A program made the translations under genes and the position numbers. From contig NZ_LR594487.1 of the NCBI RefSeq assembly GCF_901686465.1, positions 310,001 through 374,000 of the forward strand: a DNA stretch of 64,000 bases, given 5' to 3'. Position 1 is the first letter of the stretch. Each line of letters opens with the position of its first letter. The notes beneath the pieces are model-generated. The model made no database searches. It saw only the letters and a list, made by a program, of their open reading frames with translations, and was not told the origin of the DNA. Below are positions 1 to 64,000 of the stretch, in pieces. The stretch is from Halorubrum sp. DM2. GTDB lineage: Archaea; Halobacteriota; Halobacteria; Halobacteriales; Haloferacaceae.

Positions 1-118
1 CGTCTTCGCCGGGGGCCGGCTCCGGCCCGAATCCGGGCGCGAACAGCGCCACCGTGGCACCGATCACGACGACGACGAGCAACAGGATCCGCCAGTTCTC
101 CTTGATCGGTTCCAACAT
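1..118 (-). CDS. secD: SecD N-terminus, cut by the window edge
   Basis: About 39 residues are readable, starting MLEPIKENWRILLLV and running off the window. A short charged N-terminus is followed by one hydrophobic segment (about residues 9-27), as in the first membrane span of SecD. The ATG overlaps the TAA of secF (TAATG), so translation is probably coupled. Archaeal SecD and SecF form a membrane complex that assists late steps of Sec-dependent export in the absence of SecA. The assignment rests mostly on position directly behind secF; the diagnostic body of the protein lies outside the window. Confidence 0.8.
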   Translation of the reverse strand, partial: MLEPIKENWRILLLVVVVIGATVALFAPGFGPEPAPGED

Positions 119-999
119 TAGCGTTTCACCCCCTCGAACTTGTGCCAGCGAAGCAGTGAGACGTTCATCAGATACGTGTTCATCAGGTCCGCACACAGCC
201 CGACCGAGAGGATGATCCCGATGTCACGGAGGAGACCGATGCCGAACACCGAGGCGACCACCGCCATCACGACCATCGCCGCGATGGAGGTGAGCGTCAT
301 CGTCACCCCGGTCCGCATCGCGCGGCTCACCGACTCGTAGAACGCACCGGTTCGGCGCAGCACTGAGTCGTTCAACAGGATGTCCGAGTCGACGCTGTAC
401 CCGATGATCATCAAAAGCGCCGCGATCGTTCCTAGCGTCATCTGTATCCCGAGCAGGTTCATCGCCGCGACCGGGATCACGAGGTCGGAGAACGCGGACG
501 CGACGACCGCGAGCGAGGGGACGAACGTCCGGAACAGCGCGAACACGAGTACGCTCATCCCGAGGAAGGCGAGGGCCACGCCGAAGAGGGCGGTCCGCGC
601 GGTGTCGCTCGCGAAGCTCGGCGACACCTGATCGACCGCGGTCGTCGTCAGCCCGGCCGCGCTCGCTTGGTCTTCCAAGTCGTTCGCGAGCCCCTCGGGA
701 TCGTCCTCGGACGCTTGGAACGTGACGACCACGACGTCGTCGCCCGGGATCGTGCGGATCGAGTCCGGCTCCCGGTCGAACGCCGTCTGAATCTGCTGTT
801 CGACATCGTCCCCGTCGTCCGCGATCCGCAGTTCGACGCCGCCGGTGAACTCCAGCCCGAGATTCGCCGGGGCCCCGGTGACGACGAACCACCCGCCGAT
901 GATCGCCAACGCGAGGACCAGAAACGCGAGCGGCACCGCCGCAAGCTGCCGGTTCGAGTAGTCGGTGTAGTCGACTTCCGGCACCTCGATCGATACCAT
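118..999 (-). CDS. secF: Protein-export membrane protein SecF
   Basis: A 293-residue membrane protein. The first membrane span is near residues 20-42 and is followed by the family motif GLEFTGGVEL (about 48-57), a soluble external domain to about residue 130, and then five more hydrophobic segments, the usual six-span SecF layout. The ATG at 999 is preceded by an AT-rich box (cttattcg, around 1028) at a distance fitting a leaderless transcript. It overlaps the start of secD downstream. With SecD it is expected to support translocation through SecYEG using the ion gradient. Length and topology are normal for the archaeal family. Confidence 0.95.
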   Translation of the reverse strand: MVSIEVPEVDYTDYSNRQLAAVPLAFLVLALAIIGGWFVVTGAPANLGLEFTGGVELRIADDGDDVEQQIQTAFDREPDSIRTIPGDDVVVVTFQASEDDPEGLANDLEDQASAAGLTTTAVDQVSPSFASDTARTALFGVALAFLGMSVLVFALFRTFVPSLAVVASAFSDLVIPVAAMNLLGIQMTLGTIAALLMIIGYSVDSDILLNDSVLRRTGAFYESVSRAMRTGVTMTLTSIAAMVVMAVVASVFGIGLLRDIGIILSVGLCADLMNTYLMNVSLLRWHKFEGVKR

Positions 1000-1080
1000 A
1001 AATACCGCTTCCTCCGCGGGCGCGAATAAGCCTTCTTATCTGGTGGGCCGCCGGCGAGGACGGCAGTCCGGCCGCCGGCA

Positions 1081-1551
1081 CTACGGCAGGTATCGGACCG
1101 CGACGACTCCCGGCTCCGATCGGATCTCGACGCGGTTCACGCCCAGACGGGCCGCCCGCGAGAGCGTCCCCTCGCGGTCGTCGATCACGTCGGTGACGGC
1201 GGCCTCCGTCTCCGACTCCGGCGGTGTCAACACGTGGACCTCGCCGACGCCCGCTCGTGGCTCCCGAGCCAGCTCCCCGGCCGGCGTCTCCGCGGCCAAC
1301 TCGCGCTCGTGAACCGTCGGCGGCTCCGGGCTCTCTTCGATCGACAGCGGGCGACGCTCCGCGACTTCGATCACCTGATAGGTGACCTCCATCGGTGGGT
1401 CGGGTGCGACGGTCGCCTCGACGGCGTCGTCGACGTCGACTCCGGGGTTCGAACTCAGCGTGTGGACCTGCCCGTCGTGGACGTCTTTCAGTACGGCCGA
1501 GTCGCTCTCGACGTGCGTGACGAGGAACGTACTCTCCTTCTCGTCGGTCAT
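1081..1551 (-). CDS. Conserved haloarchaeal protein (DUF5812-like)
   Basis: 156 residues, acidic, with no membrane span or signal peptide. The N-terminal part (FLVTHVESDSAVLKD) looks like a small beta-rich domain and the C-terminal half ends in a predicted alpha/beta segment finishing AVRYLP. I associate the sequence with haloarchaeal family DUF5812, whose function is unknown to me. It lies just upstream of secF on the same strand, about 80 bases away, but secF appears to have its own promoter. No catalytic motif can be named. Start codon is the first ATG of the frame. Confidence 0.7.
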   Translation of the reverse strand: MTDEKESTFLVTHVESDSAVLKDVHDGQVHTLSSNPGVDVDDAVEATVAPDPPMEVTYQVIEVAERRPLSIEESPEPPTVHERELAAETPAGELAREPRAGVGEVHVLTPPESETEAAVTDVIDDREGTLSRAARLGVNRVEIRSEPGVVAVRYLP

Positions 1552-1641
1552 TGCGTTCCGGTAGACGCTCGGGCGACTTCCGGCTTTCGAGCCGCGGCCG
1601 CGCCGTCGACGCCGCGTCGGCCGCCGCCATCTCTCGGTTCG

Positions 1642-2184
1642 CTACGCCGCGTCAGTCTCCGGTGTCGCCCCGGCGTCCGACCCGCCGCGGAGCCGGAAGT
1701 GCGTCGCGAAGACGGCGAGCGCGGCCGCGGCCGGGGGAACGAACCCCGCCAGCTGCGGGAGCGCGTACAGCGCGTTGATCACGGCCGAGCCGCTCGGGTC
1801 CCGGAGGTCCGCGGGGGCCGAGATGATCATCGCGAGGTACAGCGAGACGAGGAACAGGAAGCCGGCGACACCCATCCACCGGTCGTAGTCGGCCGCGACG
1901 GGGTCGTCCCGGCGGTGGCGGCGGGCGACGAACAGGATCGGAGCGAGCAGCGGGCCGACGGCGGCGAGGCCGGCGACCACGAACAGCGACCGTGAGAAGA
2001 GGAAGGTCCCTCCCTGCGCCGAGACGGTCTCGCCCATCCAGACGACGAGCCCGAGCGTGACGACGAGCGCGACGAACCCGGCCGTCAGCGCGCCGAGCGC
2101 GGCGTACGCGCGCATCGTCCACGACTCGGTCGCGCGGAACGCGTAGGGGATCGCGCCGAACACCCCGCGGTAGCTGTCTGCCAT
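1642..2184 (-). CDS. Four-span haloarchaeal membrane protein of unknown function
   Basis: 180 residues with four hydrophobic segments (about 27-50, 64-87, 106-124 and 138-160) and a polar C-tail. I do not recognise a functional family; its likes are widespread in haloarchaea. The ATG at 2184 is chosen over the one at 2190 because a box A (gtttaatt, 2209-2216 on this strand) sits about 27 bases upstream, the leaderless spacing. It is divergent from the prenyltransferase-like gene at 2264, and the roughly 80-base gap holds both promoters. Confidence 0.7.
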   Translation of the reverse strand: MADSYRGVFGAIPYAFRATESWTMRAYAALGALTAGFVALVVTLGLVVWMGETVSAQGGTFLFSRSLFVVAGLAAVGPLLAPILFVARRHRRDDPVAADYDRWMGVAGFLFLVSLYLAMIISAPADLRDPSGSAVINALYALPQLAGFVPPAAAALAVFATHFRLRGGSDAGATPETDAA

Positions 2185-2263
2185 CGACATCGGTAGGTGC
2201 GTCGGCGAATTAAACCCCTCGTCGGCGGGAAGCCATTTATACGCGCGAGCGGATCGCTCTTAC

Positions 2264-2929
2264 GTGGGTCTCTACGACGCGTACCTCGCGACGCGACACC
2301 GGCTCCACGACGCCGCGCCGCCGGCGCACGTCGCGCTCGTCGTCACGGAGCGCGACCTCCTCGCCGACGGCGCGTTCGACACGCTGTCGTCGGCGATCGG
2401 CTGGGCGTTCGAGTACGGGGCCGAGCGCGTCACCGTCTCCGTCTCTGTCCTCGACCGGGCAGTCGCCCCGACGCTGGTCCGGGAGCTACGGCGGCTCGAC
2501 GCCCCCGCGGAGACCGTGGTCCGCGGCCCGGACGCCGACGATCCGGCCGAAGAACCCGCTGGCGACGCGCCCGACGGCGACGATTCGCTCGACGTCGGCG
2601 ACCCGGACGCGCTGGTCCGGATCCTCGTCGGTCTCGGCGGGAAAGCGGAGTTCGCCGGCGCGGTCCGCGAACTGGCGCACGACGTGGCCGACGGGGAGAT
2701 AACGCCGGAAACCATCGACGAGAGCGACGTCGCCGACCGGCTGTTGTTTCCCGAAGAGCCGGACCTCGTGATCAAGACCGGTGCCGAGCGACTCTCCGAC
2801 TTCGCCATCTGGCAGTCGGTGTACGCCGAACTCTACTTCACCGACGTGAACTGGCGCGACTTCCGCAGACGTGAGTACCTCCGCGCCGTCTTGGACTACC
2901 AGGACAGACAGCGCCGGTTCGGCCGCTAA
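2264..2929 (+). CDS. Cis-prenyltransferase (UppS/UPPS)-like protein lacking the catalytic DGN motif
   Basis: 221 residues. The C-terminal half matches the polyprenyl diphosphate synthase fold: PDLVIKTGAERLSDFAIWQ and ELYFTDVNW (about residues 165-198) correspond to the conserved RTGGE-R-SNF and ELYFTD-W blocks, and the tail ends QRRFGR, containing the RxG motif. At the N-terminus the expected HVAxIMDGNxR is replaced by HVALVVTERDLL, so the catalytic Asp is absent. Residues 88-108 are an acidic insertion. It could be a non-catalytic partner of a real UppS, like eukaryotic Nus1/NgBR; that role is inference. Starts with GTG 27 bases after a box A (atttatac). Confidence 0.8.
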   Translation: MGLYDAYLATRHRLHDAAPPAHVALVVTERDLLADGAFDTLSSAIGWAFEYGAERVTVSVSVLDRAVAPTLVRELRRLDAPAETVVRGPDADDPAEEPAGDAPDGDDSLDVGDPDALVRILVGLGGKAEFAGAVRELAHDVADGEITPETIDESDVADRLLFPEEPDLVIKTGAERLSDFAIWQSVYAELYFTDVNWRDFRRREYLRAVLDYQDRQRRFGR

Positions 2930-2956
2930 CCGGCTCCGGCGGGTGTTCCGCCCGGC

Positions 2957-4120
2957 TTACCAGACGAACGTGAAGAGGGCGGTGAACGTCACCAGCGCGC
3001 CGACCGTCGAGAGGATCGGCACGACGTTTTGCATCAGCACGACGCGCGCGCTCGTTCCCGGATTGAACAGGTCCGACGCCGACGGGACGTCGCTCGCGTC
3101 GCCCTCGCCGATATCAGGCATCTCGTCGGCCGCCAGCGCGCCGACGGAGACCGTCGGCTCCTTCTCGCCGCGGATCCCCTGTCGCACCGTGACCGTGCGC
3201 GTCGCGCGCCCCCAACCGAGTCCGACGATCGACATCGTCGCGATGATCACGAAGGAGGCGGGGATCCCGACCGCGGAGAGGCTGATGACGATCCCGGAGG
3301 AGACGACCGCGACGACGATGGCGGCCGTCAGCGGCAGGTCGGTGATGTCGTTGCCGAGCGTGTCGAGCGTCCGCCGGGCGATGGTGAACGCGCCCACCGC
3401 CACCGCGGCGCTGCCGAGGAGGATCAGCGGCCGTATCTCCACGCCGGCACCCACCAGCGGCGCGATGGCGTTGGCGATGTTCGACGTACCGGAGGCGAAC
3501 GCCATCAGACAGCCGATCGCGATGACGACGAAGCCGCCGAACAGCTCGCGGCGGGTCGTGTTCGGTCCGGGAACGGGCTTCGGAACCAGTCCCGACCGGT
3601 CGAACTCGAACAGCGCGCCCTCGGTGCTGTCTATCGCCACCCAGTCGTTGATCGTCGAGTAGAAGTAGCGTCCCACGATGCCGGAGACCCAGAACCCGAT
3701 TATCGGGGCGACGAGCCACCAGATCGCGATTTCGCCCATCTCGGCCCAGTTGAGCGTGTTCGTCGCCAATCCCAGCCCGGCGATGGCCCCGACCGCGGTC
3801 ATCGACGTAGACGCCGGGACGCCGGCGAAATTGCCGACGAACAGCGCGCCGCCGATAAAAAAGAGGACGACGATGCTCGTCTCCAGCGTGAACACGTTCG
3901 CGCCCGAGACGAGGTCCTCGCCCAGCGTCGTGACCACCCGCTGGCCCAGCGTTCCAGCGCCGATGAAGAAGAACACCGACATCAGCGCCGCCGCGCCCGA
4001 CTTCGACAACACGTCCGCGCCTACCGCCGGCCCGAACGCCGGTCCCGTCGTCGCGCCCCCGATGTTGTAGCCGACGAACGCCGCCACCGTGACTCCGACG
4101 AGAAGAAGAATCTCTACCAT
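2957..4120 (-). CDS. pit: Inorganic phosphate transporter, Pit family
   Basis: 387 residues, about ten hydrophobic segments. The two inverted Pit repeats are visible: VGYNIGGATTGPAFGPAVG near the N-terminus and GTSNIANAIAPLVGA near residue 230, matching the family's GANDVANA signature. A long cytoplasmic loop (about 300-355) separates the last spans. Pit proteins import phosphate with a cation, probably Na+ here. I choose ATG 4120 (MVEILLLVGV) over 4141 because the box A (gtttaa, 4148-4153) is about 30 bases upstream of 4120. A DUF47 protein, the usual Pit partner, is encoded separately at 36860. Confidence 0.92.
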   Translation of the reverse strand: MVEILLLVGVTVAAFVGYNIGGATTGPAFGPAVGADVLSKSGAAALMSVFFFIGAGTLGQRVVTTLGEDLVSGANVFTLETSIVVLFFIGGALFVGNFAGVPASTSMTAVGAIAGLGLATNTLNWAEMGEIAIWWLVAPIIGFWVSGIVGRYFYSTINDWVAIDSTEGALFEFDRSGLVPKPVPGPNTTRRELFGGFVVIAIGCLMAFASGTSNIANAIAPLVGAGVEIRPLILLGSAAVAVGAFTIARRTLDTLGNDITDLPLTAAIVVAVVSSGIVISLSAVGIPASFVIIATMSIVGLGWGRATRTVTVRQGIRGEKEPTVSVGALAADEMPDIGEGDASDVPSASDLFNPGTSARVVLMQNVVPILSTVGALVTFTALFTFVW

Positions 4121-4266
4121 ATACGCGAACAGAGTACGCACGCGCGGTTAAACGGATGGGATCCGCCGCCACCGCTGGCGTCGACCGCGACGTCCTCGGC
4201 GGCGACCTCAATTCGAGGGCGACGCAGCCGCTGTACTCGGAGATTCTCCTCGCTTCGCTCGGAAAA

Positions 4267-4289
4267 TACACCGGCCGAGATTTGAACTC
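4267..4289 (-). repeat. Truncated copy of tRNA-Gly 3' end
   Basis: Twenty-one bases (4269-4289) are identical to 4461-4481, the T-arm and acceptor end of tRNA-Gly; including the last two bases the match is 22 of 23. No D-arm or anticodon arm accompanies it, so it is not a gene. A further, weaker piece (tgtaccggccgaga, 4394-4407) lies between them. Such copies are what integrases that recombine into tRNA 3' ends leave behind. An inverted piece of the T-arm (gttcaaatc, 4351-4359) pairs with gatttgaac at 4279-4287. Confidence 0.7.
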
Positions 4290-4458
4290 AGAATCAGACG
4301 TGCTCGCTCGCGGTTCGCGGCTTCACCGCTCGCTGTGCGCGACTGATAGCGTTCAAATCACTCTCGGTGATTTCTCTCACTACGTTCGAGAAATGTACCG
4401 GCCGAGACCCCCGTGAGCGCAGCGAACGGGAGTCAGGCCGGGGCACGACTGGAAGGAG

Positions 4459-4529
4459 TGCACCGGCCGAGATTTGAACTCGGGTTGCAACCATGGCAAG
4501 GTTGCGTGATACCACTACACTACCGGTGC
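4459..4529 (-). tRNA. tRNA-Gly (anticodon GCC)
   Basis: A complete 71-base cloverleaf is readable on the minus strand: acceptor GCACCGG pairing with CCGGTGC, D-arm with GTAGTG, anticodon stem CAACC/GGTTG around loop TTGCCAT giving anticodon GCC, and T-arm with GTTCAAATC. The discriminator base is A and CCA is not encoded. It reads codon GGC. No intron. Partial 3'-end copies lie downstream of it (4267-4289). Confidence 0.95.
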
Positions 4530-4620
4530 GTGCTTCGCATCTCGCAGTTGGCCGGAGACTCACTTAAGCTTGTCACATCGAGGCGGCGGTACGGCGGGGT
4601 CGCCGCCGCTGTCGTCCCGC

Positions 4621-5331
4621 TCACTCTCCGTTCCGACGGGCGATCTCCTCCGCGTGGGCGTCGTGGAGGTCGGCGAACGTAGCCGCCTCCACGCGTTCCT
4701 GCGTCTCGTCGTCGCGGCGGTCGCGGAGTCGGCGCTTGATCGCCGCGAGCGCGTCGGACTCGCCGGCCGCGATCTCGTCGGCCACCGATCGAGTGTCGTC
4801 GACGACGCGCGAGACGAGCCCGGTCCGGAGGGCCTTGTCGGCGTCGAGGACGCGCCCCGACAGCGCGAAGTCGAGCGCGTCGCCCTCGCGCATGACCCGC
4901 GGGAGCCTGACCGTCCCGCCCCACGCCCCGAACAGCCCGAAGTCGACGCCCGGCTCCCCGAACGTCGCCCGCGGGGTCGCCACTCGGACGTCGGCCGCCA
5001 GCGCCAGTTCGACGCCCCCGCCGCGGGCCGCGCCGTCGATACCGCAGACGACGACCGATCGGGACTCATCGACGGCGGCGGCCGCGCGCTGCCCGCGCCG
5101 CGCGAACGCCTCCGGATCGTCGAGGTCGGCGACCGCGTCGAGGTCGGCCCCGGCACAGAAGGCGTCGCCCGCGCCGCGGAGGTACGTCACCGGCGGGACT
5201 GACTCGCTGTCCGCCTCCCCCTCGAATATCTCTCGCAGGGAGCGCAGGTCGTCGGGCCGGAGCGCGTTGCGCGCCTCCGGGCGGTCGAGCGTGACGACGC
5301 GCACGTCGCCGTCGGTTCGGGTTCGGATCAC
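4621..5331 (-). CDS. Enoyl-CoA hydratase/isomerase (crotonase) family protein
   Basis: 236 residues from a GTG at 5331 (VIRTRTDGDVRVVTL); the frame extends upstream but those residues do not fit the family. Conserved crotonase features: LDRPEARNAL near the start, the oxyanion-hole segments AFCAGADLDA and GAARGGGVELALAADV, and GAWGGTVRLPR. Aligned by eye to rat enoyl-CoA hydratase, both catalytic Glu positions are replaced (Pro in ATPRATF, Gly in EPGVDFG), so simple hydratase activity is doubtful; isomerase, hydrolase or another CoA reaction is possible. It is divergent from the gene at 5391. Confidence 0.8.
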   Translation of the reverse strand: MIRTRTDGDVRVVTLDRPEARNALRPDDLRSLREIFEGEADSESVPPVTYLRGAGDAFCAGADLDAVADLDDPEAFARRGQRAAAAVDESRSVVVCGIDGAARGGGVELALAADVRVATPRATFGEPGVDFGLFGAWGGTVRLPRVMREGDALDFALSGRVLDADKALRTGLVSRVVDDTRSVADEIAAGESDALAAIKRRLRDRRDDETQERVEAATFADLHDAHAEEIARRNGE

Positions 5332-5390
5332 GGGACGGAATCCCGTTCGTTTCCAAAGGTCTTTGCCCTTCGCTCGTCTACCGAACGACA

Positions 5391-6056
5391 ATGGACGATG
5401 CCGCGCGAGCGCGTGACGCCGCGCGCGAGGCGCTCGCGGACGTCGAACCCGAACAGCTCCGCGAGGCGCTCGACTCCCGGCTCGGCGACGCGGCGGTGAC
5501 TCCCGGCGTGTTGGCGCTAGTCACCGCTCGCGCACTGGAGCCCGAGGTCGACCTCGGCGACGTGGCCGACCGCGCCGCGGGCGTGCAGCTCATCTACGAG
5601 GGGCTGCGACTCACCCGCACCGTCGCCCACGAGGAGCCGTGGGTGACCGCGCCGACCGCCGCGGCCGACATCGACGCCGACATGGAGATCCTCGCCGCCG
5701 ACGTGCTCGTCTCGCGCGGGTTCTCGCTTCTGGCGTGTACCGACGCGGCCCGCCCCGCGGTCGACGTGGTGCGCGCGTTCGGCCGCGACCAGACGCTGCG
5801 CGACCGCGAGGGAGTCGACCCCGACGCCGCGGCCGCGCTCGACCGGAATCTGGAGGTCGACGCCCTCGAACTCGCCGTCGTCGCCGGCACCACCGCGGTC
5901 GGCGGTGACCCGCCCGAGGAGCTGCTCGCGTACGCCCGCGACCTCGCCGCGGACTGCGACGGCGGGTTCCCGCCCGCAGGCAGCGCGCTCCCGGACGCGA
6001 CCGCCGACCGCATCGCCGACATCTCGGACCGGGCCGTCAGCGCGACGGACCGGTGA
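5391..6056 (+). CDS. Conserved haloarchaeal helical protein, function unknown
   Basis: 221 residues, Ala- and Asp-rich, predicted almost wholly alpha-helical, soluble. The stretch ADVLVSRGFSLLACTDAA and the run of helices resemble the helical bundle of small polyprenyl-synthase-like or other all-alpha haloarchaeal proteins (I associate it loosely with DUF7114), but no DDxxD motif is present, so I assign no reaction. It starts 59 bases from the divergent crotonase gene and ends about 90 bases before tRNA-Thr. Base composition is normal for the chromosome. Confidence 0.65.
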   Translation: MDDAARARDAAREALADVEPEQLREALDSRLGDAAVTPGVLALVTARALEPEVDLGDVADRAAGVQLIYEGLRLTRTVAHEEPWVTAPTAAADIDADMEILAADVLVSRGFSLLACTDAARPAVDVVRAFGRDQTLRDREGVDPDAAAALDRNLEVDALELAVVAGTTAVGGDPPEELLAYARDLAADCDGGFPPAGSALPDATADRIADISDRAVSATDR

Positions 6057-6145
6057 GTCGCGAGGTGACGCGCCGGAGCCGATCCCCCGACGCCGCGCCG
6101 CCGAATCGAAACCCCTAAAGTCGATTCCGCGCAACGACAAGTTGC

Positions 6146-6217
6146 GCCTGGGTAGCTTAGCGGTAAAGCGCGTCCTTGGTAAGGACGAGACCGGGGGTTC
6201 AAATCCCCCCTCAGGCT
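6146..6217 (+). tRNA. tRNA-Thr (anticodon GGT)
   Basis: A complete 72-base cloverleaf: acceptor GCCTGGG pairing with CTCAGGC (one G-U), D-arm around TAGCTTAGCGGTA, anticodon stem CGTCC/GGACG around loop TTGGTAA (anticodon GGT), and T-arm GGGGG/CCCCC with loop TTCAAAT. Discriminator T. CCA not encoded. Its 3' 46 bases are repeated exactly at 7961-8006, so this is the likely attachment site of an integrated element. Confidence 0.96.
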
Positions 6218-6572
6218 CTTTCTGCCGTACACGCCTTGTACGCACATTTTACGGATTTATCTGTCTTAAACACAACGTGGTCAAAACAGCCTTATTTCAC
6301 TAAACAGGGCATCCCTTGCCGTATGGCGATTCGGTAAACTGTCAGGACACACAAACAAAGTCGCAAACGGCGACGGGATAGACCTGAAATTGACCGGGAG
6401 CGCATCCCTTCAGGGACACCCTGGATTTCGCTAATTAGCGCTCACAGAGAGATGAGTGAAGCGTAGTCAGGAATGTGATAGAACACCCCTCGATGCGGCT
6501 ATTCACGACGATTACGCGGCAAATGGAGTGCCGCCGAAACGACTATTAGTAAGACCAGCGTATTACGTCTAT
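6218..6572. other. Gene-free left part of the tRNA-Thr island
   Basis: AT-richer than the flanks, with stop codons in all frames at short intervals. I see no protein, RNA gene or strong repeat here. The last 30 bases hold a box A-like stretch (actatta, about 6542) that fits the leaderless start of the antitoxin at 6573. Confidence 0.5.
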
Positions 6573-6854
6573 ATGTCCGAAGCGGCCACAAACGACGACG
6601 GCGGGGACGACATCGCCACGGTGAATTTCAAACTCACCGAGTCGTTCCTCGAACAGATAGACGATACGTGGCAGGGACGCGGGTTCAACAGTCGGAGCGA
6701 GTTCATCCGGTACACGCTTCGGGATGCCGTTGAGTTCCCGACGTTCGACCGCGACGAACTCGTCGCCCTGCTCGAAGCCGAGGAGGACATCCGCGAGGGA
6801 CGAACGACGAGCGCCGAGGAGGCCCGCGAGCGGTTCGGCACGAGCGATGAGTGA
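6573..6854 (+). CDS. Ribbon-helix-helix antitoxin
   Basis: 93 residues. TVNFKLTESFLEQIDD forms the N-terminal beta strand and first helix of a CopG/ParD-type DNA-binding fold, followed by FNSRSEFIRYTLRDAV, a typical second helix; the acidic C-terminus would wrap the toxin. The start at 6573 lies about 30 bases behind a box A-like sequence. The toxin gene begins inside its end (8-base overlap, 6847-6854). By analogy with RelB/ParD it should neutralise the downstream toxin and repress its own promoter. It sits in the tRNA-Thr island. Confidence 0.8.
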   Translation: MSEAATNDDGGDDIATVNFKLTESFLEQIDDTWQGRGFNSRSEFIRYTLRDAVEFPTFDRDELVALLEAEEDIREGRTTSAEEARERFGTSDE

Positions 6855-7131
6855 CGAGGGGTGGACGTGGGAACTCTCCTCGACGGCCGAAGACGACCTC
6901 GACGGACTCTCCCCCGCCGAGCAAGACCGAATACTCGACAAGCTCGATGAAATCGTCTCCTCGCCGTGGCGCGACCCGCCGGACTACGGTGAGCCGCTCC
7001 AGAACAGCCCGTACAAGAAGATACGCGTCGGGGAGTTTCGGCTCTCAGTGAGCTTCCGGCAGGACGACGGGCGGCTCGTCGTCGCACGCGTCAAGCGTCG
7101 GGGCGGCGCGTACACCGCTGACGACGACTAG
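6847..7131 (+). CDS. RelE/ParE-type toxin
   Basis: 94 residues, with the small RelE/ParE layout: an N-terminal strand and helical hairpin (DLDGLSPAEQDRILDKLDE), then strands GEFRLSVSFRQDD and LVVARVKRRGGAY with the basic residues characteristic of mRNA-cleaving or gyrase-targeting members. The spacing motif PYKKIRVGEFRLS is the conserved core. Overlap with the ribbon-helix-helix gene marks a type II module. Whether it cuts mRNA at the ribosome (RelE) or acts otherwise cannot be read from sequence. It probably stabilises the mini-island. Confidence 0.8.
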   Translation: MSDEGWTWELSSTAEDDLDGLSPAEQDRILDKLDEIVSSPWRDPPDYGEPLQNSPYKKIRVGEFRLSVSFRQDDGRLVVARVKRRGGAYTADDD

Positions 7132-7251
7132 GTGACGAAAGGCCCTCGATGTGGGGAGTTACCTTCGGTAAGTACTGGCGAAGCACAGCTCGCTCTGTAC
7201 AGGCTATGAATTAAGTAGGTTCGCTAAGATTGTATTGCTGCCCTCTCCCAG

Positions 7252-7656
7252 ATGAGTTGGAATATTGCTAATCTTCTTAAAAAGAAAGACGGGAACCGTC
7301 CACCAGTAGATATTCTCGGCCTTGTAGCTGGATTGGTGGTGTTTGCAGTCATTTCGTTTTGGTTAGCCTTTCTGGTTCCATTCTCAGGGCCGGCCATTGA
7401 AGCGGGAAGCAGCTATCAGATACTTGCCGGCTTACAATGGGTTGTCGCAGGGGCTATATTTATTTTCTTAGCAATTCGAATATATCAGCAGAGACGTATC
7501 GGTTGGTATGGGACACTCGCAGTTGCAGTATTCGCATTAATTCGAGCGGCACTTGATAGTTTTACTTTTGGTTTAGTTCCGGTAGTCTATATCGCAATAC
7601 CGTTGGTTGTAATCATATTCTTGCTGATTCGCCGTGGCCTATTTTTGAACGGATAG
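7252..7656 (+). CDS. AT-rich four-span membrane protein, unknown
   Basis: 134 residues with a Lys-rich N-terminus (LLKKKDGN) and four hydrophobic segments (about 20-45, 58-80, 88-110, 112-130). I recognise no family. GC content and codon use are well below the neighbouring chromosome, indicating recent transfer. It lies between the toxin gene and the right repeat of the tRNA-Thr island. An immunity or stress role is possible but there is no direct evidence. Confidence 0.6.
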   Translation: MSWNIANLLKKKDGNRPPVDILGLVAGLVVFAVISFWLAFLVPFSGPAIEAGSSYQILAGLQWVVAGAIFIFLAIRIYQQRRIGWYGTLAVAVFALIRAALDSFTFGLVPVVYIAIPLVVIIFLLIRRGLFLNG

Positions 7657-7708
7657 TTCACACGCTCTACTTTCCAGCTGATTCACCGCAGTACATCTGA
7701 AACGAACG

Positions 7709-7737
7709 TGGAATCCCCCACTCGATGAAGTGGGGCC
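7709..7737 (-). repeat. Hairpin resembling an orphan IS200/IS605 right end
   Basis: CCCCACT (7716-7722) and AGTGGGG (7729-7735) form a perfect stem with loop cgatga. Read on the minus strand, the stem is followed by attccac, similar in form to the stem plus ggttgac that ends the tnpB element at about 9416. No transposase lies on its 5' side in that orientation, so it may be a remnant end or an unrelated terminator. Confidence 0.3.
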
Positions 7738-7960
7738 ACACGTATGAACCGCACCACCCCTCACAATCATGATGTGACGAGTGGGGCAACACTCGCCCGA
7801 ACACGTTTGTCGATTTCTTGCGTCCTCAGACGGCATACGGGGCCGAATACCCAATTCTTTTATAAGTATGGTTGCTAATAGAGAGATGAGAAGCACGCAG
7901 AGTGGATGTTTGCGGCAAAGGTAGCCGCTTTCAGGGCCGAAGGCCACCTCGGTAAAGCAA

Positions 7961-8006
7961 GTCCTTGGTAAGGACGAGACCGGGGGTTCAAATCCCCCCT
8001 CAGGCT
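7961..8006 (+). repeat. Exact 46-bp copy of the tRNA-Thr 3' part (candidate attR)
   Basis: Identical to 6172-6217 base for base, covering the anticodon arm from GTCC through the acceptor 3' strand. Upstream similarity (ggtaaagc, 7951-7958) fades and the acceptor 5' strand and most of the D-arm are missing, so this copy cannot form a tRNA. It marks the right boundary of the island beginning at tRNA-Thr. Confidence 0.8.
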
Positions 8007-8139
8007 TTCGTTATCGTCCACGCCTTCGTGTCCTTGAGAACACGCTTCGCGAAGATTTTTGATTAGCGAAATCGGTGACGCAGTTGCGTTTTCGTGACAC
8101 GTGATAATCACTAAGTAGCATACTACGATACTGAGACAC

Positions 8140-9357
8140 GTGGCGGACGACTACCTGAGACGTACCGCAATTACCCGCCTAGTGCTCACCGACGAGCAGA
8201 GAAAACTGCTCGATACCACTATCTTCGATCGGAAACGCGCCTGTAACATCAGCAGTCGTATCGGATGGAGAGCAGATGAAGCACGGAAGACACGTCTTCA
8301 AAAGCTTGCCTACGACGAGGTGCGAGAAGAGACACGTCTCGGGAGCCAACACACGATCCTCGCCACTCACCAAGCCGCAGCGGCACTCGACGGCATCGAC
8401 GATATCGAATCTCTCAAAGAGAATCATACTACTTCTTGTCCGGAGTTCACGGCAGATACGGCGAAGTACGACACGCGCACGATGACGTTGTTCGATGACG
8501 GGACCGTTTCTCTTTCTACAGTCGAAGACCGGGTTCGATGCGAACTCGCGTTGCCCGATGACGAGGACGGATACCAATATCAGTACCTCGACAGCGAGAC
8601 GTGGGAGGTCACCGAATCCACGCTCTCACGGCGCGATAGAGCCTACTACATTCACCTGGGATTTCGGAAGCCGAAGCCCAAGAAACGGGCAGAGATACGG
8701 GATGACACCGAGGACAGGACAGTTCTCGGCGTCGATCTCGGTATCGCCAACATCGCTACCACCTCGACGGCGTACTTCGCATCCGGTGACGAACTCCGGC
8801 ATCGACACCGGGAGTTCGAGCGGATCCGCGGTAGACTCCAACGGACGGGTACACAGTCCGCACACCGAACGATTCAGCAGATGAGTGGGCGGGAATCACG
8901 ACACGTCCGGGATACCCTCCATAACGTCGCCAATGACATCGTCGACGAGGCTCTCGAACACGATTGCGAATACGTCGCCTTCGAGAACCTTCGGCACATC
9001 CGAGATCGTGCGCCTCGGGTGAAAGAGTTTCACCAGTGGGCACATCGACAGCTCGTGGACATGGTCGAATCAAAAGCGGACGCAGAGGGGCTCTGTGTCG
9101 TGTACGTATCACCCGAGAACACGAGTCGACGGTGTCCGGAATGCGGTCACACGAGCAAAGGAAACCGAATCACGCGATCGGAATTCAAGTGTAAATCGTG
9201 TGATGAGACGGGGAACGCAGACTACGTCGGCGCGAAGAACGTCGGATTGAGGTACGTCCGTCGGGGCCTACAGTCGTCTCGACGGACGGGCGACAGTCAA
9301 CTCGCCCTGAAATCAGGAACCGTGACGCCGAATCGGGGATTCGTCCCGAGCGACTGA
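8140..9357 (+). CDS. tnpB: TnpB (IS200/IS605-type RNA-guided nuclease), no TnpA partner
   Basis: 405 residues from a GTG start. RuvC-like residues are all present: Asp in LGVDLGIAN (about 200), Glu in VAFENLRHI (about 285) and Asp in NADYVGAKN (about 361), with a zinc ribbon CPECG/CKSCD between the last two. TnpB proteins are guided by an omega-RNA from the element's right end and cut DNA next to a target-adjacent motif. No HUH transposase TnpA is adjacent, as in IS1341-type elements that rely on TnpA in trans. The gene starts 134 bases after the tRNA-Thr repeat. Catalytically it looks intact. Confidence 0.93.
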   Translation: MADDYLRRTAITRLVLTDEQRKLLDTTIFDRKRACNISSRIGWRADEARKTRLQKLAYDEVREETRLGSQHTILATHQAAAALDGIDDIESLKENHTTSCPEFTADTAKYDTRTMTLFDDGTVSLSTVEDRVRCELALPDDEDGYQYQYLDSETWEVTESTLSRRDRAYYIHLGFRKPKPKKRAEIRDDTEDRTVLGVDLGIANIATTSTAYFASGDELRHRHREFERIRGRLQRTGTQSAHRTIQQMSGRESRHVRDTLHNVANDIVDEALEHDCEYVAFENLRHIRDRAPRVKEFHQWAHRQLVDMVESKADAEGLCVVYVSPENTSRRCPECGHTSKGNRITRSEFKCKSCDETGNADYVGAKNVGLRYVRRGLQSSRRTGDSQLALKSGTVTPNRGFVPSD

Positions 9358-9417
9358 CCGTCGATGGAGGCAGAGTTCACTGACAAGTCTCGCGTCACCA
9401 CGCGCGGGATGGTTGAC
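9290..9417 (+). ncRNA. Candidate omega-RNA and right end of the tnpB element
   Basis: In IS200/IS605 elements the omega-RNA overlaps the 3' end of tnpB and runs to the right end, the guide being the flanking DNA. Here the sequence after the stop codon ends in a hairpin (tctcgcg at 9388-9394 with cgcggga nearby, loop tcacca) followed by ggttgac, typical in shape of right ends. If the end is at about 9417, the guide would start in the following tctcggcctag. Boundaries are estimates. Confidence 0.35.
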
Positions 9418-9456
9418 ATCTCGGCCTAGGCTCATCCTGTTGCACGTCTCTCCGAA

Positions 9457-9951
9457 CTAATATAACGCAATCTTGTTTCTCTCCAATATGTCTTCGTCTG
9501 ACATGCGCTCGGAGGCTGGAGCTAACTGAGCGATAGCAAAGTTCCAGTCGTAGTTGTCCGCCCACTCTTTCTGATTACTATTCAGCGAATCTTCACTCGC
9601 TTTGACTTCCACAAATTTGTGTTCTCCTTCTGGGGTCCATAAAAAGAAGTCAGGTACTCCAGAGCCATAGAGCGCTTCTCTCACACCGGTTGCCCGTTCA
9701 ATTGCTACGGAAATGTACTGTTGAACAGGGGTGTCACGGTTCATCGGTGTTCGAATGACATTCCATTCTTCATGCGAGAAAATACAAGAAAATGTGAGTT
9801 CGATGGGGTTCAGATCAACACTTCCGAGTTCGACGAGAGCGATTTCTAGCACCTGTTTAAATGAAAGTTCCATCACCGGTTCTGGGATCTCGTGGAATTC
9901 AATCTCCTGTGTCTGCCAATCTTGTATCGTATATCTAGTTGTGATTTTCAT
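9457..9951 (-). CDS. VRR-NUC-like PD-(D/E)XK nuclease protein
   Basis: 164 residues, AT-rich. The C-terminal part carries a PD-(D/E)XK core in the VRR-NUC arrangement: SGVPDFFLW (about 110), then FVEVKASED, then LNSNQKEWAD, corresponding to the Asp, the Glu-x-Lys pair and the trailing Gln helix. VRR-NUC domains occur in Fan1, phage nucleases and restriction enzymes. The N-terminal half (about 95 residues) is unassigned and may recognise DNA or a partner. A strong box A (tttataaataaat, 9970-9982) sits upstream. Low GC and location beside tnpB point to horizontal origin. Confidence 0.7.
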   Translation of the reverse strand: MKITTRYTIQDWQTQEIEFHEIPEPVMELSFKQVLEIALVELGSVDLNPIELTFSCIFSHEEWNVIRTPMNRDTPVQQYISVAIERATGVREALYGSGVPDFFLWTPEGEHKFVEVKASEDSLNSNQKEWADNYDWNFAIAQLAPASERMSDEDILERNKIALY

Positions 9952-10197
9952 GTGACAGGAGTGTCGCGTTTATAAATAAATGACCTTCCCACAATACCGC
10001 TCTGTGACACGATCAGAAGGATGCGATCATGTTATCGCATATGAATTTTCTCGGAGAGGAAACGGTAGAGACAGTCATAGCCGGCTTCGCGCCACCGATG
10101 TACGATTACACGGAATCAATCCGGTCAACTGCGAAAGCCCACACGGCTCTCCCCCGACGCCGGATATACCCCGCCGAGTCGCCAACTCCGAGCCGAG
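9952..10197. other. Intergenic region with divergent promoters
   Basis: The left part holds the box A for the nuclease gene on the minus strand (tttataaataaat). The right part returns to high GC and includes ggatatacc (10160-10168), a possible box A for the oxidoreductase at 10198. No further gene seen; the transition from AT-rich to GC-rich at about 10120 probably marks the right edge of the accessory zone. Confidence 0.4.
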
Positions 10198-11202
10198 ATG
10201 AGTTCCGAGATGGACGCGTACGTGATAGACGAGTTCGGCGGCCCGGACGCCTTCGAGCGACGGACCGTCGCGGTTCCCGACCCCGACCCGGGCGAGATCC
10301 GCGTCGAGGTCGCCGCCTCCAGCGTCAACCCGGTCGACTACAAGATCCGCGGGGGTCACATCCCCGACTTCGCGCCGGCGTTCCCGGCGACGCTCGGCTG
10401 CGACGTGGCCGGCGTCGTCGACGCCGTCGGCGAGGACGTCGACGCCTTCGAACCGGGCGACGAGGTGTACGGGATGCCCGGCGGCGCGGGGCGACAGGGC
10501 GCGCTCGCCGACTACGTCGTCGGGCACGCGGGAACGTTCGCGGACGCCCCCGAGTCGATCCCGCTCGAAGACAGCGCTGCGCTGCCCGTGGTCGCCCTGA
10601 CCGCGTGGGAGATGCTCGCCGACAAGGCCAGCGTCGACGTCGGCGACGACGTGCTGGTGTACGGCGCGACGGGCGGCGTCGGCCACGTCGGCGTCCAACT
10701 CGCCGACTGGTTCGGCGCGACCGTCACCGCGACCGGATCGACCGAAGAGAAGCGGTCGCTGGCGGCGGACCTCGGCGCTGACGCGACCGTCGACTACACG
10801 GAGACGGCGGTCGAGTCGTACGTCGACGCGCACGCCGGCGGCGTCGGCTTCGATCTCGTCTTCGATCCGGTCGGTGACGACCACCTGAACACGGCGTTCG
10901 AGGCGGTCCGCCCGTACGGAGCCGTGGTCACGACCGAGTCGAGCGACGCCGACGGCGTCGACCTGTCGCCGATGCACGCCACGTCGCTCTCGCTCGGCGT
11001 CGTCCTCGTCATCCACCCGGTGCTGGCCGGGAACGGACAGGAGCGCATCGGGCGGGAACTGGAGACGATCGCCGCGCTCGTCGACAAGGGTGTGGTCGCG
11101 CCGCACGTCGACGACCGGTACGCCTTCACGGACGTGGCGGACGCCCATCGCCGCGCCGAGGCCGGCGACTTCGTCGGGAAGCTCCTGCTCGTCAACGAGT
11201 AG
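10198..11202 (+). CDS. NADPH:quinone reductase-like medium-chain dehydrogenase
   Basis: 334 residues. The GroES-like domain contains SSVNPVDYKIRGG, typical of zinc-free quinone oxidoreductases; the nucleotide-binding motif YGATGGVGHVGVQLA (about 158-172) is an AxxGGVG Rossmann loop for NADPH. No catalytic zinc Cys/His set is present. Expected reaction: NADPH-dependent reduction of quinones or enones, cytoplasmic. The start is ATG 10198; a second ATG at 10210 is possible. It appears monocistronic, with the next gene preceded by its own box A. Confidence 0.88.
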   Translation: MSSEMDAYVIDEFGGPDAFERRTVAVPDPDPGEIRVEVAASSVNPVDYKIRGGHIPDFAPAFPATLGCDVAGVVDAVGEDVDAFEPGDEVYGMPGGAGRQGALADYVVGHAGTFADAPESIPLEDSAALPVVALTAWEMLADKASVDVGDDVLVYGATGGVGHVGVQLADWFGATVTATGSTEEKRSLAADLGADATVDYTETAVESYVDAHAGGVGFDLVFDPVGDDHLNTAFEAVRPYGAVVTTESSDADGVDLSPMHATSLSLGVVLVIHPVLAGNGQERIGRELETIAALVDKGVVAPHVDDRYAFTDVADAHRRAEAGDFVGKLLLVNE

Positions 11203-11275
11203 CCCGCCGGACGAGCGGGTCGACCCGTCGCCGTACGTGCTTTTTTTATCTCCCACTCACCGAGCGACACACCAC

Positions 11276-12277
11276 ATGGGCAAACACGAGCGCGGCTGGG
11301 TCGAGGCCACGGAGAAGCTGACTGCGCGGCTCGCGAACGGCGCGGAGCCGGACGACGACCTGACGGAGGCGGGCCGACCGGACCTCGCCGAGGCGCTCGC
11401 GGACCGGCTCCGGAGCGACTTCCCGGACCGGACCACGATGCGGCACGCCGGCAACTCCTACGACTCGCTCGGGGACCTCGTCGTCGAGTCGGCCGACGGC
11501 GAGACGTTCGTCGAAGCCAAGTTCGTCGCCAGCGGCGGCACGCGGGCGAACCTCGGGCAGGACACGCTGACCGATTTCGGGCTGTTCGTCGACGCCACGG
11601 CGTGGAGCGACTTCCGCGAGGAGATCGGATTTCCGGAGGACCGCGAGGCGCTCCTCAGGGAGTTCGACGACTACCCGGACGACGTGCGCGACTGGTCGTA
11701 CAAGTCGGCGGTGTACGACCGCGCGAAACACCTCAAGAACGCTATCGACGTGTCGCGGGGTCAGAACACCGGATCGCGGGCGGACGAGGTGCTCGCGGAC
11801 CCGAACGCCTCGGAGACGGAGCGGGAGGCGGCACGGATAGTCAACGGGATACTCGAACTCGACAGAGAGGAGAAGCTGGCGTACTTCGATCACCTCCGCG
11901 CGGCGGAGCAGGACCCCCGCGCGATCGAGACGTTCGCGCACCTGATCGTCTGCGGGTACCACACCGCCGACGCGCTCCGCGAGCACTTCGACGCGGACCT
12001 CGACGAGATCAAGCGGCTGATCGAGACGGACGCCTACCGCCTGTACGAGGTGAACAAAAACACCGGGTCGGTGACCGTCGAGAACCCGGCGGACCTGCTC
12101 GCGGGCTTCGAGTGGGAGGACACGCGGGTCGAGATCCCGGAGGACGGCACCTCCGTGAGCGTCGTGACGGGACCGCCGGACGACCGGCGGCGCGTGCTGA
12201 ACATTGCGTACAACTGGAAGAACAAGTTCCAGGGGATCCAGACGCCATCGATGAACGTGTTCGTGCCCGAGGCGTGA
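11276..12277 (+). CDS. PD-(D/E)XK-fold protein of unknown function
   Basis: 333 residues, acidic. Near the N-terminus SYDSLGDLVV followed by ETFVEAKF gives a D-x12-E-x-K pattern typical of restriction-endonuclease-like folds (about residues 62-82). The middle is helical and contains a winged-helix-like stretch (HTADALREHFDADLDEIKRLI), suggesting a DNA-binding module; the C-terminus ends in strands. Neither a methylase nor a helicase is adjacent. A clear box A (tttttttatc, 11241-11250) places ATG 11276 as a leaderless start. Base composition is like the core chromosome, so it is probably a resident gene. Nuclease activity is inference. Confidence 0.6.
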   Translation: MGKHERGWVEATEKLTARLANGAEPDDDLTEAGRPDLAEALADRLRSDFPDRTTMRHAGNSYDSLGDLVVESADGETFVEAKFVASGGTRANLGQDTLTDFGLFVDATAWSDFREEIGFPEDREALLREFDDYPDDVRDWSYKSAVYDRAKHLKNAIDVSRGQNTGSRADEVLADPNASETEREAARIVNGILELDREEKLAYFDHLRAAEQDPRAIETFAHLIVCGYHTADALREHFDADLDEIKRLIETDAYRLYEVNKNTGSVTVENPADLLAGFEWEDTRVEIPEDGTSVSVVTGPPDDRRRVLNIAYNWKNKFQGIQTPSMNVFVPEA

Positions 12278-12355
12278 GTCCTCGGAGCGGGATCGGGGAG
12301 AGAGTGCCGCCCCGCCGACCCGCACCCTTTTGCGCTCGGACGCTAAGGGTCAGAC

Positions 12356-13294
12356 ATGCAACGCGGCCGCCGGAAGCCGGACTGGCTGAAGTCGCGCCCG
12401 CCGTCCGGGAGTCGCTTCACCGAGATCAAGTCCACCCTCCGCGACCACGACCTCCACACGGTCTGCGAGGAGGCGAACTGCCCGAACATGGGCGAGTGCT
12501 GGTCCGGGCGGGACGGTCCCGGCACGGCGACGTTCATGCTCATGGGCGACCGCTGCTCGCGCGGGTGTAACTTCTGTGACGTCGAGACGGGCGGCATGGA
12601 GCCGCTCGACCCCGACGAGCCGGCGAACGTCGCCGACGCGGTCGCGGAGATCGGGCTCGACTACGTCGTCTTAACATCCGTCGATCGCGACGACCTCGCC
12701 GACGGCGGGTCGGCGCACTTCGCCGAGACGATCCGCGAGATCAAACGGCGCGATCCGGAGGTGCTCGTCGAGACGCTCATTCCCGACTTCGGCGGCGATC
12801 CCGAGGCGGTCCGCCGGATCATCGACGCGGAGCCGGACGTGATCGCGCACAACGTCGAGACCGTCGAGCGGCTCCAGTGGCCGGTGCGGGACCGTCGCGC
12901 GAACTACGAGCAGTCGCTCGCGGTCCTCGATCAGGTCGACCGCGAGTCAGACATCCACACGAAGACGAGCCTCATGCTCGGTGTCGGCGAGTACGACCAC
13001 GAGGTGTACCGGACCCTCGGCGACCTCCGCGAGGTCGGCGTCGACGTGGTCACCTTCGGCCAGTATCTCCAGCCCTCGCGGTCGCACCTCGACGTCTTCG
13101 AGTACGTCCACCCCGACGTCTTCGAGACGTGGCGGCGGGTGGCCGAGACGGAGTTCGACTTCCTCTACTGCGCGTCGGGTGCGATGGTCCGGTCGTCGTA
13201 CAAGGCCGGCGAGCTGTTCGTCGAGGCGCTCGTACGCGAGGGGCACTCGCCCGAGGACGCGCGTCGCCATGCGCGGGCTGCGGGCGGCGACTGA
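12356..13294 (+). CDS. lipA: Lipoyl synthase
   Basis: 312 residues. The radical-SAM cluster CSRGCNFCDV (C-x3-C-x2-C, about 70-76) and the auxiliary cluster VCEEANCPNMGEC (C-x4-C-x5-C, about 41-52) are both present, and the C-terminal RSSYKAGE supplies the Ser that ligates the auxiliary cluster. It inserts two sulfurs into protein-bound octanoate to form lipoate for 2-oxoacid dehydrogenases and the glycine cleavage system. Box A (ctttt near 12331) precedes it. Length is normal. Confidence 0.95.
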   Translation: MQRGRRKPDWLKSRPPSGSRFTEIKSTLRDHDLHTVCEEANCPNMGECWSGRDGPGTATFMLMGDRCSRGCNFCDVETGGMEPLDPDEPANVADAVAEIGLDYVVLTSVDRDDLADGGSAHFAETIREIKRRDPEVLVETLIPDFGGDPEAVRRIIDAEPDVIAHNVETVERLQWPVRDRRANYEQSLAVLDQVDRESDIHTKTSLMLGVGEYDHEVYRTLGDLREVGVDVVTFGQYLQPSRSHLDVFEYVHPDVFETWRRVAETEFDFLYCASGAMVRSSYKAGELFVEALVREGHSPEDARRHARAAGGD

Positions 13295-13436
13295 GGCGCG
13301 GACCCGGTACGCCGAGACGCGATTCCCGGAACCCGAATCCCTCGACAGCTGTCAGGCGTTTTCGAGGTCTCGACGTTGTTCGAACAGCGAGTTATTTACC
13401 TCTCGGTGACTCACCCTGCGTCAGTGAGACGTACAC

Positions 13437-14558
13437 ATGGGAACAACTGACTCGTCGATCGTCGACTCCGTACGGGCCCGGCCGGGGCTCCTCTTCGTCG
13501 TCCTCCTCGGCGGCCTACTCCTCGTCGACCTCGCGGCGAAACTCGGGGGAGTCGGTCTCGGCCCGATCGGGGGGTCGGTCTCGGTCGATCGGCTCGGATC
13601 GAACCTCTGGAACGGCATCGTCATCGGTCTCGTGATCGGGCTGGCCGGGATCGGGCTCTCGATGACGTACAGCATCCTCTCGTTCGCGAACTTCTCGCAC
13701 GGCGACCTCGTCAGCGCGGGCGCGTTCACGGGCTGGGGCGTCGCGTTCCTGATCGCCGGGTTCGGTGACATACCGATCCGGGCGCTCCTGACCGTCCGCG
13801 ACGCCGGGAGCGTCTCGCCCGGCGACATCGGAGCGCACATCCTCTCGACGCCCGGCGCGATCCTCGTCGGATTGGTCGCGGCGTTCGTCGTCACCGCGCT
13901 GCTCGCGGTGGCGCTTGACCGGGCGTTCTACAAGCCGATGCGCGACCGCGACGGCATCTCGCTGCTCATCGCCTCCATCGGCGCGGCGCTCATCGTCCGC
14001 TACCTGCTCCAGTTCGGCTACGGCTCCGACCGGCGGGGCGTGACCGCCAGCGTCGAGCAGTCGAACCTCGCGTTCGGCCCCCTCGGGGTCTCGGTGAACG
14101 CCCACGAGCTCACCATCCTCGTGGCTGCGGTCGGACTGATGCTCGCGATGCACGCCATGCTCCAGCACACGAAACTCGGCACGGCGATGCGCGCGATGGC
14201 CGACAACAAGGACCTCGCGCTCATCACCGGGATCCCGGCCGAGCGCGTCGTCACCGCCACGTGGATCATCGGCGGCGGGCTCGCGGGGGCCTCCGGCTAC
14301 CTCTACGTCCTGCTCCGCGGGACGATCCAGTTCGACTTCGGCTGGCTCCTCCTCCTGCTCATCTTCGCGGCCGTGATCTTAGGGGGGATCGGCTCGGTCT
14401 ACGGGGCCATCGTCGGCGGCCTCGTCATCGGCGTCGTGTTCACCACCTCGACGATCTGGATCCCCTCGGACTTCAACCAGGCCGCGGCGTTCGCCGTGAT
14501 GATCCTGATGCTGCTGCTTCGCCCCGAGGGGCTGTTCGGAGGTGTTTCGACCGCATGA
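13437..14558 (+). CDS. livH: Branched-chain amino acid ABC transporter permease LivH
   Basis: 373 residues with about nine hydrophobic spans and the family motif for inner-membrane permeases around AMRAMADNKDLALITGI (about 258), the EAA-like loop that contacts the ATPases. It is longer than typical LivH (about 300) because of an N-terminal extension and a loop around residues 100-135. First gene of livHMGF; its TGA overlaps the ATG of livM. A box A (ttattta, about 13392) lies 40 bases upstream. Substrate could be branched-chain amino acids, other amino acids or urea/amides. Confidence 0.92.
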   Translation: MGTTDSSIVDSVRARPGLLFVVLLGGLLLVDLAAKLGGVGLGPIGGSVSVDRLGSNLWNGIVIGLVIGLAGIGLSMTYSILSFANFSHGDLVSAGAFTGWGVAFLIAGFGDIPIRALLTVRDAGSVSPGDIGAHILSTPGAILVGLVAAFVVTALLAVALDRAFYKPMRDRDGISLLIASIGAALIVRYLLQFGYGSDRRGVTASVEQSNLAFGPLGVSVNAHELTILVAAVGLMLAMHAMLQHTKLGTAMRAMADNKDLALITGIPAERVVTATWIIGGGLAGASGYLYVLLRGTIQFDFGWLLLLLIFAAVILGGIGSVYGAIVGGLVIGVVFTTSTIWIPSDFNQAAAFAVMILMLLLRPEGLFGGVSTA

Positions 14559-15880
14559 GTGACGCAAACACGCCTAATACCGCGCCGGACGCCCCCGAGA
14601 GCGCTACGGCAGCGGTGATCGAGGCCGCCAAGGAGAGCGATCTCGGACTCGTCGTCGGGACGCTGCTCGTCATCTACGCGGCCGCGGCGCTCCTGTCTTT
14701 CACCGACGGCCTCAACAGCGTCGTCGGGCTCATGGAGACGCTGACGTTCCTCGGTCTCGTCTACGCGCTCACCGCGCTCGCCCTGAACCTTCAGTGGGGG
14801 TACACCGGCCTCTTCAACATCGGCGTCGCCGGCTTCATGGCCGTCGGCGTGTACACGATGGGGATGGTCGTCCGGTCGCCGGACCCGGCCTTCGGTCCGC
14901 CCGGACTGGGGCTGCCGCTCCCGGTGGGCATCCTCGCCGGGATGGGGATGGCGGCGCTGCTCGGGGCCCTCGCCGCGCTGCCGGCGCTCCGGCTCAAGGC
15001 CGACTACCTCGCGATCGTGACGCTCGGTCTCTCGGAGATAATCCGCCTCTCGCTCCAGTCGAGCGCTTTCGACACCCTCCTGCGCGACACGATCGGTGCC
15101 GGGACGGGCGGCGGTCGCGGGATGGGGATGCCGGACAATCCGGTCCGCGACCTGTTCTTGGTCGACGGGCAGGCGGGGACCCCGACCGCGTTCGGCGACC
15201 TCGTCTTCGGGGTGTTCGGGGCCGACGGTCTCGGCATCTCGCAGCCGATCCTCATCGGCTGGGGGTACATCGCCGTCCTCGCCGTCTTCCTCGGCGGCTT
15301 CTACCTCCTGCTCGAACGGCTCGGCCGCTCGCCGTTCGGGCGGACGATGAAGGCGATCCGCGAGGACGAACTCGTCGCCAACTCGCTCGGCAAGGACGTG
15401 AATCTCGTGAAGATCAAGGTGTTCGTCATCGGCTGCGCGCTGATGGGACTCGCCGGCATCCTCTGGTTCGGCAGTCAGGGCAACGTCTCGCCCACGCCGC
15501 AGTTCCGGCCGCTTCTCACCTTCTACGTGTTCATCGCGGTGATCATCGGCGGCTCCGGGTCGAACACCGGCTCCGTCCTCGGCGGCATCGTCTTCGCCGC
15601 GGTGCTGTTCGAGGGGCCGCGGCGCGTCGGCGGGGCCATCCGCGGCCTCATAGACGCGGAGACGCCCGGCTCCTTCGCGGACGCGCTCGTCACGCTGGAC
15701 CCGGTGACGCTCCTCGCGTACGCGACCGAGAACGTCGCGCCGCTCCAGTTCGTCTTCCTCGGACTCGTCTTGGTGTTCATCATCCACCGACGGCCGGAGG
15801 GGATCCTCGGCGACCGGATCGAGACCGCCGCGGCCGTCGACCTCTCCGAGCGGCCCGCAGGGGGTGAGTCCGATGAGTAG
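14555..15880 (+). CDS. livM: Branched-chain amino acid ABC transporter permease LivM
   Basis: 441 residues from ATG 14555, which overlaps the livH stop as ATGA. About ten membrane segments; the permease loop is FGRTMKAIREDELVANSLGKD (about 265-285; key residues R-AIRED--A---G). An external loop around residues 180-215 carries a Gly-rich stretch. It pairs with LivH to form the channel. Translation coupling and order H-M-G-F are standard for this transporter class. Confidence 0.92.
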   Translation: MSDANTPNTAPDAPESATAAVIEAAKESDLGLVVGTLLVIYAAAALLSFTDGLNSVVGLMETLTFLGLVYALTALALNLQWGYTGLFNIGVAGFMAVGVYTMGMVVRSPDPAFGPPGLGLPLPVGILAGMGMAALLGALAALPALRLKADYLAIVTLGLSEIIRLSLQSSAFDTLLRDTIGAGTGGGRGMGMPDNPVRDLFLVDGQAGTPTAFGDLVFGVFGADGLGISQPILIGWGYIAVLAVFLGGFYLLLERLGRSPFGRTMKAIREDELVANSLGKDVNLVKIKVFVIGCALMGLAGILWFGSQGNVSPTPQFRPLLTFYVFIAVIIGGSGSNTGSVLGGIVFAAVLFEGPRRVGGAIRGLIDAETPGSFADALVTLDPVTLLAYATENVAPLQFVFLGLVLVFIIHRRPEGILGDRIETAAAVDLSERPAGGESDE

Positions 15881-16799
15881 CGACGCGCCCGACGCGGACG
15901 AGGTCGCCGGGTCCGTCGACGTCGCCGACGCAGAGGAGGTCGCCGAGTCGGTCGACGCCGCGGCCGCCGTCGACGAACCGGAGGCGAACGACAGCGAGGT
16001 CGAGGAGGCGGCGAAACACGTGCCGTCCGGGTCGCCGCCGCTCCGCGTGGAGGGGCTGGTGAAGCGGTTCGGCGGCGTCACCGCCGTCGACGGGGCCTCC
16101 TTCGAGGTCGAGTCCGGGTCGCTCACCGGGCTCATTGGCCCGAACGGCGCGGGGAAATCGACCACGTTCAACTGTATCACGGGCGTCCACGAGCCGACCG
16201 CCGGAAAGGTGTACTTCGAGGGCGAGGACGTTACGGGGCTCAAACCGTACCAGATCGCGCGGAAGGGGCTGGTCCGGACGTTCCAGATCGCCCGCGAGCT
16301 CTCCGAGATGACCGTCTTGGAGAACCTGATGCTCGCGCCGCAGGGGCAGCTCGGTGAGTCCGCGATCCGTGCCGTGACGCCCGGCCTCCGGAGCGCGGTG
16401 ATCGAGGAGGAGACCGCGCTGCGCGAGCGGGCGTGGGAGACGCTGGAGTTCTTCGAGATCGACCACCTCGCGCACGAGCACGCGGGGAACCTCTCCGGCG
16501 GCCAGCGGAAGCTGCTGGAGATGGCCCGCGTGCTGATGACCGACCCCGAGATGGTGCTGCTCGACGAGCCGCTCGCCGGGGTCAACCCGACCTTGGAGGA
16601 GAAGCTCTTAGACCGGATCCACCAGCTTCGCGCGGACGGCTACACCTTCCTGCTCGTCGAACACGACATGGACGTCATCATGAACAACTGTGAACGCGTC
16701 ATCGTCATGCATCAGGGCAGCGTGCTCGCCGAGGGGACCGGCGACGAGATACGGAACGACGAGCGGGTCATCGAGGCCTACCTGGGGGAGGACCTATGA
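15873..16799 (+). CDS. livG: Branched-chain amino acid ABC transporter ATPase LivG
   Basis: 308 residues. The start ATG 15873 is preceded by a Shine-Dalgarno-like ggggtga at 5-base spacing; an upstream GTG at 15864 is less likely. Residues 1-48 are an acidic low-complexity leader. The ATPase follows: Walker A GPNGAGKST (about 88), signature LSGGQRK (about 210), Walker B MVLLDEP. The 8-base overlap with livM and 4-base overlap with livF show one operon. Powers LivHM. Confidence 0.93.
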   Translation: MSSDAPDADEVAGSVDVADAEEVAESVDAAAAVDEPEANDSEVEEAAKHVPSGSPPLRVEGLVKRFGGVTAVDGASFEVESGSLTGLIGPNGAGKSTTFNCITGVHEPTAGKVYFEGEDVTGLKPYQIARKGLVRTFQIARELSEMTVLENLMLAPQGQLGESAIRAVTPGLRSAVIEEETALRERAWETLEFFEIDHLAHEHAGNLSGGQRKLLEMARVLMTDPEMVLLDEPLAGVNPTLEEKLLDRIHQLRADGYTFLLVEHDMDVIMNNCERVIVMHQGSVLAEGTGDEIRNDERVIEAYLGEDL

Positions 16800-17638
16800 C
16801 CGCCGACGCCACGGACGACGCCCGAGCAGCGGACGCGGAGGCGGACTCGAACGCGGAGACCGAAGCCGATCCGGAGACCGGAACTGACTCGGACGCCGAC
16901 GCGACCGCCGGGACGACCCACGCGATCGACGGCGACGCGATACTGCGGATCCGCGATCTGGACGCCGGCTACGGCGACCTCCAGATCCTCTCGGACGTGG
17001 TCCTCGACGTCGCCGACGAGGAGTACGTGACCATTGTCGGCCCCAACGGGGCCGGCAAGTCGACCGTGATGAAGACGGTCTTCGGACTCACGACCCACAT
17101 GGGCGGCACCGTCGAGTTCGAGGGCGAGCCGATCCACGGGCTCGCGCCCGAGCAGATCATCCGCGAGGGGATCGGGTTCGTCCCGCAGAACGACAACGTC
17201 TTCCCCGGACTCAGCGTCCGCGAGAACCTCGAAATGGGCGCGTACATCCTCGACGAGGTGCCCGAAGACCAGATCGAGGCGGTCTACGACCGGTTCCCCA
17301 TCCTCCGCGAGCGCAGCGAGCAGAAGGCGGGGACGCTCTCGGGCGGCCAGCGGCAGATGGTCGCGATGGGGCGGGCGCTCATGCTCGACCCCGATCTGCT
17401 GTTGCTCGACGAGCCGTCGGCCGGACTCGCGCCCGACCTCGTCTCCGACATGTTCGACCGGATCGACCGGATCAACGAGAGCGGGACGGCGGTGCTGATG
17501 GTCGAGCAGAACGCGAAGGAGGCGCTCCGTCGCTGCGACCGCGGCTACGTGCTGGTGAACGGCGGGAACCGGTACACCGACCGCGGCGACGTGCTGCTCG
17601 CCGACGAGGACGTGCGGCGCGACTTCCTCGGGGGATAG
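16796..17638 (+). CDS. livF: Branched-chain amino acid ABC transporter ATPase LivF
   Basis: 280 residues, starting with ATG overlapping the livG stop. An acidic Asp/Glu/Ala-rich leader of about 48 residues precedes the ATPase; Walker A GPNGAGKST (about 82), signature LSGGQRQ (about 181), Walker B LLLLDEP. The short C-terminus lacks the LivG-specific extension. Last gene of the operon, followed by a hairpin-rich gap. Confidence 0.93.
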   Translation: MTADATDDARAADAEADSNAETEADPETGTDSDADATAGTTHAIDGDAILRIRDLDAGYGDLQILSDVVLDVADEEYVTIVGPNGAGKSTVMKTVFGLTTHMGGTVEFEGEPIHGLAPEQIIREGIGFVPQNDNVFPGLSVRENLEMGAYILDEVPEDQIEAVYDRFPILRERSEQKAGTLSGGQRQMVAMGRALMLDPDLLLLDEPSAGLAPDLVSDMFDRIDRINESGTAVLMVEQNAKEALRRCDRGYVLVNGGNRYTDRGDVLLADEDVRRDFLGG

Positions 17639-18078
17639 GCGGACTGCTACTGCGGAGATGTCGCCGATCGGCTTCCGGTCGCCGAAATCCTAGCCGCTCG
17701 GCGGTACGCGGTCACCGACTTGAACACGACCGCCGAAGCCCCAGCCGTGAGGACTCCCGCGGCTCGTTGCGCTCCTCGCTCGCGTTGCTCGCTGCGGTGC
17801 TTACGTCGCCGAGGAGCGTCCTCGCGGCTGCCCCTTCGATTCCCGCCCCGCACCGCACAGCACCTCACGCCTCCCCAGCCTCGTCGACCGGTCTCCGCTT
17901 CGCTCCGACCGGTCGACTCCCTCGCGCGGTGCTCTCGCCGGCGGCTCCGCCGCCGGCTGTCCGAGGGACCTTCGGTCCCTCGCTACTCGCGGTCGCCGCT
18001 GGCGACCGCTCGGAGGCACACGCCACCGCACCGTCTCCCGGGTGAAAAATCGGAGAAAAACTCGGTTCGGACGGACGC
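17639..18078. repeat. Gene-free gap with consecutive perfect hairpins
   Basis: No gene is supported. The segment 17883-18009 contains four perfect stem-loops in a row: stems at 17883-17892/17908-17917 (10 bp), 17937-17945/17949-17957 (9 bp, 3-base loop), 17963-17970/17974-17981 (8 bp, loop ttc) and 17989-17997/18001-18009 (9 bp, loop gct). A shorter one is at 17810-17824. The gap separates the convergent livHMGF operon and livJ, so bidirectional termination is a natural guess, although no T-tract follows the stems. Confidence 0.7.
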
Positions 18079-19470
18079 CTACTGGTTCAGCACGCTCGAC
18101 CACTGGCTGGTGTACGTGGCCTGATTCGGCTCGAAGGAGACGCGCTGGTCGATGGTGCCGTCGCGCTCCTCGAAGGCGTTCACGTACGACTCTTCGAGCG
18201 ACTGGCCGTAGGCGTCGTTGAGGTACAGCGTGCCGGAGGTCGACGCGCCGACGACGTCGCCGACCGCCAGGTCGGCCATCGCGGGCCCCTGAAGCAGGTC
18301 GGACGGGGCGGTCCGGAAGATGTAGCCGTTGTCGTCCAAGTCCGTGACGTTCGGGTCCGTCGAGGACGGCGAGATGCCGACGACGCCGTTCGGGATGAAC
18401 ACCTGATCGGACACCTGAAGGTTGACGTTCGAGGAGGCCGGGCCGACGACCGCGCCGAAGCCCGCGTTGACGAGGGCGTTCGCGCCGGAGATGCCCGCCT
18501 GCGGGTCCGTCTGCGTGTCCTCGACGCGGGTCTCGACGTCGACGTTGAGGCCGGCGTCGTTGACTTGCGTGGCGGCCAGCAGCGCGCCGTCGCGGATCGG
18601 TCCGCCGAGCGGGCCGAGGTCACCGGTCTCCGGCATCAGTACGCCGATGCGAGCCGTGAACGAGTCGACGCCGACCGGGTCCGCGGCCGTTGCGTTCCGG
18701 TCCTCCTCGGAGAGCTCGTTCCCGAACTCGACGGTGTCGAGGGTGACGAGTTCGCCGTCCTGGAAGTCGGTGATGTCGTACGCGGCGGTGGCCATGTCGC
18801 CGTTGACGTCGAAGTTGACGCTGGAGGACGCGCCCACGTAGTGGACCGGGTCGCCGGCGGCGACCGCCTCGACCGCCTCGGGGAGGTTCGACGGGCCGAA
18901 CTCCTCGCCGCCGGGGTTGGCGACGGTGCGGACCCGATCGCGGATCGCCTCGCCGTTGTTCTCGCCCGCGGCGGTGGCCGCGAGGATCTCGACCGCCATG
19001 GCGTCGTACGCCTGCGAGGTGAACACGCCCGGCTCCTCGTCGTACTCCTCCTGATACGACTCGGCGAAGAAGTCGGCCCCGGGACCGCCGGCCGACGGTG
19101 CCGTGCCGATGACGTTGTTCATGTCGTTGTCGACCTCGCCGGGGAGGTCGCCGTCGATCAGTCCGTCGGGAACGATGATGTCGAGATCCGGCGCGCTGTC
19201 GGCGAACTCCGAGTAGAAGTCGCGGAACAGCTGGATGCCCGACTGCGGGAACCCGACGACCATCACGGCGTCGGGAACGGATCCGGAGTCACCGCCGTCA
19301 CCGCCGTCGCCGCCGTCGGAACCGTCTCCGCCGTCGCCGCCGTCCATACCGTCGCCGCCGTCGGAGCCGTCGCCGCCGTCGCCGCTCTCGGTCGAGCAGC
19401 CGGCGATCCCCGCGATACCGACCGCGCCGGCACCTCTGAGTACGTCGCGTCGCTGGATTCTTCGCGTCAT
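18079..19470 (-). CDS. livJ: ABC transporter substrate-binding lipoprotein (LivJ-like)
   Basis: 463 residues from ATG 19470. MTRRIQRRDVLRGAGAVGI is a twin-arginine signal and is followed by a lipobox ending AGC, so the protein is exported folded and lipid-anchored outside. A Gly/Asp/Ser linker (about 30-65) leads to a type I periplasmic-binding fold, with RIGVLMPETGDLGPLGGP in the C-terminal half and VMVVGFPQSG in the N-terminal half. The two halves appear in circularly permuted order relative to standard LivJ, in which the GVLMPxTG strand is N-terminal. Box A ttataa lies at 19498-19503. It should feed LivHMGF, encoded convergently. Confidence 0.85.
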   Translation of the reverse strand: MTRRIQRRDVLRGAGAVGIAGIAGCSTESGDGGDGSDGGDGMDGGDGGDGSDGGDGGDGGDSGSVPDAVMVVGFPQSGIQLFRDFYSEFADSAPDLDIIVPDGLIDGDLPGEVDNDMNNVIGTAPSAGGPGADFFAESYQEEYDEEPGVFTSQAYDAMAVEILAATAAGENNGEAIRDRVRTVANPGGEEFGPSNLPEAVEAVAAGDPVHYVGASSSVNFDVNGDMATAAYDITDFQDGELVTLDTVEFGNELSEEDRNATAADPVGVDSFTARIGVLMPETGDLGPLGGPIRDGALLAATQVNDAGLNVDVETRVEDTQTDPQAGISGANALVNAGFGAVVGPASSNVNLQVSDQVFIPNGVVGISPSSTDPNVTDLDDNGYIFRTAPSDLLQGPAMADLAVGDVVGASTSGTLYLNDAYGQSLEESYVNAFEERDGTIDQRVSFEPNQATYTSQWSSVLNQ

Positions 19471-19702
19471 CCTGTGAGCGTATACCATACGAGCCGTTAT
19501 AAGTGTATCCACGGCCACAAATACGACACCGCCGGAATCTGAACGCCCCAGACCGGGTTCAATCCGGTCTACCACAGTTCTACAGCGGGTCCGCTCAGCG
19601 GCGATCGAGCGCGAAACGGATTTCGTTCCACAGGCGTGACAGGAAGAGCGTACGTGACAGCTGTTCCGCCGTCGCCGTCGTCGCGGGCGCGGCTCCCGCG
19701 TC

Positions 19703-21361
19703 TCAGTACCCCTGCGCGTTTCCGTCCTTCCGGGGCTCGGTGGCGGCCGAGAGCACTCCCTTCCGGTTCCGGGTGATCTGCGCGCCGCCGAACATCACCG
19801 GCGAGAGCGTCCGCACGTCGTGGTCCTTCCGGACCAGTTTGGCCGCGGCGTCGTCGTCGAAGTGCGGTTCGAGCGCCAACTCGCCGCTCTCGCGGTACCG
19901 CCACCGCGGCTCGTCGAGCGCGCGCTGGAGGGGCATGTCGTAGTCGACGATATTCGAGATGACCTGTACGTGACCCTGCGGCTGCATGTATCCGCCCATC
20001 ACGCCGAACGCCGCCCAGTCGTCCTCGTCGAACTTCACGACACCCGGGATGAGGGTGTGGAAGGGCCGCTTGCCGGGTTCGAGCGCGTTCGGGTGGTCCG
20101 GGTCGAGCGAGAACGACGCCCCGCGGTTCTGGAGGGCGATCCCCGTGTCGCCGGCGACGAGGCCGGAGCCGAACCCGGCGAACCGCGAGTTGATGTAGGA
20201 GACGACGTTGCCCGCGTCGTCCGCGACGGTGAGGAGGACGGTGTCGGCGTCCTCGGCGTTCGCGTTCGGCACGCCGAAGGAGACGTCGTGTGAGGCCGTT
20301 TCGCCCACGCCCGCGGCGCGCTCGGTCGCCCACTCGCTCGACGCGAGCGGGGGGATCTCCTCGTAGTCGGGGTCGGTGATGTAGCGGTGGCCGTCGTGGA
20401 AGGCTCTCTTCAATGCCTCGGCGAAGTAGTGGACGCGCTCCGGCGAGTCGTAGTCGTACTCGCCCGCGCCGAGTTCGGCGGCGACGTTGAGCGCCTCCAG
20501 AGCGATCAGTCCCTGATTGTTCGGCGGCAGCTCGTACACCTCGGCCCCGTTGTAGGCCGTCGACACCGGCTCGGGCCACTCGACCTCGAAGTCGGCGAGG
20601 TCGTCGACGGTCATGAACCCGCCCTGCGACTGGACCTCGTCGGCGATCGCCTCGGCGATCTCCCCCTCGTAGACCACGTCGGCCCCCTCCTCGGCGATCG
20701 TCCGCATCGACTCGCCCAGACGCGGCATCGTCACCGTCTGGCCGACGCTCGGCGGCTCGTCGTCGAACAGGTACGCCTCGCGGGCGTGGTCGTCGGTGAA
20801 CAGCGCGTCGGCGCTCGCCCAGTAGGAGGCGATGACCTCCGACACCGGGTACCCCTCCGTCGCGTAGCGGATGGCGGGCGACAGCGCGTCCGCGAGGCTC
20901 AGTCGGCCCAGCTCCTCGACGGTCGCCTCCCAGCCCCGGGCCGTCCCGGGGACCGTGACCGCGTGCGGGCCGTAGAAGGGCATCCCCGCCTCGCCGGCGT
21001 CGTCGACCGCGTAGCCGCCGTCGTCGGGGTAATAGGAGTCCGCGTCGTCGTCCTCGGCGAGCGCGGCGCGGACGTTCTCGATCGTCGCGTCGGCGGGCGC
21101 GCCGCCGCATGAGCGCATCGCGCCGACGTCGCCGTCGGCGGTCCGGTAGAGCGCGAACACGTCGCCGCCGAGTCCGGTCGAGGTCGGCTCGACGACGTTG
21201 AGCGCGGCCGCGGTGGCGACCGCGGCGTCGAAGGCGTTGCCGCCCTCGCGTAACACCTCGATCCCCGCCTGACTCGCGAGCGGTTGACTGGTCGCCACCA
21301 CGCCGCGTTGACCGTACACGGTCGACCGGCGAGACGTGAATCGGTCTAAGTCTGGCTCCAT
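19703..21361 (-). CDS. ggt: Gamma-glutamyltransferase family protein
   Basis: 552 residues. N-terminal GVVATSQPLASQAG and GGNAFDAAVATAAALNVVEP are family landmarks; the autoprocessing site is the Thr of DADTVLLTVAD (about 378), after which the small subunit begins, with NSRFAGFGSG and the GGYMQPQGH substrate loop. Members transfer or hydrolyse gamma-glutamyl groups; haloarchaea contain gamma-glutamylcysteine, a plausible substrate. ATG 21361 is preferred over GTG 21367 because ctttattc (about 21386) is 25 bases upstream. No signal peptide, so the location is likely cytoplasmic. Confidence 0.9.
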   Translation of the reverse strand: MEPDLDRFTSRRSTVYGQRGVVATSQPLASQAGIEVLREGGNAFDAAVATAAALNVVEPTSTGLGGDVFALYRTADGDVGAMRSCGGAPADATIENVRAALAEDDDADSYYPDDGGYAVDDAGEAGMPFYGPHAVTVPGTARGWEATVEELGRLSLADALSPAIRYATEGYPVSEVIASYWASADALFTDDHAREAYLFDDEPPSVGQTVTMPRLGESMRTIAEEGADVVYEGEIAEAIADEVQSQGGFMTVDDLADFEVEWPEPVSTAYNGAEVYELPPNNQGLIALEALNVAAELGAGEYDYDSPERVHYFAEALKRAFHDGHRYITDPDYEEIPPLASSEWATERAAGVGETASHDVSFGVPNANAEDADTVLLTVADDAGNVVSYINSRFAGFGSGLVAGDTGIALQNRGASFSLDPDHPNALEPGKRPFHTLIPGVVKFDEDDWAAFGVMGGYMQPQGHVQVISNIVDYDMPLQRALDEPRWRYRESGELALEPHFDDDAAAKLVRKDHDVRTLSPVMFGGAQITRNRKGVLSAATEPRKDGNAQGY

Positions 21362-21449
21362 ACACACCCGTGCGGCGGCCGGGAGAATAAAGCCCCGACC
21401 GGATGTGTCCGGTGTCGATCGCGCGTCCCCGTCCGGTGTCGGCCGGTCG

Positions 21450-21653
21450 TCACTCCTCGAACTCGGCGTAGTGACGGATGAGTCCGCACTCGGGACACAT
21501 CACCGTCGTCAGGTCCTTCCGCTCGTTCATCCCGAGTTTGCCGAGCAGCCCCGTCCGCTTCTCGCCGGTCCTGACGTGCGCGTTCCACGCGTCGCCCATG
21601 CTGAACTCGACTTCCTCCATCGTGACGCCGCAGTCCGGACAGCGGTGATCCAT
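21450..21653 (-). CDS. Small zinc-ribbon protein
   Basis: 67 residues. Two knuckles, CPDCG near the N-terminus and CPECG near the C-terminus, form a zinc ribbon; the linker is basic (GEKRTGLLGKLGMNERKD). Start MDHRCPDCGV is chosen because upstream residues are not family-like. Such proteins usually bind nucleic acid or a larger partner; function unknown. Divergent from the DsbA-like gene at 21758. Confidence 0.75.
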   Translation of the reverse strand: MDHRCPDCGVTMEEVEFSMGDAWNAHVRTGEKRTGLLGKLGMNERKDLTTVMCPECGLIRHYAEFEE

Positions 21654-21757
21654 GGACGCGGAGTCGCGCGGCGACCTGAAAACGATTGGCTCGGTCGTCA
21701 CCCACTTTGGTCGAAGTTTGAACAAGCGCTAAAGGCTCCCACGCCGTCTGTTCGGGT

Positions 21758-22432
21758 ATGTACCGACGACGAGCGCTGGCGCTCGCCGGCGCGGCCGCGG
21801 TCGGCTCGCTCGCGGGGTGTGCCGGCAGCGGCGGCTCCGGCGGGTCCGGCGGCGAGGGAGGGCAGTCGCTGCGGGCGCACCCGGCCGCCGCGGGGCTGGA
21901 CGGACTGCCGCGTCGCGGGGCGCTGGACGGACACGCGGTACTCACCTTCGAGGACCCGTCCTGTACCCGGTGTCGGGCGTTCCACGAGGAGGTCGTCCCC
22001 CAGATACGGTCGAACATCGTCGAGCCGGGAGCCGGGGCGTACGTCCTCCGAACCTACCCCGTCGTCTACCCGTGGGGCGAGCCGGCGACGCAGGCGCTCG
22101 CGTCGACGCACGCGCGGAGCGAGCCCGCCTTCTGGTCGCTGCTCGACCGCTACTTCGCCGAGCAGGACCAGTTCGACGCGGACAACGTCCTTGACCGAAC
22201 GGAGGCGTTCCTCGACGCCGAGACCGACCTCGACGGCGGCGCGGTCGTCGCGGACGCCGCGAGCGAGGCCCACGACGAGGCGGTCCAAGACAACCTCGAC
22301 GCGGCCGACGCCGCCGGTCTCGGTCGGACCACGCCGGTCGTCCTGCTGTTCCGGGACGGGGAGTACGTCACCTCGGCCAACGGGAGCGTGAGCTACGACC
22401 TCATCGCGGAGACGCTCGGGGTCGACGGCTGA
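21758..22432 (+). CDS. DsbA-like thioredoxin-fold lipoprotein
   Basis: 224 residues. MYRRRALALAGAAAVGSLAGC is a Tat/lipobox signal with Cys-21 as lipid anchor, followed by a Gly/Ser linker. The thioredoxin fold shows CTRC (CxxC, about 72-75) after HAVLTFEDPS, and the cis-Pro segment TTPVVLLF (about 190). It probably forms or isomerises disulfides, or passes electrons, at the outer face of the membrane. Its TGA overlaps the ATG of the next membrane gene, so the two are coupled. Box A gctaaagg lies 25 bases before the start. Confidence 0.85.
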   Translation: MYRRRALALAGAAAVGSLAGCAGSGGSGGSGGEGGQSLRAHPAAAGLDGLPRRGALDGHAVLTFEDPSCTRCRAFHEEVVPQIRSNIVEPGAGAYVLRTYPVVYPWGEPATQALASTHARSEPAFWSLLDRYFAEQDQFDADNVLDRTEAFLDAETDLDGGAVVADAASEAHDEAVQDNLDAADAAGLGRTTPVVLLFRDGEYVTSANGSVSYDLIAETLGVDG

Positions 22433-23034
22433 TGGGGGCGCTCGGCCGCGGCGTGCGGCTCCCGACGGGGCGCGAGGACCTGCGGCTGATGGGTCGGACC
22501 GCGCGGCTAGTCTTGACGCTGCCGGCCTACGCCGCCGTCGCGGTCCTCGCGGCCGCCCTCTCTTTGACGGCGTTCGTGGTGTCGCTGAACGTCGGGTTCG
22601 TCCTCGACGTCGTCGTCGGCGGGTCGCTCCCGCTCGGGAGTCGGCTGACGATCCTGATCGAACTCTACCCCTTCGTGGGCACCTCTTTCGGTCCCGCGCA
22701 GGGGAGCCTGCTCGTCGTCGTGGCGCTGTTGACCGGCCTGGACGTCGCGATGGCGACGTACCACTTCCGCGAACACGGGCTGGACCTCCAGCAGGGCGGT
22801 GCCGGTGCCGCGGGCGTCATCCTCGGGACGCTGGGGGCGGGCTGTGCGGCCTGCGGCTCGGCGGTGTTGCTCGGGCTGCTCTCGCTTCTCGGCGTCTCGA
22901 CCTCGCTGCTCTTCCTCCCGCTTGACGGGCTGGAGTTCGCGCTGGGGGCCTTGGTCGTCTTGACCCTCTCGATCTACTGGCTCGCCGACGGGATGCGGGG
23001 CGGGGAGATCAACGGCTGCCCGGTCGACGTGTAG
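22432..23034 (+). CDS. Membrane protein with paired cysteines, partner of the DsbA-like protein
   Basis: 200 residues with five hydrophobic segments. A conserved-looking motif GAGCAACGSAVLLG (CxxC, about 140) lies at the start of a membrane span, and one more Cys is near the C-terminus (NGCPVDV). It overlaps the DsbA-like gene by one base (TGATG). Sequence is not VKOR or DsbB in any way I can see, but the cysteine pair in the membrane and the coupling suggest that it reoxidises or reduces its neighbour. That is inference. Confidence 0.7.
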   Translation: MGALGRGVRLPTGREDLRLMGRTARLVLTLPAYAAVAVLAAALSLTAFVVSLNVGFVLDVVVGGSLPLGSRLTILIELYPFVGTSFGPAQGSLLVVVALLTGLDVAMATYHFREHGLDLQQGGAGAAGVILGTLGAGCAACGSAVLLGLLSLLGVSTSLLFLPLDGLEFALGALVVLTLSIYWLADGMRGGEINGCPVDV

Positions 23035-23200
23035 TCGGGGCGCTCGCTCGTCGCTCGGTCGCGCCGACCCGCGTCCGCGTGGAGTGTGTGTCGTGATCGC
23101 TGGGCAGCACGCAGCCGTAGTTCGATTGAAAGAGGCCTCGGTACTCATAGGGCTCGTCGCCGCCGGGTGCCGAGTCCGGCTCGGAGCGGTGGATCGTCAT
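23009..23200 (-). CDS. Possible small protein (63 residues)
   Basis: Starts MTIHRSEPDSAPGGDEPYE and continues YRGLFQSNYGCVLP, a soluble acidic segment that looks like real haloarchaeal protein; the last third is Arg/Thr-rich and overlaps the end of the preceding gene on the other strand by 26 bases. An AT stretch (ctttttagg, about 23234) is upstream. Evidence for coding is limited to composition. Confidence 0.3.
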   Translation of the reverse strand: MTIHRSEPDSAPGGDEPYEYRGLFQSNYGCVLPSDHDTHSTRTRVGATERRASAPTTRRPGSR

Positions 23201-23270
23201 CGGCCGCTCGTCGGTAGCAGCGGCGACGCCTAAAAAGACCCGACCGCGTCGCGTCCCGGTCGTCGCCGCG

Positions 23271-23528
23271 TCAGTGCGACGAGCCGGCGTACGCGTTCCA
23301 GCGGTCGGTCCCGTTCGCGATCCGCCGAGTGTCCGACGGGTCGAACGTCCCCGCCGCCTGTGCGACCGCCTCGGCGGCGGTCGGCAGGTCGTCGGTCGCG
23401 TCGTCGTCGGTCGAGTTCGTCGATGGACCCGATTGGTCGGTCGCCGGTTCGGTCTCCGTCGCCTCGCGCGTACTCGGACCGCCGGGACCGGCCGTCGTCC
23501 CCGCCGTCGAGCGTGCGTCAGTCGTGTA
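23271..23528 (-). pseudogene. Coding-like C-terminal fragment without a start codon
   Basis: An 85-residue open frame with haloarchaeal character: Thr/Gly/Pro linker, acidic stretch, then DDLPTAAEAVAQAAGTFD and ending RWNAYAGSSH. There is no ATG, GTG or TTG in the usable part, and a TAG (23529-23531) stops the frame upstream. A nearby ATG in another frame (MKDTPME then stop) suggests that a frameshift has separated the start from the body, or that sequence is missing. No family recognised. Confidence 0.4.
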
Positions 23529-23668
23529 CTACGGGCGGCACGTCTCACTCCATGGGCGTATCCTTCATAATTGTTTATGTTGGTGTGAGGATCGCCGCGG
23601 GGAGGGGAGTCACGGCGGCCCGGCCCGCCACCGTCAGAGCGTTCGGTCACCGGAGGGGGGGTTCGGCC

Positions 23669-24325
23669 CTACCAGGCCGACCACGCGGTGAGGCTCTCGT
23701 CGCGGGCGTACACCCGCTTGAGGTCCTTCGCGTAGGCGAGGTCGCCGGGGTGGTCGAGCTTCTCGTGGCGGTACTCGGGGGCGTCCTCGCGGATCTGAAG
23801 CCCCTCGACGGTGAATTGCTCCTCGCCGAACTCGACCGTCTCGTCGACGACGAACTCGTAGTCGCCGGGGACGTTCACGCGCAGCGAGCGCGTCTGGTCG
23901 GCGTCGCCGTCCTTCGGGTGGAGCGTGACGGGGACCGCGACGTTGTCGACCGCGCGGGTCCACAGCGTCTCCACGTCGGTGATATCCGCCTCCTCCACGC
24001 GCTCCTCGGGACCGAGTTCGATGTCCGTGATCCGCACCTGCATCAGCGCGTCGTCGGTGTCGACGACGAACTCCTCGCCCGCGGCGACGTCGCCGTCGGC
24101 TGGGACGTCCATCCGCGTCGTGAACGAGTCGCCGTCCTGCGAGACGACGATCGTCACGGAGACGGTCTCCGCTTCGGGGATTTCGGTCTTGTGCGTGTGG
24201 TCGCACTCGGTACAGCGAACGGTGGCCTGCCCGCCGGGTCGCAGGACCTCGTGAACGGTCGGCTCAGAGGGGGAACACGAGGGACAGGGGAGACCGACGC
24301 GGTCTCCGGACTCGATATCGCTCAT
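23669..24325 (-). CDS. HVO_0476-type zinc-finger protein
   Basis: 218 residues. An N-terminal zinc ribbon is formed by CPSC (about 14-17) and CTEC (about 39-42). The rest alternates strands (SVTIVVSQDGDSFTTRM, RITDIELG, VPVTLHPKDG), as in archaeal HVO_0476 family proteins. Function unknown; a role in translation or RNA binding has been guessed for such zinc ribbons, without proof here. Divergent from prs (start 24479); the gap holds both promoters. Confidence 0.8.
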   Translation of the reverse strand: MSDIESGDRVGLPCPSCSPSEPTVHEVLRPGGQATVRCTECDHTHKTEIPEAETVSVTIVVSQDGDSFTTRMDVPADGDVAAGEEFVVDTDDALMQVRITDIELGPEERVEEADITDVETLWTRAVDNVAVPVTLHPKDGDADQTRSLRVNVPGDYEFVVDETVEFGEEQFTVEGLQIREDAPEYRHEKLDHPGDLAYAKDLKRVYARDESLTAWSAW

Positions 24326-24478
24326 TACGCCGCCGTACCCGCCGCGGGCGTAAATATCCGCCCCTGTGGTGCCGGTGTGGGCCGCGCTCGCGTGGCGCGC
24401 GGTCGCGCCGCCGCGGAGAGCGTGACGCGCCCGAGCGGTAAGGAAACTGGTTTACCGGAGTCCGGAAAACCCACGCCC

Positions 24479-25339
24479 ATGATCGTACCCGGGTCCAGCT
24501 CGCAGCTGCTCGCGGCCGCGCTCGCCGAGGAGACGGGCCGGGCGCTCGCGACGCCCACCTACGACCGGTTCCCGGACGGGGAGGGGCTCGCCGCGGTGCC
24601 CGACTTCGACGGCGACGAGGCCGTGATCGTCGCCGCTACCGACTCCGACGAGGCGTGGGTCGAACTGCTCCAGCTACAGGACGCCGTCCGCGAGGCGGGC
24701 GCGGCCGACGTGACGACCGTGATCCCCTACATGGGCTACGCGCGACAGGACGCGTCGTTCGGCGACGGCGAACCGGTCTCTGCCCGCGCGATGGCGAAGG
24801 CCATCTCGACCGGCACCGACCGCGTCCGCCTCGTCAACCCCCACGAGGCGACCGTCGCCGACTTCTTCGACGTTCCCGTCGAGACGGTCGACGCCGCGGG
24901 CGTCCTCGCCGGTCCGCTCCCGACCGACCTCGCCGACCCGCTCTTCCTCGCGCCCGACGAGGGGGCCGTCGACGTGGCCGCCACCGTCCGCGACGCCTAC
25001 GGGGCCGGCGTGACGGACTACTTTGAGAAGCACCGCGACCGCGAGACGGGCGAGATCGAGGTGTCCCCCTCCGACGCCGCCGTCGCCGACCGCGACGTGG
25101 TCGTCGTTGACGACATCATTGCGACCGGGTCGACGATGAGCGAGTCGGTCGCCGTCCTCACCGACCGCGGTGCCGCGCGGGTCCTCACCGCCTGCGTCCA
25201 CCCGGTCCTCGCGGCCAACGCGGTGACGAAGCTCCGCGCCGCCGGTGTCGACCGGATCGTCGGCACCGACACCGTCGAGCGCGGCTGTAGCGTCGTCAGC
25301 GTCGCGCCCGTCGTGGCCGACGCGCTGGACGCGGCCTGA
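24479..25339 (+). CDS. prs: Ribose-phosphate pyrophosphokinase (PRPP synthetase)
   Basis: 286 residues, the length of archaeal enzymes. IPYMGYARQD is the conserved flexible-loop region (with the YxRQD motif), RLVNPHEATVADFF includes the catalytic-metal His, and VVVVDDIIATGSTM (about 208-221) is the PRPP-binding loop. Makes PRPP from ribose-5-phosphate and ATP for purine, pyrimidine, His and Trp synthesis. Start MIVPGSSSQLLA is typical. Its stop abuts the stop of the convergent acetyltransferase gene with no gap. Confidence 0.94.
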   Translation: MIVPGSSSQLLAAALAEETGRALATPTYDRFPDGEGLAAVPDFDGDEAVIVAATDSDEAWVELLQLQDAVREAGAADVTTVIPYMGYARQDASFGDGEPVSARAMAKAISTGTDRVRLVNPHEATVADFFDVPVETVDAAGVLAGPLPTDLADPLFLAPDEGAVDVAATVRDAYGAGVTDYFEKHRDRETGEIEVSPSDAAVADRDVVVVDDIIATGSTMSESVAVLTDRGAARVLTACVHPVLAANAVTKLRAAGVDRIVGTDTVERGCSVVSVAPVVADALDAA

Positions 25340-25930
25340 TCAGTCGGTCGTCCCCGACGAGTCCGTCTCCGCCCCGCCGACCCGCCGTATCTCCTCCGCC
25401 GGATTCCCGCTGACCACCGTGCGCGCCGGCACGTCGTCGACGACGACCGCTCCGGCCGCGACGACCGCCCCGTCGCCGACCTCGACGCCGGGCGTGATCA
25501 CCGCTCGCCCGCCGACCCAGACGTCGTCGCCGACCGTCACCGGCTCGCCGAACTCCTCGCCCGTCGCTCGCTCGTCGGGGTCGATCGGGTGCGTCGGCGT
25601 GTAGACGTGGACGCCCGGGCCGAGCAGGCAGTTCTCTCCGAACGCGATCGGCGCGGCGTCCAGGAACACGCAGCCGTAGTTCGCGAAGAACCCGTCGCCG
25701 ACGCCGACGTTGTACCCGTAGTCGCAGCGGAACGGCGGCTCGACGACCGCGTCGCCGCGGACCTCGCCGAACAGCTCCGAGAGGAGCCGCTCGCGCCGGT
25801 CGACCTCGGTCGCGGCGGTGGCGTTGTACCGGCGGCAGCGGTCGCTCGCCCGTCGGCGGTCGGCGGCGAGCTCCGGGTCCGTCGGGTCGTACGCCTCGCC
25901 GGCGAGCATGCGCTCCTTCTCTCGTCCCAT
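25340..25930 (-). CDS. Sugar O-acetyltransferase (maltose/galactoside type)
   Basis: 196 residues. N-terminal MGREKERMLAGEAYDPTDPEL is the helical cap seen in Maa/LacA/NodL; the rest is left-handed beta-helix hexapeptide repeats (VGVGDGFFANYGCVF, IGF-like turns, GDDVWVGGRAVITPG). The catalytic His is in YTPTHPIDP. Acetyl-CoA is the donor; the acceptor is a sugar or related hydroxyl compound, not predictable here. Normal length; ATG 25930 fits the family start. Confidence 0.9.
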   Translation of the reverse strand: MGREKERMLAGEAYDPTDPELAADRRRASDRCRRYNATAATEVDRRERLLSELFGEVRGDAVVEPPFRCDYGYNVGVGDGFFANYGCVFLDAAPIAFGENCLLGPGVHVYTPTHPIDPDERATGEEFGEPVTVGDDVWVGGRAVITPGVEVGDGAVVAAGAVVVDDVPARTVVSGNPAEEIRRVGGAETDSSGTTD

Positions 25931-26016
25931 ACGCCTCGCGGCGCGGCGAGCGACAAAGGGCTGTCCGTCTCGGGGGAGGCGACCGCGACGGCGGGCGGCG
26001 GTCGGGAGGCGGTCCC

Positions 26017-27138
26017 TCAGACGATCTTCATCATCCGCGTCTCGAACTTCCCGACCCGGACCCGGACCCACCCCGCGAGGTCGGCGTCGAGTTCGGGGTC
26101 GTCGGTGTCGACGCGGAGCGCGCGCACGTCGTCGAGCTTCGCCCGGGAGGCGACGATCCGGAGCTCACAACGTCGGATCACTGCCGGCGAGATCTGGGGG
26201 TTGCCGCGGCCGAAGACGAACCCCTGCCCGCCGATGGGCGAGACGACGATGACGTTCTCCTCGCCGAGCGCGTCGAGTATCTCGGCCTCCGTCGCGTCGC
26301 GGGCGATCACCTCGCTGTCGCGCCACACGTCGACGCCGATCGGCGACGGCTCGAAGCCGAGTTCGTCCTTGATCGCCCCGACGGTCGATCCCGGGCCGAG
26401 GACGAAGGTGACGCCCTCGCCGTCGCGCTCGCGGACGTCGGCGGCGACGCCCTCCGCCAGCGACTCGACGGTCCCGCTCGCGGTCTGTTTCGACGACTGG
26501 AGGTCGTCCGCGACGGGGACGTGCGCGACCCCCCGCAGCTCCGGGTGAACCTCCCCCTCGCGGTAGGCGTCCTCGTCGATGTCCATCACCTCGCGGCGCT
26601 CGGTCCGGGAGAACGACGCCGCGACCTCGGCGGCGTCCTCCGGCGACACCGCGAACACCGACGAGTACACCTTCACGCCCGCGGGGACGCCGAGCATCGG
26701 CACGTCGGTCCCTTCCAGCGCCCCCGCGACGTCCGCGGCGGTCCCGTCGCCCCCGACGAACAGGACGAGGTCGACGGGGTCGCTCTCCGCCGTACCGTCC
26801 CCAGTGCCGTCGATCCCGGCGAACGCGCGCACGACCGCAGCCGTGTGGGCCGCGGTCGTCTCCGTCGGTTCCGGCGTCGCGCCGTCGAACGGGTCGACGA
26901 CGCGGACCGGTTCGAAGCCGGCCTCGCGGGCGATCGACTCGCCCATCGGATCGGCGGCGACGGAGACGCGCGTCTCGGGGGCGACGGCGGCCAGTCGGTC
27001 GAGCGTCCGTTTCGCCCGGTTCGGGGCCCGCGGCTCCGCGCCGCGCTCCACCGCCTCGGCCACCTTCCCGTCGGTCCCCTTCAGCCCGACGCGGCCGCCC
27101 ATCCCGGCGACCGGGTTCACCGCGATCCCCACGTGCAT
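26017..27138 (-). CDS. ATP-NAD kinase-like protein (COG3199/AcoX type)
   Basis: 373 residues. AVNPVAGMGGRVGLKGTDG at the N-terminus and VLFVGGDGTAADV (about 121-133) are the diacylglycerol-kinase-like nucleotide-binding signatures (GGDGT) of the NAD-kinase superfamily. The C-terminal ENVIVVSPIGGQGFVFGRG is typical of the AcoX subgroup. It may phosphorylate NAD or another substrate; the canonical short archaeal NAD kinase is a different subfamily, so the substrate is uncertain. Box A cttaagg (about 27165) sits 27 bases upstream, so translation is leaderless from ATG 27138. Confidence 0.85.
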   Translation of the reverse strand: MHVGIAVNPVAGMGGRVGLKGTDGKVAEAVERGAEPRAPNRAKRTLDRLAAVAPETRVSVAADPMGESIAREAGFEPVRVVDPFDGATPEPTETTAAHTAAVVRAFAGIDGTGDGTAESDPVDLVLFVGGDGTAADVAGALEGTDVPMLGVPAGVKVYSSVFAVSPEDAAEVAASFSRTERREVMDIDEDAYREGEVHPELRGVAHVPVADDLQSSKQTASGTVESLAEGVAADVRERDGEGVTFVLGPGSTVGAIKDELGFEPSPIGVDVWRDSEVIARDATEAEILDALGEENVIVVSPIGGQGFVFGRGNPQISPAVIRRCELRIVASRAKLDDVRALRVDTDDPELDADLAGWVRVRVGKFETRMMKIV

Positions 27139-27535
27139 GCCAGAGGGTCACCGCGCCGGCCCCTTAAGCGAGACGCGTCGGACCGGAGCGGGGCGGCGTC
27201 GCGCGTCGACGGCCCGCCGGATCAACTGATAAAACCCCCCAACACCCGGACACGGGAACCAACCGGTGCCCGCCCCTCGGACGAAACGCCGATGGAGTGA
27301 GCCCGCCATCGGCGTGCGAACTGCTCGTCTCACCGGGACTGGATCCCTTCCGTGGGAGCTGCCACACGCCCATGCCGCCCAGTTCCGTTTCGGACCGGCG
27401 GGACGCGGCGTCGCGATCTCACCCCCTCCTGCCCGCGGGACCGAACCGCGGTCGCGCGCCGCCAGTCGCCCGTCCGCCAGCGTTCGCCCCGCCCGAAAAT
27501 CAATGCTTAAGACACCGCCAGAACAATCTCGGCCC
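27139..27535. other. Gene-free region with a strong hairpin; possible small RNA
   Basis: No protein is convincing on either strand. A perfect 9-bp stem (cgccgatgg 27287-27295 with ccatcggcg 27306-27314, 10-base loop) lies in the middle, and a TA-rich spot tgataaaac (27227-27235) could start a transcript through it. Structure does not match tRNA, SRP RNA or RNase P RNA as far as I can tell. The right end carries the box A of the following small gene. Confidence 0.35.
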
Positions 27536-27649
27536 ATGATCCTCGAAGCCGCCGTGACGGAGCCGCTGCCGATCGCCGGGACCGCGGCCGCGGTCCTGCT
27601 CGCGAGCCTCGCCCTCGTCGTCGTGTGGGTCGCGTACCTGTACCGCTAA
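27536..27649 (+). CDS. 37-residue single-span membrane protein
   Basis: Sequence MILEAAVTEPLPIAGTAAA continues into one hydrophobic helix (about 14-34) ending VAYLYR. Box A gcttaag (27504-27510) is 28 bases upstream, giving a leaderless start. Such tiny membrane proteins are easily missed and their roles unknown; a subunit or regulator of a larger membrane complex is possible. It is monocistronic. Confidence 0.6.
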   Translation: MILEAAVTEPLPIAGTAAAVLLASLALVVVWVAYLYR

Positions 27650-27743
27650 ACCGCGCTTTTCTCCGCCGCAACCGCGCTCTTCTCTATCGTAACCCCCCGT
27701 CTCCCACGAGCGCTCAGCCCGTTCTATTGTCGACTGGCTCCGC

Positions 27744-28448
27744 TTATTCCGCCGCCGACTCCCCCTCCACCGCGTCCGCGTGGTCGCGGACCCACGCGGC
27801 CGCGCGCTCGACCTCCGCCTCGCTCTCGCCCGTGATCTTCACGGTCACGACCGCCCCGGGATACGAGCCGACGCGCACGTCGAACCGCTCGCGCAGTTCC
27901 GCGACCCGGTCGAGCAGCTCGCTCTCGGGTTCGTCGACGTCGACGGTGGCGACGTGCGTCCGCGTCCCGGAAAACTCGCCTTCGACCGACTCGAACATCG
28001 CCTTCATCTCGCTCGGGACGCCCGGGAGGACGTAGACGGACTCGACGACGGCACCGGGAGCCACCCCGGCCTCGTTCGGGAGCGGTCGGCAGTCGACGGG
28101 GAGGTGGGTCGTCTCCGCCGCGAGGTCGCCGCCGCTGTACCCCCGTTCGGCGAGCCACGCCGCCGCCTCCTCGTTCTCCTCGACGCCGCGCCCGAACGCG
28201 GCCGCGACCGCTTCCATCGTCACGTCGTCGTGCGTCGGTCCGAGCCCGCCGGTGACGACCACGGCGTCGTACTCTGCGTGGTACTCGTTGACTACTCTCG
28301 CGATCTCGGCGACCTCGTCCGGGACGACCGTCACGCGTCGGACGCTGACGCCCCGGGCGTCGAGGCGGTCGCAGAGCCAGGTCGCGTTCGTGTTCTCGGT
28401 GTCGCCGACGAGGAGCTCGTCCCCGACGGTGACGACGGCGGCGTTCAT
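27744..28448 (-). CDS. CinA-like molybdopterin-binding domain protein
   Basis: 234 residues. VVTVGDELLVGDTENTNA, VTGGLGPTHDDVTMEA and LPGVPSEMKAMF are the signatures of the MoaB/MogA-like fold in CinA N-terminal domains. The C-terminal deamidase/nicotinamide domain of bacterial CinA is absent, the usual case in archaea. Possible ADP-ribose or nucleotide pyrophosphatase activity is known for some homologues; here the substrate is unproven. It lies downstream of the TFE cluster on the same strand, 75 bases after DUF5803. Confidence 0.88.
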   Translation of the reverse strand: MNAAVVTVGDELLVGDTENTNATWLCDRLDARGVSVRRVTVVPDEVAEIARVVNEYHAEYDAVVVTGGLGPTHDDVTMEAVAAAFGRGVEENEEAAAWLAERGYSGGDLAAETTHLPVDCRPLPNEAGVAPGAVVESVYVLPGVPSEMKAMFESVEGEFSGTRTHVATVDVDEPESELLDRVAELRERFDVRVGSYPGAVVTVKITGESEAEVERAAAWVRDHADAVEGESAAE

Positions 28449-28523
28449 ACCGTCTCAAGCGGCGCGCGGTAGAAAAGGACCGCGGCGCGGGCGTGCGGGT
28501 CGGCTCCGGTGCGGCCGGGTCCG

Positions 28524-29312
28524 TCAGAGCCAGCCGTCGTCCTCGTCGCCCTCGTCGCCCTCGTTGACGCCCAGTCCGAGGTCGCGTCGCTGCTCCCGGA
28601 GCGCCTCCAGCTGCCGCCGGAAGTAGAGCACCCCCGCGATCGCGGCGATCACCGCGATGACGAGGATGACACCGAACACCAGTAGGTCGCCCTCGCGGTA
28701 CGACTGGACGACGACCGACCCGCCCGTCACCTCGTCCCAGACGATCCGGTCGCGGTCGCCGACCGTCTCGACCGCGTGGTCGCGCGGCGACACGTGGCCG
28801 ACGATCGGAGCGTCCGTGCTGAAGCCCGGCGGGAGCGTCACGGCGTACGACCCCTCGACGTAGGCGCGCATGGTGAACCGGCGCGGCGATCCCTCGCCGG
28901 AGAACGCGAGCCTGCCGCCCGCCATGTCGTCGGCGAAGCGGATCCACGTCTCGTCGGTCGTCCGCTCGACCTCGCCGCCGCGAGCGCGGAACTCGCTCCC
29001 GTTTACCACCTCGCCGTCGGGGTACTGATACCGCAGCGCCTCGAACGGCATCGGCTCGTCGCCGGAGTACGGGGTCTGCCGGAACAGCCGCAGCTCCTCG
29101 CGGTCGCCGACCGCGTACACGGCGGTGTACGTCGAGTCGGTCGAGAGGGTGAACGCGGCGTCCCGGTCCGTGTCGAAGTCGTACTCGCGGGGCGGCTCGG
29201 CGTCGAGCGTCTCGTTCGTCACCTCGCCGCCGCCCGTCGCGTAGCCGAGACAGCCGGCGCTGACCGCGAGGAGGGTGACCGCCGCGATCGCGAGCGCGAA
29301 GCGTCGGTTCAC
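28524..29312 (-). CDS. DUF5803-type membrane-anchored lipoprotein
   Basis: 262 residues. The N-terminus has a signal with a lipobox ending SAGC at about residue 20; a beta-rich external domain follows, and a single membrane helix (VFGVILVIAVIAAIAGVLYF, about 212-231) precedes a charged cytoplasmic tail with Arg-rich coiled stretch and acidic end. I associate it with DUF5803, found next to tfe in haloarchaea. Function unknown. It starts 14 bases after the DUF2110 gene, so it is probably co-transcribed. Confidence 0.75.
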   Translation of the reverse strand: MNRRFALAIAAVTLLAVSAGCLGYATGGGEVTNETLDAEPPREYDFDTDRDAAFTLSTDSTYTAVYAVGDREELRLFRQTPYSGDEPMPFEALRYQYPDGEVVNGSEFRARGGEVERTTDETWIRFADDMAGGRLAFSGEGSPRRFTMRAYVEGSYAVTLPPGFSTDAPIVGHVSPRDHAVETVGDRDRIVWDEVTGGSVVVQSYREGDLLVFGVILVIAVIAAIAGVLYFRRQLEALREQRRDLGLGVNEGDEGDEDDGWL

Positions 29313-29326
29313 GTGTTCAGCTCACC

Positions 29327-30019
29327 TCAGACGACACAGCGCATCTCGGCCGGGAGGTACGAGCCGATCGCCGCGAGCAGCCCCGGCGGGTCGGTCCCCT
29401 CCGCGCAGACGATGCTCTGTTCCAACAGGCCCAGCCGCTCGACGGTGACGATGTCCTGGGCGTGGCCCGCGCGGTTCACCGTCGCCCGCGTCTCGCCGCG
29501 GGTCGCGGAGTTGACGTTCACCCGCCCGTCGCCGCGCTGCCAGTCGTACAGGCGGTCGCGCTCGGGGTCGGCGAGCCGGGACGGCTCCGCGTCCGGGTCG
29601 CCGGGGTCGCCGTAGACGAACCGCATCGGGAGGTGCTGGACGAGCCCGAACCGCTCGACGACCTGCTGCGGCGAGCCGACGCCGAGGCCGAGTTCGTCGG
29701 CTGCGACGAAGACCTCCGTGCCGGCGTCGAGAGTGAACCCGTCGTCGTCCCACGATTCGAGGGTGCCGACGTACGTCTCGCCCGACTCCAGTCCCCCGTC
29801 GTGGGCGACGATCTCGCCCCACGTCTCCGCGAGGACGTTACGCGCGACCGGCGCGTCCTCACCGGTCACGTCCACCTGAACGAAGCCGTCGTCGCGGACG
29901 CCGACCTGCCAGTCGACGTCGAGCTCGCCGACGTCGTTGGCGACGAGCGAGTTCATGCCGTCGAGCGCGCGGTCGCGGGCGTCGCCCTCGACGTAGCACT
30001 TGGTTGCGAGGACGACCAT
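29327..30019 (-). CDS. DUF2110 family protein next to TFE
   Basis: 230 residues, beginning MVVLATKCYVEGDARDRAL. Its ATG shares one base with the TGA of tfe (TGATG), so translation is coupled. Sequence is soluble, alpha/beta, with an S1/OB-like middle (GTLESWDDDGFTLDAG) and a C-terminal domain including TRATVNRAGHAQDIV. The conserved linkage to tfe across archaea suggests a transcription- or RNA-related role, not demonstrated. Confidence 0.82.
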   Translation of the reverse strand: MVVLATKCYVEGDARDRALDGMNSLVANDVGELDVDWQVGVRDDGFVQVDVTGEDAPVARNVLAETWGEIVAHDGGLESGETYVGTLESWDDDGFTLDAGTEVFVAADELGLGVGSPQQVVERFGLVQHLPMRFVYGDPGDPDAEPSRLADPERDRLYDWQRGDGRVNVNSATRGETRATVNRAGHAQDIVTVERLGLLEQSIVCAEGTDPPGLLAAIGSYLPAEMRCVV

Positions 30020-30543
30020 CAGCCGGTCACGTCCACGTTGAGCTCGTCGCGGAGCTTCCCGATCCGCTCGTCCATCGCATCGCGGAGCCGGTCGTTGTCC
30101 ATCGCGTCGAGCGGCGAGCCGCACTCGGGGCACTCGAAGCCGAAGTCCATCGCCTCGCCGAACTCGAAGCGGATGGAACACACCTCACAGAGGTAGAACT
30201 CGTGGGTGCGCTCGTACTCCTCGCGCTCCTCTAAGGCGTCGAGCAGCCGGTACATCTCCTCTTGGAGGTTCTCCGGGATGTTGTCGTAGTGGAACGTCCA
30301 CAGGTACGTGAGCCACCCGGAGTCCTCGTCGCGGACGCGGCGGTACGTCGCCAGGTCGTTCTCGTACAGGATGAACAGCGCGCGCCGCACGTCGTTGAGC
30401 TCTAATCCCAGCTCCTCGGCCAGCTCCTCGTCGGTGACCTCACCGTCGGGCGGCGCGGCCGCGACCGGCATCCCCGTCGGCCCCACCAGCTCGTGGAGGT
30501 ACTTCTGGATGACGGGGTCGTTCAGTAGATCCTCAAAAGCCAT
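30019..30543 (-). CDS. tfe: Transcription factor TFE (TFIIE alpha homologue)
   Basis: 174 residues. The N-terminal winged helix (about 1-90, with VTDEELAEELGLELNDVRRAL) and a C-terminal zinc ribbon with CEVCSIRFEF and CPECGSPL match archaeal TFE. It binds RNA polymerase and promoter DNA and assists open-complex formation. First gene of a cluster with DUF2110 and DUF5803. Divergent from the M48-like gene at 30694. Confidence 0.95.
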   Translation of the reverse strand: MAFEDLLNDPVIQKYLHELVGPTGMPVAAAPPDGEVTDEELAEELGLELNDVRRALFILYENDLATYRRVRDEDSGWLTYLWTFHYDNIPENLQEEMYRLLDALEEREEYERTHEFYLCEVCSIRFEFGEAMDFGFECPECGSPLDAMDNDRLRDAMDERIGKLRDELNVDVTG

Positions 30544-30693
30544 TACAGGAATCTGGTGGCGGAACCCGGTTAAAAGCTCCGAAAGGCGCGGTCACGATCG
30601 ATCTGTCCCCGGAAAAGATCGCCGTCCCGGACCGCCGGCGATCGACCGCTGGGTCCGGCAGAGCTTTACGCGCCGTGGCTCACACTCGCTGGT

Positions 30694-31659
30694 ATGACCG
30701 ACTCGGTCGACGGCGGCGGGCGTCGTGTGCTCGGTGCCGTCGCGCTCCTCGCGGTCCCGGTCGTGTTGGCGGGGGTGCCGCTCGTTCCGCTCGCCGCGCT
30801 GCTCGGCCCGGGCGGACTCGGAGTCTTCCCGGTCGGCGCGCCCGGCGGGCTGCTCGCGGCCGCCGTCGTCGGGCCCGTCGCCGCCGCGCTCCTCGGACCG
30901 GTCCTCGTCGACCGACGGATCGCGCGGCTCCCCGACGCCGACCTCGACGACCGCCGCGCCGAGTTCGTCGCCGACCGCGTCGAGCGGCTCGCGGCCGACG
31001 TCGGCGTCGACGCCCCCGAGGTGACCGCGGTCCGCGCCGACGCCGCGAACGTCGCCGTCGCGGACGGCTACCGCGGCTCCCGGCTGGTGGTCTCGACGCG
31101 GCTGCTCGGGCTTCCCGAGGCCGACCGCGACGCCGCGCTGCGTCACGCCCTGATCAGGCTCCGGACCCGGCAGGCGCTGCTCACGACCGCGACGCTCCCG
31201 GCGCTGGCCGCCGTCGAGACCGCGGCCCTGCTCGCGACGCTGCTCGTGGGCCGCCGCGGCGACCGCACCGCCGCCGACCGGCGCGTCAACCGGATCCACG
31301 GGTACGAGCCGGACCGCGAGCGCGTCCCGTCGTGGGCCTACGTGGCCGCCGGGGCCCTGCTCTGGCTGGCGCTCCTTCCGGCGTGGCTCCCCGCGACGGT
31401 CGGCGACCGGCTCTCCGTCGCCGGCGGGCGCAGCGCCGCGGACGCGCTCGTCGCCCGGGCCGGGACCGAGGAGCGCGAGGGGCTCGGGAACGCGGTCGCG
31501 TTCGCCAGCGACGCCGCGGGCGCGGGCGACTGGCCCCCGCTTTTGGACCGCCTCTCGCTCGTCTCGATGGCCGACGCCGAGACGGGTCGCGTGCGGGGAA
31601 CGAGCCGTCAGGAGGCGCGCACCCGGCTCGCGCGGCTCCGGTCGAAGCGGGTGCTGTAG
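30694..31659 (+). CDS. M48 peptidase-like membrane protein with a degenerate active site
   Basis: 321 residues. Two N-terminal membrane segments (about 11-35 and 45-70), a soluble stretch DFVADRVERLAADVGVDAPE-like typical of HtpX/M48 (here RVERLAADVGVDAPEV), then VVSTRLLGLPEADRDAALRHALIRL. The last element aligns with the family's HExxH helix, but reads HALIR, so both the Glu and the second His are missing. Two further membrane segments follow. It is probably proteolytically inactive and may be regulatory. Most M48 members in haloarchaea keep HExxH. Confidence 0.7.
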   Translation: MTDSVDGGGRRVLGAVALLAVPVVLAGVPLVPLAALLGPGGLGVFPVGAPGGLLAAAVVGPVAAALLGPVLVDRRIARLPDADLDDRRAEFVADRVERLAADVGVDAPEVTAVRADAANVAVADGYRGSRLVVSTRLLGLPEADRDAALRHALIRLRTRQALLTTATLPALAAVETAALLATLLVGRRGDRTAADRRVNRIHGYEPDRERVPSWAYVAAGALLWLALLPAWLPATVGDRLSVAGGRSAADALVARAGTEEREGLGNAVAFASDAAGAGDWPPLLDRLSLVSMADAETGRVRGTSRQEARTRLARLRSKRVL

Positions 31660-31725
31660 GGTTCAGTCGAAGCGGGCGCTGTAGCTCCCGATCGTCTCGG
31701 TTCCCGCGTGGCAGCCGCCCCCGGA

Positions 31726-33183
31726 TCAGGGGTGCGCCGGAACTTCCATCCGAACGGTCGTCCCGTCCCCGCCGGTCTCGACGTCGAACTCGCCGCCCGC
31801 CTTCCCCACGACCCAGTACATCAGCCAGATCCCGAGCCGGTCGGCGTGGGTCAGCGACGTCTCGCCCACCTCCAGCACCTGCATCTCGTGGTCCGGGATC
31901 CCCGGGCCGTCGTCCGCGATCTCGACGACGACCCACCCGTCCGAGCGGCGCTCGACCCGCACGTGGACGGAAGGGCTCGCCGCGTCGTTGTGTTTCACCG
32001 CGTTCTCGATCGCCTCCTCGACCGCGACCGTCAGCCCGACGACCGTCACGTGGATCGGGTCGCCGTCGGGCAGCGACAGCGTCACCGTCGCGTCCGGGTA
32101 GCGGCGCTGCGTCCGGTCCCGCAGCTCGACCAGCTGCTCGGCGAGGTCGATCGGGACGTCTGACTCGCTCTCGTCGAGCGTCTCGTTGACCTTCCGCACG
32201 GCCGACGCGATACCCATCAGATCCTCTGCGGTCTCGGAGATCACCGCGAGCGACTCGCGTGCCGACTCGTCGTCGATCTCGCCGCGCAGGAGGTCGGCGT
32301 ACCCCTCGATCAGGTTCATTTTGTTCCGCAGGTTGTGTTTGAGCACCCGCGTCATCACCTCCAAGCGGCGCTCACGGATCTTTCGGTCGGTGATGTCGGT
32401 CTGGAAGCCGACGAAGTGGGTGACGGTCCCCTCGTCGTCACGGATCGGCGATATCGTCACCCGGTTCCAGAACTTCTGCCCGTTCGCCCGGTAGTTGAGG
32501 ATGTCGACGGCGACGGGGCGCTTCTCGGCTATCGCCTCGCGGATCGCCGCCCGCGGCTCCGCGGTCGTGTCCTCCCCTTGGAGGAACCGACAGTCCTCGC
32601 CGAGCTTCTCCTCGCCGTAGCCGGTCATCTCCTCGAACCCGCCGTTGAGGTAGACGAGCGGGTTGTCGTCCCCTTCGGTCGCCGCCGCGAGGGTGATACC
32701 GACCGGCGACTCGTCCATCGCCCGCTCCTTGAGCCGCAGCTCGTCGACGGTCTCGGAAAGTTGGACCGAGGTCGACCGGCGCTCTATCAGGTTCTCGATC
32801 CGCGAGACGAGCCCCCGGCGGCTCGTCGGCAGCTCGATCACGTCGTCGACGCGGTCCCACGCGCGCTCTTTCGCCGCCGATCCGGTGTCTCCGCTCGCCA
32901 GCAGCGCAAACGGGAGGAACGCCGGATCGGCGCGTTCCCGCCGCGGCTCGATGCGCTCGCGGACGCGGTCGAACCCGGCCTCGTCGAGGACACAGCAGTC
33001 GAACCGCTCGTCGAGCGCCGCCGCCTCGCTGGCGGCGTCGACCGCGTACCGGTCGCCGAGGGCGTCGACGAGCAGTTCGCGGTCGCGCCGCCGTTCGACG
33101 AACAGCAGCACGCGGGCGTCGTCGTCGGGCTCGGGCGACGTTGCGGGCCCGGACGCTCCGACGCGCTCTCCCGAGTTCGGCCC
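31726..33183 (-). CDS. LOV/PAS sensor histidine kinase
   Basis: 485 residues. An N-terminal receiver-like domain (about 22-130, VLLFVERRRDRELL) is followed by a short coiled segment, then a PAS domain with YLNGGFEEMTGYG and GEDCRFLQG, the LOV signature with the photoactive Cys, then KIRERRLEVMTRVLKHNLRN-type dimerisation helix with phospho-acceptor His (LKHNLRNKMN), and a HATPase domain with EEAIENAVKHN and DDGPGIP. It should sense blue light or redox via flavin and autophosphorylate; the partner regulator is unknown. ATG 33183 (MGPNSGE) is preferred; ATG 33210 is an alternative. Confidence 0.88.
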   Translation of the reverse strand, partial: GPNSGERVGASGPATSPEPDDDARVLLFVERRRDRELLVDALGDRYAVDAASEAAALDERFDCCVLDEAGFDRVRERIEPRRERADPAFLPFALLASGDTGSAAKERAWDRVDDVIELPTSRRGLVSRIENLIERRSTSVQLSETVDELRLKERAMDESPVGITLAAATEGDDNPLVYLNGGFEEMTGYGEEKLGEDCRFLQGEDTTAEPRAAIREAIAEKRPVAVDILNYRANGQKFWNRVTISPIRDDEGTVTHFVGFQTDITDRKIRERRLEVMTRVLKHNLRNKMNLIEGYADLLRGEIDDESARESLAVISETAEDLMGIASAVRKVNETLDESESDVPIDLAEQLVELRDRTQRRYPDATVTLSLPDGDPIHVTVVGLTVAVEEAIENAVKHNDAASPSVHVRVERRSDGWVVVEIADDGPGIPDHEMQVLEVGETSLTHADRLGIWLMYWVVGKAGGEFDVETGGDGTTVRMEVPAHP

Positions 33184-33308
33184 CATCTCCCTTCGAACGA
33201 CGACCCACATCCACTAAGAGGTACGGAAAATTCGGGTCCGCGACCGGCACTCTCGACGCGGGGTGACCGTCACCCACGCTTATGTCGGTCGTCGCGCACA
33301 GAGAAAAC

Positions 33309-34769
33309 ATGGCACCGTCGCTATCCGACCGACTCTCGACCGGTATCCCTGGGCTCGACGAGATCCTGTCCGGGGGACTCATTCGAGAGCGAAGCTACAT
33401 GATCCGCGGGCAGGCGGGGAGCGGGAAGACGATCCTCAGCCTCCACTTCCTCGCCGCCGGGGTCGAGCGCGGCGAGACGGTCCTGTTCATCAACCTCGAA
33501 GAGGACCTGAGCGACCTGAAGGCGAACGCCGAGGCGCTGGGATTCGACACCGACGCGATCGAGTTCCTCGATCTGAGTCCCGGCGCGGACGTGTTCACGG
33601 AAGACCAGTCGTACGAGGTGTTCGCCCCCGAGGAGGTCGAACGCGAGCCGATCACGGAGCGGATCGTCGAGGGCGTGACCGCGGTCGACCCGGACAGGGT
33701 CGTCGTCGACCCGCTGACGCAGCTCCGGTTTCTCATGTCCGACGACTACCAGTTCCGCAAGCAGGTCGTCGGCTTCATGCGCTTCCTGAAAGACCGTGAC
33801 GCGACGGTGCTGTTCACGGTTCAGGACACCGAGTCGCTGCCGACGGACGACCTCGAGTTTGTCACCGACGGCACGATCCGACTGGACACGGCGGGGTACG
33901 GCAAGACGATTGCCGTCCCGAAGTTCCGCGGGTCGTCGACGCAGGGAGGGGAACACGCCTACCGGGTCACCGACGCGGGCGTCGAGGTCTATCCCGCCTT
34001 ACAGCCCGGCGAACACGCGGTCGAGTTCGACTTCGAGCAGATCTCCTCGGGCGTCGACGAGGTCGACGCGCTGCTCAACGGCGGGATCGAGCGGGGGACC
34101 GTCAGCATCGTGAGCGGACCGACGGGCGCGGGCAAGACCACCCTCTCCACGCAGTTCATGCGGGAGGCGGCCAAGCGCGGCGAGCGCTCCGTCATCTACC
34201 TGTTCGAGGAGAGCGAGGAGACGTTCCTCTCCCGATCGCGGGCGATCGGCGTCCCCGTCGACGAGATGATCGAACAGGGGACCCTCCAGGTGACCGAGGT
34301 GGAGGCGTTAGAGCGGTCGCCACAGGAGTTCGCGCGGATGGTCCGCGAGGAGGTCGAAGCGAGGGACGCGAAGATCGTGATGGTCGACGGCATCGCCGGC
34401 TACCGGCTGACGCTCCGCGGGACCGACGGGACGATGCTCCAGCAGATACACGCGCTCGGCCGGTACCTCAAGAACATGGGGGTGACGACGATCTTCGTCG
34501 ACGAGACGCGCAACATCACGGGGGAGTTCCAGGCGACGATGGAGAACATGAGCTACCTCGCGGACAACATCATCTTCCTGCGGCACATCGAGGTGGAAGG
34601 CGAGCTCCGGAAGGCGATCGGCGTGTTGAAAAAGCGGACGAGCGACTTCGAGCGGACGATCCGCGAGTTTCGGATCACCGACCGAGGGATCGAGGTCGGC
34701 GAGCCGATGTCGCAGCTCAGCGGTATCCTGAGCGGTGCGCCGGAGGCGGTGGACCGAGACCCGGACTGA
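33309..34769 (+). CDS. KaiC-like double-domain RecA-superfamily ATPase
   Basis: 486 residues with two KaiC domains. Domain 1: GIPGLDEILSGG and Walker A GQAGSGKT (about 34), with NLEED as the catalytic acidic pair. Domain 2: GVDEVDALLNGG and Walker A GPTGAGKT (about 271), FEESEE, and MVDGIAGYRL as Walker B. Cyanobacterial KaiC is a clock ATPase and kinase; archaeal homologues act in signalling, and no KaiA/KaiB is adjacent. Divergent from the LOV histidine kinase 125 bases away, suggesting a shared light or stress pathway. Box A cttatg sits about 30 bases upstream of ATG 33309. Confidence 0.88.
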   Translation: MAPSLSDRLSTGIPGLDEILSGGLIRERSYMIRGQAGSGKTILSLHFLAAGVERGETVLFINLEEDLSDLKANAEALGFDTDAIEFLDLSPGADVFTEDQSYEVFAPEEVEREPITERIVEGVTAVDPDRVVVDPLTQLRFLMSDDYQFRKQVVGFMRFLKDRDATVLFTVQDTESLPTDDLEFVTDGTIRLDTAGYGKTIAVPKFRGSSTQGGEHAYRVTDAGVEVYPALQPGEHAVEFDFEQISSGVDEVDALLNGGIERGTVSIVSGPTGAGKTTLSTQFMREAAKRGERSVIYLFEESEETFLSRSRAIGVPVDEMIEQGTLQVTEVEALERSPQEFARMVREEVEARDAKIVMVDGIAGYRLTLRGTDGTMLQQIHALGRYLKNMGVTTIFVDETRNITGEFQATMENMSYLADNIIFLRHIEVEGELRKAIGVLKKRTSDFERTIREFRITDRGIEVGEPMSQLSGILSGAPEAVDRDPD

Positions 34770-34823
34770 GGACCGAACCGCGGACGGAGGACCGAATCCC
34801 GGTCACTAAGGCGAGCCGTCGGG

Positions 34824-35459
34824 TCAGTCGCGGTCTTCGGATCCGGAATCGTCGCTGCCGGCCGCCTCCTCGGCGTCGACCACGGTCTTCCCGGTCGCCT
34901 CGGGGACGACCCGACGGTCGGCGTCCGCCCACTCGCGGTCCAGTTCGGTCCCGTCGAACAGCCGGTCGAGGAACACTGCCAGCCCGGCGACCTCGGAGTG
35001 CGGCTGGTTCGTCACGCCCACGTTGAAGTCGGCGCGCTCGTACAGCGCCCACGGCACCTTCTCGCCGCCGACGACGACGAGGACGTCGCGGGGCGAGGGC
35101 GGCGATCCGCCAGCGGTCGCGGCGCTCCCCACTTCGCCGTCGTCCGCGAGACCGGTCGCCTCGCGGATCTCCCCTTCCACGTCCTGAACGCGCTCGCCGT
35201 ACATCGTGAGGTGGACGATGACCCCGTCGAACTCCCTGACGATCGCCTTCTGGTCGTCGCGCAGTTCCACGGCGAACGGGCCGCCGAACCGGTCGGTGAT
35301 GTCGCGGACGGTCTCCGCCGATTGGCCGGCGTTGTCGGGGAAGATCACCCGGTCCGCGCCGAGCGCCCGCGCCGTGAGTCCCACGTGCGTCGTCATGCGG
35401 TCGTCGCGTCCCGGCCGGTGGCCGTAGCGGAGGACGACGACCTCGCGCGCGTCATTCAT
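34824..35459 (-). CDS. trm56: tRNA (cytidine(56)-2'-O)-methyltransferase
   Basis: 211 residues from ATG 35459. VVLRYGHRPGRDDRMTTHVG at the start is the archaeal Trm56 hallmark; FPDNAG, and the trefoil-knot segment VVVGGEKVPWALYE with NVGVTNQPHSEVAGLAVFLD, form the SPOUT SAM-binding knot. Methylates the ribose of C56 in the tRNA T-loop. The acidic C-terminal extension (about 30 residues) is a halophilic addition. Convergent with the KaiC-like gene. Confidence 0.93.
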   Translation of the reverse strand: MNDAREVVVLRYGHRPGRDDRMTTHVGLTARALGADRVIFPDNAGQSAETVRDITDRFGGPFAVELRDDQKAIVREFDGVIVHLTMYGERVQDVEGEIREATGLADDGEVGSAATAGGSPPSPRDVLVVVGGEKVPWALYERADFNVGVTNQPHSEVAGLAVFLDRLFDGTELDREWADADRRVVPEATGKTVVDAEEAAGSDDSGSEDRD

Positions 35460-35627
35460 GCCACCCGATGGGAGACCGATCGGGGTGTCGCTTTCGATGC
35501 GACCGCGCGGTCGACGACCGCCGCCGCACCCATTTCGATCCGCGTCTATGGATCGAATTGGATATGAGTATCCCAAGGTGACCACGTAACTGGAAGTTTC
35601 ATGTGGGAGGCGGTCGCGGTGTGAGCC

Positions 35628-36707
35628 ATGACGAGCGTCAAGGAGTTCCGCGTCGACGAGCCGGCGACCGCCGACGGACTCGGTCGGGGGCGGTTCGTCT
35701 TCACGGACGCCTACTCCGTGTTCGACTGGGGGCAGATGCCCGACGCGATCCCGAACAAGGGGGCGAGCCTCTGTGCGATGGGCGCGTTCAACTTCGAACT
35801 GCTGGAACGCGAGGGGGTCCCGACCCATTACCGGGGCGTCACCGACCCGGTGGAGACCGCCGACGGCGGCGACGGTGATGGCGACGCGCCGACGGCCGTC
35901 CCCCTCGGCGAGGCGACCGCCCCGCCGACCGAGATGGCCCTCGACCTGACGCAGGTCCCCGACCTGCCGTACGAGGGTCCCCACGCGGGCTACGACTACG
36001 ACGCCTTCCACGCCGCGGGCGGCGACAACTACCTCGTCCCGCTGGAGGTCGTCTTCCGCAACCGGGTCCCGGTCGGGTCCAGCCTGCGGCGTCGCGCGAC
36101 CCCCGCCGAGTTCGGTCTCGACGACCTCGGCGTCGACCCCGGCGAGTGGCCGGACGGGCCGGTCGACCTCCCCGAGCCGGTCGTGGAGTTCTCGACGAAG
36201 TACGAACAGCAGGACCGCTACCTCACCCGGGCGGAGGCGGACGAGATAGCGGGCGCGGCCGACGTCGATGCGCTCGAATCCCTCGCGCGCGACGTGAACC
36301 GCGTCGTCACCGAGCGCGCCGAGGCGGCCGGGTTCGTCCACGAGGACGGGAAGATCGAGTGTCTCTACGCCGACGGCGAGCTCCGGGTCGCCGACGTGGT
36401 CGGCACCTTCGACGAGAACCGGTTCTCCTACGGCGGCCGGGGGATCTCGAAGGAGGTCGTCCGCCAGTGGTACAAGGCGAACGACCCCGACTGGGTCGCG
36501 GCCGTGAAGGAGGCGAAGGCGGCGGTCGCCGACCGCGACACCGACGACTGGCGCGAGCTCTGCGAGCCGGACCCCGTTCCCCTCCCCTCGGCGGTCGTCG
36601 ACGCGGTTTCCGACCTGTACGCGGCCGGCACGAACGCGTACACCGACCGCGACTGGTTCGACGCCCCCGATATCGAGACCGCGCTCGACGCGGTCGACGG
36701 CCTGTAG
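35628..36707 (+). CDS. purC: Phosphoribosylaminoimidazole-succinocarboxamide synthase
   Basis: 359 residues. [23 protein letters not shown] is the haloarchaeal version of the SAICAR synthetase N-terminus; [12 protein letters not shown] (about 145), and [20 protein letters not shown] with the metal-binding Glu/Asp residues are family blocks. It is longer than bacterial PurC (about 240) because of insertions around residues 75-105 and a C-terminal extension. Catalyses the Asp-adding step of purine synthesis. Confidence 0.92.
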
Positions 36708-36859
36708 CGTCGTCGGGGCTCGCTGGGGATCGTCGGAAGTCGCCGGGGGTCCGCGGAGATCGTTAGGGATCGCCGGAGGTCACCGGAGAGCGCCCCCGAC
36801 CCTCACCATCGATCGGACGCGAGGGAACCTCTTTACCGGCGACGCGCGTGGATCGAGGC

Positions 36860-37576
36860 ATGTCCACCGAGGCCGATTTCGGGGAGCGGCTGGAGGCGCA
36901 GACCGCGACGTACCTCGACCGGATCGACGACTGCGTCGTCCTCCTGCCGCGGGTCCTCGACGAGTACGCGACGGACGGGCCGTACCGCGACACGGTCGAC
37001 GAGATAGCCGCCGTCGAGAGCGAGTGCGACGACCTCGTCCGCGAGCTCAGGACGCTCATCACGGACGCGGGCCCGGACGACATCGGACTCTTAAACACCC
37101 GGATCAACTTCAACGAGTCCGCCCTGCTCGACTTCTACAACGAGTTGGACGTGGTCGCGAACCACACCGAACGGATCGCGGAGGAGGTGGCGATGATGCG
37201 CCCCGACGCGGGCGTCGACTCCTTCGACGACATGCGCGAGATGGCCGACCGGATCGCCGAGATGGTCGCGGTCCTCGGCGACGTGGTCGAGGGGTTCGTC
37301 AGGGGGTTGGCGCGCGCCGACGCCACGGAGACGCTGACCGAGGGGATCGAGGCGATCCGCGAGCTGGAAAGCGAGTGCGACGACCTCCGTAACGACGCGA
37401 TCGAGACCGCGTTCGCCGACGAGACGGTCGACCAGCCCCTCGTCTACCGCGAGCTCGCGATCCTGCTTGACGAACTCGCCAACGCGGTCGAGGATCTCAC
37501 CGACCGGATCGTCGTGATCGCGAGCAAGGAACCGGGGATCGTGACCGAGCCGGCGTCCGACGCGGACGAGAACTGA
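36860..37576 (+). CDS. DUF47 (PhoU-like) protein
   Basis: 238 residues, almost wholly helical. TVDEIAAVESECDDLVREL and AIRELESECDDLRNDAIE are the duplicated ExxxD metal-binding helices of PhoU-like bundles. DUF47 proteins accompany Pit phosphate transporters and probably regulate them; the Pit gene here is 33 kb away at 2957. ATG 36860 follows a box A-like tctttacc by about 28 bases. Confidence 0.85.
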   Translation: MSTEADFGERLEAQTATYLDRIDDCVVLLPRVLDEYATDGPYRDTVDEIAAVESECDDLVRELRTLITDAGPDDIGLLNTRINFNESALLDFYNELDVVANHTERIAEEVAMMRPDAGVDSFDDMREMADRIAEMVAVLGDVVEGFVRGLARADATETLTEGIEAIRELESECDDLRNDAIETAFADETVDQPLVYRELAILLDELANAVEDLTDRIVVIASKEPGIVTEPASDADEN

Positions 37577-37614
37577 ACGCCTCGGCTCCGCCTCACCGTC
37601 GCGTCACCGCCGGG

Positions 37615-40335
37615 TCACCGCCGAGCCCACTCCAGCAGCCGCGCGTAGAAGGGGTCGGAGCCGAGCGCGTCGGCGTCGCCGACGACCGTCAACTGCTTTT
37701 TCGCCCGCGTGAGCGCCACGTTCACGCGGCGGTGGTCCTCGAAGATGGGGCCGTCGAGGTCGCCGGTCGCCACCAGCGAGACGACGATCACCTCCTTCGA
37801 GGAGCCCTGGAAGCGGTCGACGGTGTCGACCGTCACCGACGTCCGGCGACCGATCTCCGCGACCTGCGCGCGGAAGGGCGCGATGACGCCGATGTCGTCG
37901 GGATCGACGCCCGCGGCGACGTAGGCGTCGACGATCGCGGCGACCCGCTCGGCCTCGCGGACGTTCCGGTTACCGTCGCGCTCGCCGTCGGGGTCGACGA
38001 ACCCCACGCCGCCGGTCAGATCCGGCGCGAGCGCGGCGGGGTTGACGCCCAGATCCGCGAGCGTCTGCCCGGCCACCTCGGGGGTGGCGGGGCGGAGCGC
38101 GCCGTCGTAGAACTCCGCGGAGGCGAACGCCTGGATCCGCTGGCTCATCCGGTACTGGCGGTCGAGCATCACGCTCGCGTCCGGGTACTCCTCAATGAGC
38201 CGTTGGAACAGGGAGGTGCGGAGGTCGTTTTCCGCGCGGACGACGGGCGGGAGCTGCTCGTGGTCGCCGACGAGCACGAACCGGTCCGCGAGATTGATCG
38301 CGGCGTGGGTCCCCGGCTCCGTGAGCTGTGAGGCCTCGTCGACGAGCGCCACGTCGAACTCGCACTCGCGCATGACCCGGGAGCCGCAGGCCGCGGTGGT
38401 GGCGGCCACGACCGGCGCGTCCCGCAGTTCGGCGGCCTTCGCGTTCGGGTCGCCGCGCTGGACGAGCCGCACGTCGCGCATGTCGTCGCGGACGCCGGTC
38501 TCGGTGCCGACCCTGAGTACGTCGTCGAACCCCTGATCGCGGAGGGCTTCGAGGGCGTTGTCGACCGCGCGGTTCGTGAACGCCGACAGCAGCACCCGGT
38601 TCCCCTCCGCGACGAGCGCGCGGATCGTCCGGGCGATGGTGTACGTCTTCCCGGTCCCCGGCGGCCCGTGGATCAGCGCGCAGTCCTCGGCGTCGACCGC
38701 GAGTTCGACCGCCTCGTTCTGGGCGACGTTGTTGTCGATGTAGGCGTCCGGCGCGTCCGGATTGCCGCTCCCCGGACTCCCCGCCGGCCGGTCGGCCGGA
38801 TCGCGGAACGCCGGCTCGCGCCGGCCGAACAGCACGTCCTTGCGGTCGGGGTCGCCCTTCAGGACCGCGTCGTGGAGCGCGGTGAGCGAGCGGTCGACCG
38901 ATATCTCGGAGGGGTAGACGTCGAGGCGGCGCAGTTCGACCGGCTCGTCCGCCTCGACGACGACCTCGTCGCCCCCGAGTTCGACGATCCGGCCGAGTTC
39001 GGCGTGGCCCGAGACGGGGTCGCCGTCGCTGGCGAGCGCCACGTCGCCCTCGCGGAGCTTCGAGACGGCGTCGCCCGGCTTCCGGGCGCGAAGCTCCCAA
39101 CGGGCGTCGTCGATCTCCGTCTGCCCCGCCGGCTCTAGGTCGATCAGCGCGCGGTCGTCCGCTGCGCGCTCCTCGGGCGTCTGCTCCCACAGCTTCCGGT
39201 ACTCGGCGTGGCTCTCGCGGCGTTCCTCCTCGATCGCGGTGTAGAATCGGTCGAAGTAGTCGCGCTCCGCGTCCGGGACCGGCGTCCCGATCTGGCCCGC
39301 CTTCGACTCCTGATCGAGGCGGCCGGAGACGACCATACAGGCGTCCTGTTCGAAGCAGTAGCTACACGTCGCGTCCGCCTCGTACCCCGTCGGCACGGTC
39401 GGGCGCTCGCCGGGGTCGTTGAGCGCGCGCCACTCCATCGCGGCGAGGGCGTTGCGCTCGCGGACGACGAACTCCAGGAAGCCGCGGCCGACGGTGAACT
39501 CCTTGGCCGGCGCGAGGTCGCCCGACTCCTCGTTGCGGTCTAAGGCGGTGTTTTTGGTGTACAGCAGCGTACCGATGTCCGGGTCGACGCCGCGCTCGTC
39601 TAACATTAGGGCGTAGCAGGCGGCCTGGACCTTGTCGTGGAACCGCGGCTCCCGTTTGGTGTTCTTGCCCGTCTTCAGTTCGACGGGGGTACCGCGGCGG
39701 AGCGCGTCCGCCCGCCCCTTCAGGCCGAACGTGGGCGAGATGAGGGTGAACTCCGAGCGCCACGTGTCCTCGTCGGAGAGCGTCCCCTGCGCGAGCCACC
39801 CCTCGACGGCGGCGGCGTTTCGGCGCACCTCGTCTTCGACCTCCTCGCGCTCGTAGCCTAACAGTCCGAGCTCCAGCCCGGCCTCGTCGACGCGGTCGGT
39901 GACGGACGCCTCCAGTTCCATCCCGCGCAGCAGGTCGCCGAACACCTCGTGGACGATGGTTCCCTTGACGACGGGGTAGTTGAGCGGGATCCCGGAGAGC
40001 TTGTTCAGGTAGTACATCCGCGGGCACTGTACCCACGACCGGATCCCGGTCACGTCGACGAGGAAGTCGGGTTCGAGGACGACCCACGATCCGTCGGTCG
40101 TCGCGTACCCGACCTCGCCGCGGTACTCGTCCTCCTCGGCTTCCGTGACGAGCAGTTCCATCCCTGTCTCGGCGTGTTCGGCCGTCTCTGTCCACTTCCC
40201 CCACAGCGTCACGTCGACCGGGTCGCCCGCGCCGCGGTCGGGCCGGACCCGCACCTCGCGGAGGTCGCGCTCGCCGTACGACGTCGACACCGTCCGCGCC
40301 TCCCCGACGGAGACGATCGGCCCCCGAACGTTCAC
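37615..40335 (-). CDS. dna2: Dna2-like nuclease-helicase
   Basis: 906 residues from GTG 40335 (VNVRGPIVSVG). Order: an OB-like domain (1-90); a Cas4/RecB-type nuclease with Cys in SWVQCPRMYYL and CSYCFEQDAC, the four Fe-S ligands, and GRADALRRGTPVELKTG supplying Asp and Glu-x-Lys; a linker with a small beta domain; and an SF1B helicase with Walker A GPPGTGKT, DEASQ, DRQYRMSQRI and VNVALTRAKKQL. In eukaryotes Dna2 trims flaps and resects ends. The same layout in haloarchaea suggests replication or repair. Residues upstream of the GTG do not look like the family. Confidence 0.92.
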   Translation of the reverse strand: MNVRGPIVSVGEARTVSTSYGERDLREVRVRPDRGAGDPVDVTLWGKWTETAEHAETGMELLVTEAEEDEYRGEVGYATTDGSWVVLEPDFLVDVTGIRSWVQCPRMYYLNKLSGIPLNYPVVKGTIVHEVFGDLLRGMELEASVTDRVDEAGLELGLLGYEREEVEDEVRRNAAAVEGWLAQGTLSDEDTWRSEFTLISPTFGLKGRADALRRGTPVELKTGKNTKREPRFHDKVQAACYALMLDERGVDPDIGTLLYTKNTALDRNEESGDLAPAKEFTVGRGFLEFVVRERNALAAMEWRALNDPGERPTVPTGYEADATCSYCFEQDACMVVSGRLDQESKAGQIGTPVPDAERDYFDRFYTAIEEERRESHAEYRKLWEQTPEERAADDRALIDLEPAGQTEIDDARWELRARKPGDAVSKLREGDVALASDGDPVSGHAELGRIVELGGDEVVVEADEPVELRRLDVYPSEISVDRSLTALHDAVLKGDPDRKDVLFGRREPAFRDPADRPAGSPGSGNPDAPDAYIDNNVAQNEAVELAVDAEDCALIHGPPGTGKTYTIARTIRALVAEGNRVLLSAFTNRAVDNALEALRDQGFDDVLRVGTETGVRDDMRDVRLVQRGDPNAKAAELRDAPVVAATTAACGSRVMRECEFDVALVDEASQLTEPGTHAAINLADRFVLVGDHEQLPPVVRAENDLRTSLFQRLIEEYPDASVMLDRQYRMSQRIQAFASAEFYDGALRPATPEVAGQTLADLGVNPAALAPDLTGGVGFVDPDGERDGNRNVREAERVAAIVDAYVAAGVDPDDIGVIAPFRAQVAEIGRRTSVTVDTVDRFQGSSKEVIVVSLVATGDLDGPIFEDHRRVNVALTRAKKQLTVVGDADALGSDPFYARLLEWARR

Positions 40336-40471
40336 GCTCCCGCTCGGCGGCCGCCGCGAAAAACGCTGTCGGTGGCCGGGGTCGCTGGCGGCGGACCCCG
40401 GCCTCCGACCGGCGATCGGCCTCGACTCACCCCGACGCAACGGTTTTGTCGATACCCCGAGTGGGTGACGC

Positions 40472-40846
40472 ATGACAGACGCCGGATCCGGGTCGGTGTT
40501 CCGCGCCGACGAGGTGCGATCGTGGGGCGCGCGCTACTGGTTTGGTCTGCTGTGTTCGGTCGGCGTCGCCGGGATCAACTACTACGTCTGGGCGCTGACC
40601 GGCATGCCCCAGTTCCTCGCGGTCGCCGGGAGCTTCGCGTTCGGCGTCGGCCTCTTTTTCACCCGGTTCTGGAACCCGGCGCTGTACCTCGTCGGTATCG
40701 TTCACGTCATCGCGCTCGGCGTCGTGTGGGTACTCGACGGCGGCACGTATCCCGTTATCGGACTAGTGAACGGCGCGTTCAGCGTCGGGGTGCTCCTGAC
40801 GGCGTCGTCGCTGTTCCTCGCGGAGCACCGCGCGGCCGACGACTGA
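40472..40846 (+). CDS. Four-span haloarchaeal membrane protein
   Basis: 124 residues with four hydrophobic segments (about 23-42, 46-65, 70-88, 92-115) and short charged ends. No known motif. Divergent from dna2, 136 bases away. The gap includes a box A-like stretch (cggttttgtcg, about 40440) fitting a leaderless start. Function unknown. Confidence 0.65.
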   Translation: MTDAGSGSVFRADEVRSWGARYWFGLLCSVGVAGINYYVWALTGMPQFLAVAGSFAFGVGLFFTRFWNPALYLVGIVHVIALGVVWVLDGGTYPVIGLVNGAFSVGVLLTASSLFLAEHRAADD

Positions 40847-40930
40847 GGCGGTCGGACGCTCGTCGGATCGATCGGTCGGTCCGCCGGCACCGACACGCTC
40901 ATGCGGTCGCCGCCGCTACCTACGGCCGAC

Positions 40931-41482
40931 ATGCGCGTACGAGACTGGGACGACATCCTCGCGGACGTCGCGAGCGACTCGACCGACCCCGACGGCTGGC
41001 GTGCCGTCGCCGGCTCCCGCCGCGGCGACCTCGGCGAGGACCTCTACTTCGGCCACCCGAGCGTCGGTCTCTACCATCTGAAGACGTACGCGAAGAACCC
41101 CCGCGACCTCCGCGGCGTCGGGACGCGCGTCGCCCGCAAGGTCGACGACGAACTCGACCCGCTCCTCCCGGACGCCGAGAGCGACGGGCGGTTCGCGGTC
41201 CGGTCGGCCCCCGAAGACGAGGACCACGCCGAGGAGATGGCGACGCGGCTCACGGAGACGCTGCGGGTCCACGCCGAAGCGCCGACCGACCCCGACCACC
41301 TCTTCGAGGACGTGATGGAGGCGGTCGAGTCGCCCGCCTTCGGCCCGATGGAGTACGAGTTCGACGGGCGGCCCGACGAGCTCGACGAGCTGTCGGACAC
41401 CTTCGAGGACGCCGAGGAGCTGCTCACGTCGGAACTCGACGACCTGATCGACGAGGACGACGTCGACCGCGGGTTCCACTGA
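40931..41482 (+). CDS. Conserved acidic haloarchaeal protein
   Basis: 183 residues, soluble. An alpha/beta first part (WRAVAGSRRGDLGEDLYFGH) and YHLKTYAKNPRDLRGVGTRV precede a long Asp/Glu-rich helical tail (about 130-180). I recognise no enzymatic motif. It starts at MRVRDWDD; an ATG 30 bases upstream is less likely. It stands alone between two small membrane-protein genes. Confidence 0.65.
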   Translation: MRVRDWDDILADVASDSTDPDGWRAVAGSRRGDLGEDLYFGHPSVGLYHLKTYAKNPRDLRGVGTRVARKVDDELDPLLPDAESDGRFAVRSAPEDEDHAEEMATRLTETLRVHAEAPTDPDHLFEDVMEAVESPAFGPMEYEFDGRPDELDELSDTFEDAEELLTSELDDLIDEDDVDRGFH

Positions 41483-41565
41483 GCCGCGACGAACCCTGCG
41501 CCCCGTGGCCCGGGCGCGGTCGGGCCCGCCACATCGGTTTTGTCGCTCCGACGCCAACGTGGCGC

Positions 41566-41733
41566 ATGGGTCTCAAAGAAGACACCGCGAACGGCGTGAT
41601 ATCGCTCGGCATCGGCGTCGCAGTCACCTGGTTCACGGCCTCCGACGGGGAACACGACACGACGGACCTTCTCGTCGCGGTCGCGATCAGCTCGTTCCTC
41701 TCGGGATTCTTCACGAGCTACTTCGCGAAGTAA
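41566..41733 (+). CDS. 55-residue membrane protein
   Basis: MGLKEDTANGVISLGIGVA leads into two short hydrophobic helices (about 10-25 and 35-52) ending SYFAK. Size and composition are typical of tiny haloarchaeal membrane proteins. An AT spot (cggttttgtcg, 41535-41545) lies about 26 bases before the ATG. Function unknown. Confidence 0.6.
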   Translation: MGLKEDTANGVISLGIGVAVTWFTASDGEHDTTDLLVAVAISSFLSGFFTSYFAK

Positions 41734-41805
41734 CCGCCGACCGGCGACGGCGGCCCCGGTCCGCCCGACGGACCGCGGCGTCCGACGGACCGACCGAGCC
41801 CCGCC

Positions 41806-42204
41806 TCAGATCGCCGTCACCCACGCCTTGTACGCCTCGTCGAGCTCGTACACCTCGCGGAAAGCGCGCTCGATGAACCCCGCGACGCGGTTCGCGTCCG
41901 ACCGCGCGGTGACGACGGCGTTGGTTCCCTCGGCCTCCTCCGGACTGACCAGCTCGTCGATCCGGAACTCGGGGAACTCCGAGAGCAGGTCCTTCAGCCG
42001 TTCGAGCTCGTCGTCGGTACAGTCCAGTATCAGCTCCGTGCCCGCGAGCTGGATCCACGGCGGCACTTCGCCGCCCTCGGTGTCGTCGCTGTCGGGGTCG
42101 ACGTCGACGGTCATCACGTCGCCGGAGCGCGCGCGGTGCGCGGCCGCGGCGTCGGCGAACAGCTTCAGCCGCTCGTCCTCGGTCGCGGCGTCGAATCGGG
42201 TCAT
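41806..42204 (-). CDS. Conserved haloarchaeal protein
   Basis: 132 residues, acidic and soluble, with an N-terminal helix (ATEDERLKLFADAAAAHRA), a strand ELILDCTDDELERLKDLL and a C-terminal helical part VAGFIERAFREVYEL. No catalytic residues evident and no recognised family. It is followed on the same strand, about 90 bases upstream of its start, by a coiled-coil protein gene; a common transcript is uncertain. Confidence 0.65.
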   Translation of the reverse strand: MTRFDAATEDERLKLFADAAAAHRARSGDVMTVDVDPDSDDTEGGEVPPWIQLAGTELILDCTDDELERLKDLLSEFPEFRIDELVSPEEAEGTNAVVTARSDANRVAGFIERAFREVYELDEAYKAWVTAI

Positions 42205-42296
42205 ACCTCCGCTCGGCCGCGACGGGGCTTAAAAATCCGCACTCCGCGCCGGCGCGGCTACGCCAGTCCGGCCCGGCCGGCGGCGTCTCGCCCGCC

Positions 42297-43430
42297 TCAC
42301 TCCCGCTCCGTCTCCGCCAGCACGTCGTCGACGAGCGAGCGCGTCTCCGCGGCCGTCTCGACTCGGTCGGCCGCCTCGCCGCGCTCGATCAGGGACAGAT
42401 CCGGGTCGTCGAGCGCGTCGCGCACCTCGGCCGCGCGGCGGAGCCGCTCGTACCCGTCGCTCCGCGCGAGTTCGCGGACCGAGCGCAGCGTCGCGACCGT
42501 GTCGTCGTCCGCGATCCGCCCGACGAGCGGGACCAGCTCGTCGATCTCGTAGGCGAGTTCGTCGCCCGGCTTCGGGGGCCAGTCGAGCGTCAGCGGCCCG
42601 CCGTCGAGCCGTTCGAGGTACGTCCGGTGGACCGCGACCGCGGTGCGGAGCGCCCCCGGGTCGTCGACGTAGTGCTCCAACTTGGAGTTCGTGTAATCGG
42701 CGTACTCCAACAGGGTCGCCGGCGGCTCCTCGCCGGCCGCGTGCGTCTCGACGTACTCCGCGAGGTCCGTCGGCGGCACGTCGACGTCGACGAACGGCGT
42801 CCCGTCGGCGCGGTCGAGGAACTCGAACACCTCCCGGGCGGACGCCGACTTGAAGAACTCCCGGAACGCCTCCCGGACCGACTCGTCGTACGCTTCGATC
42901 GGATCGCGGAGGCGGTCGAGATCGGCGTCGAGGTCGGCGTCGGCCATCTCGGCGACCTCGCGGAGCTCGTCGAGCCGCGATTCGAGGCGCTTGCGGGCCT
43001 CGCGGGCCGCCTTCCGGGCCGCCCGGTAGTCGTCGACCGCGTCGTCGTACGCCTCTAAGAGATCGACGAACTCCCCCGCCGGCTCCAGCGCCTCGCGGGC
43101 GGCCGCGAAGTCGGACTCGGAGAGCCGACGCTTGTCCACCGCCCCGTCGGCCGCCTCGAAGCCGTCGCTCGCGGGCAGGTCCTCGTCGACGTCGACCGCG
43201 TCGCCGAACTCGCCGCGAAACCGGACGTACGACTCGAAGTCGCCGGAGCCGACCGCGTCCTCCTCGTACCGGTCGAGGATCCTGTGGGCGCGGCGGTAGG
43301 CGTCCGCGGCGGCCTCGACGCGGTCGCGGCCGTACCCGTCGATCCGCGACTCGATCCGCCGGAGTTCGTCGTAGCGCTCGCGGAGTCGCGCGGCCGCCTC
43401 GCCCGCCTCGGCGACGGGGTCGTCCGCCAT
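42297..43430 (-). CDS. Coiled-coil haloarchaeal protein
   Basis: 377 residues, predicted mostly alpha-helical with long heptad-like stretches (about 5-60 and 130-175, AARKAAREARKRLESRLDEL). No membrane span. I loosely associate it with DUF7118. It ends 92 bases from the upstream neighbour and begins 3 bases after the hisI stop, so it is probably co-transcribed with hisI. A structural or scaffold role is possible; nothing is known. Confidence 0.7.
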   Translation of the reverse strand: MADDPVAEAGEAAARLRERYDELRRIESRIDGYGRDRVEAAADAYRRAHRILDRYEEDAVGSGDFESYVRFRGEFGDAVDVDEDLPASDGFEAADGAVDKRRLSESDFAAAREALEPAGEFVDLLEAYDDAVDDYRAARKAAREARKRLESRLDELREVAEMADADLDADLDRLRDPIEAYDESVREAFREFFKSASAREVFEFLDRADGTPFVDVDVPPTDLAEYVETHAAGEEPPATLLEYADYTNSKLEHYVDDPGALRTAVAVHRTYLERLDGGPLTLDWPPKPGDELAYEIDELVPLVGRIADDDTVATLRSVRELARSDGYERLRRAAEVRDALDDPDLSLIERGEAADRVETAAETRSLVDDVLAETERE

Positions 43431-43433
43431 CGG

Positions 43434-43817
43434 TCAGTACACCTCGTCGGGGTCGAAGACGCGCTCCCCGACGTTCTCCCCGTCTATCGTCCGGTGGAAA
43501 CACGAGCGGTGGCCGGTGTGGCAGGCACCGCCCTCCTGCTCGACGAGGTACAGCAGCGTGTCGGCGTCGCAGTCGACCCTGACCTCCCGGACCGACTGGG
43601 TGTGTCCCGAGGTGCCCCCCTTGTGCCACAGCTCCTCGCGGGAGCGGGAGTAGTAGTGGGCCTCGCCGGTCTCGCGGGTGCGCTTCAGGGCCTCGAGCGA
43701 GACGTAGGCTACCATTAGCACCTCGCCGGAGTCGGCGTCCTGTGCGACCGCCGGCACCAGCCCGTCCTCGCCGAAGTCGACGTCGATCGACCCGGTCTCC
43801 GCGTCGGCGTCACTCAT
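43434..43817 (-). CDS. hisI: Phosphoribosyl-AMP cyclohydrolase
   Basis: 127 residues. [39 protein letters not shown] and [27 protein letters not shown] give all the HisI metal ligands (the Asp-Cys-Asp of DCDAD and the two Cys of ACHTGHRSC). Opens the purine ring of PR-AMP in histidine synthesis. Bacterial HisE is not fused, as expected in archaea. No other his genes are in the window. Confidence 0.95.
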
Positions 43818-43903
43818 GGCTGTCCGGAGGCGTGGCGCTCGAATAGTCCTTGTGCCTGCGGCGGCCGCGCAGTCGGGTGAACGGGACCGGACCTCCCGGA
43901 CCG

Positions 43904-44383
43904 CTACTCGTCCGGATCGCGCCGCAAGACGAGCGCGTCGCCGTCGGCGTACGCGCCCGGCCGCCGCTCGACGACCTCGAAGCCGAGCGACTCGTACAGC
44001 GCGAGCGCGCCGTCGTTGTCGGGGTGGGCCTGGAGCGTCACCGGGCCGTCGGCGTCGGCGACCGCCGCGCGGAGCAGCGCGCGCCCCCGCCCCTCGCGCC
44101 TGAACGCGGGCGCGACGACGAGTTCCGTGACGTGGACCCCGCGCCGGTTCGCCCCGTCGACCGGGAGCAGGTAGCCGACGACGCGGCCGTCCGCGACGCT
44201 CACGCGGGCGGCCCCCACCGCGAGCCCGTACTCCAGGAGGTCCGGACTCGGCTGGCGGAGGTGCGACTGGAGCTCACGGATCCGGTCGGCGTCGGCGGGG
44301 CGGCCGGGGCGGACTCGGGGGTCCGGGTCGCCGTGCTCGTCGGCGTCCTCCCGCCCTGAACCGGGGACATCGCCGCCCGTCAT
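43904..44383 (-). CDS. GNAT acetyltransferase
   Basis: 159 residues. A GNAT fold with [20 protein letters not shown] (acetyl-CoA loop RxxGxG, about 91-97) and [17 protein letters not shown], typical of RimI-like enzymes. The acidic first 22 residues are probably disordered. It starts 1 base after the stop of the DUF92 gene, so it is likely co-transcribed. Substrate unknown: amino terminus of a protein, or a small amine. Confidence 0.85.
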
Positions 44384-44384
44384 C

Positions 44385-45719
44385 TCACACCACCGCCCAG
44401 AGCGCGACGGCGACGGTCCCGCCGGCGAGCGTCGCGAGGAAGTTCACGGCCTGGTTGCCGACCCGGTCGCCCTCGATCAGGGCCCCGAGGAGGCTGTCGA
44501 CCGTCATCCCGGCGACGCCCGCGGCGACGACGGCTCCGCCGGCGGCGACGCCGCCGGGGACGACCGGATCGAAGAGGGGGGTTCCGCCGGCGGCGAGCGC
44601 GCCGACGAGCAGTGCGCCGGAGAGGCCCGCCAGCTCGCCCTGCCAGGTGATCGCGCCGTCGGTGCCGGGCTCGACGCGCCGGAGCGTCGTCACCAGCCGC
44701 GGCCCGTCGAAGAGACCGCCGATCTCCGACGAGAGGGTGTCGGCCATGGCGGTCGCGGTCGCGCCGGCGAACGCGAAGCCGAGCGGGGCGGCCGGGACCG
44801 CGAGGTGCGGGGCGGCCGCGTAGCCGACGACCGCCGCGAGCGCGACCGCGGAGTTCGCCAGCACGTTGCCGGTGCCGCGCGCGCCCTCGTTCTCCTGTGC
44901 GACCCCCCGGTCCGCCTTCTCGTCGAACCGGTACTTCGAGGCCAGCCCGCCGATCGCGTAAAACGACATGAGCGTGAGGAACCAGCCGACGCCGCCGAGG
45001 ACGACCGCGAGCAGCGCCGAGACGACGCCCGTGAGCATCCCGGCCACCGAGGCGGTACCGATGGCGAAGGAGACGTAGCCGAGCGCGCCGGTCACGGCGA
45101 GGCCGACGACGATGAGGGGCACGTCGACGGTCGGCTTCAGGGCGAGAAAGCCCCACGTCACGAACGCGACGAGGACGCTGGTGATGTGGGCGTCCCGCGA
45201 GAACACCAGCGAGCGGACGAGCGCGGCCGTCAGCGCGGCCGCCGCCGCGAGGAACGTCAGGAGGGGGAGCGTCGCGCCGTCGACCGGAGCCCCGATCTGG
45301 AGGCGGACCGCGACCTGTCCGGCGAGGGCGGCGGCCGTCCCGGCGGCGACGTAGCCGGCGACGAGGGTGAACTCGTCGGTCGTCTCGCGGGAGACGAGGG
45401 TCCGACCAAAGCGGCCGGCGGCGACCGCGAGCGTCGCGGCCGCGAACGCCTCGTACGGCAAGGGCGCGCGCGGGAGCGACGCGAACAGGGCGAGCCCCGC
45501 ACCGGCGAGCGCGAAGGAGACGAACCCGTAGAGGCGTTCTTCCTCGCGGTCGCCCGGCAGGGCGAGCGTCTCGAACAACTCGCCGTCGCGGACGCCGAAG
45601 AAGGCGGCCCCGGCGACGGCGAGGAAGGGCACCGCGGCGGCGTCGCCGAGCGCCGGCGCGAGGGCCGCGAGGGCGGCCACCGCGGCGAAGACACTCTCGC
45701 GTCGGACCCTCCGTATCAC
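44385..45719 (-). CDS. DUF92 membrane protein with an N-terminal membrane extension
   Basis: 444 residues with about twelve hydrophobic segments. The C-terminal half is DUF92: FYAIGGLASKYRFDEKADRG, GTGNVLANSAVALAA, and ADTLSSEIGGLF with GAITWQGELAGLSGA, as in TMEM19/VTE6 proteins; VTE6 is a phytyl-phosphate kinase. The N-terminal 200 residues add about six further spans that resemble dolichol-kinase-like proteins. An isoprenoid phosphate kinase role fits, but the reaction is unproven. Ends next to the GNAT gene. Confidence 0.85.
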   Translation of the reverse strand: MIRRVRRESVFAAVAALAALAPALGDAAAVPFLAVAGAAFFGVRDGELFETLALPGDREEERLYGFVSFALAGAGLALFASLPRAPLPYEAFAAATLAVAAGRFGRTLVSRETTDEFTLVAGYVAAGTAAALAGQVAVRLQIGAPVDGATLPLLTFLAAAAALTAALVRSLVFSRDAHITSVLVAFVTWGFLALKPTVDVPLIVVGLAVTGALGYVSFAIGTASVAGMLTGVVSALLAVVLGGVGWFLTLMSFYAIGGLASKYRFDEKADRGVAQENEGARGTGNVLANSAVALAAVVGYAAAPHLAVPAAPLGFAFAGATATAMADTLSSEIGGLFDGPRLVTTLRRVEPGTDGAITWQGELAGLSGALLVGALAAGGTPLFDPVVPGGVAAGGAVVAAGVAGMTVDSLLGALIEGDRVGNQAVNFLATLAGGTVAVALWAVV

Positions 45720-45830
45720 ACCTCCGGCTACCCGCGACGACCACTTAACGGTCCCGACAGCCGTCGGGCGGTCGATCGCAGATGGGAATCACCGCAACAA
45801 CAGCAGACGAATTCCGCCGGGAGGACGCCG

Positions 45831-45944
45831 TCAGTACCGATACTCGTTGAACTGAACCGCGTGTCCCTCCAAGACGCGGACGGACTCCTCCGGATCCTCC
45901 TCGTCGTCCCCGGGCCGGTCCTCGTGTGAGTCAACCACTCTCAT
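45831..45944 (-). CDS. 37-residue acidic protein with a strong leaderless promoter
   Basis: MRVVDSHEDRPGDDEEDPE is followed by SVRVLEGHAVQFNEYRY. The box A (ttatata, 45967-45973) is about 26 bases upstream of the ATG, one of the clearest promoters in the window. The conserved-looking C-terminal half, with charged disordered N-terminus, suggests a real small protein of unknown role, perhaps a regulator or degron. Not a shadow of any larger gene. Confidence 0.65.
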   Translation of the reverse strand: MRVVDSHEDRPGDDEEDPEESVRVLEGHAVQFNEYRY

Positions 45945-46018
45945 ATGCGAGCGATACACTCGCTCGTATATAACTGTTTTCCACGCGGTGGAGGTGATGG
46001 GCCCCACAGGGCCGAGCG

Positions 46019-46798
46019 TCACCCGATGACGCGGTCGATCTCGCCGAGGTGGTCGAGGACGTAGTCCGGTGAGACTTCGGAGGCCGCGAGGTCGTCGGCG
46101 TCGGTGACGCCGGAGCGGACGAGGACGCTCGTCATCCCGGCGCGCTCGCCGAGCGCGATGTCCGTGTCGAGTCGGTCCCCCACGACGAGACACTCCTCGG
46201 GCGGGTACGGGAGCCGCTCGCGGACCATCTCGATCGCGGTGTCCGACGGCTTGCCGAGGACGGCGTCTGGATCGCGTTCGGCGACCCCGGCGATCGCGTT
46301 GATCACGGCCCCCGACCCCGGCACGTCGCGCTCGGGGGCCGGGATCACCACGTCCGGGTCGGTGCCGATGAAGGGGATGTCGCGCTCCAAGGCCCACAGC
46401 GCGGTACAGAGATCCTCGTAGTCGAACTCGCGGTCGATCGAGGCGACCAGCGCGTCGGCGGCGTCGACGTCGTCGGTCGTCGACAGTCCCGCCGCCGCGA
46501 ACTGGTCGAGGAGCCCCGGGTCGGCGATACAGAGCAGGTCGTCGTCGGCGTGGTGTCTCCCGAGGTACCGCGTCGTCACGCTGCCCGCGGTGAAGACGCG
46601 GTCGGCGTCGACATCGTACCCCGCCGCCCCGAGCCGGTCGACGTACGCGGGCGGTGCCTTCGTCGGGTTGTTCGAGACGAACAGCGTCTCGATCCCGGCC
46701 CCGCGGAGCCGCCGGTACCCCGCGGGAGCGCCCGGGATCGGCTCGTCGCCGCGCACGACCGTACCGTCGACGTCGAGGACGGCACCGCTGAATTCCAT
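46019..46798 (-). CDS. HAD-IIA phosphatase (NagD-like)
   Basis: 259 residues from ATG 46798. AVLDVDGTVVRGD is HAD motif I (DxD), SNNPTKAP motif II, GKPSDTA motif III and VVGDRLDTDIALGERAG motif IV. The cap domain between motifs II and III is the IIA type found in NagD, p-nitrophenylphosphatase and AraL-like enzymes. Dephosphorylates small phosphorylated metabolites. A 16-residue upstream extension is possible but lacks family support. Divergent from GTP cyclohydrolase IIa. Confidence 0.9.
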   Translation of the reverse strand: MEFSGAVLDVDGTVVRGDEPIPGAPAGYRRLRGAGIETLFVSNNPTKAPPAYVDRLGAAGYDVDADRVFTAGSVTTRYLGRHHADDDLLCIADPGLLDQFAAAGLSTTDDVDAADALVASIDREFDYEDLCTALWALERDIPFIGTDPDVVIPAPERDVPGSGAVINAIAGVAERDPDAVLGKPSDTAIEMVRERLPYPPEECLVVGDRLDTDIALGERAGMTSVLVRSGVTDADDLAASEVSPDYVLDHLGEIDRVIG

Positions 46799-46917
46799 GC
46801 CGGGAGTGCGCGCGCCACGGCCGTAGGGGTTGCGCCCGCAGATCACGAACTCGATACCGGTACCACCTTCGAGATAACGGAAGGGTAAAGCGGCAGCGTT
46901 CCGTATCGGCGTCCACT

Positions 46918-47691
46918 GTGACGACGACCCAGGTGACCCTCGTCCAGATCGACAACTACGGTCCGTGGACGACGACGCCGGAGCCGCGCCGCGAGATGGA
47001 CCTCCAGACGCTCCAGTCGCGCCTCTTCGCCGACATCGCCCAGTTCCTCGGCCACCGCGACGCCTACGTCTTCTTCACCAGATTCGACAACATGATCGCG
47101 GTGACGAACGGGGTTGACGGCGCGGCCCACGCGAGCCTTCAGGAGTCGATCGGCAACCGCTACCCGGTCAGCGTCAGCCTCGGGACCGCCGTCGCCGAAC
47201 GTCCCGTCGACGCGCTGGAAGCCGCGAACCGGCGGCTTCAGACCGCGGGCAGCGCCCAAGACGAGAGTCGCACCGAGGTGCTCGCCGGAGAGTACCTCTC
47301 CGAGACGAATCGGTCGGACCTCCAGGTCGCGCACTTCGACGTGGTCAACGCGACCGGGAAGTACACCGACCGACTCAACGAGTTCGACACGTTCATCAAC
47401 ATCGAACGGGCGTACGGCTCGCTGATGCGCCACCTCCGCGAGGCGCACGGTGCCCTCTCCTTTTTCGTCGGCGGAGACAACGTCGTGGCGGTCTGCCCTG
47501 ACCTCCCCGAGCCGGCGTTCTCGGCGGCGGTCGACCACGTCCAAGACGACGTCGACATCGAGCTTCAGGTCGGGGTCGGCCGGGGGGCCTCCGCACACGA
47601 GGCCGGCTTCGCGGCCAAGCACGCGCTCGAAGACTGCCGCCACGCCGGGACGAGCGTCGAACTGTTCGGCGCGCCCGCCGCCGGCGACTGA
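46918..47691 (+). CDS. GTP cyclohydrolase IIa
   Basis: 257 residues from GTG 46918. QVTLVQIDNYGPWTTTPEPRRE is the archaeal family N-terminus; RLFADIAQF and FTRFDNMIAV then FFVGGDNVVAV form the duplicated GGDEF-like catalytic halves. Converts GTP to the formamidopyrimidine (FAPy) intermediate for archaeal riboflavin and F420 synthesis. Normal length. Followed by the palindrome at 47731. Confidence 0.92.
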   Translation: MTTTQVTLVQIDNYGPWTTTPEPRREMDLQTLQSRLFADIAQFLGHRDAYVFFTRFDNMIAVTNGVDGAAHASLQESIGNRYPVSVSLGTAVAERPVDALEAANRRLQTAGSAQDESRTEVLAGEYLSETNRSDLQVAHFDVVNATGKYTDRLNEFDTFINIERAYGSLMRHLREAHGALSFFVGGDNVVAVCPDLPEPAFSAAVDHVQDDVDIELQVGVGRGASAHEAGFAAKHALEDCRHAGTSVELFGAPAAGD

Positions 47692-47730
47692 TCGCCGGAC
47701 GCGCGGCGGGCCGGCGTCGCCCGCCCCGTC

Positions 47731-47752
47731 AAAATCAGATCTGATAATTTTG
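47731..47752. promoter_or_regulatory. Palindrome upstream of the small zinc protein promoter
   Basis: The perfect 12-base palindrome atcagatctgat (47734-47745) is flanked by aaaa and aatttt, extending near-symmetry to about 22 bases. It lies about 15-20 bases before the box A tttttataca (47761-47770) of the gene at 47794. It could be an operator for a transcription factor or part of a terminator after the preceding gene; the AT-rich flanks are unusual here. Confidence 0.45.
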
Positions 47753-47793
47753 GTGCGGGATTTTTATACACCGGTCGGGAACCCTCGGTTAGC

Positions 47794-48033
47794 ATGTCAG
47801 AGGAGATAGCGTTCGTCTGTACGGCGGACGGCTGTGACGAAGGCCCGTGGGAGGGATCACACGACGCGATGGCGCACTGCTCCGAGCACCCGGACCACGG
47901 CTACACCGGGATGCCGCGGTCGGAGATCGACCCCGCCCGCGAGATCATCCCCGCGACCGCGACGCGGAAGCGCGACAATCGGAACCTCCAGCACAAGGGG
48001 CATCCGAAGGGTGCGCACGCGCAGGACGACTGA
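47794..48033 (+). CDS. Small Cys/His-rich zinc protein
   Basis: 79 residues. FVCTADGCDEGPWEG and AMAHCSEHPDHGYTG place Cys and His residues as in a zinc finger (C-x4-C and C-x2-H). The basic C-terminal half includes TATRKRDNRNLQHKGHPKG. A strong box A (tttttataca, 47761-47770) is 27 bases upstream, preceded by a palindrome. DNA or RNA binding is likely; the role is unknown. Confidence 0.75.
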   Translation: MSEEIAFVCTADGCDEGPWEGSHDAMAHCSEHPDHGYTGMPRSEIDPAREIIPATATRKRDNRNLQHKGHPKGAHAQDD

Positions 48034-48199
48034 CACGTCCCGACAGCCGGACCGCGCCCCCGGCGTCCGCCCCCGCCGCTGGTCTCGGCTCCCGGTCGTC
48101 GTCGCGCGGCGTCGCGAGAGATCGCGCTCCTGACTCGGCAGTTCCCTCCGTTCTCCCGATCCGGCGGCGTTTATGGGCGGCCCGGGCGTACGTCCCTGT

Positions 48200-49111
48200 A
48201 TGGTCTCGGAGATCTTCGATCCCGACGCGTGGGAGTCCGTCACCGACGAGTTCGACGACATCACCTATCATCGCGCCGTCGACGTCCCCGCGGTCCGGAT
48301 CGCCTTCGACCGCCCCGCGGTCCGCAACGCCTTCCGGCCGGGCACGGTCGACGAGTTGTACGCCGCCCTCGACCATGCCCGCAAGCAGGCCGACATCGGC
48401 TGCGTCCTCCTCACCGGCAACGGCCCCTCGGAGAAGGACGGCGGCTGGGCGTTCTGCGCCGGCGGCGACCAGTCGGTCCGCGGCGGCTCCGGCTACGAGT
48501 ACCGCGACGACGACGAGGCGGCCGACGACGACGACGACCTCGTCCGCGACGCGCGGGCGGGGCGGCTCCACATCCTCGAAGTCCAGCGGCTGATCCGCTT
48601 CATGCCCAAGCCCGTCGTCGCGGTCGTCCCGGGCTGGGCGGTCGGCGGCGGCCACTCGCTCCACGTGATCTGCGACATGACGCTCGCGAGCGAGGAACAC
48701 GCGAAGTTCCTCCAGACCGACCCGGACGTGGCCTCCTTCGACGGCGGGTTCGGCTCCGCGTACCTCGCGAAACAGATCGGCCAGAAGAAGGCCCGCGAGG
48801 TGTTCTTCCGCGGGAAGACCTACTCGGCCGAGGAGGCGGCGGACATGGGCATGGTCAACGAGGTGATTCCGCACGAGGAGCTGGAGGAGGTGGCCTTGGA
48901 GTGGGCCGACGAGATGACGCGGAAGTCCCCGACCGCGATGCGAATGCTGAAGTACGCGTTCAACATGGCCGACGACGGCATGGTCGGCCAGCAGGTGTTC
49001 GCCGGCGAGGCGACGCGGCTGGCGTACATGACCGACGAAGCCGCCGAGGGCCGCGACGCGTTCTTAGAGGGCCGCGAGCCGGAGTTCCGGGAGTACCCCT
49101 GGCACTACTAA
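48200..49111 (+). CDS. menB: 1,4-dihydroxy-2-naphthoyl-CoA synthase
   Basis: 303 residues. ITYHRAVDVPAVRIAFDRP and RNAFRPGTVDELYAALDHA open a crotonase fold; FCAGGDQSVRG and GWAVGGGHSLHVICDMT give the oxyanion hole, and ASFDGGFGSAYLAKQIG is the MenB-type active-site region. The C-terminus (GREPEFREYPWHY) matches MenB. It closes the naphthoquinone ring in menaquinone synthesis. Box A gtttatg (about 48172) is 27 bases upstream. Confidence 0.92.
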   Translation: MVSEIFDPDAWESVTDEFDDITYHRAVDVPAVRIAFDRPAVRNAFRPGTVDELYAALDHARKQADIGCVLLTGNGPSEKDGGWAFCAGGDQSVRGGSGYEYRDDDEAADDDDDLVRDARAGRLHILEVQRLIRFMPKPVVAVVPGWAVGGGHSLHVICDMTLASEEHAKFLQTDPDVASFDGGFGSAYLAKQIGQKKAREVFFRGKTYSAEEAADMGMVNEVIPHEELEEVALEWADEMTRKSPTAMRMLKYAFNMADDGMVGQQVFAGEATRLAYMTDEAAEGRDAFLEGREPEFREYPWHY

Positions 49112-49121
49112 TATCGTGTAG

Positions 49122-49340
49122 CTAATCGACCACACAATAACGCCGTATTGAACGGTGGTCAAATCGAGCGACCGCAAAACGTCTCGGACGTATAAGGGGT
49201 GGATTCAGCGCCTTGATCTCGTCGAAACTGGGATTATCGATGTTGTTTACGAACAACAACAGCCCGAGCATCACGGATAGTGGGGCTAACAGGGTCAGCA
49301 ATCCGTCAGCGTCCTCGAATGCCCATCTAATAATAGTATT
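49122..49340 (-). pseudogene. Gene remnant with one membrane helix
   Basis: A 72-residue open frame with no ATG, bounded upstream by TAG (49341-49343). It reads WAFEDADGLLTLLAPLSVM and continues into a hydrophobic helix and NNIDNPSFDEIKALNPPL, after which the basic tail looks random. Probably the decayed C-terminal part of a membrane protein. AT-richer than the flanks, in the patch beginning after menB. Confidence 0.35.
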
Positions 49341-49419
49341 CTATATGGTATTTAAACTGATGAGTATGACGCAGGACTTTGGATAACACTTAGTTGTTTC
49401 ATCAAATGAGTATCACTCA

Positions 49420-50259
49420 ATGATTGGCGCATTCAATGACTTGACAGAATATCTCACAGAGTGTACAGAGGGCGCTCGGAATCAAATTCAGGATGATTAT
49501 CAATTGATGGCAGATGAGGAGGACATATCAGCCCGATTCACCCAAGAGTTAGAATCACAGGTCAGGCGTATCGATTCTTTTGTTTCGCCAACTCTAATTC
49601 CCCGGACTATCACTCTTCCACGACGCTACCCTTACTCTGAGTCGAAATTTGGCGCAGATTTTGCTGTGGTTTTCAAATTGGATATGTCATCGTACTCTTA
49701 CGGGGGTGGAATTTTGGTACAAGCAAAGCAGAAAGAGTCAACTAGTTATAATAATAAGGATCCTAGCGGACTGAGAGAGGACAGTGAAAAAATGTTAGAC
49801 TGTTCCCCTGACTCATTCGTTTGTATATTTTCGTCTGCTACATTCCGACACTATCCTGCCTCAGCAGTAAGTGGACTGAATCAGAATAAGTTCGTCCACG
49901 GACAGGACAAGTATACGCTAAATCAGGCCTGTCCAAGTTACAAGGTTGGTGACTTCTATGAAATGCTGTTTGAAGGTTACATAGGCGATAGATGGGTGTA
50001 CGAAAATCTAGATTATCTGAGCCGACCAGACCAATACTCAGCAACCGATAGGCAAGCGATAACAGACGGAGGTCAGTCAAGTGATGATGGCGGAGGGATT
50101 CCGACATTCTTGGTAGTTGCTACTGACTCTCCCGATGATTTCAATCCATATGATGACCTTCCATATGACGAACAATTTGTCTCTGAGCAGTTACCGTCAG
50201 GAGCCGACGAGAAGGAACCAGAACAGTCGAGTCAGACTGAATTTGACGACTTCTTGTAG
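49420..50259 (+). CDS. PD-(D/E)XK-like orphan protein in an AT-rich patch
   Basis: 279 residues with much lower GC than its surroundings. YPYSESKFGADFAVVF followed by GGGILVQAKQKE gives an E-x3-GAD...Q-x-K core, as in Mrr-like restriction-nuclease folds (about residues 70-110). Flanks are helical N-terminal and an acidic, Ser/Asp-rich tail. No methylase, helicase or toxin partner is next to it. It probably arrived by transfer; a defence role is possible, not shown. Confidence 0.6.
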   Translation: MIGAFNDLTEYLTECTEGARNQIQDDYQLMADEEDISARFTQELESQVRRIDSFVSPTLIPRTITLPRRYPYSESKFGADFAVVFKLDMSSYSYGGGILVQAKQKESTSYNNKDPSGLREDSEKMLDCSPDSFVCIFSSATFRHYPASAVSGLNQNKFVHGQDKYTLNQACPSYKVGDFYEMLFEGYIGDRWVYENLDYLSRPDQYSATDRQAITDGGQSSDDGGGIPTFLVVATDSPDDFNPYDDLPYDEQFVSEQLPSGADEKEPEQSSQTEFDDFL

Positions 50260-50262
50260 TCC

Positions 50263-50472
50263 TTAAATTTCTTCAACGTATTCTCGACGCCAATTCATCT
50301 TCCTTCTTTTCGAGGCGGCGTCATAGTGAGTATCAATCACGACTGGTGACGCGTCCATGTAGTCGCTCACCACTGTTTTCCGATCATTTTCATCCAAGTA
50401 GTAAGTAAAAGAAATGTTATGGATAGGGATGGCGCTCACGGCGTCGAGACATTGTGTGGCTTTGTCACAGTC
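50263..50472 (-). pseudogene. C-terminal gene fragment (70 codons)
   Basis: The frame reads DCDKATQCLDAVSAIPIHN then FTYYLDENDRKTVVSDYMD and ends RREYVEEI. It has real-protein composition but no start codon, and is preceded in frame by TGA. The same frame continues upstream of that TGA (50476-50664) with NSVEYEAR and YFARSN, suggesting an ancient gene interrupted by a stop. Family not recognised. Confidence 0.4.
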
Positions 50473-50543
50473 TCATCGCGCCTCATACTCAACGGAGTTC
50501 TTGTCGGAGAGGTTTGAGCGCGCGAAATAGGTTCGAACGGCGA

Positions 50544-50756
50544 TTAGAACGAGGGGGAGTCTGTTCGAATAATGTCTGCGGCGTCGCCACTCGCCAAATC
50601 CGTGTAGATAGACGTGATGCTCAAGTCGTGGTGTTCGAGTGCGTCTTCTGTCGGTACCAAGCAACCTGTGAAACCGTTCCGCACAGACCCGCGCCGGAAC
50701 ACGTGACTCGGCGCTCTTTCACCGGGAACAGTGATTCCGAAACGGAAGGGAGCCGC
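50544..50756 (-). pseudogene. C-terminal gene fragment downstream of norZ
   Basis: An open frame following directly after the norZ stop in the same frame, ending at 50544. The last 42 residues, GCLVPTEDALEHHDLSIT then YTDLASGDAADIIR, look like genuine protein, while the part nearest norZ does not. No start codon is available. Most likely the tail of a deleted gene. Not recognised. Confidence 0.35.
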
Positions 50757-53045
50757 TCAGTCGTCCCCGACGATCCCCTCCGCGACCGCCATGTCGTCGA
50801 CCGACGGGTCGTCCTCGGACTGCCGGAGGACGAACCGCTTGCGGATCAGGTCGGCGGTGTAGATGGCGGTCCCGATGATGATCAGCGTGTCGCCCGGGAG
50901 CCGCGCCCAGAACAGCGTCTGGACGAGGCCGCCGTTGTAGAACTCGAGGCTGCGCGCGGCGGCGTACCCCTCCGTGAACGCGACGTCGAGCTGGAGGAAA
51001 CCGACCGGGAGCAGCGAGACCCCGACCATCAGCGCGAGGCCGACGTTCCAGCACCAGAACGACGCCCGAAGCCACGAGCCGTCCCAGCGGTCGGGGTCGA
51101 TCGATAGCTGGAGCATGTACGCGACCATGCCGAGCGCGAGGAAGCCGAACGCGCCGAACATCGCGGCGTGGGCGTGGCCGACGGTGAGGTACGTGCCGTG
51201 TTCGTAGTAGTTGATCAGCGGGAGGTTGATGAAGAAGCCGAGGACGCCGGCCCCGACGAAGTTCCAGATCCCGCTGGCGACGATGAACATGAACGGGAGC
51301 TTGTAGGGGAAGCCGCTCGTCTCCGTCATCGCGCGGTACTGCCCGATCGCCTCGTAGAGGATGAAGATGAGCGGCAGCAGCTCCAGCGTCGAGAAGACGC
51401 TCCCGATCGGCACCCAGTAGTCCGGCATCCCGATCCACCAGTAGTGGTGCGAGACGCCGATGACGCCCGTCCCCATCACTAAGAGTGCCTGAAGCATCAC
51501 CGCCTTCTCCGCGCTGCGGCGCGAGAGCAGGTTCATCGAGACGAGCGTCAGCCCGATGATCGCGACGATGAAGAACTCGAACGCGCCCTCGACCCACATG
51601 TGGACGACCCACCACCGCCAGAACTCGGTGACGGCGATGTTCGTCGACGGCGTGAACATGAAGCCGGCGACGAAAAGCAGGGTGATAGAGCCGCCCGCGT
51701 AGAGGATCATGTGCGCGAGCCCGTAGGCCGGCTCGCGGTCGAGCAGCGGCTTGAGCCCGCGGATCGCGAGGACCGCCCAGAGGACGAACCCGGCGAGCAG
51801 GCCGAACTGCCACACTTTCCCGACTTCGAGGTACTCCAAGCCCTCGTTACCGAGAAGCCACCAGAGTTCGCCGGGGAGGTAGCCGTTCGCGCCGAGCCAG
51901 ATACCGGCCATCCCGCCGACCACGACGGTCACCAGCGCGCCGAGGAGGACGTTCACGTACGTCCCCTGTCGCTTCGGCTCGTGACCCGTCAACAGCGGCG
52001 GGAGGAACAGTCCCGCCCCCAGCCACGTCGACGCGATCCAGAGGATTCCCAGATCGATGTGCCACGTCTTCGCGATGGAGAACGGGAGGAGTTGGAGGAT
52101 GTGGACCCCGAAGATCTGCTCGATCCCGAAGAACCCGGCCCGTTCGATGTAGAAGTGCGCCAGCAGGCCGCCAAGCAACACCTGCGCGAGGAACAGTCCC
52201 GCGGCGATGGGAACAAATCGGAGCGCGGCGCGCTGGCTCGGGAAGACGCTCACGTCGCCCGGCTTCGGGACCGAGATCCCCTCCGCGGACGGCTCGGGGA
52301 GCTTCACCGACTTGTACAGCAGGATCGCCGCGCCGGCGGCACCGACGAGCAGCACCATCGCGATCACGCTCCAGATCATCGCGGAGCCGGTCGCGTCGTT
52401 GCCGGCCCCCGGCTGGTAGGGCCACTCGTTGGTGTACGAGTGGTCGGCGTTCGGCCGGTCGGTGTGCGAGAACCACGCCGTCCACAGCGCGAAGTCGGCG
52501 AACGACTCGGCCTCCTCGGTCGAGTCGATCATCCCGACCGGGACGCCGCGGTCGTGGTCGCCCTCGTGGTAGCGCTCGACGTACGTCTCGCGCACCTGCT
52601 CGTGGGCGTACGCCTCCGCGGCGGAGTACTCGACGACGCCGCTCCCGTCGTGAGCGGTGTCGAGTTCGTCGCGCACCAGCGCGTCGATCCGCGACTGCTC
52701 GCCGGAGTCGAGCGCGTCGTACGCCGCGCCGTACTCGGCGTCGGCGTAGTACTCGCGCATGTGTTGGGTCTTCAGCTCCAGCGTCTCGGCGGTGTAGTCC
52801 TCGCCGTAGTACGCCCCGTTGCCGAGGATCGACCCGTGGTTCATCAGCCCGTACTGCTGGAACGCCTCCTTCCCGTCTTGGACGTCGGCCCCCGTCACGA
52901 TCGTCTCGCCGTCGGGACCGACGACCTCGTCCGGGATCGGCGGAGCCTCCTGATACGCGAACCACGCCCCGGCTCCCATCACGACCAGATTCAACAGGAA
53001 CGCCGCGACGATGACCTTCCCGATCGTCTTGCGAGTGAGCCTCAT
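50757..53045 (-). CDS. norZ: Quinol-dependent nitric oxide reductase (qNOR)
   Basis: 762 residues. The N-terminal part has one membrane span, a long external domain with GLMNHGSILGNGAYYGEDYTA, and a second span, the fused cytochrome-c-like portion of qNOR without haem-c CxxCH. The catalytic part has the heme/FeB histidines in the HILQLLPFS, WRWWVVHMWVEGAFEF and HHYWWIG/GHAHAAMFGA segments. Reduces NO to N2O with quinol. Box A (minus-strand gctaaacgc, about 53079) is about 34 bases upstream, and a palindrome sits directly behind it. Divergent from a MoaD-like gene. Confidence 0.94.
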   Translation of the reverse strand: MRLTRKTIGKVIVAAFLLNLVVMGAGAWFAYQEAPPIPDEVVGPDGETIVTGADVQDGKEAFQQYGLMNHGSILGNGAYYGEDYTAETLELKTQHMREYYADAEYGAAYDALDSGEQSRIDALVRDELDTAHDGSGVVEYSAAEAYAHEQVRETYVERYHEGDHDRGVPVGMIDSTEEAESFADFALWTAWFSHTDRPNADHSYTNEWPYQPGAGNDATGSAMIWSVIAMVLLVGAAGAAILLYKSVKLPEPSAEGISVPKPGDVSVFPSQRAALRFVPIAAGLFLAQVLLGGLLAHFYIERAGFFGIEQIFGVHILQLLPFSIAKTWHIDLGILWIASTWLGAGLFLPPLLTGHEPKRQGTYVNVLLGALVTVVVGGMAGIWLGANGYLPGELWWLLGNEGLEYLEVGKVWQFGLLAGFVLWAVLAIRGLKPLLDREPAYGLAHMILYAGGSITLLFVAGFMFTPSTNIAVTEFWRWWVVHMWVEGAFEFFIVAIIGLTLVSMNLLSRRSAEKAVMLQALLVMGTGVIGVSHHYWWIGMPDYWVPIGSVFSTLELLPLIFILYEAIGQYRAMTETSGFPYKLPFMFIVASGIWNFVGAGVLGFFINLPLINYYEHGTYLTVGHAHAAMFGAFGFLALGMVAYMLQLSIDPDRWDGSWLRASFWCWNVGLALMVGVSLLPVGFLQLDVAFTEGYAAARSLEFYNGGLVQTLFWARLPGDTLIIIGTAIYTADLIRKRFVLRQSEDDPSVDDMAVAEGIVGDD

Positions 53046-53086
53046 CGGGCGAGTGTACCGCCGAGACGCCCTATGCGTTTAGCGGC

Positions 53087-53096
53087 AACATGTTCG
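53087..53096. promoter_or_regulatory. Palindrome in the norZ promoter
   Basis: aacatgtt (53087-53094) lies just upstream of the norZ box A. Read towards norZ it is CGAACATGTTGC, differing from the second palindrome (53238-53249) in one half-site. I recall CGAA-N4-TTCG as the motif proposed for the haloarchaeal denitrification activator NarO; this copy matches half of it. Confidence 0.5.
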
Positions 53097-53237
53097 GTCG
53101 GATTCCCGACGCTCGAACACGCCGCAGTCCGGCGGTTTCGGTTGCTCTCGACCGCGCCCCGTCGAGTCCCCGAACGAGATCCGCACGCTCGCCGGCGGGA
53201 GCCGACCGGTCCCGCTCCGCGTCGCTCCGGACCGCCG

Positions 53238-53249
53238 CGAACATGTTCG
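53238..53249. promoter_or_regulatory. Exact CGAA-N4-TTCG palindrome before the MoaD-like gene
   Basis: cgaacatgttcg is a perfect 12-base palindrome, 8-10 bases upstream of a plausible box A (gcttaccc, 53257-53264), which is itself 27 bases before the ATG at 53288. It matches exactly the CGAA-N4-TTCG motif that I recall for NarO-controlled promoters in Haloferax. The second, imperfect copy faces norZ. Confidence 0.6.
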
Positions 53250-53287
53250 CAGACCGGCTTACCCGGACCGAGAGCGTACGCGTATGT

Positions 53288-53734
53288 ATGGCTCAGACCA
53301 GCGAGATGGCCGAGCAGACGGCCGAAACGGAGTCCGTCTCGGGAGAGGCGGGGGCGACCGCGACCGAGGCGGAGACGACCGTCTCGGTCCGGTGTACCGG
53401 CCACGTGCGCACGGAACTCGGGGAGTACGAGTTCGAGTACACCTTCGAGGGCGACACGCTCCGCGCGTTCCTCGACGAACTGTTCGAGGATTACCCCGAA
53501 CTCCAGGACATGCTGATCGCGGAGTCCGAGTCCGATGCCACCCACAGCGGGTGGGCCCCGACGCCGGAGGAGCTACCCGGCACGTGGTCGAAGAATCCGG
53601 TCGGCGAACAGACCATCGCGTACGCCCGGATCCTCGTGAACGGCCACTTCAACGAGAACGAGAACGGCTTCGACACGGAACTGGAAGAGGGCGATCGGGT
53701 CGCGCTGGTCTACCCGTTCATGTTCTGCTGTTGA
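53288..53734 (+). CDS. MoaD/ThiS-like ubiquitin-fold protein ending in Cys-Cys
   Basis: 148 residues. After an acidic leader (about 30 residues), VSVRCTGHVRTELGEYEF, GDTLRAFLDELFEDYPEL and ARILVNGHFNENENGF followed by LEEGDRVALVYPF show the beta-grasp order of MoaD/ThiS sulfur carriers. A large insertion lies at about 80-110. The C-terminus is PFMFCC, where sulfur carriers end in Gly-Gly, so ATP activation is unlikely. Shares a palindromic box with divergent norZ. A role in NO reductase assembly or protection is inference. Confidence 0.75.
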   Translation: MAQTSEMAEQTAETESVSGEAGATATEAETTVSVRCTGHVRTELGEYEFEYTFEGDTLRAFLDELFEDYPELQDMLIAESESDATHSGWAPTPEELPGTWSKNPVGEQTIAYARILVNGHFNENENGFDTELEEGDRVALVYPFMFCC

Positions 53735-53959
53735 GCCGAGCGTCGTCGTCGACCTCGCGCTCGGCCGCGTAGCTGACGGGGACCTTGTCGGAGTACGTCG
53801 CTGCGGACGATCTAGTGTAGTGTTCTCCGGGAATCGGTTAGTACAGACGACCTGCCCATCGTTCCGTGTAGTAGCTGTACTTCTTCTCGAACTACACAGT
53901 GATAGTCGCGCCTGTACTATCTGTGGCCTCGATCACCGACGGTCCGAAACGGCCGGCGC
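53735..53959. other. Intergenic region after the MoaD-like gene
   Basis: About 225 bases with no gene on either strand that I can support. Contains short inverted words such as gtagtgttctcc and gtagtagctgtac, and stop codons in all frames. It separates the MoaD-like gene from the convergent small membrane protein. Confidence 0.3.
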
Positions 53960-54100
53960 TCAGGAGGCTAGGAAGGCCATCGCGACGAGCAGGATGACGA
54001 AGACCAGGATCGGAAGGAGGAACCAGACCACGTCCCACCAGCTTGACCCAGTCGAGTCGTCGCCCGAGGGTTGTAGGGAACCTGGAGGGGAATCGCCCAT
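53960..54100 (-). CDS. 46-residue tail-anchored membrane protein
   Basis: MGDSPPGSLQPSGDDSTGS leads to a single hydrophobic helix WWDVVWFLLPILVFVILL (about 21-38) near the C-terminus. The box A (gttatatatg, 54122-54131 read on this strand) is about 27 bases upstream of ATG 54100, a strong leaderless promoter. Upstream ATGs at 54121 and 54166 are within or before the box and so excluded. Function unknown. Confidence 0.6.
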   Translation of the reverse strand: MGDSPPGSLQPSGDDSTGSSWWDVVWFLLPILVFVILLVAMAFLAS

Positions 54101-54279
54101 AGCGCCACCGGGGTCATACATATATAACGCGTTCGAGTACCTCGTATAAATACTTCCTGTGGTCACTATTCGGAACGATGTCGGTCAGCTCCACGTCTCT
54201 CGTCTGGGAGTGTAGCAGTCACTCTCCGAACCGCTCAGTACGGGTAACGTATTTACAGGCGCTACGCGTGGCTTGAGCC

Positions 54280-54687
54280 GTGCGACGCCGACAAGCCCTC
54301 CTCGGTACGACCGCCGTACTGTCGGGTCTCGCCGGCTGTGCGGGTCCGTTCGCGTCCGACGGATCGCTCGGAAAAGTGACCGTCGAGCTCACGAACACGG
54401 GCGATCAGGCACGGACCTTCCACCTCGCGCTCGAAACTGAATCCGGGATGCTGGACTGGCAGTCACACCGCACCAATGCGGGCGTCAACGAGCGAGTGAC
54501 GATCACGCCGGACGAAGACGTGTCTCCGGTCGCGTTACACGGAGCGGTCGAGAACTTCGCGGAGAGCGCCGACATCCTCGGCGTCGGCGACCTCGACGAG
54601 GACTACTGTCTCCGGTTCAAATTCTGGTATGAGCATCCCACCGACGAGCGCCCGCAGCTGGCTCAGGTCGCGGACACCGAGTGCTGA
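54280..54687 (+). CDS. Small Tat lipoprotein
   Basis: 135 residues from GTG. MRRRQALLGTTAVLSGLAGC is a twin-arginine-like signal with lipobox; the mature part (VELTNTGDQARTFHLALE) is a beta-sandwich of the kind common in haloarchaeal surface lipoproteins. Box A gtatttac (about 54250) is 29 bases upstream. It contains two Cys near the C-terminus (YCLRF, TEC) that may form a disulfide. Unknown function. Confidence 0.7.
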   Translation: MRRRQALLGTTAVLSGLAGCAGPFASDGSLGKVTVELTNTGDQARTFHLALETESGMLDWQSHRTNAGVNERVTITPDEDVSPVALHGAVENFAESADILGVGDLDEDYCLRFKFWYEHPTDERPQLAQVADTEC

Positions 54688-54707
54688 CCGGAACGGCGGT
54701 CCGGGCG

Positions 54708-54780
54708 TGCGGGGGAAGGGATTCGAACCTCAGTCACTCCGCTCGCTGCGCTCGCTCCGTTCCCTGCTTCGAATCCCTTC
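54708..54780 (-). repeat. Truncated tRNA-Leu 3' copy with inverted T-arm piece
   Basis: Bases 54708-54729 are identical to 54822-54843, the T-arm/acceptor end of tRNA-Leu. Thirteen bases of it (54715-54727) recur as an inverted copy at 54768-54780, so the segment can fold into a hairpin whose loop is GC-rich (cgctcgctgcgctcgct). A further 9-bp inverted repeat (cgctgtcgc/gcgacagcg) is at 54791-54820. No other tRNA parts are present. Confidence 0.7.
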
Positions 54781-54821
54781 TCGTCCGAACGCTGTCGCTC
54801 GCGATGTGCTCGCGACAGCGA

Positions 54822-54906
54822 TGCGGGGGAAGGGATTCGAACCCTCGAACCTCTACAGGAGCGGATCTTAAGTCCGCCGCTTTTGGCCAGGCTCAGCCAC
54901 CCCCGC
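54822..54906 (-). tRNA. tRNA-Leu (anticodon TAA)
   Basis: An 85-base type II cloverleaf: acceptor GCGGGGG with CCCCCGC, D-arm, anticodon stem GCGGA/TCCGC around loop CTTAAGA (anticodon TAA), a long variable arm (TCCTGTAGAGGT), and T-arm GAGGG/CCCTT with TTCGAAT. Discriminator A; no CCA encoded; no intron. Decodes TTA. A truncated copy of its 3' end lies 93 bases downstream. Confidence 0.95.
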
Positions 54907-54964
54907 GCGGATACCGCTTCCGGCGGCGGAGTCAAACCCCTTTCGGAACACCGGGCCGGACGCC

Positions 54965-55342
54965 CTACCAGTCGACCGAGAGCGTCCCGTCGCCGTGCGG
55001 ATCCGGCGCGATCTCCTCGTCCGTTCGGCGGTCGACGACGTGGATCACACCTGCCTCCTTCTTCGCGGGGCACGCCTCGGCCGCGCGGACGTTCTCGTCC
55101 AGATCGTCTTCCCCGATGTAGTACGTCTCCGGCTTCGCCATCCCGCTCACCACGTCCATCACCCAGTTGTCCGCGACCTCGGCGCACTTCCCCGCCCCGA
55201 AGCACTTGTTCGCCTCGAAGACGATCTTGTAGGGCTTCTCGTCGATCGGCGGCCCCTCGCCGCCGAGGTCGCTCGCGCGAAGCACCTCGTCGCCGCCGTC
55301 GGTCGCGGCCTCCTCGCCGTCGGTCTCCGCCTCGTCGCTCAT
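54965..55342 (-). CDS. Ferredoxin-like protein with one cluster
   Basis: 125 residues. An acidic leader (about 45) precedes PYKIVFEANKCFGAGKC and AEACPAKKEAGVIHVVD; C-x5-C with a later CP gives three ligands, as in a single [3Fe-4S] or [4Fe-4S] ferredoxin domain (about 55-110). Soluble electron carrier; partner unknown. The last 15 residues are Asp-rich. Stands between tRNA-Leu and a small protein gene; ATG 55342 follows a short gap. Confidence 0.85.
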   Translation of the reverse strand: MSDEAETDGEEAATDGGDEVLRASDLGGEGPPIDEKPYKIVFEANKCFGAGKCAEVADNWVMDVVSGMAKPETYYIGEDDLDENVRAAEACPAKKEAGVIHVVDRRTDEEIAPDPHGDGTLSVDW

Positions 55343-55434
55343 GTCGCTCCCTCGGCGGCCGCGGGACTTTCGTCTGTCGGTCGTTCCCGCGCGCTCGAAC
55401 GGAGAGAATCGGTCACGGCCGCGCGGTCCGCGGG

Positions 55435-55674
55435 CTACTCCTCGACGTGGTCCGCGAGCAGCCGCTCGGCGTGGTCGGCCGACTCCGCGAGCTCCCAGCG
55501 GACTTTCGCGGCGTCGCCGTACGCGAGCGACTCCTTCAGTTCGTCGCGGAGGATCCCCGTGCCGAACCCGACCGTGTCGCCGTCGGCGTCGCCGAGCTCG
55601 TACAGCGCGTAGCGGTCCGGCGCGCTCCCGACCGTCGAGCGGTCGAGGTCCCGCCACGGTTTCGCGAGGCTCAT
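55435..55674 (-). CDS. Small haloarchaeal protein (DUF7508-like)
   Basis: 79 residues. KPWRDLDRSTVGSAPDRYALYELGDADG then GILRDELKESLAYGDAAKVRWELA resemble a shortened GIY-YIG-like beta-alpha unit (ALYELGDADG), and I associate the family with DUF7508. No nuclease residues are evident. It is 26 bases from the DUF5796 gene on the same strand, so a common transcript is likely. Confidence 0.65.
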   Translation of the reverse strand: MSLAKPWRDLDRSTVGSAPDRYALYELGDADGDTVGFGTGILRDELKESLAYGDAAKVRWELAESADHAERLLADHVEE

Positions 55675-55699
55675 CGGCGGCGGCTCCGCGCCACGGCGA

Positions 55700-56158
55700 T
55701 CACCGGTGCGCGTCGAGGCCGTCCGCCGGCCCCTCGACGATCTCGTAGCTTCCCTCGGTCCAGCCGTCCTCGACGAAGACGAACACCCGCCCGCCGGCGA
55801 TCTCTGGGTCGGCCACGACCTCGTTGCGCTGTCCCTCGCGACCGACGATCACGCCGGGGAACACCTCGTCGCGCTCGCCGTCCTCGACGATGACGCGGCC
55901 GACGCCGGAGTCTTCGAGGATCTCGTCGTCGGTCTTGTAGTCGTTCACGTACGTCATCACGCCCTCGGTCTCCGTGGGGTCGGTGACGAGGACGTGGGTC
56001 TCCTTGCCGGGACCTGCGGTCACCGACCCCTCGGCGGACTCGGGGACGCCCCGGTAGAGGGTCGTCCGCCCGTCGAGGTACTCGACGACGACGCCCTCCT
56101 CGCGGAGGTCGACGCCGATCGACGTGGGCGGCACGTCGCTGCGCGTTGGCGCGGACAT
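55700..56158 (-). CDS. DUF5796 family protein
   Basis: 152 residues from ATG 56158. IGVDLREEGVVVEYLDGRTTLYRG and ETHVLVTDPTETEGVMTYVND are the conserved blocks; soluble, mostly beta. Haloarchaeal, unknown function. Divergent from the lipoprotein operon at 56339. Confidence 0.8.
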   Translation of the reverse strand: MSAPTRSDVPPTSIGVDLREEGVVVEYLDGRTTLYRGVPESAEGSVTAGPGKETHVLVTDPTETEGVMTYVNDYKTDDEILEDSGVGRVIVEDGERDEVFPGVIVGREGQRNEVVADPEIAGGRVFVFVEDGWTEGSYEIVEGPADGLDAHR

Positions 56159-56338
56159 ACGCGTCGCTCGGGGTGCCGGCCTCAAAAGGACCGCGCTCGG
56201 GGCTCGCGCCGGACGAACCGGTCGGCCGGTTCCGGAATTGGCCCGTTTTCGAGGGGGGGCGATCGCCGTCGCCGTGGCGCTGTCAGCCGCGAGAATCGGC
56301 GTGCCACATTTAAGTTCTTGCCGCGGGGAGTGCGTACC

Positions 56339-57706
56339 ATGGAACGGACGCGACGGACGCTTCTGGGCGTCGGTGCCGCCCTCGTCGGGACCGCCGGGTG
56401 TCTCGGCGTCGAGGGCGTCGAGTACCCCGACGCTCCCCCCGACGCGCCGGGCGACGCCGGCCCTCCCGGCGACGACCCGTCCGAAGACGGCCCTCCCGAC
56501 GAGCCGGCGGACGCCGACGACGAGGCCCCGACGCTCAATCCCGAGCTGGCGGCGGCGACGCGCGCGGTCGTCGACGACGCGGTGTGGTTCGCGACCGAGT
56601 ACCCGGACGCGGTCGCGACCTACCGCGACGCGGTCGCCGCGGCGGTCTCGACCGTCGATTCGGTCCGCGCGACCGTCGACGAGGAGGCGGCGATCACGAG
56701 CGAGCAGGTGGACGCGGTCGCGGCCGCCGGCGAGGCCGCCGTCGATCGCGCGGCCGAGGCGCTCGAACCCCATTTCTCGCCCGGTCCGCGGATCCGCGAG
56801 CGGGTCGACCCCCACGTCGAGGAGTTGCGCACGGTCGAACCCCGGAACGACGTCGACCGCGCCCTCGAAGAACTCGACCGGATGCGCCGCGGACTCAAGA
56901 GCATCGGGACCGACATCTACGTCAAATCGGCGTTCTCCCGGGACCCGATCCACAACCGGCTGTTCCGCCGACTGCTGGCACCGCTCCCGCCGGACGACCC
57001 CGAGCGCGGTCGGGTCACGGGCGGAGCGCTCGTCGAACTCGCCGTCGCGAGCCGCGGCTTCTCGACGTTTGCGCACCGGCCGTACGACGACGAACTCGAC
57101 CGCGATCGGGTCCCGACCATCTACGGCGACGCGTTCGGTCCCGAGCGCCGGCGCGAACTGCGCGCCCGGCTCGGGCCGATCCCGCGGCCGGCGGACCGCG
57201 TCGAGGAGCTGTTCGTCTCGTTCGCGGACCGGCCGCCGGTCGGGACCCGACGGCGAGACCCGTTCCGGGGTTGGGCCGACGAACTCGACGGCGTCCCGGT
57301 CCACGTCCAGCGGTATCCCGACGCCGAGACCGCCGCGGCCCGGCTCTCGACGGCCCTCGACGCGGGGGCGACCGAGGGCCGCGCCGCAATCGACCCCGAG
57401 GCGACGCTCGCCGGCTCCGACTTCAGCGGGAACAGCTCGGCGACCGGGAACGGGACCGACGCCGACAACGGCACGGCGACCGACGGGGAGACCGCGGCCG
57501 ACGCCGGGCCGACCGCGTGGCACCGCTTCTACCACCGCGAGGCGGAAGGCGAGCGGTACGGCTTCGACGAGCACGCCGGCGTCCAGTACGGCTACGTCGT
57601 CCGGGCCGGCGAGTTCCTGCTCGCGACCGGGTTCTCCGGCGACGCGTGGGAGGAGCGGACCGGCTGGCACGGCAGGCTACGGGACGGGTGGGTGACCGGC
57701 GCGTGA
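56339..57706 (+). CDS. Large haloarchaeal lipoprotein
   Basis: 455 residues. MERTRRTLLGVGAALVGTAGC is a Tat-type signal with lipobox. After a Pro/Asp/Gly linker (about 25-65) come helical segments (ATRAVVDDAVWFATEYPDA) and later alpha/beta parts (RRRDPFRGWADELDGVPVHV), plus an Asn/Gly/Thr-rich loop around 370-385. No enzyme motif recognised. Box A catttaag (56309-56316) is 27 bases upstream. It overlaps the next gene as GTGA. Confidence 0.7.
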   Translation: MERTRRTLLGVGAALVGTAGCLGVEGVEYPDAPPDAPGDAGPPGDDPSEDGPPDEPADADDEAPTLNPELAAATRAVVDDAVWFATEYPDAVATYRDAVAAAVSTVDSVRATVDEEAAITSEQVDAVAAAGEAAVDRAAEALEPHFSPGPRIRERVDPHVEELRTVEPRNDVDRALEELDRMRRGLKSIGTDIYVKSAFSRDPIHNRLFRRLLAPLPPDDPERGRVTGGALVELAVASRGFSTFAHRPYDDELDRDRVPTIYGDAFGPERRRELRARLGPIPRPADRVEELFVSFADRPPVGTRRRDPFRGWADELDGVPVHVQRYPDAETAAARLSTALDAGATEGRAAIDPEATLAGSDFSGNSSATGNGTDADNGTATDGETAADAGPTAWHRFYHREAEGERYGFDEHAGVQYGYVVRAGEFLLATGFSGDAWEERTGWHGRLRDGWVTGA

Positions 57707-58164
57707 ACGCGAACGAGATCGGGCTGGTGGCCGCGGTGTTCGCGCTCGTCGGTGCCGGCGTCGGCATCGTCGGCGCGGCCGCGACGGGGTGGGCCGAGGC
57801 GTCGCTGGCGACCGCCGCGACCGGCGAGACGGCGCGGTTCGGCCCGGTGTTCGTCGCGCAGTCGTACCTCGCCGCGACCGCGACGGTCCTCGTCGGTGCG
57901 GTCCCGCTGGCGGGCGTCGTCGGCGTCCTCGTCGGGTCCCGGGCCAGAGGCGTCGTCTCCGCGGCGTCGACCTGCGGGCTGGGGACCGGTCTCGGCGCGC
58001 TCGCCTACGGGCTGGTGGCGGTCACGGTGATCGTCGTCTCGCAGGGGGACGCCGCCGCGCAGGCGCACGGGATCGCCGACGCGCTCCTGCCGACGCTTGC
58101 GACCGCGTTCGTGTCCGGGGCCGTCGGCGCGTCGACCGGCGTCCTGGGGACGGTGATGCGATGA
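57703..58164 (+). CDS. Four-span membrane protein in lipoprotein operon
   Basis: 153 residues from GTG 57703, overlapping the previous stop. Four hydrophobic segments (about 7-27, 44-70, 80-105, 125-148). No motif recognised. Its stop overlaps the ATG of the next gene, so three proteins are made from one message: lipoprotein, membrane protein, lipoprotein. A surface complex is plausible. Confidence 0.65.
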   Translation: MNANEIGLVAAVFALVGAGVGIVGAAATGWAEASLATAATGETARFGPVFVAQSYLAATATVLVGAVPLAGVVGVLVGSRARGVVSAASTCGLGTGLGALAYGLVAVTVIVVSQGDAAAQAHGIADALLPTLATAFVSGAVGASTGVLGTVMR

Positions 58165-58808
58165 CCCGCGACGCCGACGCGGAATCGAACGACCGTCGCG
58201 ACCCGGAACCGACCGGTCGCGCCGACGCCGACCGCTCCCTCCGACGCGCGTCGCGGCGGGGCGTCCTCGCCGTCGGTGCCGCCGGGCTGCTCGCCGGCTG
58301 TCTCGTGACCTCCGAGGAGGAGGCCGTCGACGGCGATACCGCCGGACAGACGGACGACGGGGACGGCGGGAACGACGGCTCCGACGGAGGAGACGACGGA
58401 TCGGACGGCGACGGCGGAAGCGACGACGCCGACGAGACCACGCCGGACGAGGTCGGCCCCGACGGATCGGGACTGATCGTCACCGACGCGGCGGTTTTGG
58501 ACGTGGTCAGGAGCGGCGGGCGGACGACGGTCGAGGCGCGCCTGACCGTCGAGAACGCGGGTCGGTTCGAGTACGGAACGGTTGAACTCCGGGTCGACGC
58601 GTACGCGACGCCGGCCGGGTCCGACGAGCGCGAGGCCGTCGGATTCGAGTACGTCACCGAGCGGTTCACGTCGGACGACCGGTTCGACGGCTCTCGATCC
58701 CGGCGGTTCCCGGTCGAGATCACGTTCCCGAGTCGGCGCAGCAACGCCCGACCTGACCCCGACCGCTACGCGGTCGACGCGGCGGTACGACGGGCAGAAC
58801 CGCTCTGA
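58161..58808 (+). CDS. Lipoprotein with acidic linker and beta domain
   Basis: 215 residues. Basic RR motif (RRASRRGVLAVGAAG) then lipobox LLAGC mark a Tat lipoprotein; an Asp/Gly/Ser linker (about 55-95) precedes a beta-sandwich-like domain (LIVTDAAVLDVVRSGG, VEARLTVENAGRFEYG). Such domains resemble the FxLYD or CARDB type often seen on haloarchaeal surfaces. Third gene of the operon. Confidence 0.65.
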   Translation: MTRDADAESNDRRDPEPTGRADADRSLRRASRRGVLAVGAAGLLAGCLVTSEEEAVDGDTAGQTDDGDGGNDGSDGGDDGSDGDGGSDDADETTPDEVGPDGSGLIVTDAAVLDVVRSGGRTTVEARLTVENAGRFEYGTVELRVDAYATPAGSDEREAVGFEYVTERFTSDDRFDGSRSRRFPVEITFPSRRSNARPDPDRYAVDAAVRRAEPL

Positions 58809-58897
58809 CCGGCTCGTCTCCGGACGCTCCGCGACCGCCGGCCGAGAGTCTCGCCGTGATCGCTACCTCTTTGTCCGCGCTCGCGAGCCGTGGATCC

Positions 58898-59791
58898 ATG
58901 GAGGGACGGGCGGCGGCACTCGGTGCCGGAACCGTGTTGAACGCGCTCGCGACCGGCACGGGCGCGGCGTTCGGGATCGACGTCGAGACGCGCGCGACCG
59001 TCGAACTCGACCCCGCGGCCGACCGCGTCGAGGGAGCGATCGCCGAGGACGCCGACGCCGACACCGACCTTATCGAGCGCTGCGTCGCGCTCGCGACCGA
59101 GCGCTGGGGCGACGGCGAGGGCGGAACCGTCCGGACCGACAGCGACGTGCCGCTGGCGGCGGGGCTGAAAAGCTCCAGCGCGGCCGCCAACGCGACCGTC
59201 CTCGCGACCTGCGACGCGCTCGGGCTGGCAGTCGGCGACGACCCGGACGACCCCGCGGTCGACGTGACCCGGCTTGCGGCGTGCCGGCTCGGTGTGCGCG
59301 CGGCCCGCGAGGCGGGCGTCACCGTCACCGGCGCGTTCGACGACGCGACGGCGTCGATGCTCGGCGGCGTCACCGTCACCGACAACGACGCCGACGAACT
59401 GCGCGTCCGCGAGCCCGTCGACTGGGACGTGCTGGTCTGGACGCCGCCGGAGCGGGCGTACAGCGCGGACGCCGACGTGGCGCGCTGCGAGGCGGTGGCC
59501 CCGATGGCCGACCTCGTGGCCGACCTCGCGCTCGACGGCCGGTACGGCGAGGCGATGACGGTGAACGGGCTGGCCTTCTCGGCCGCGCTCGGCTTCGACG
59601 CCGACCCCGCGGTCGAGGCGATGCCCCACGCGACGGCGGTGTCGCTGTCGGGCACCGGGCCGAGCGTCGTCGCCGTCGCGGACCCCGACGACCCCGAGAC
59701 CGACCTCGACGCGGTCGCCGACGCGTGGCGCGACCGCCCCGGAACGCTGCGGCGGACGACGACGAGAAACGACGGCGCGGCCGTCGAGTGA
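58898..59791 (+). CDS. Archaeal shikimate kinase (GHMP family)
   Basis: 297 residues. The GHMP ATP-binding loop is PLAAGLKSSSAAANA (about 85-99), and SLSGTGPSVVAVAD is motif 3; GVTVTGAFDDATASMLGG is the substrate region. This GHMP enzyme replaces bacterial AroK in archaea and phosphorylates shikimate. ATG 58898 (MEGRAAAL) fits the family start; the further upstream ATG at 58856 does not. Directly followed by chorismate mutase, 7 bases away, so they are one transcript. Confidence 0.93.
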   Translation: MEGRAAALGAGTVLNALATGTGAAFGIDVETRATVELDPAADRVEGAIAEDADADTDLIERCVALATERWGDGEGGTVRTDSDVPLAAGLKSSSAAANATVLATCDALGLAVGDDPDDPAVDVTRLAACRLGVRAAREAGVTVTGAFDDATASMLGGVTVTDNDADELRVREPVDWDVLVWTPPERAYSADADVARCEAVAPMADLVADLALDGRYGEAMTVNGLAFSAALGFDADPAVEAMPHATAVSLSGTGPSVVAVADPDDPETDLDAVADAWRDRPGTLRRTTTRNDGAAVE

Positions 59792-59798
59792 CCTACCA

Positions 59799-60092
59799 AT
59801 GAGCGACACACCCAACACCGAGAACCGGAGCCTCGACGAACTGCGACGCGAGATCGAGGACATCGACCGCGAGATCGTGGAACTGATCGCCCGACGGACC
59901 TACGTCGCCGACACGGTCGCGGCCGTGAAGGAGGAGCGCGACCTCCCGACCACCGACGAGGGCCAAGAGGAGCGCGTGATGGAGCGGGCGGGCGAGAACG
60001 CCGAGCAGTTCGACGTGGACGCCAACCTCGTGAAAGCGATTTTCCGGCTGCTGATCGAGTTGAACAAGGTCGAACAGCGGGAGAGCCGGTAG
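59799..60092 (+). CDS. aroQ: Chorismate mutase (AroQ type)
   Basis: 97 residues. LDELRREIEDIDREIVELIARR, VAAVKEERDLP and VMERAGENAEQFDVD carry the conserved Arg/Lys/Glu residues of AroQ helical mutases; KAIFRLLIELNKVEQ is the C-terminal helix. Converts chorismate to prephenate for Phe and Tyr. Cotranscribed with shikimate kinase. Its stop is 1 base from the stop of the convergent mazF. Confidence 0.94.
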   Translation: MSDTPNTENRSLDELRREIEDIDREIVELIARRTYVADTVAAVKEERDLPTTDEGQEERVMERAGENAEQFDVDANLVKAIFRLLIELNKVEQRESR

Positions 60093-60093
60093 C

Positions 60094-60447
60094 TCAGTCG
60101 AGGTCGAGACTCAGATTCAGGGCCTCGTCGACCTCGGCCATCGTGGGTCCGTCGAGTGAACCGACGACCGTGTGAATCCGTTTCGGGACCGAGACGGTTC
60201 GAATCTGGTCTAATCGGACTGAGGAATCCTTTTCGAACGGCGATCCGTCTGCCTCGACGAACACTTCGAACGGATACTCGCGGTAGGTTCCCGTGGCGGG
60301 CGCGACGATAGTCGTACTGGAGTTTCGGTTTCCGATGTCGTTTTGAACGACCACGGCCGGCCGCGTCTTCTTCATCTCGTGGCCTTCAGCCGGATCAAAC
60401 CGAACGATAACCACATCACCTCGTCGCACGTCCGTATCGTCACTCAT
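60094..60447 (-). CDS. mazF: MazF/PemK-type toxin
   Basis: 117 residues. RRGDVVIVRFDPAEGHEMKKTRPAVVVQND is the MazF N-terminal sheet (GDVxxVxFxP and RPxxxxxN), and the catalytic Thr/Ser region TTIVAPATG; SSVRLDQIRTVS completes the core. Sequence-specific mRNA endonuclease. Overlaps its antitoxin gene by 8 bases (60440-60447). Confidence 0.9.
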   Translation of the reverse strand: MSDDTDVRRGDVVIVRFDPAEGHEMKKTRPAVVVQNDIGNRNSSTTIVAPATGTYREYPFEVFVEADGSPFEKDSSVRLDQIRTVSVPKRIHTVVGSLDGPTMAEVDEALNLSLDLD

Positions 60448-60676
60448 CGAGGCTTTCCCACGCCTCGTCAGACATCTCGCTCCACTCCTCGGTGAGCGCC
60501 GCCGCGCTCTCGGAAGCGTCTCGATAGGCGGCAGCCAGCTCGTCGTCGTCTGGCCGATCAGACTCTACCTCAACGACGGCGACGGTTACGCGCTTGTTCG
60601 CGTACTCGGTCCCGAGATACACTCGGCCCCGGTCGTCCGTCTCGTTCGTTTTGAGGTCCGTTGCGTCTACTTTCAT
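60440..60676 (-). CDS. Antitoxin of the MazF module
   Basis: 78 residues from ATG 60676. KVDATDLKTNETDDRGRVYLGTEY is a swapped-hairpin AbrB/MazE-like N-terminus; the C-terminal half is acidic and helical (ALTEEWSEMSDEAWESL), suitable for wrapping MazF. Upstream, acacatatc (about 60704) is 27 bases before the start. The frame reaches 60727, but those residues precede the promoter. Confidence 0.8.
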   Translation of the reverse strand: MKVDATDLKTNETDDRGRVYLGTEYANKRVTVAVVEVESDRPDDDELAAAYRDASESAAALTEEWSEMSDEAWESLDE

Positions 60677-60824
60677 AAACACACGGTACGGACCAACGGC
60701 TGATATGTGTTGCCCACTATTACCCACGGTGTTCCCCGAAGATTGTAGTGTGTATTATCAATGTTAGCCGCTCGAACGGGCCGAAATAGGAACGTTTGGC
60801 GACCAAATACGACGATCCGAGCGG

Positions 60825-61220
60825 CTACTCGACGCCGTCGCGGATCATCATGACCTTCACCCGGCGAACGGCGTCGAAGTCCCGAAGCCGGTAGGTCAGC
60901 TCGCGGACGCGCTCGGCGGCCCCGCGACAGAACAGCGATTCGAGACACCACTCCCCTTGATGCGTGTGGCTCGTGTTGAGGATCACGTCTTGGTACGCGT
61001 GCTGGACGCCGTGAAGCTCCCGGATGACGTCGTGGTGGCGGTAGTCGAAGCCGACGAGCGCGACGACCTCGCCGGCGGTGTCTTCGAGCCGGGAGTGCGA
61101 CTCGATGTACTCCGACATCGCCTCTCGGACCGCCCGCGACCGGTTCTCGATCCCCTCGTCGCGCCACACCCGATCGAACTCCGCGACGACCTCGTCGGGG
61201 ATGTTGAAACTTGTTCTCAC
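60825..61220 (-). CDS. nikR: Nickel-responsive repressor NikR
   Basis: 131 residues from GTG 61220. Ribbon-helix-helix (RTSFNIPDEVVAEFDRVW, NRSRAVREAMSEYIESH) then the ACT-like nickel domain with metal residues in DYRHHDVIRELHGVQHAYQ, NTSHTHQGE and WCLESLFCRG. Tetramer; nickel binding switches on DNA binding. Likely represses the divergent transporter at 61326; overlapping palindromes lie between. Confidence 0.93.
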   Translation of the reverse strand: MRTSFNIPDEVVAEFDRVWRDEGIENRSRAVREAMSEYIESHSRLEDTAGEVVALVGFDYRHHDVIRELHGVQHAYQDVILNTSHTHQGEWCLESLFCRGAAERVRELTYRLRDFDAVRRVKVMMIRDGVE

Positions 61221-61270
61221 GGTCTCGTGGTGGACGCCGCGGACACAAGAACCTCGTTATGACGATCCCC

Positions 61271-61308
61271 CCGGTTCGGTAGTAACAACCGGTAAAACCG
61301 GTCGGTTT
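61271..61308. promoter_or_regulatory. Overlapping palindromes, candidate NikR operator
   Basis: The nikR/transporter gap has ccggtt (61271-61276) facing aaccgg (61287-61292); two self-palindromic accggt (61288-61293, 61297-61302) with 3-base spacing; and aaaccg-gt-cggttt (61295-61308), a perfect 14-base palindrome. The transporter's box A-like gtaaaac (61292-61298) lies inside, so binding here would block transcription. Confidence 0.5.
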
Positions 61309-61325
61309 CGAGTCCCACGCGAACG

Positions 61326-62198
61326 ATGTTCTCAGGCGAACTGCTCGGCCCGCTCGCGGGTGCGGTTCTCCTCGGTGCGGTCCACGGTATCGAACCGGGC
61401 CACGGCTGGCCGGTCGCCGCCTCGTACGCGCTCGACCAGACCAACAAGTGGGTCTACGGGTTCGCGGCGAGTCTCATCATCGGCGTCGGGCACCTCGTCA
61501 GCAGCATCGCGATGGTGGGCGCGTTCTTCTACGCGAAGGGCTACTTCGATCTCACGCAGGTCAACGAGCCGATCACGGTACTCGGTGACGTCCGGATCGG
61601 CGGCCCGGTCAGCCTCGTCGCCGGCTTCCTGCTCATCGGACTCGGGGTCCGCGAGTACGTCCACGGCCACTCTCACGGGGCTTCCGACGATGCGCACGAT
61701 CATCACGATCACGATTCGGTCGACCATCACGACCGCGGTTCGGACGATCACCACAACCACGGTTCGGGCGGACACCACGGCCACAGTCACGGCACTCACG
61801 GCGAGTCCGACGACCACGACGACGGCGGACTCGGCTCCCGACTGCGAGGATTTCTCCCGTTCGTCGGCGGTGGCGGGCACTCACACTCGCACGACGACTT
61901 CGAGGAGGGAACCGACCGGGGACTCCTCGGCATCGCGTGGTTCGCCTTCGTCCTCGGGTTCGCCCACGAGGAGGAGTTCGAAATCATCGCGCTCTGTGCC
62001 GGGTCGAACTACTGTCTCGAACTGATGAGCGCCTACGCGCTCACGGTGATCGCGGGCATCGTCGGACTGACGATGCTCCTGATCGCGGGCTATCACCGGT
62101 CGCGAGAACGGGTCGAGCGGTACACGCCGTATCTCCCGGCGTTCTCCGCGGCGGTCCTCGTCGTCATGGGAATCGGCTTCATCGTCGGCGTGTTCTGA
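61326..62198 (+). CDS. Nickel/cobalt transporter (NicO/RcnA type) with His-rich loop
   Basis: 290 residues, about six membrane spans. HGIEPGHGWP in span 1 is the H-x4-D/E-H metal motif. A cytoplasmic loop (about 118-190) is extremely rich in His (dozens of His, Asp, Gly), a metal buffer. C-terminal half: GIAWFAFVLGFAHEEEFE. NicO members import Ni2+, RcnA members export it; direction uncertain, but divergence from nikR favours NikR-controlled nickel movement. The insertion sequence at 62201 lies directly behind its stop codon. Confidence 0.88.
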   Translation: MFSGELLGPLAGAVLLGAVHGIEPGHGWPVAASYALDQTNKWVYGFAASLIIGVGHLVSSIAMVGAFFYAKGYFDLTQVNEPITVLGDVRIGGPVSLVAGFLLIGLGVREYVHGHSHGASDDAHDHHDHDSVDHHDRGSDDHHNHGSGGHHGHSHGTHGESDDHDDGGLGSRLRGFLPFVGGGGHSHSHDDFEEGTDRGLLGIAWFAFVLGFAHEEEFEIIALCAGSNYCLELMSAYALTVIAGIVGLTMLLIAGYHRSRERVERYTPYLPAFSAAVLVVMGIGFIVGVF

Positions 62199-62905
62199 GA
62201 GGCGGTGTTCAGATAAGGTTTGAAAGTGAGGCGGTGCGTTTTCAAAGTGTTCTATGCCAGAAAACGACCGCCTCAGCGGCTGTTTAGACGAGATCAACTT
62301 AGAGTTTGTGGAGCGAGAAGCAACACCGAGGCTGTTGATGAAGCTCAGTATTCAGCTCCATTTGTCTGGACTATCGCTTTCGAATACTGTTTCGTTTCTT
62401 GAGGTATTCGGTGTTGATCGAGTTCGATCGACCGTTCATAATTGGGTTCACAAAGCCGATCTACAGCCAGAAACTGGCCGGAGCCCGAATCACGTCGCGG
62501 TTGATGAGACAGTGATTCAACTCGATAATGAACAATATTGGCTGTACGCTGCTGTCGACCCTGATTCGAACGATTTACTACACACACGGCTTGAGCCGAC
62601 GAGAAATAACGCGATCGCAGATCGGTTTTTCGCGGAACTTCGCGAAAAACACGATGTAGATGACGCGATCTTTCTCGTTGATGGCGCGGCTCCACTTCAG
62701 CGAGCCTGTCGCAAACACGGCCTCGATTTTAGATACGAACGACATGGAAATCGGAACAGCGTCGAACGTGTTTTTCGTGAGGTAAAACGCAGAACTACCA
62801 GTTTCTCAAACTGTTTCAGCAACGCCGAAGCAGAAACAGCAAACGAGTGGCTCAGATCCTTCGCCTTCGCATGGAATCAGCTTATCTGAACACTACCTTC
62901 TGAGA
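62193..62905. mobile_element. Intact IS6-type insertion sequence with 8-bp target duplication
   Basis: The element spans 62201-62897 (697 bp). Terminal repeats ggcggtgttcagataag (62201-62217) and its inverted partner (62881-62897) differ at two positions. Flanking ttctgaga occurs at 62193-62200 and 62898-62905, a perfect 8-base target duplication, as for IS6/IS26 family. The left copy contains the stop codon TGA of the nickel transporter (62196-62198). One transposase gene is inside. The insertion looks recent. Confidence 0.92.
62254..62889 (+). CDS. IS6-family DDE transposase
   Basis: 211 residues. DDE residues: Asp in VAVDETVIQ (about 84), Asp in AAVDPDSND (about 102) and Glu in RNSVERVFREVKRRT (about 178). 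Helix-turn-helix SLSNTVSFLEVFGVDR near residues 40-55. Lower GC than the host. It has the length of haloarchaeal IS6 transposases (about 210) and is intact between both inverted repeats. Confidence 0.93.
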   Translation: MPENDRLSGCLDEINLEFVEREATPRLLMKLSIQLHLSGLSLSNTVSFLEVFGVDRVRSTVHNWVHKADLQPETGRSPNHVAVDETVIQLDNEQYWLYAAVDPDSNDLLHTRLEPTRNNAIADRFFAELREKHDVDDAIFLVDGAAPLQRACRKHGLDFRYERHGNRNSVERVFREVKRRTTSFSNCFSNAEAETANEWLRSFAFAWNQLI

Positions 62906-62944
62906 CGGCCGATCGCTTTTTGTTCGCCCCGTCGAACGCCCGCC

Positions 62945-63871
62945 ATGACACGCGTCGCCGAACTCGTCGCCTACCCGCTGAAGTCCTGTGACGGCGTCGC
63001 CGTCGACCGCGCCGCGATCGGTCCCGCGGGCGCGCTCCGCGGCGACCGCTCGTACGCCCTCGTCGAGGCCGGCGTCGACCCCGAGACGGCCTCGGTGGGC
63101 GGTGGCGGCGGCTACGTGAACGGGAAGAGCGAGCCGGCGATCCACGGGCTCCGCGCCGAGTACGACCTCGCGGGACCGACGGACGCCACGCCGACCGCGG
63201 TGACGCTCTCGCGCCCGGAGACGGAACGCGCCCCCGCGGACGAGCGCACGTTCACGCTCCCCGACGACGGCGACGCGCTGACCGACTGGGGCGGCGAGTA
63301 CCTCGGCTACGCCGTCGACCTCGTCCGCGACCCCGACGGCGGCTTCCCCGACGACCGCGCCGCGCACGGCCCGACCGTCGTCTCGCGGGCGACGCTGGAG
63401 ACGGTCGCGTCGTGGTTCGACGACATCGCGGACGCGACTGAGATGCGGCGGCGACTCCGGCCAAACGTGGTGTTGGACGACTGCCCCGCGTTCTTCGAGG
63501 ACCGACTGTTCGCCGACCACGACGAGGGGGTCCGCGTCGCGGTCGGCGACACCGAGCTGGTCGGCGTCAACCCGTGTCAGCGCTGCGTCGTCCCCTCCCG
63601 CAATCCGGACACGGGCGTCGAAATCGAGGGGTTCCGCGAGACGTTCCTTTGCCGCCGCCGCGAGACGCTCCCGGAGTGGACGGAGAGCGACCGATTCGAC
63701 CACGACTTCCGGCTGATGGTCAACACCGTCGTGGAGGAGCGCTCGTGGGGGGACACCCTCGCCGTCGGCGACGAGGTGGCCGTCGAGGGCGTCGTCGCGG
63801 TCGACGAGAACGAGACGCCGATCGACGGGCGCGAGTCGACCGGCAGTGAGAGCGAACCGACCGCCGAGTGA
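62945..63871 (+). CDS. MOSC-domain protein
   Basis: 308 residues. RVAELVAYPLKSCDGVAVD opens the MOSC N-terminal beta-barrel; MOSC domain has VGVNPCQRCVVPSRNPDTG with the conserved sulfur-carrying Cys, then DHDFRLMVNTVVEE. Related to mARC/YcbX-type molybdenum proteins that reduce N-hydroxylated compounds. Cofactor binding is likely but not shown. Upstream is the insertion sequence, so its promoter may lie within 62906-62944. Confidence 0.88.
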   Translation: MTRVAELVAYPLKSCDGVAVDRAAIGPAGALRGDRSYALVEAGVDPETASVGGGGGYVNGKSEPAIHGLRAEYDLAGPTDATPTAVTLSRPETERAPADERTFTLPDDGDALTDWGGEYLGYAVDLVRDPDGGFPDDRAAHGPTVVSRATLETVASWFDDIADATEMRRRLRPNVVLDDCPAFFEDRLFADHDEGVRVAVGDTELVGVNPCQRCVVPSRNPDTGVEIEGFRETFLCRRRETLPEWTESDRFDHDFRLMVNTVVEERSWGDTLAVGDEVAVEGVVAVDENETPIDGRESTGSESEPTAE

Positions 63872-64000
63872 TCGCCGGAGCGTCGCAACTCGGTGGGTCG
63901 GGTGGCAAAAGCGGGAAAGAAAGCGACGTGCCGCGCCGCGACCGCCGCAGGTCCGCAACTGCGTCAGCGACCGCTACAGGTCTGAAACCGCTCAGCGACC
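63872..64000. other. Right window edge: degenerate repeat, possible gene end
   Basis: Two and a part copies of a 28-29-base unit (gcgaccgctacaggtctgaa with variants) run from about 63938 to 64000. On the minus strand a frame VAERFQTCSGR ends at TGA (63964-63966) and could be the tail of a gene entering from the right. Too short to decide. Confidence 0.25.

Follow-up and report, generated by a model that had tools for sequence, protein, structure and literature searches.

The window, the whole 64-kb stretch of DNA analysed here, contains a divergent gene pair in which norZ lies opposite a short gene whose product ends in two cysteines, with a palindrome in the intergenic region. The features of the locus are as follows.

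50757 to 53045, minus strand: norZ, the divergent neighbour, encoding a quinol-type nitric oxide reductase of 762 aa (PF22085, E 1.4e-52; COX1, E 1.7e-48)
53085 to 53096, minus strand: palindrome copy degenerate at 2 positions, about 51 bp upstream of the norZ ATG (spacing from coordinates)
53238 to 53249, no strand assigned: operator palindrome CGAACATGTTCG, an exact CGAA-N4-TTCG identical to the nor/nosZ motif in PMC10062603, with its 5' end exactly 50 bp upstream of the ATG of the Cys-tailed gene
53288 to 53734, plus strand: Cys-tailed MoaD/SAMP-like protein of 148 aa, probably arCOG00539 (from the ORF, family profiles and AlphaFold)
53393 to 53395, plus strand: codon of Cys36, the residue that closes strand 1; 80% of homologues have Cys here, and it covaries with Cys148 (homologue alignment)
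53402 to 53404, plus strand: codon of His39 in a CTGH motif, His in 94% (homologue alignment)
53528 to 53611, plus strand: family-specific insert before strand 3, limits approximate (alignment)
53726 to 53728, plus strand: codon of the penultimate Cys147, in the alignment column of the second diglycine Gly (homologue alignment)
53729 to 53731, plus strand: codon of Cys148, the C-terminal residue, Cys in 118 of 145 (homologue alignment)

The genome is haloarchaeal, and members of Halorubrum are its nearest relatives among the genomes compared. The norZ product is a qNOR, with the cytochrome-c-like and COX1 domains both present. The Cys-tailed gene reads from an ATG at 53288, a start supported by its fixed 50-bp spacing to a conserved operator, to a stop at 53732 to 53734, and its product ends Tyr-Pro-Phe-Met-Phe-Cys-Cys. 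The first-pass annotation took it for a beta-grasp protein ending in PFMFCC instead of Gly-Gly, with an insertion of about 30 residues before the last strands, and both points are borne out. The 148-aa protein scores 27.7 bits against Pfam ThiS (PF02597), over the 22.5-bit cut-off, and falls under the curated thresholds of the TIGR01687 MoaD profile (36.2 bits against 49.5) and the SAMP1 NCBIfam profile (32.6 bits against 60). In an AlphaFold model built with 68 homologues the beta-grasp core is confident, with block pLDDT values of 95-97 for residues 31-70 and 91-98 for residues 121-140; the insert reaches 62-84, and tail residues 145-148 lie below 50 and are disordered. MoaD and SAMP1 are the top structural matches, CysO and Urm1 are also among the nearest, and MoaD, SAMP1 and CysO share the fold of the model at Z 10-13. 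The protein thus has a MoaD-type beta-grasp fold, and its insert is about 27 residues long relative to GG-ending ubiquitin-like proteins (Ubls).

To set the register of the tail, we compared it with two GG-ending Ubls of the same genome and with a non-halobacterial archaeal MoaD. The last strand (G-D-R/E-hhhh-P) and tail align with these without gaps, and Cys147 falls in the column of the second glycine. In fold and last strand the family therefore resembles MoaD, SAMP1 and CysO, but it differs from them in lacking the diglycine, with a cysteine at the second-Gly position and one residue beyond it, in carrying the insert, and in its neighbours and promoter. Cys-X ends 146 of 154 unique homologues and GG ends none of them, so the CC end of the window protein is not chance; nor does any homologue have a GG within its tail or close to it. 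The eight homologues that end otherwise comprise five frameshifted or cut sequences (L090, L107, L108, L109 and L117) and three second copies that accompany a normal one (L110, L111 and L112). The tail consensus is P-F-[MIL]-[FY]-C-X, and of 145 full-length copies 118 have C in the last place, 13 have L, 8 V, 4 F, and 1 each R and Y. The CC end noted in the first-pass annotation is thus conserved in its penultimate cysteine but not as a pair. Judged from the alignment, what is conserved is a single penultimate Cys147 at the reactive place of the fold, followed by one further residue. A hidden GG, or trimming of the QbsE type, was considered and is ruled out, there being no GG ahead of the tail. 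Tandem second copies occur beside a normal CC copy in two genomes (L110 in G166, L111 in G116); they end in FLFAP, have lost the cysteine and have shortened inserts.

Elsewhere in the protein, family cysteines occur at positions 36, 116 (38%), 147 and 148 only. Cys36 covaries with Cys148 across the 145 full-length copies (odds ratio 9.3, kinship ignored). Within the insert Trp89, Asn103, Pro104 and Gly106 are invariant, as is Arg114 just past it; conserved cysteines are absent from the insert, which rules out a ferredoxin-like cluster there. Strands 1 and 5 are parallel neighbours in the beta-grasp fold, and Cys36 and His39 could therefore reach the base of the tail.

The double-cysteine end has been noticed before. 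Makarova and Koonin (2010) recorded a CC C-terminal motif, without a function, for the halobacterial arCOG00539 (PMC2948915). The window protein's family is probably this one, both being halobacterial MoaD-like beta-grasp proteins with a double-Cys end. The published description contains the CC motif; we did not find the operator, the link to denitrification, the insert or an analysis of the penultimate cysteine there. In the literature searched we found no other paper naming arCOG00539, no mention of a MoaD-like protein in papers on haloarchaeal denitrification, and no experiment on, or function for, any family member. The CC end was thus already known; the operator, the register of the penultimate cysteine and the neighbourhood appear to be new.

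The family is confined to Halobacteria, where homologues are present in 245 of 391 genomes (about 60%) and 58 of 86 genera. Elsewhere in the phylum, 295 genomes yielded three weak MoaD-like matches only, of which the one examined (G553) is a GG-ending MoaD without the insert, and a bacterial search by genome-contig scan and plasmid collection returned haloarchaeal matches alone. Across the 391 Halobacteria genomes norZ is present in 207, and the two genes occur together in 163, where 130 would be expected (odds ratio 4.6, kinship ignored), though 82 of the 245 carriers lack norZ. In a set of 194 genomes, whose composition was inferred from the matches listed, the Cys-tailed gene is associated with norZ at an odds ratio of 6.8 and with nirK at 3.0, kinship again ignored. 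Of the 124 carriers in this set 27 have neither norZ nor nirK, and 12 genomes have both but not the Cys-tailed gene, so the gene is neither required by denitrification nor limited to it. A search of the 194 genomes for NarG gave matches in 18, a single query sequence being too narrow.

A firmer link to anaerobic metabolism is provided by the promoter. The palindrome CGAACATGTTCG is letter for letter the nor/nosZ motif of Haloferax mediterranei, whose mutation lowered nor and nosZ promoter activity (PMC10062603), and in Haloferax volcanii the CGAA-N4-TTCG palindrome precedes denitrification genes as well as ahbD (PMC5746218). It is the sole exact copy in the window, where 2.6 would be expected by chance; a single copy therefore proves nothing alone, and the weight lies in the family-wide pattern. 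An exact palindrome lies upstream of 132 of 145 homologues and, among the 128 in which the ATG could be placed, its distance from the ATG is exactly 50 bp in 88, 49-51 bp in 106 and 44-59 bp in 123. Of the 32 loci in which no partner gene was recognised, 26 also have it at 49-50 bp. In 105 non-Halorubrum promoters, which were chosen for an exact copy and in which the eight fixed bases are consequently invariant by selection, the flanking positions carry mostly 0.1-0.4 bit, close to random, and the four central bases differ between copies, so the conservation of the palindrome does not reflect plain relatedness. The whole genome holds 196 exact copies in 3.45 Mb, or about 1.5% per 270 bp; a null of 5.8% obtained from random stretches is too high, because such stretches could include the site itself. 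Before three other Ubl genes of the same genome the exact palindrome is absent, the best match having two mismatches. The motif also precedes 103 of 1061 other genes (9.7%), which look to be largely recurrent neighbours from the regulon (c4, CGCGG, c3, DUF2249, HTH_10 and cupin).

Given a published operator, an identical motif and a spacing fixed across the family, membership of the Cys-tailed gene in the CGAA-N4-TTCG anaerobic/denitrification regulon is a strong prediction, and one that we consider very probably correct. The gene has the operator of the haloarchaeal nor/nir/nos/ahbD regulon (PMC5746218, PMC10062603) at a similar place in its promoter; the difference is that promoter activity has been measured for some of the published genes, whereas the Cys-tailed gene is linked to them by its motif. 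Where the neighbour is divergent, the palindrome may serve both genes. In the same genome, at about 251.9-252.6 kb, one palindrome is common to a CGCGG-family gene and a divergent DUF2249 gene, whose ATG it precedes by exactly 50 bp, and these two genes are likely further members of the regulon. Further strict copies stand before a halocyanin-like gene, just before a ferredoxin gene and just before an Htur_1727-TIGR04347 gene pair.

The neighbourhood of the gene is broader than the window would suggest. Where both positions are listed (58 genomes), norZ lies within 1.5 kb in 22, namely 20 Halorubrum and two Halobaculum, and in 100 non-Halorubrum loci, which were drawn largely from the best matches and over-represent some genera, it lies within 6 kb in 3. 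The first-pass annotation had placed the protein beside NO reductase as a possible redox switch. As regards that link, the non-random co-occurrence, the adjacency in Halorubrum and two Halobaculum, and the nor/nosZ operator stand; a special tie to NO reductase does not, given the carriers without norZ and the loci outside Halorubrum. A special partnership with NorZ as the general role is accordingly rejected, the family being wider than norZ and mostly unlinked to it outside Halorubrum. The norZ neighbourhood alone would have suggested too narrow a role. Within 3 kb in 51 of the 100 non-Halorubrum loci, representing 20 of 48 genera, are instead AhbC/AhbD-like radical-SAM genes (TIGR04347/TIGR04053, whose searches cross-hit); a CGCGG protein is near in 40, the membrane protein c4 in 34 and UbaA in 1. 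Aldehyde ferredoxin oxidoreductase (AOR) is nearby in a smaller set of loci. On Halobaculum plasmids the gene order is TIGR04347, Cys-tailed gene, norZ and, further on, nirK; others have TIGR04347, Cys-tailed gene and narGH, or the Cys-tailed gene directly before narGH. In Halobacterium sp. TGN-42-S1 a CL-ending member directly precedes UbaA, with AOR nearby. Recurrent partners without a Pfam or NCBIfam match are c3 (about 200 aa, soluble) and the membrane proteins c4 and c6. The palindrome precedes c4 in 34 of 35 cases, and this copy is often an intergenic one common to c4 and the Cys-tailed gene. A COX-type protein, HFX_2180, is encoded near nirK in Haloferax mediterranei (PMC7754194), and c4 and c6 are suspected to be its relatives.

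Overall, we believe that a branch of MoaD/SAMP beta-grasp proteins specific to Halobacteria has given up E1/thiocarboxylate chemistry, and consider this loss almost certain; an E1 cannot be expected to use a bulky Cys tail as it uses GG. With an invariant thiol standing where a carrier fold has its glycine, the simplest reading is that the thiol replaces the thiocarboxylate. The flexible tail would then carry Cys147 where the glycine of MoaD becomes a thiocarboxylate, followed by one free residue. If the operator acts here as it does in the published promoters, the protein would be produced during oxygen-free respiration of N-oxides or other acceptors. Most probably it would dock onto a partner in the manner of MoaD, bring Cys147, as a thiol or persulfide, into the active site of that partner, and so contribute to building or protecting a cofactor (heme, Mo/W-pterin or Fe-S) of anaerobic respiratory enzymes. 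Regulon and neighbours together suggest cofactor supply for such enzymes, although AOR adjoins the gene in some loci and no one target enzyme stands out. On balance we lean towards an E1-independent, thiol-based accessory protein of anaerobic respiration, leaving its thiol chemistry broad. Its more specific form, in which Cys147 carries sulfur or another thiol-bound group without activation to serve cofactor assembly for anaerobic respiration, the encoded cysteine replacing the thiocarboxylate made by E1, is put forward tentatively.

DsrC and TusE are small proteins with a conserved penultimate cysteine on a flexible C-terminal arm, which works in the active site of a partner. Their fold differs from that of the window protein, and the likeness would be an analogy of working rather than of membership.

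A chaperone for heme, another tetrapyrrole or metal is a possible but doubtful alternative, which we rate about level with sulfur carriage by Cys147. Here the insert would hold the ligand, Cys147 together with Cys36, His39 and Cys148 would ligate metal, and the cargo would be delivered to anaerobic respiratory enzymes. Other beta-grasp proteins have ligand-binding inserts at the same pre-strand-3 position (PMC1949818), and Cys36 covaries with Cys148, kinship ignored. The frequent AhbC/AhbD-like neighbours point the same way, as does ahbD of Haloferax volcanii (HVO_2144), which lies near nirK and norB and is needed for anaerobic growth, a need that heme rescues (PMC5746218). Against this, about one homologue in five lacks Cys36 and about one in five lacks Cys148, and none of the known site patterns for heme or metal is complete throughout the family.

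Nor do we favour a redox or NO switch, which seems unlikely. In such a switch Cys147, often with Cys148 or Cys36, would be oxidised or S-nitrosated during denitrification and would alter binding to NorZ or a regulator. Three possible thiols are present in 104 of 145 members, the operator is common to the nor/nir/nos promoters and norZ adjoins the gene in Halorubrum and two Halobaculum, but only one cysteine is invariant, 27 of 124 carriers have neither norZ nor nirK, and norZ is seldom adjacent outside Halorubrum. An ordinary E1-activated MoaD or SAMP whose GG has drifted, or whose end is trimmed to a usable form, is consistent with the fold and family scores and with UbaA as the next gene in Halobacterium sp. 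TGN-42-S1, but is highly improbable and largely refuted by the alignment: GG is missing from every tail, Cys147 is conserved and has not drifted, the chain can also end in L, V or F, three other Ubls of the genome carry GG, and UbaA is near in 1 of 100 loci.

Haloferax offers a direct route into the function of the thiol-based accessory protein that we favour. The orthologues in this genus (G040, G190 and G266, assigned to Haloferax because the SAMP1 is almost the same as the H. volcanii protein of known structure) end in CV or CL and keep the operator, so the essential cysteine is testable there alone, in a genetically tractable genus. Should Cys147 do the work of the thiocarboxylate, the family would illustrate how a ubiquitin-like carrier manages without its E1; should it instead be a ligand of heme or metal, the family would supply a missing factor of archaeal denitrification.

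Two minor observations concern the same genome. Its three other Ubls (890784, 235215 and 1352197) extend 1-4 residues past the diglycine (GGA, GGSVGR and GGR), whereas Haloferax SAMP1 ends in GG, so a protease, of the JAMM type for example, may have to trim these three before they can be activated. Downstream of the Cys-tailed gene, a tRNA-Leu(taa) gene lies on the minus strand at 54822-54906, and its 3'-end words GGGGGAAGGGATTCGAACC recur at about 54711 as a partial duplicate (region 54710-54906).
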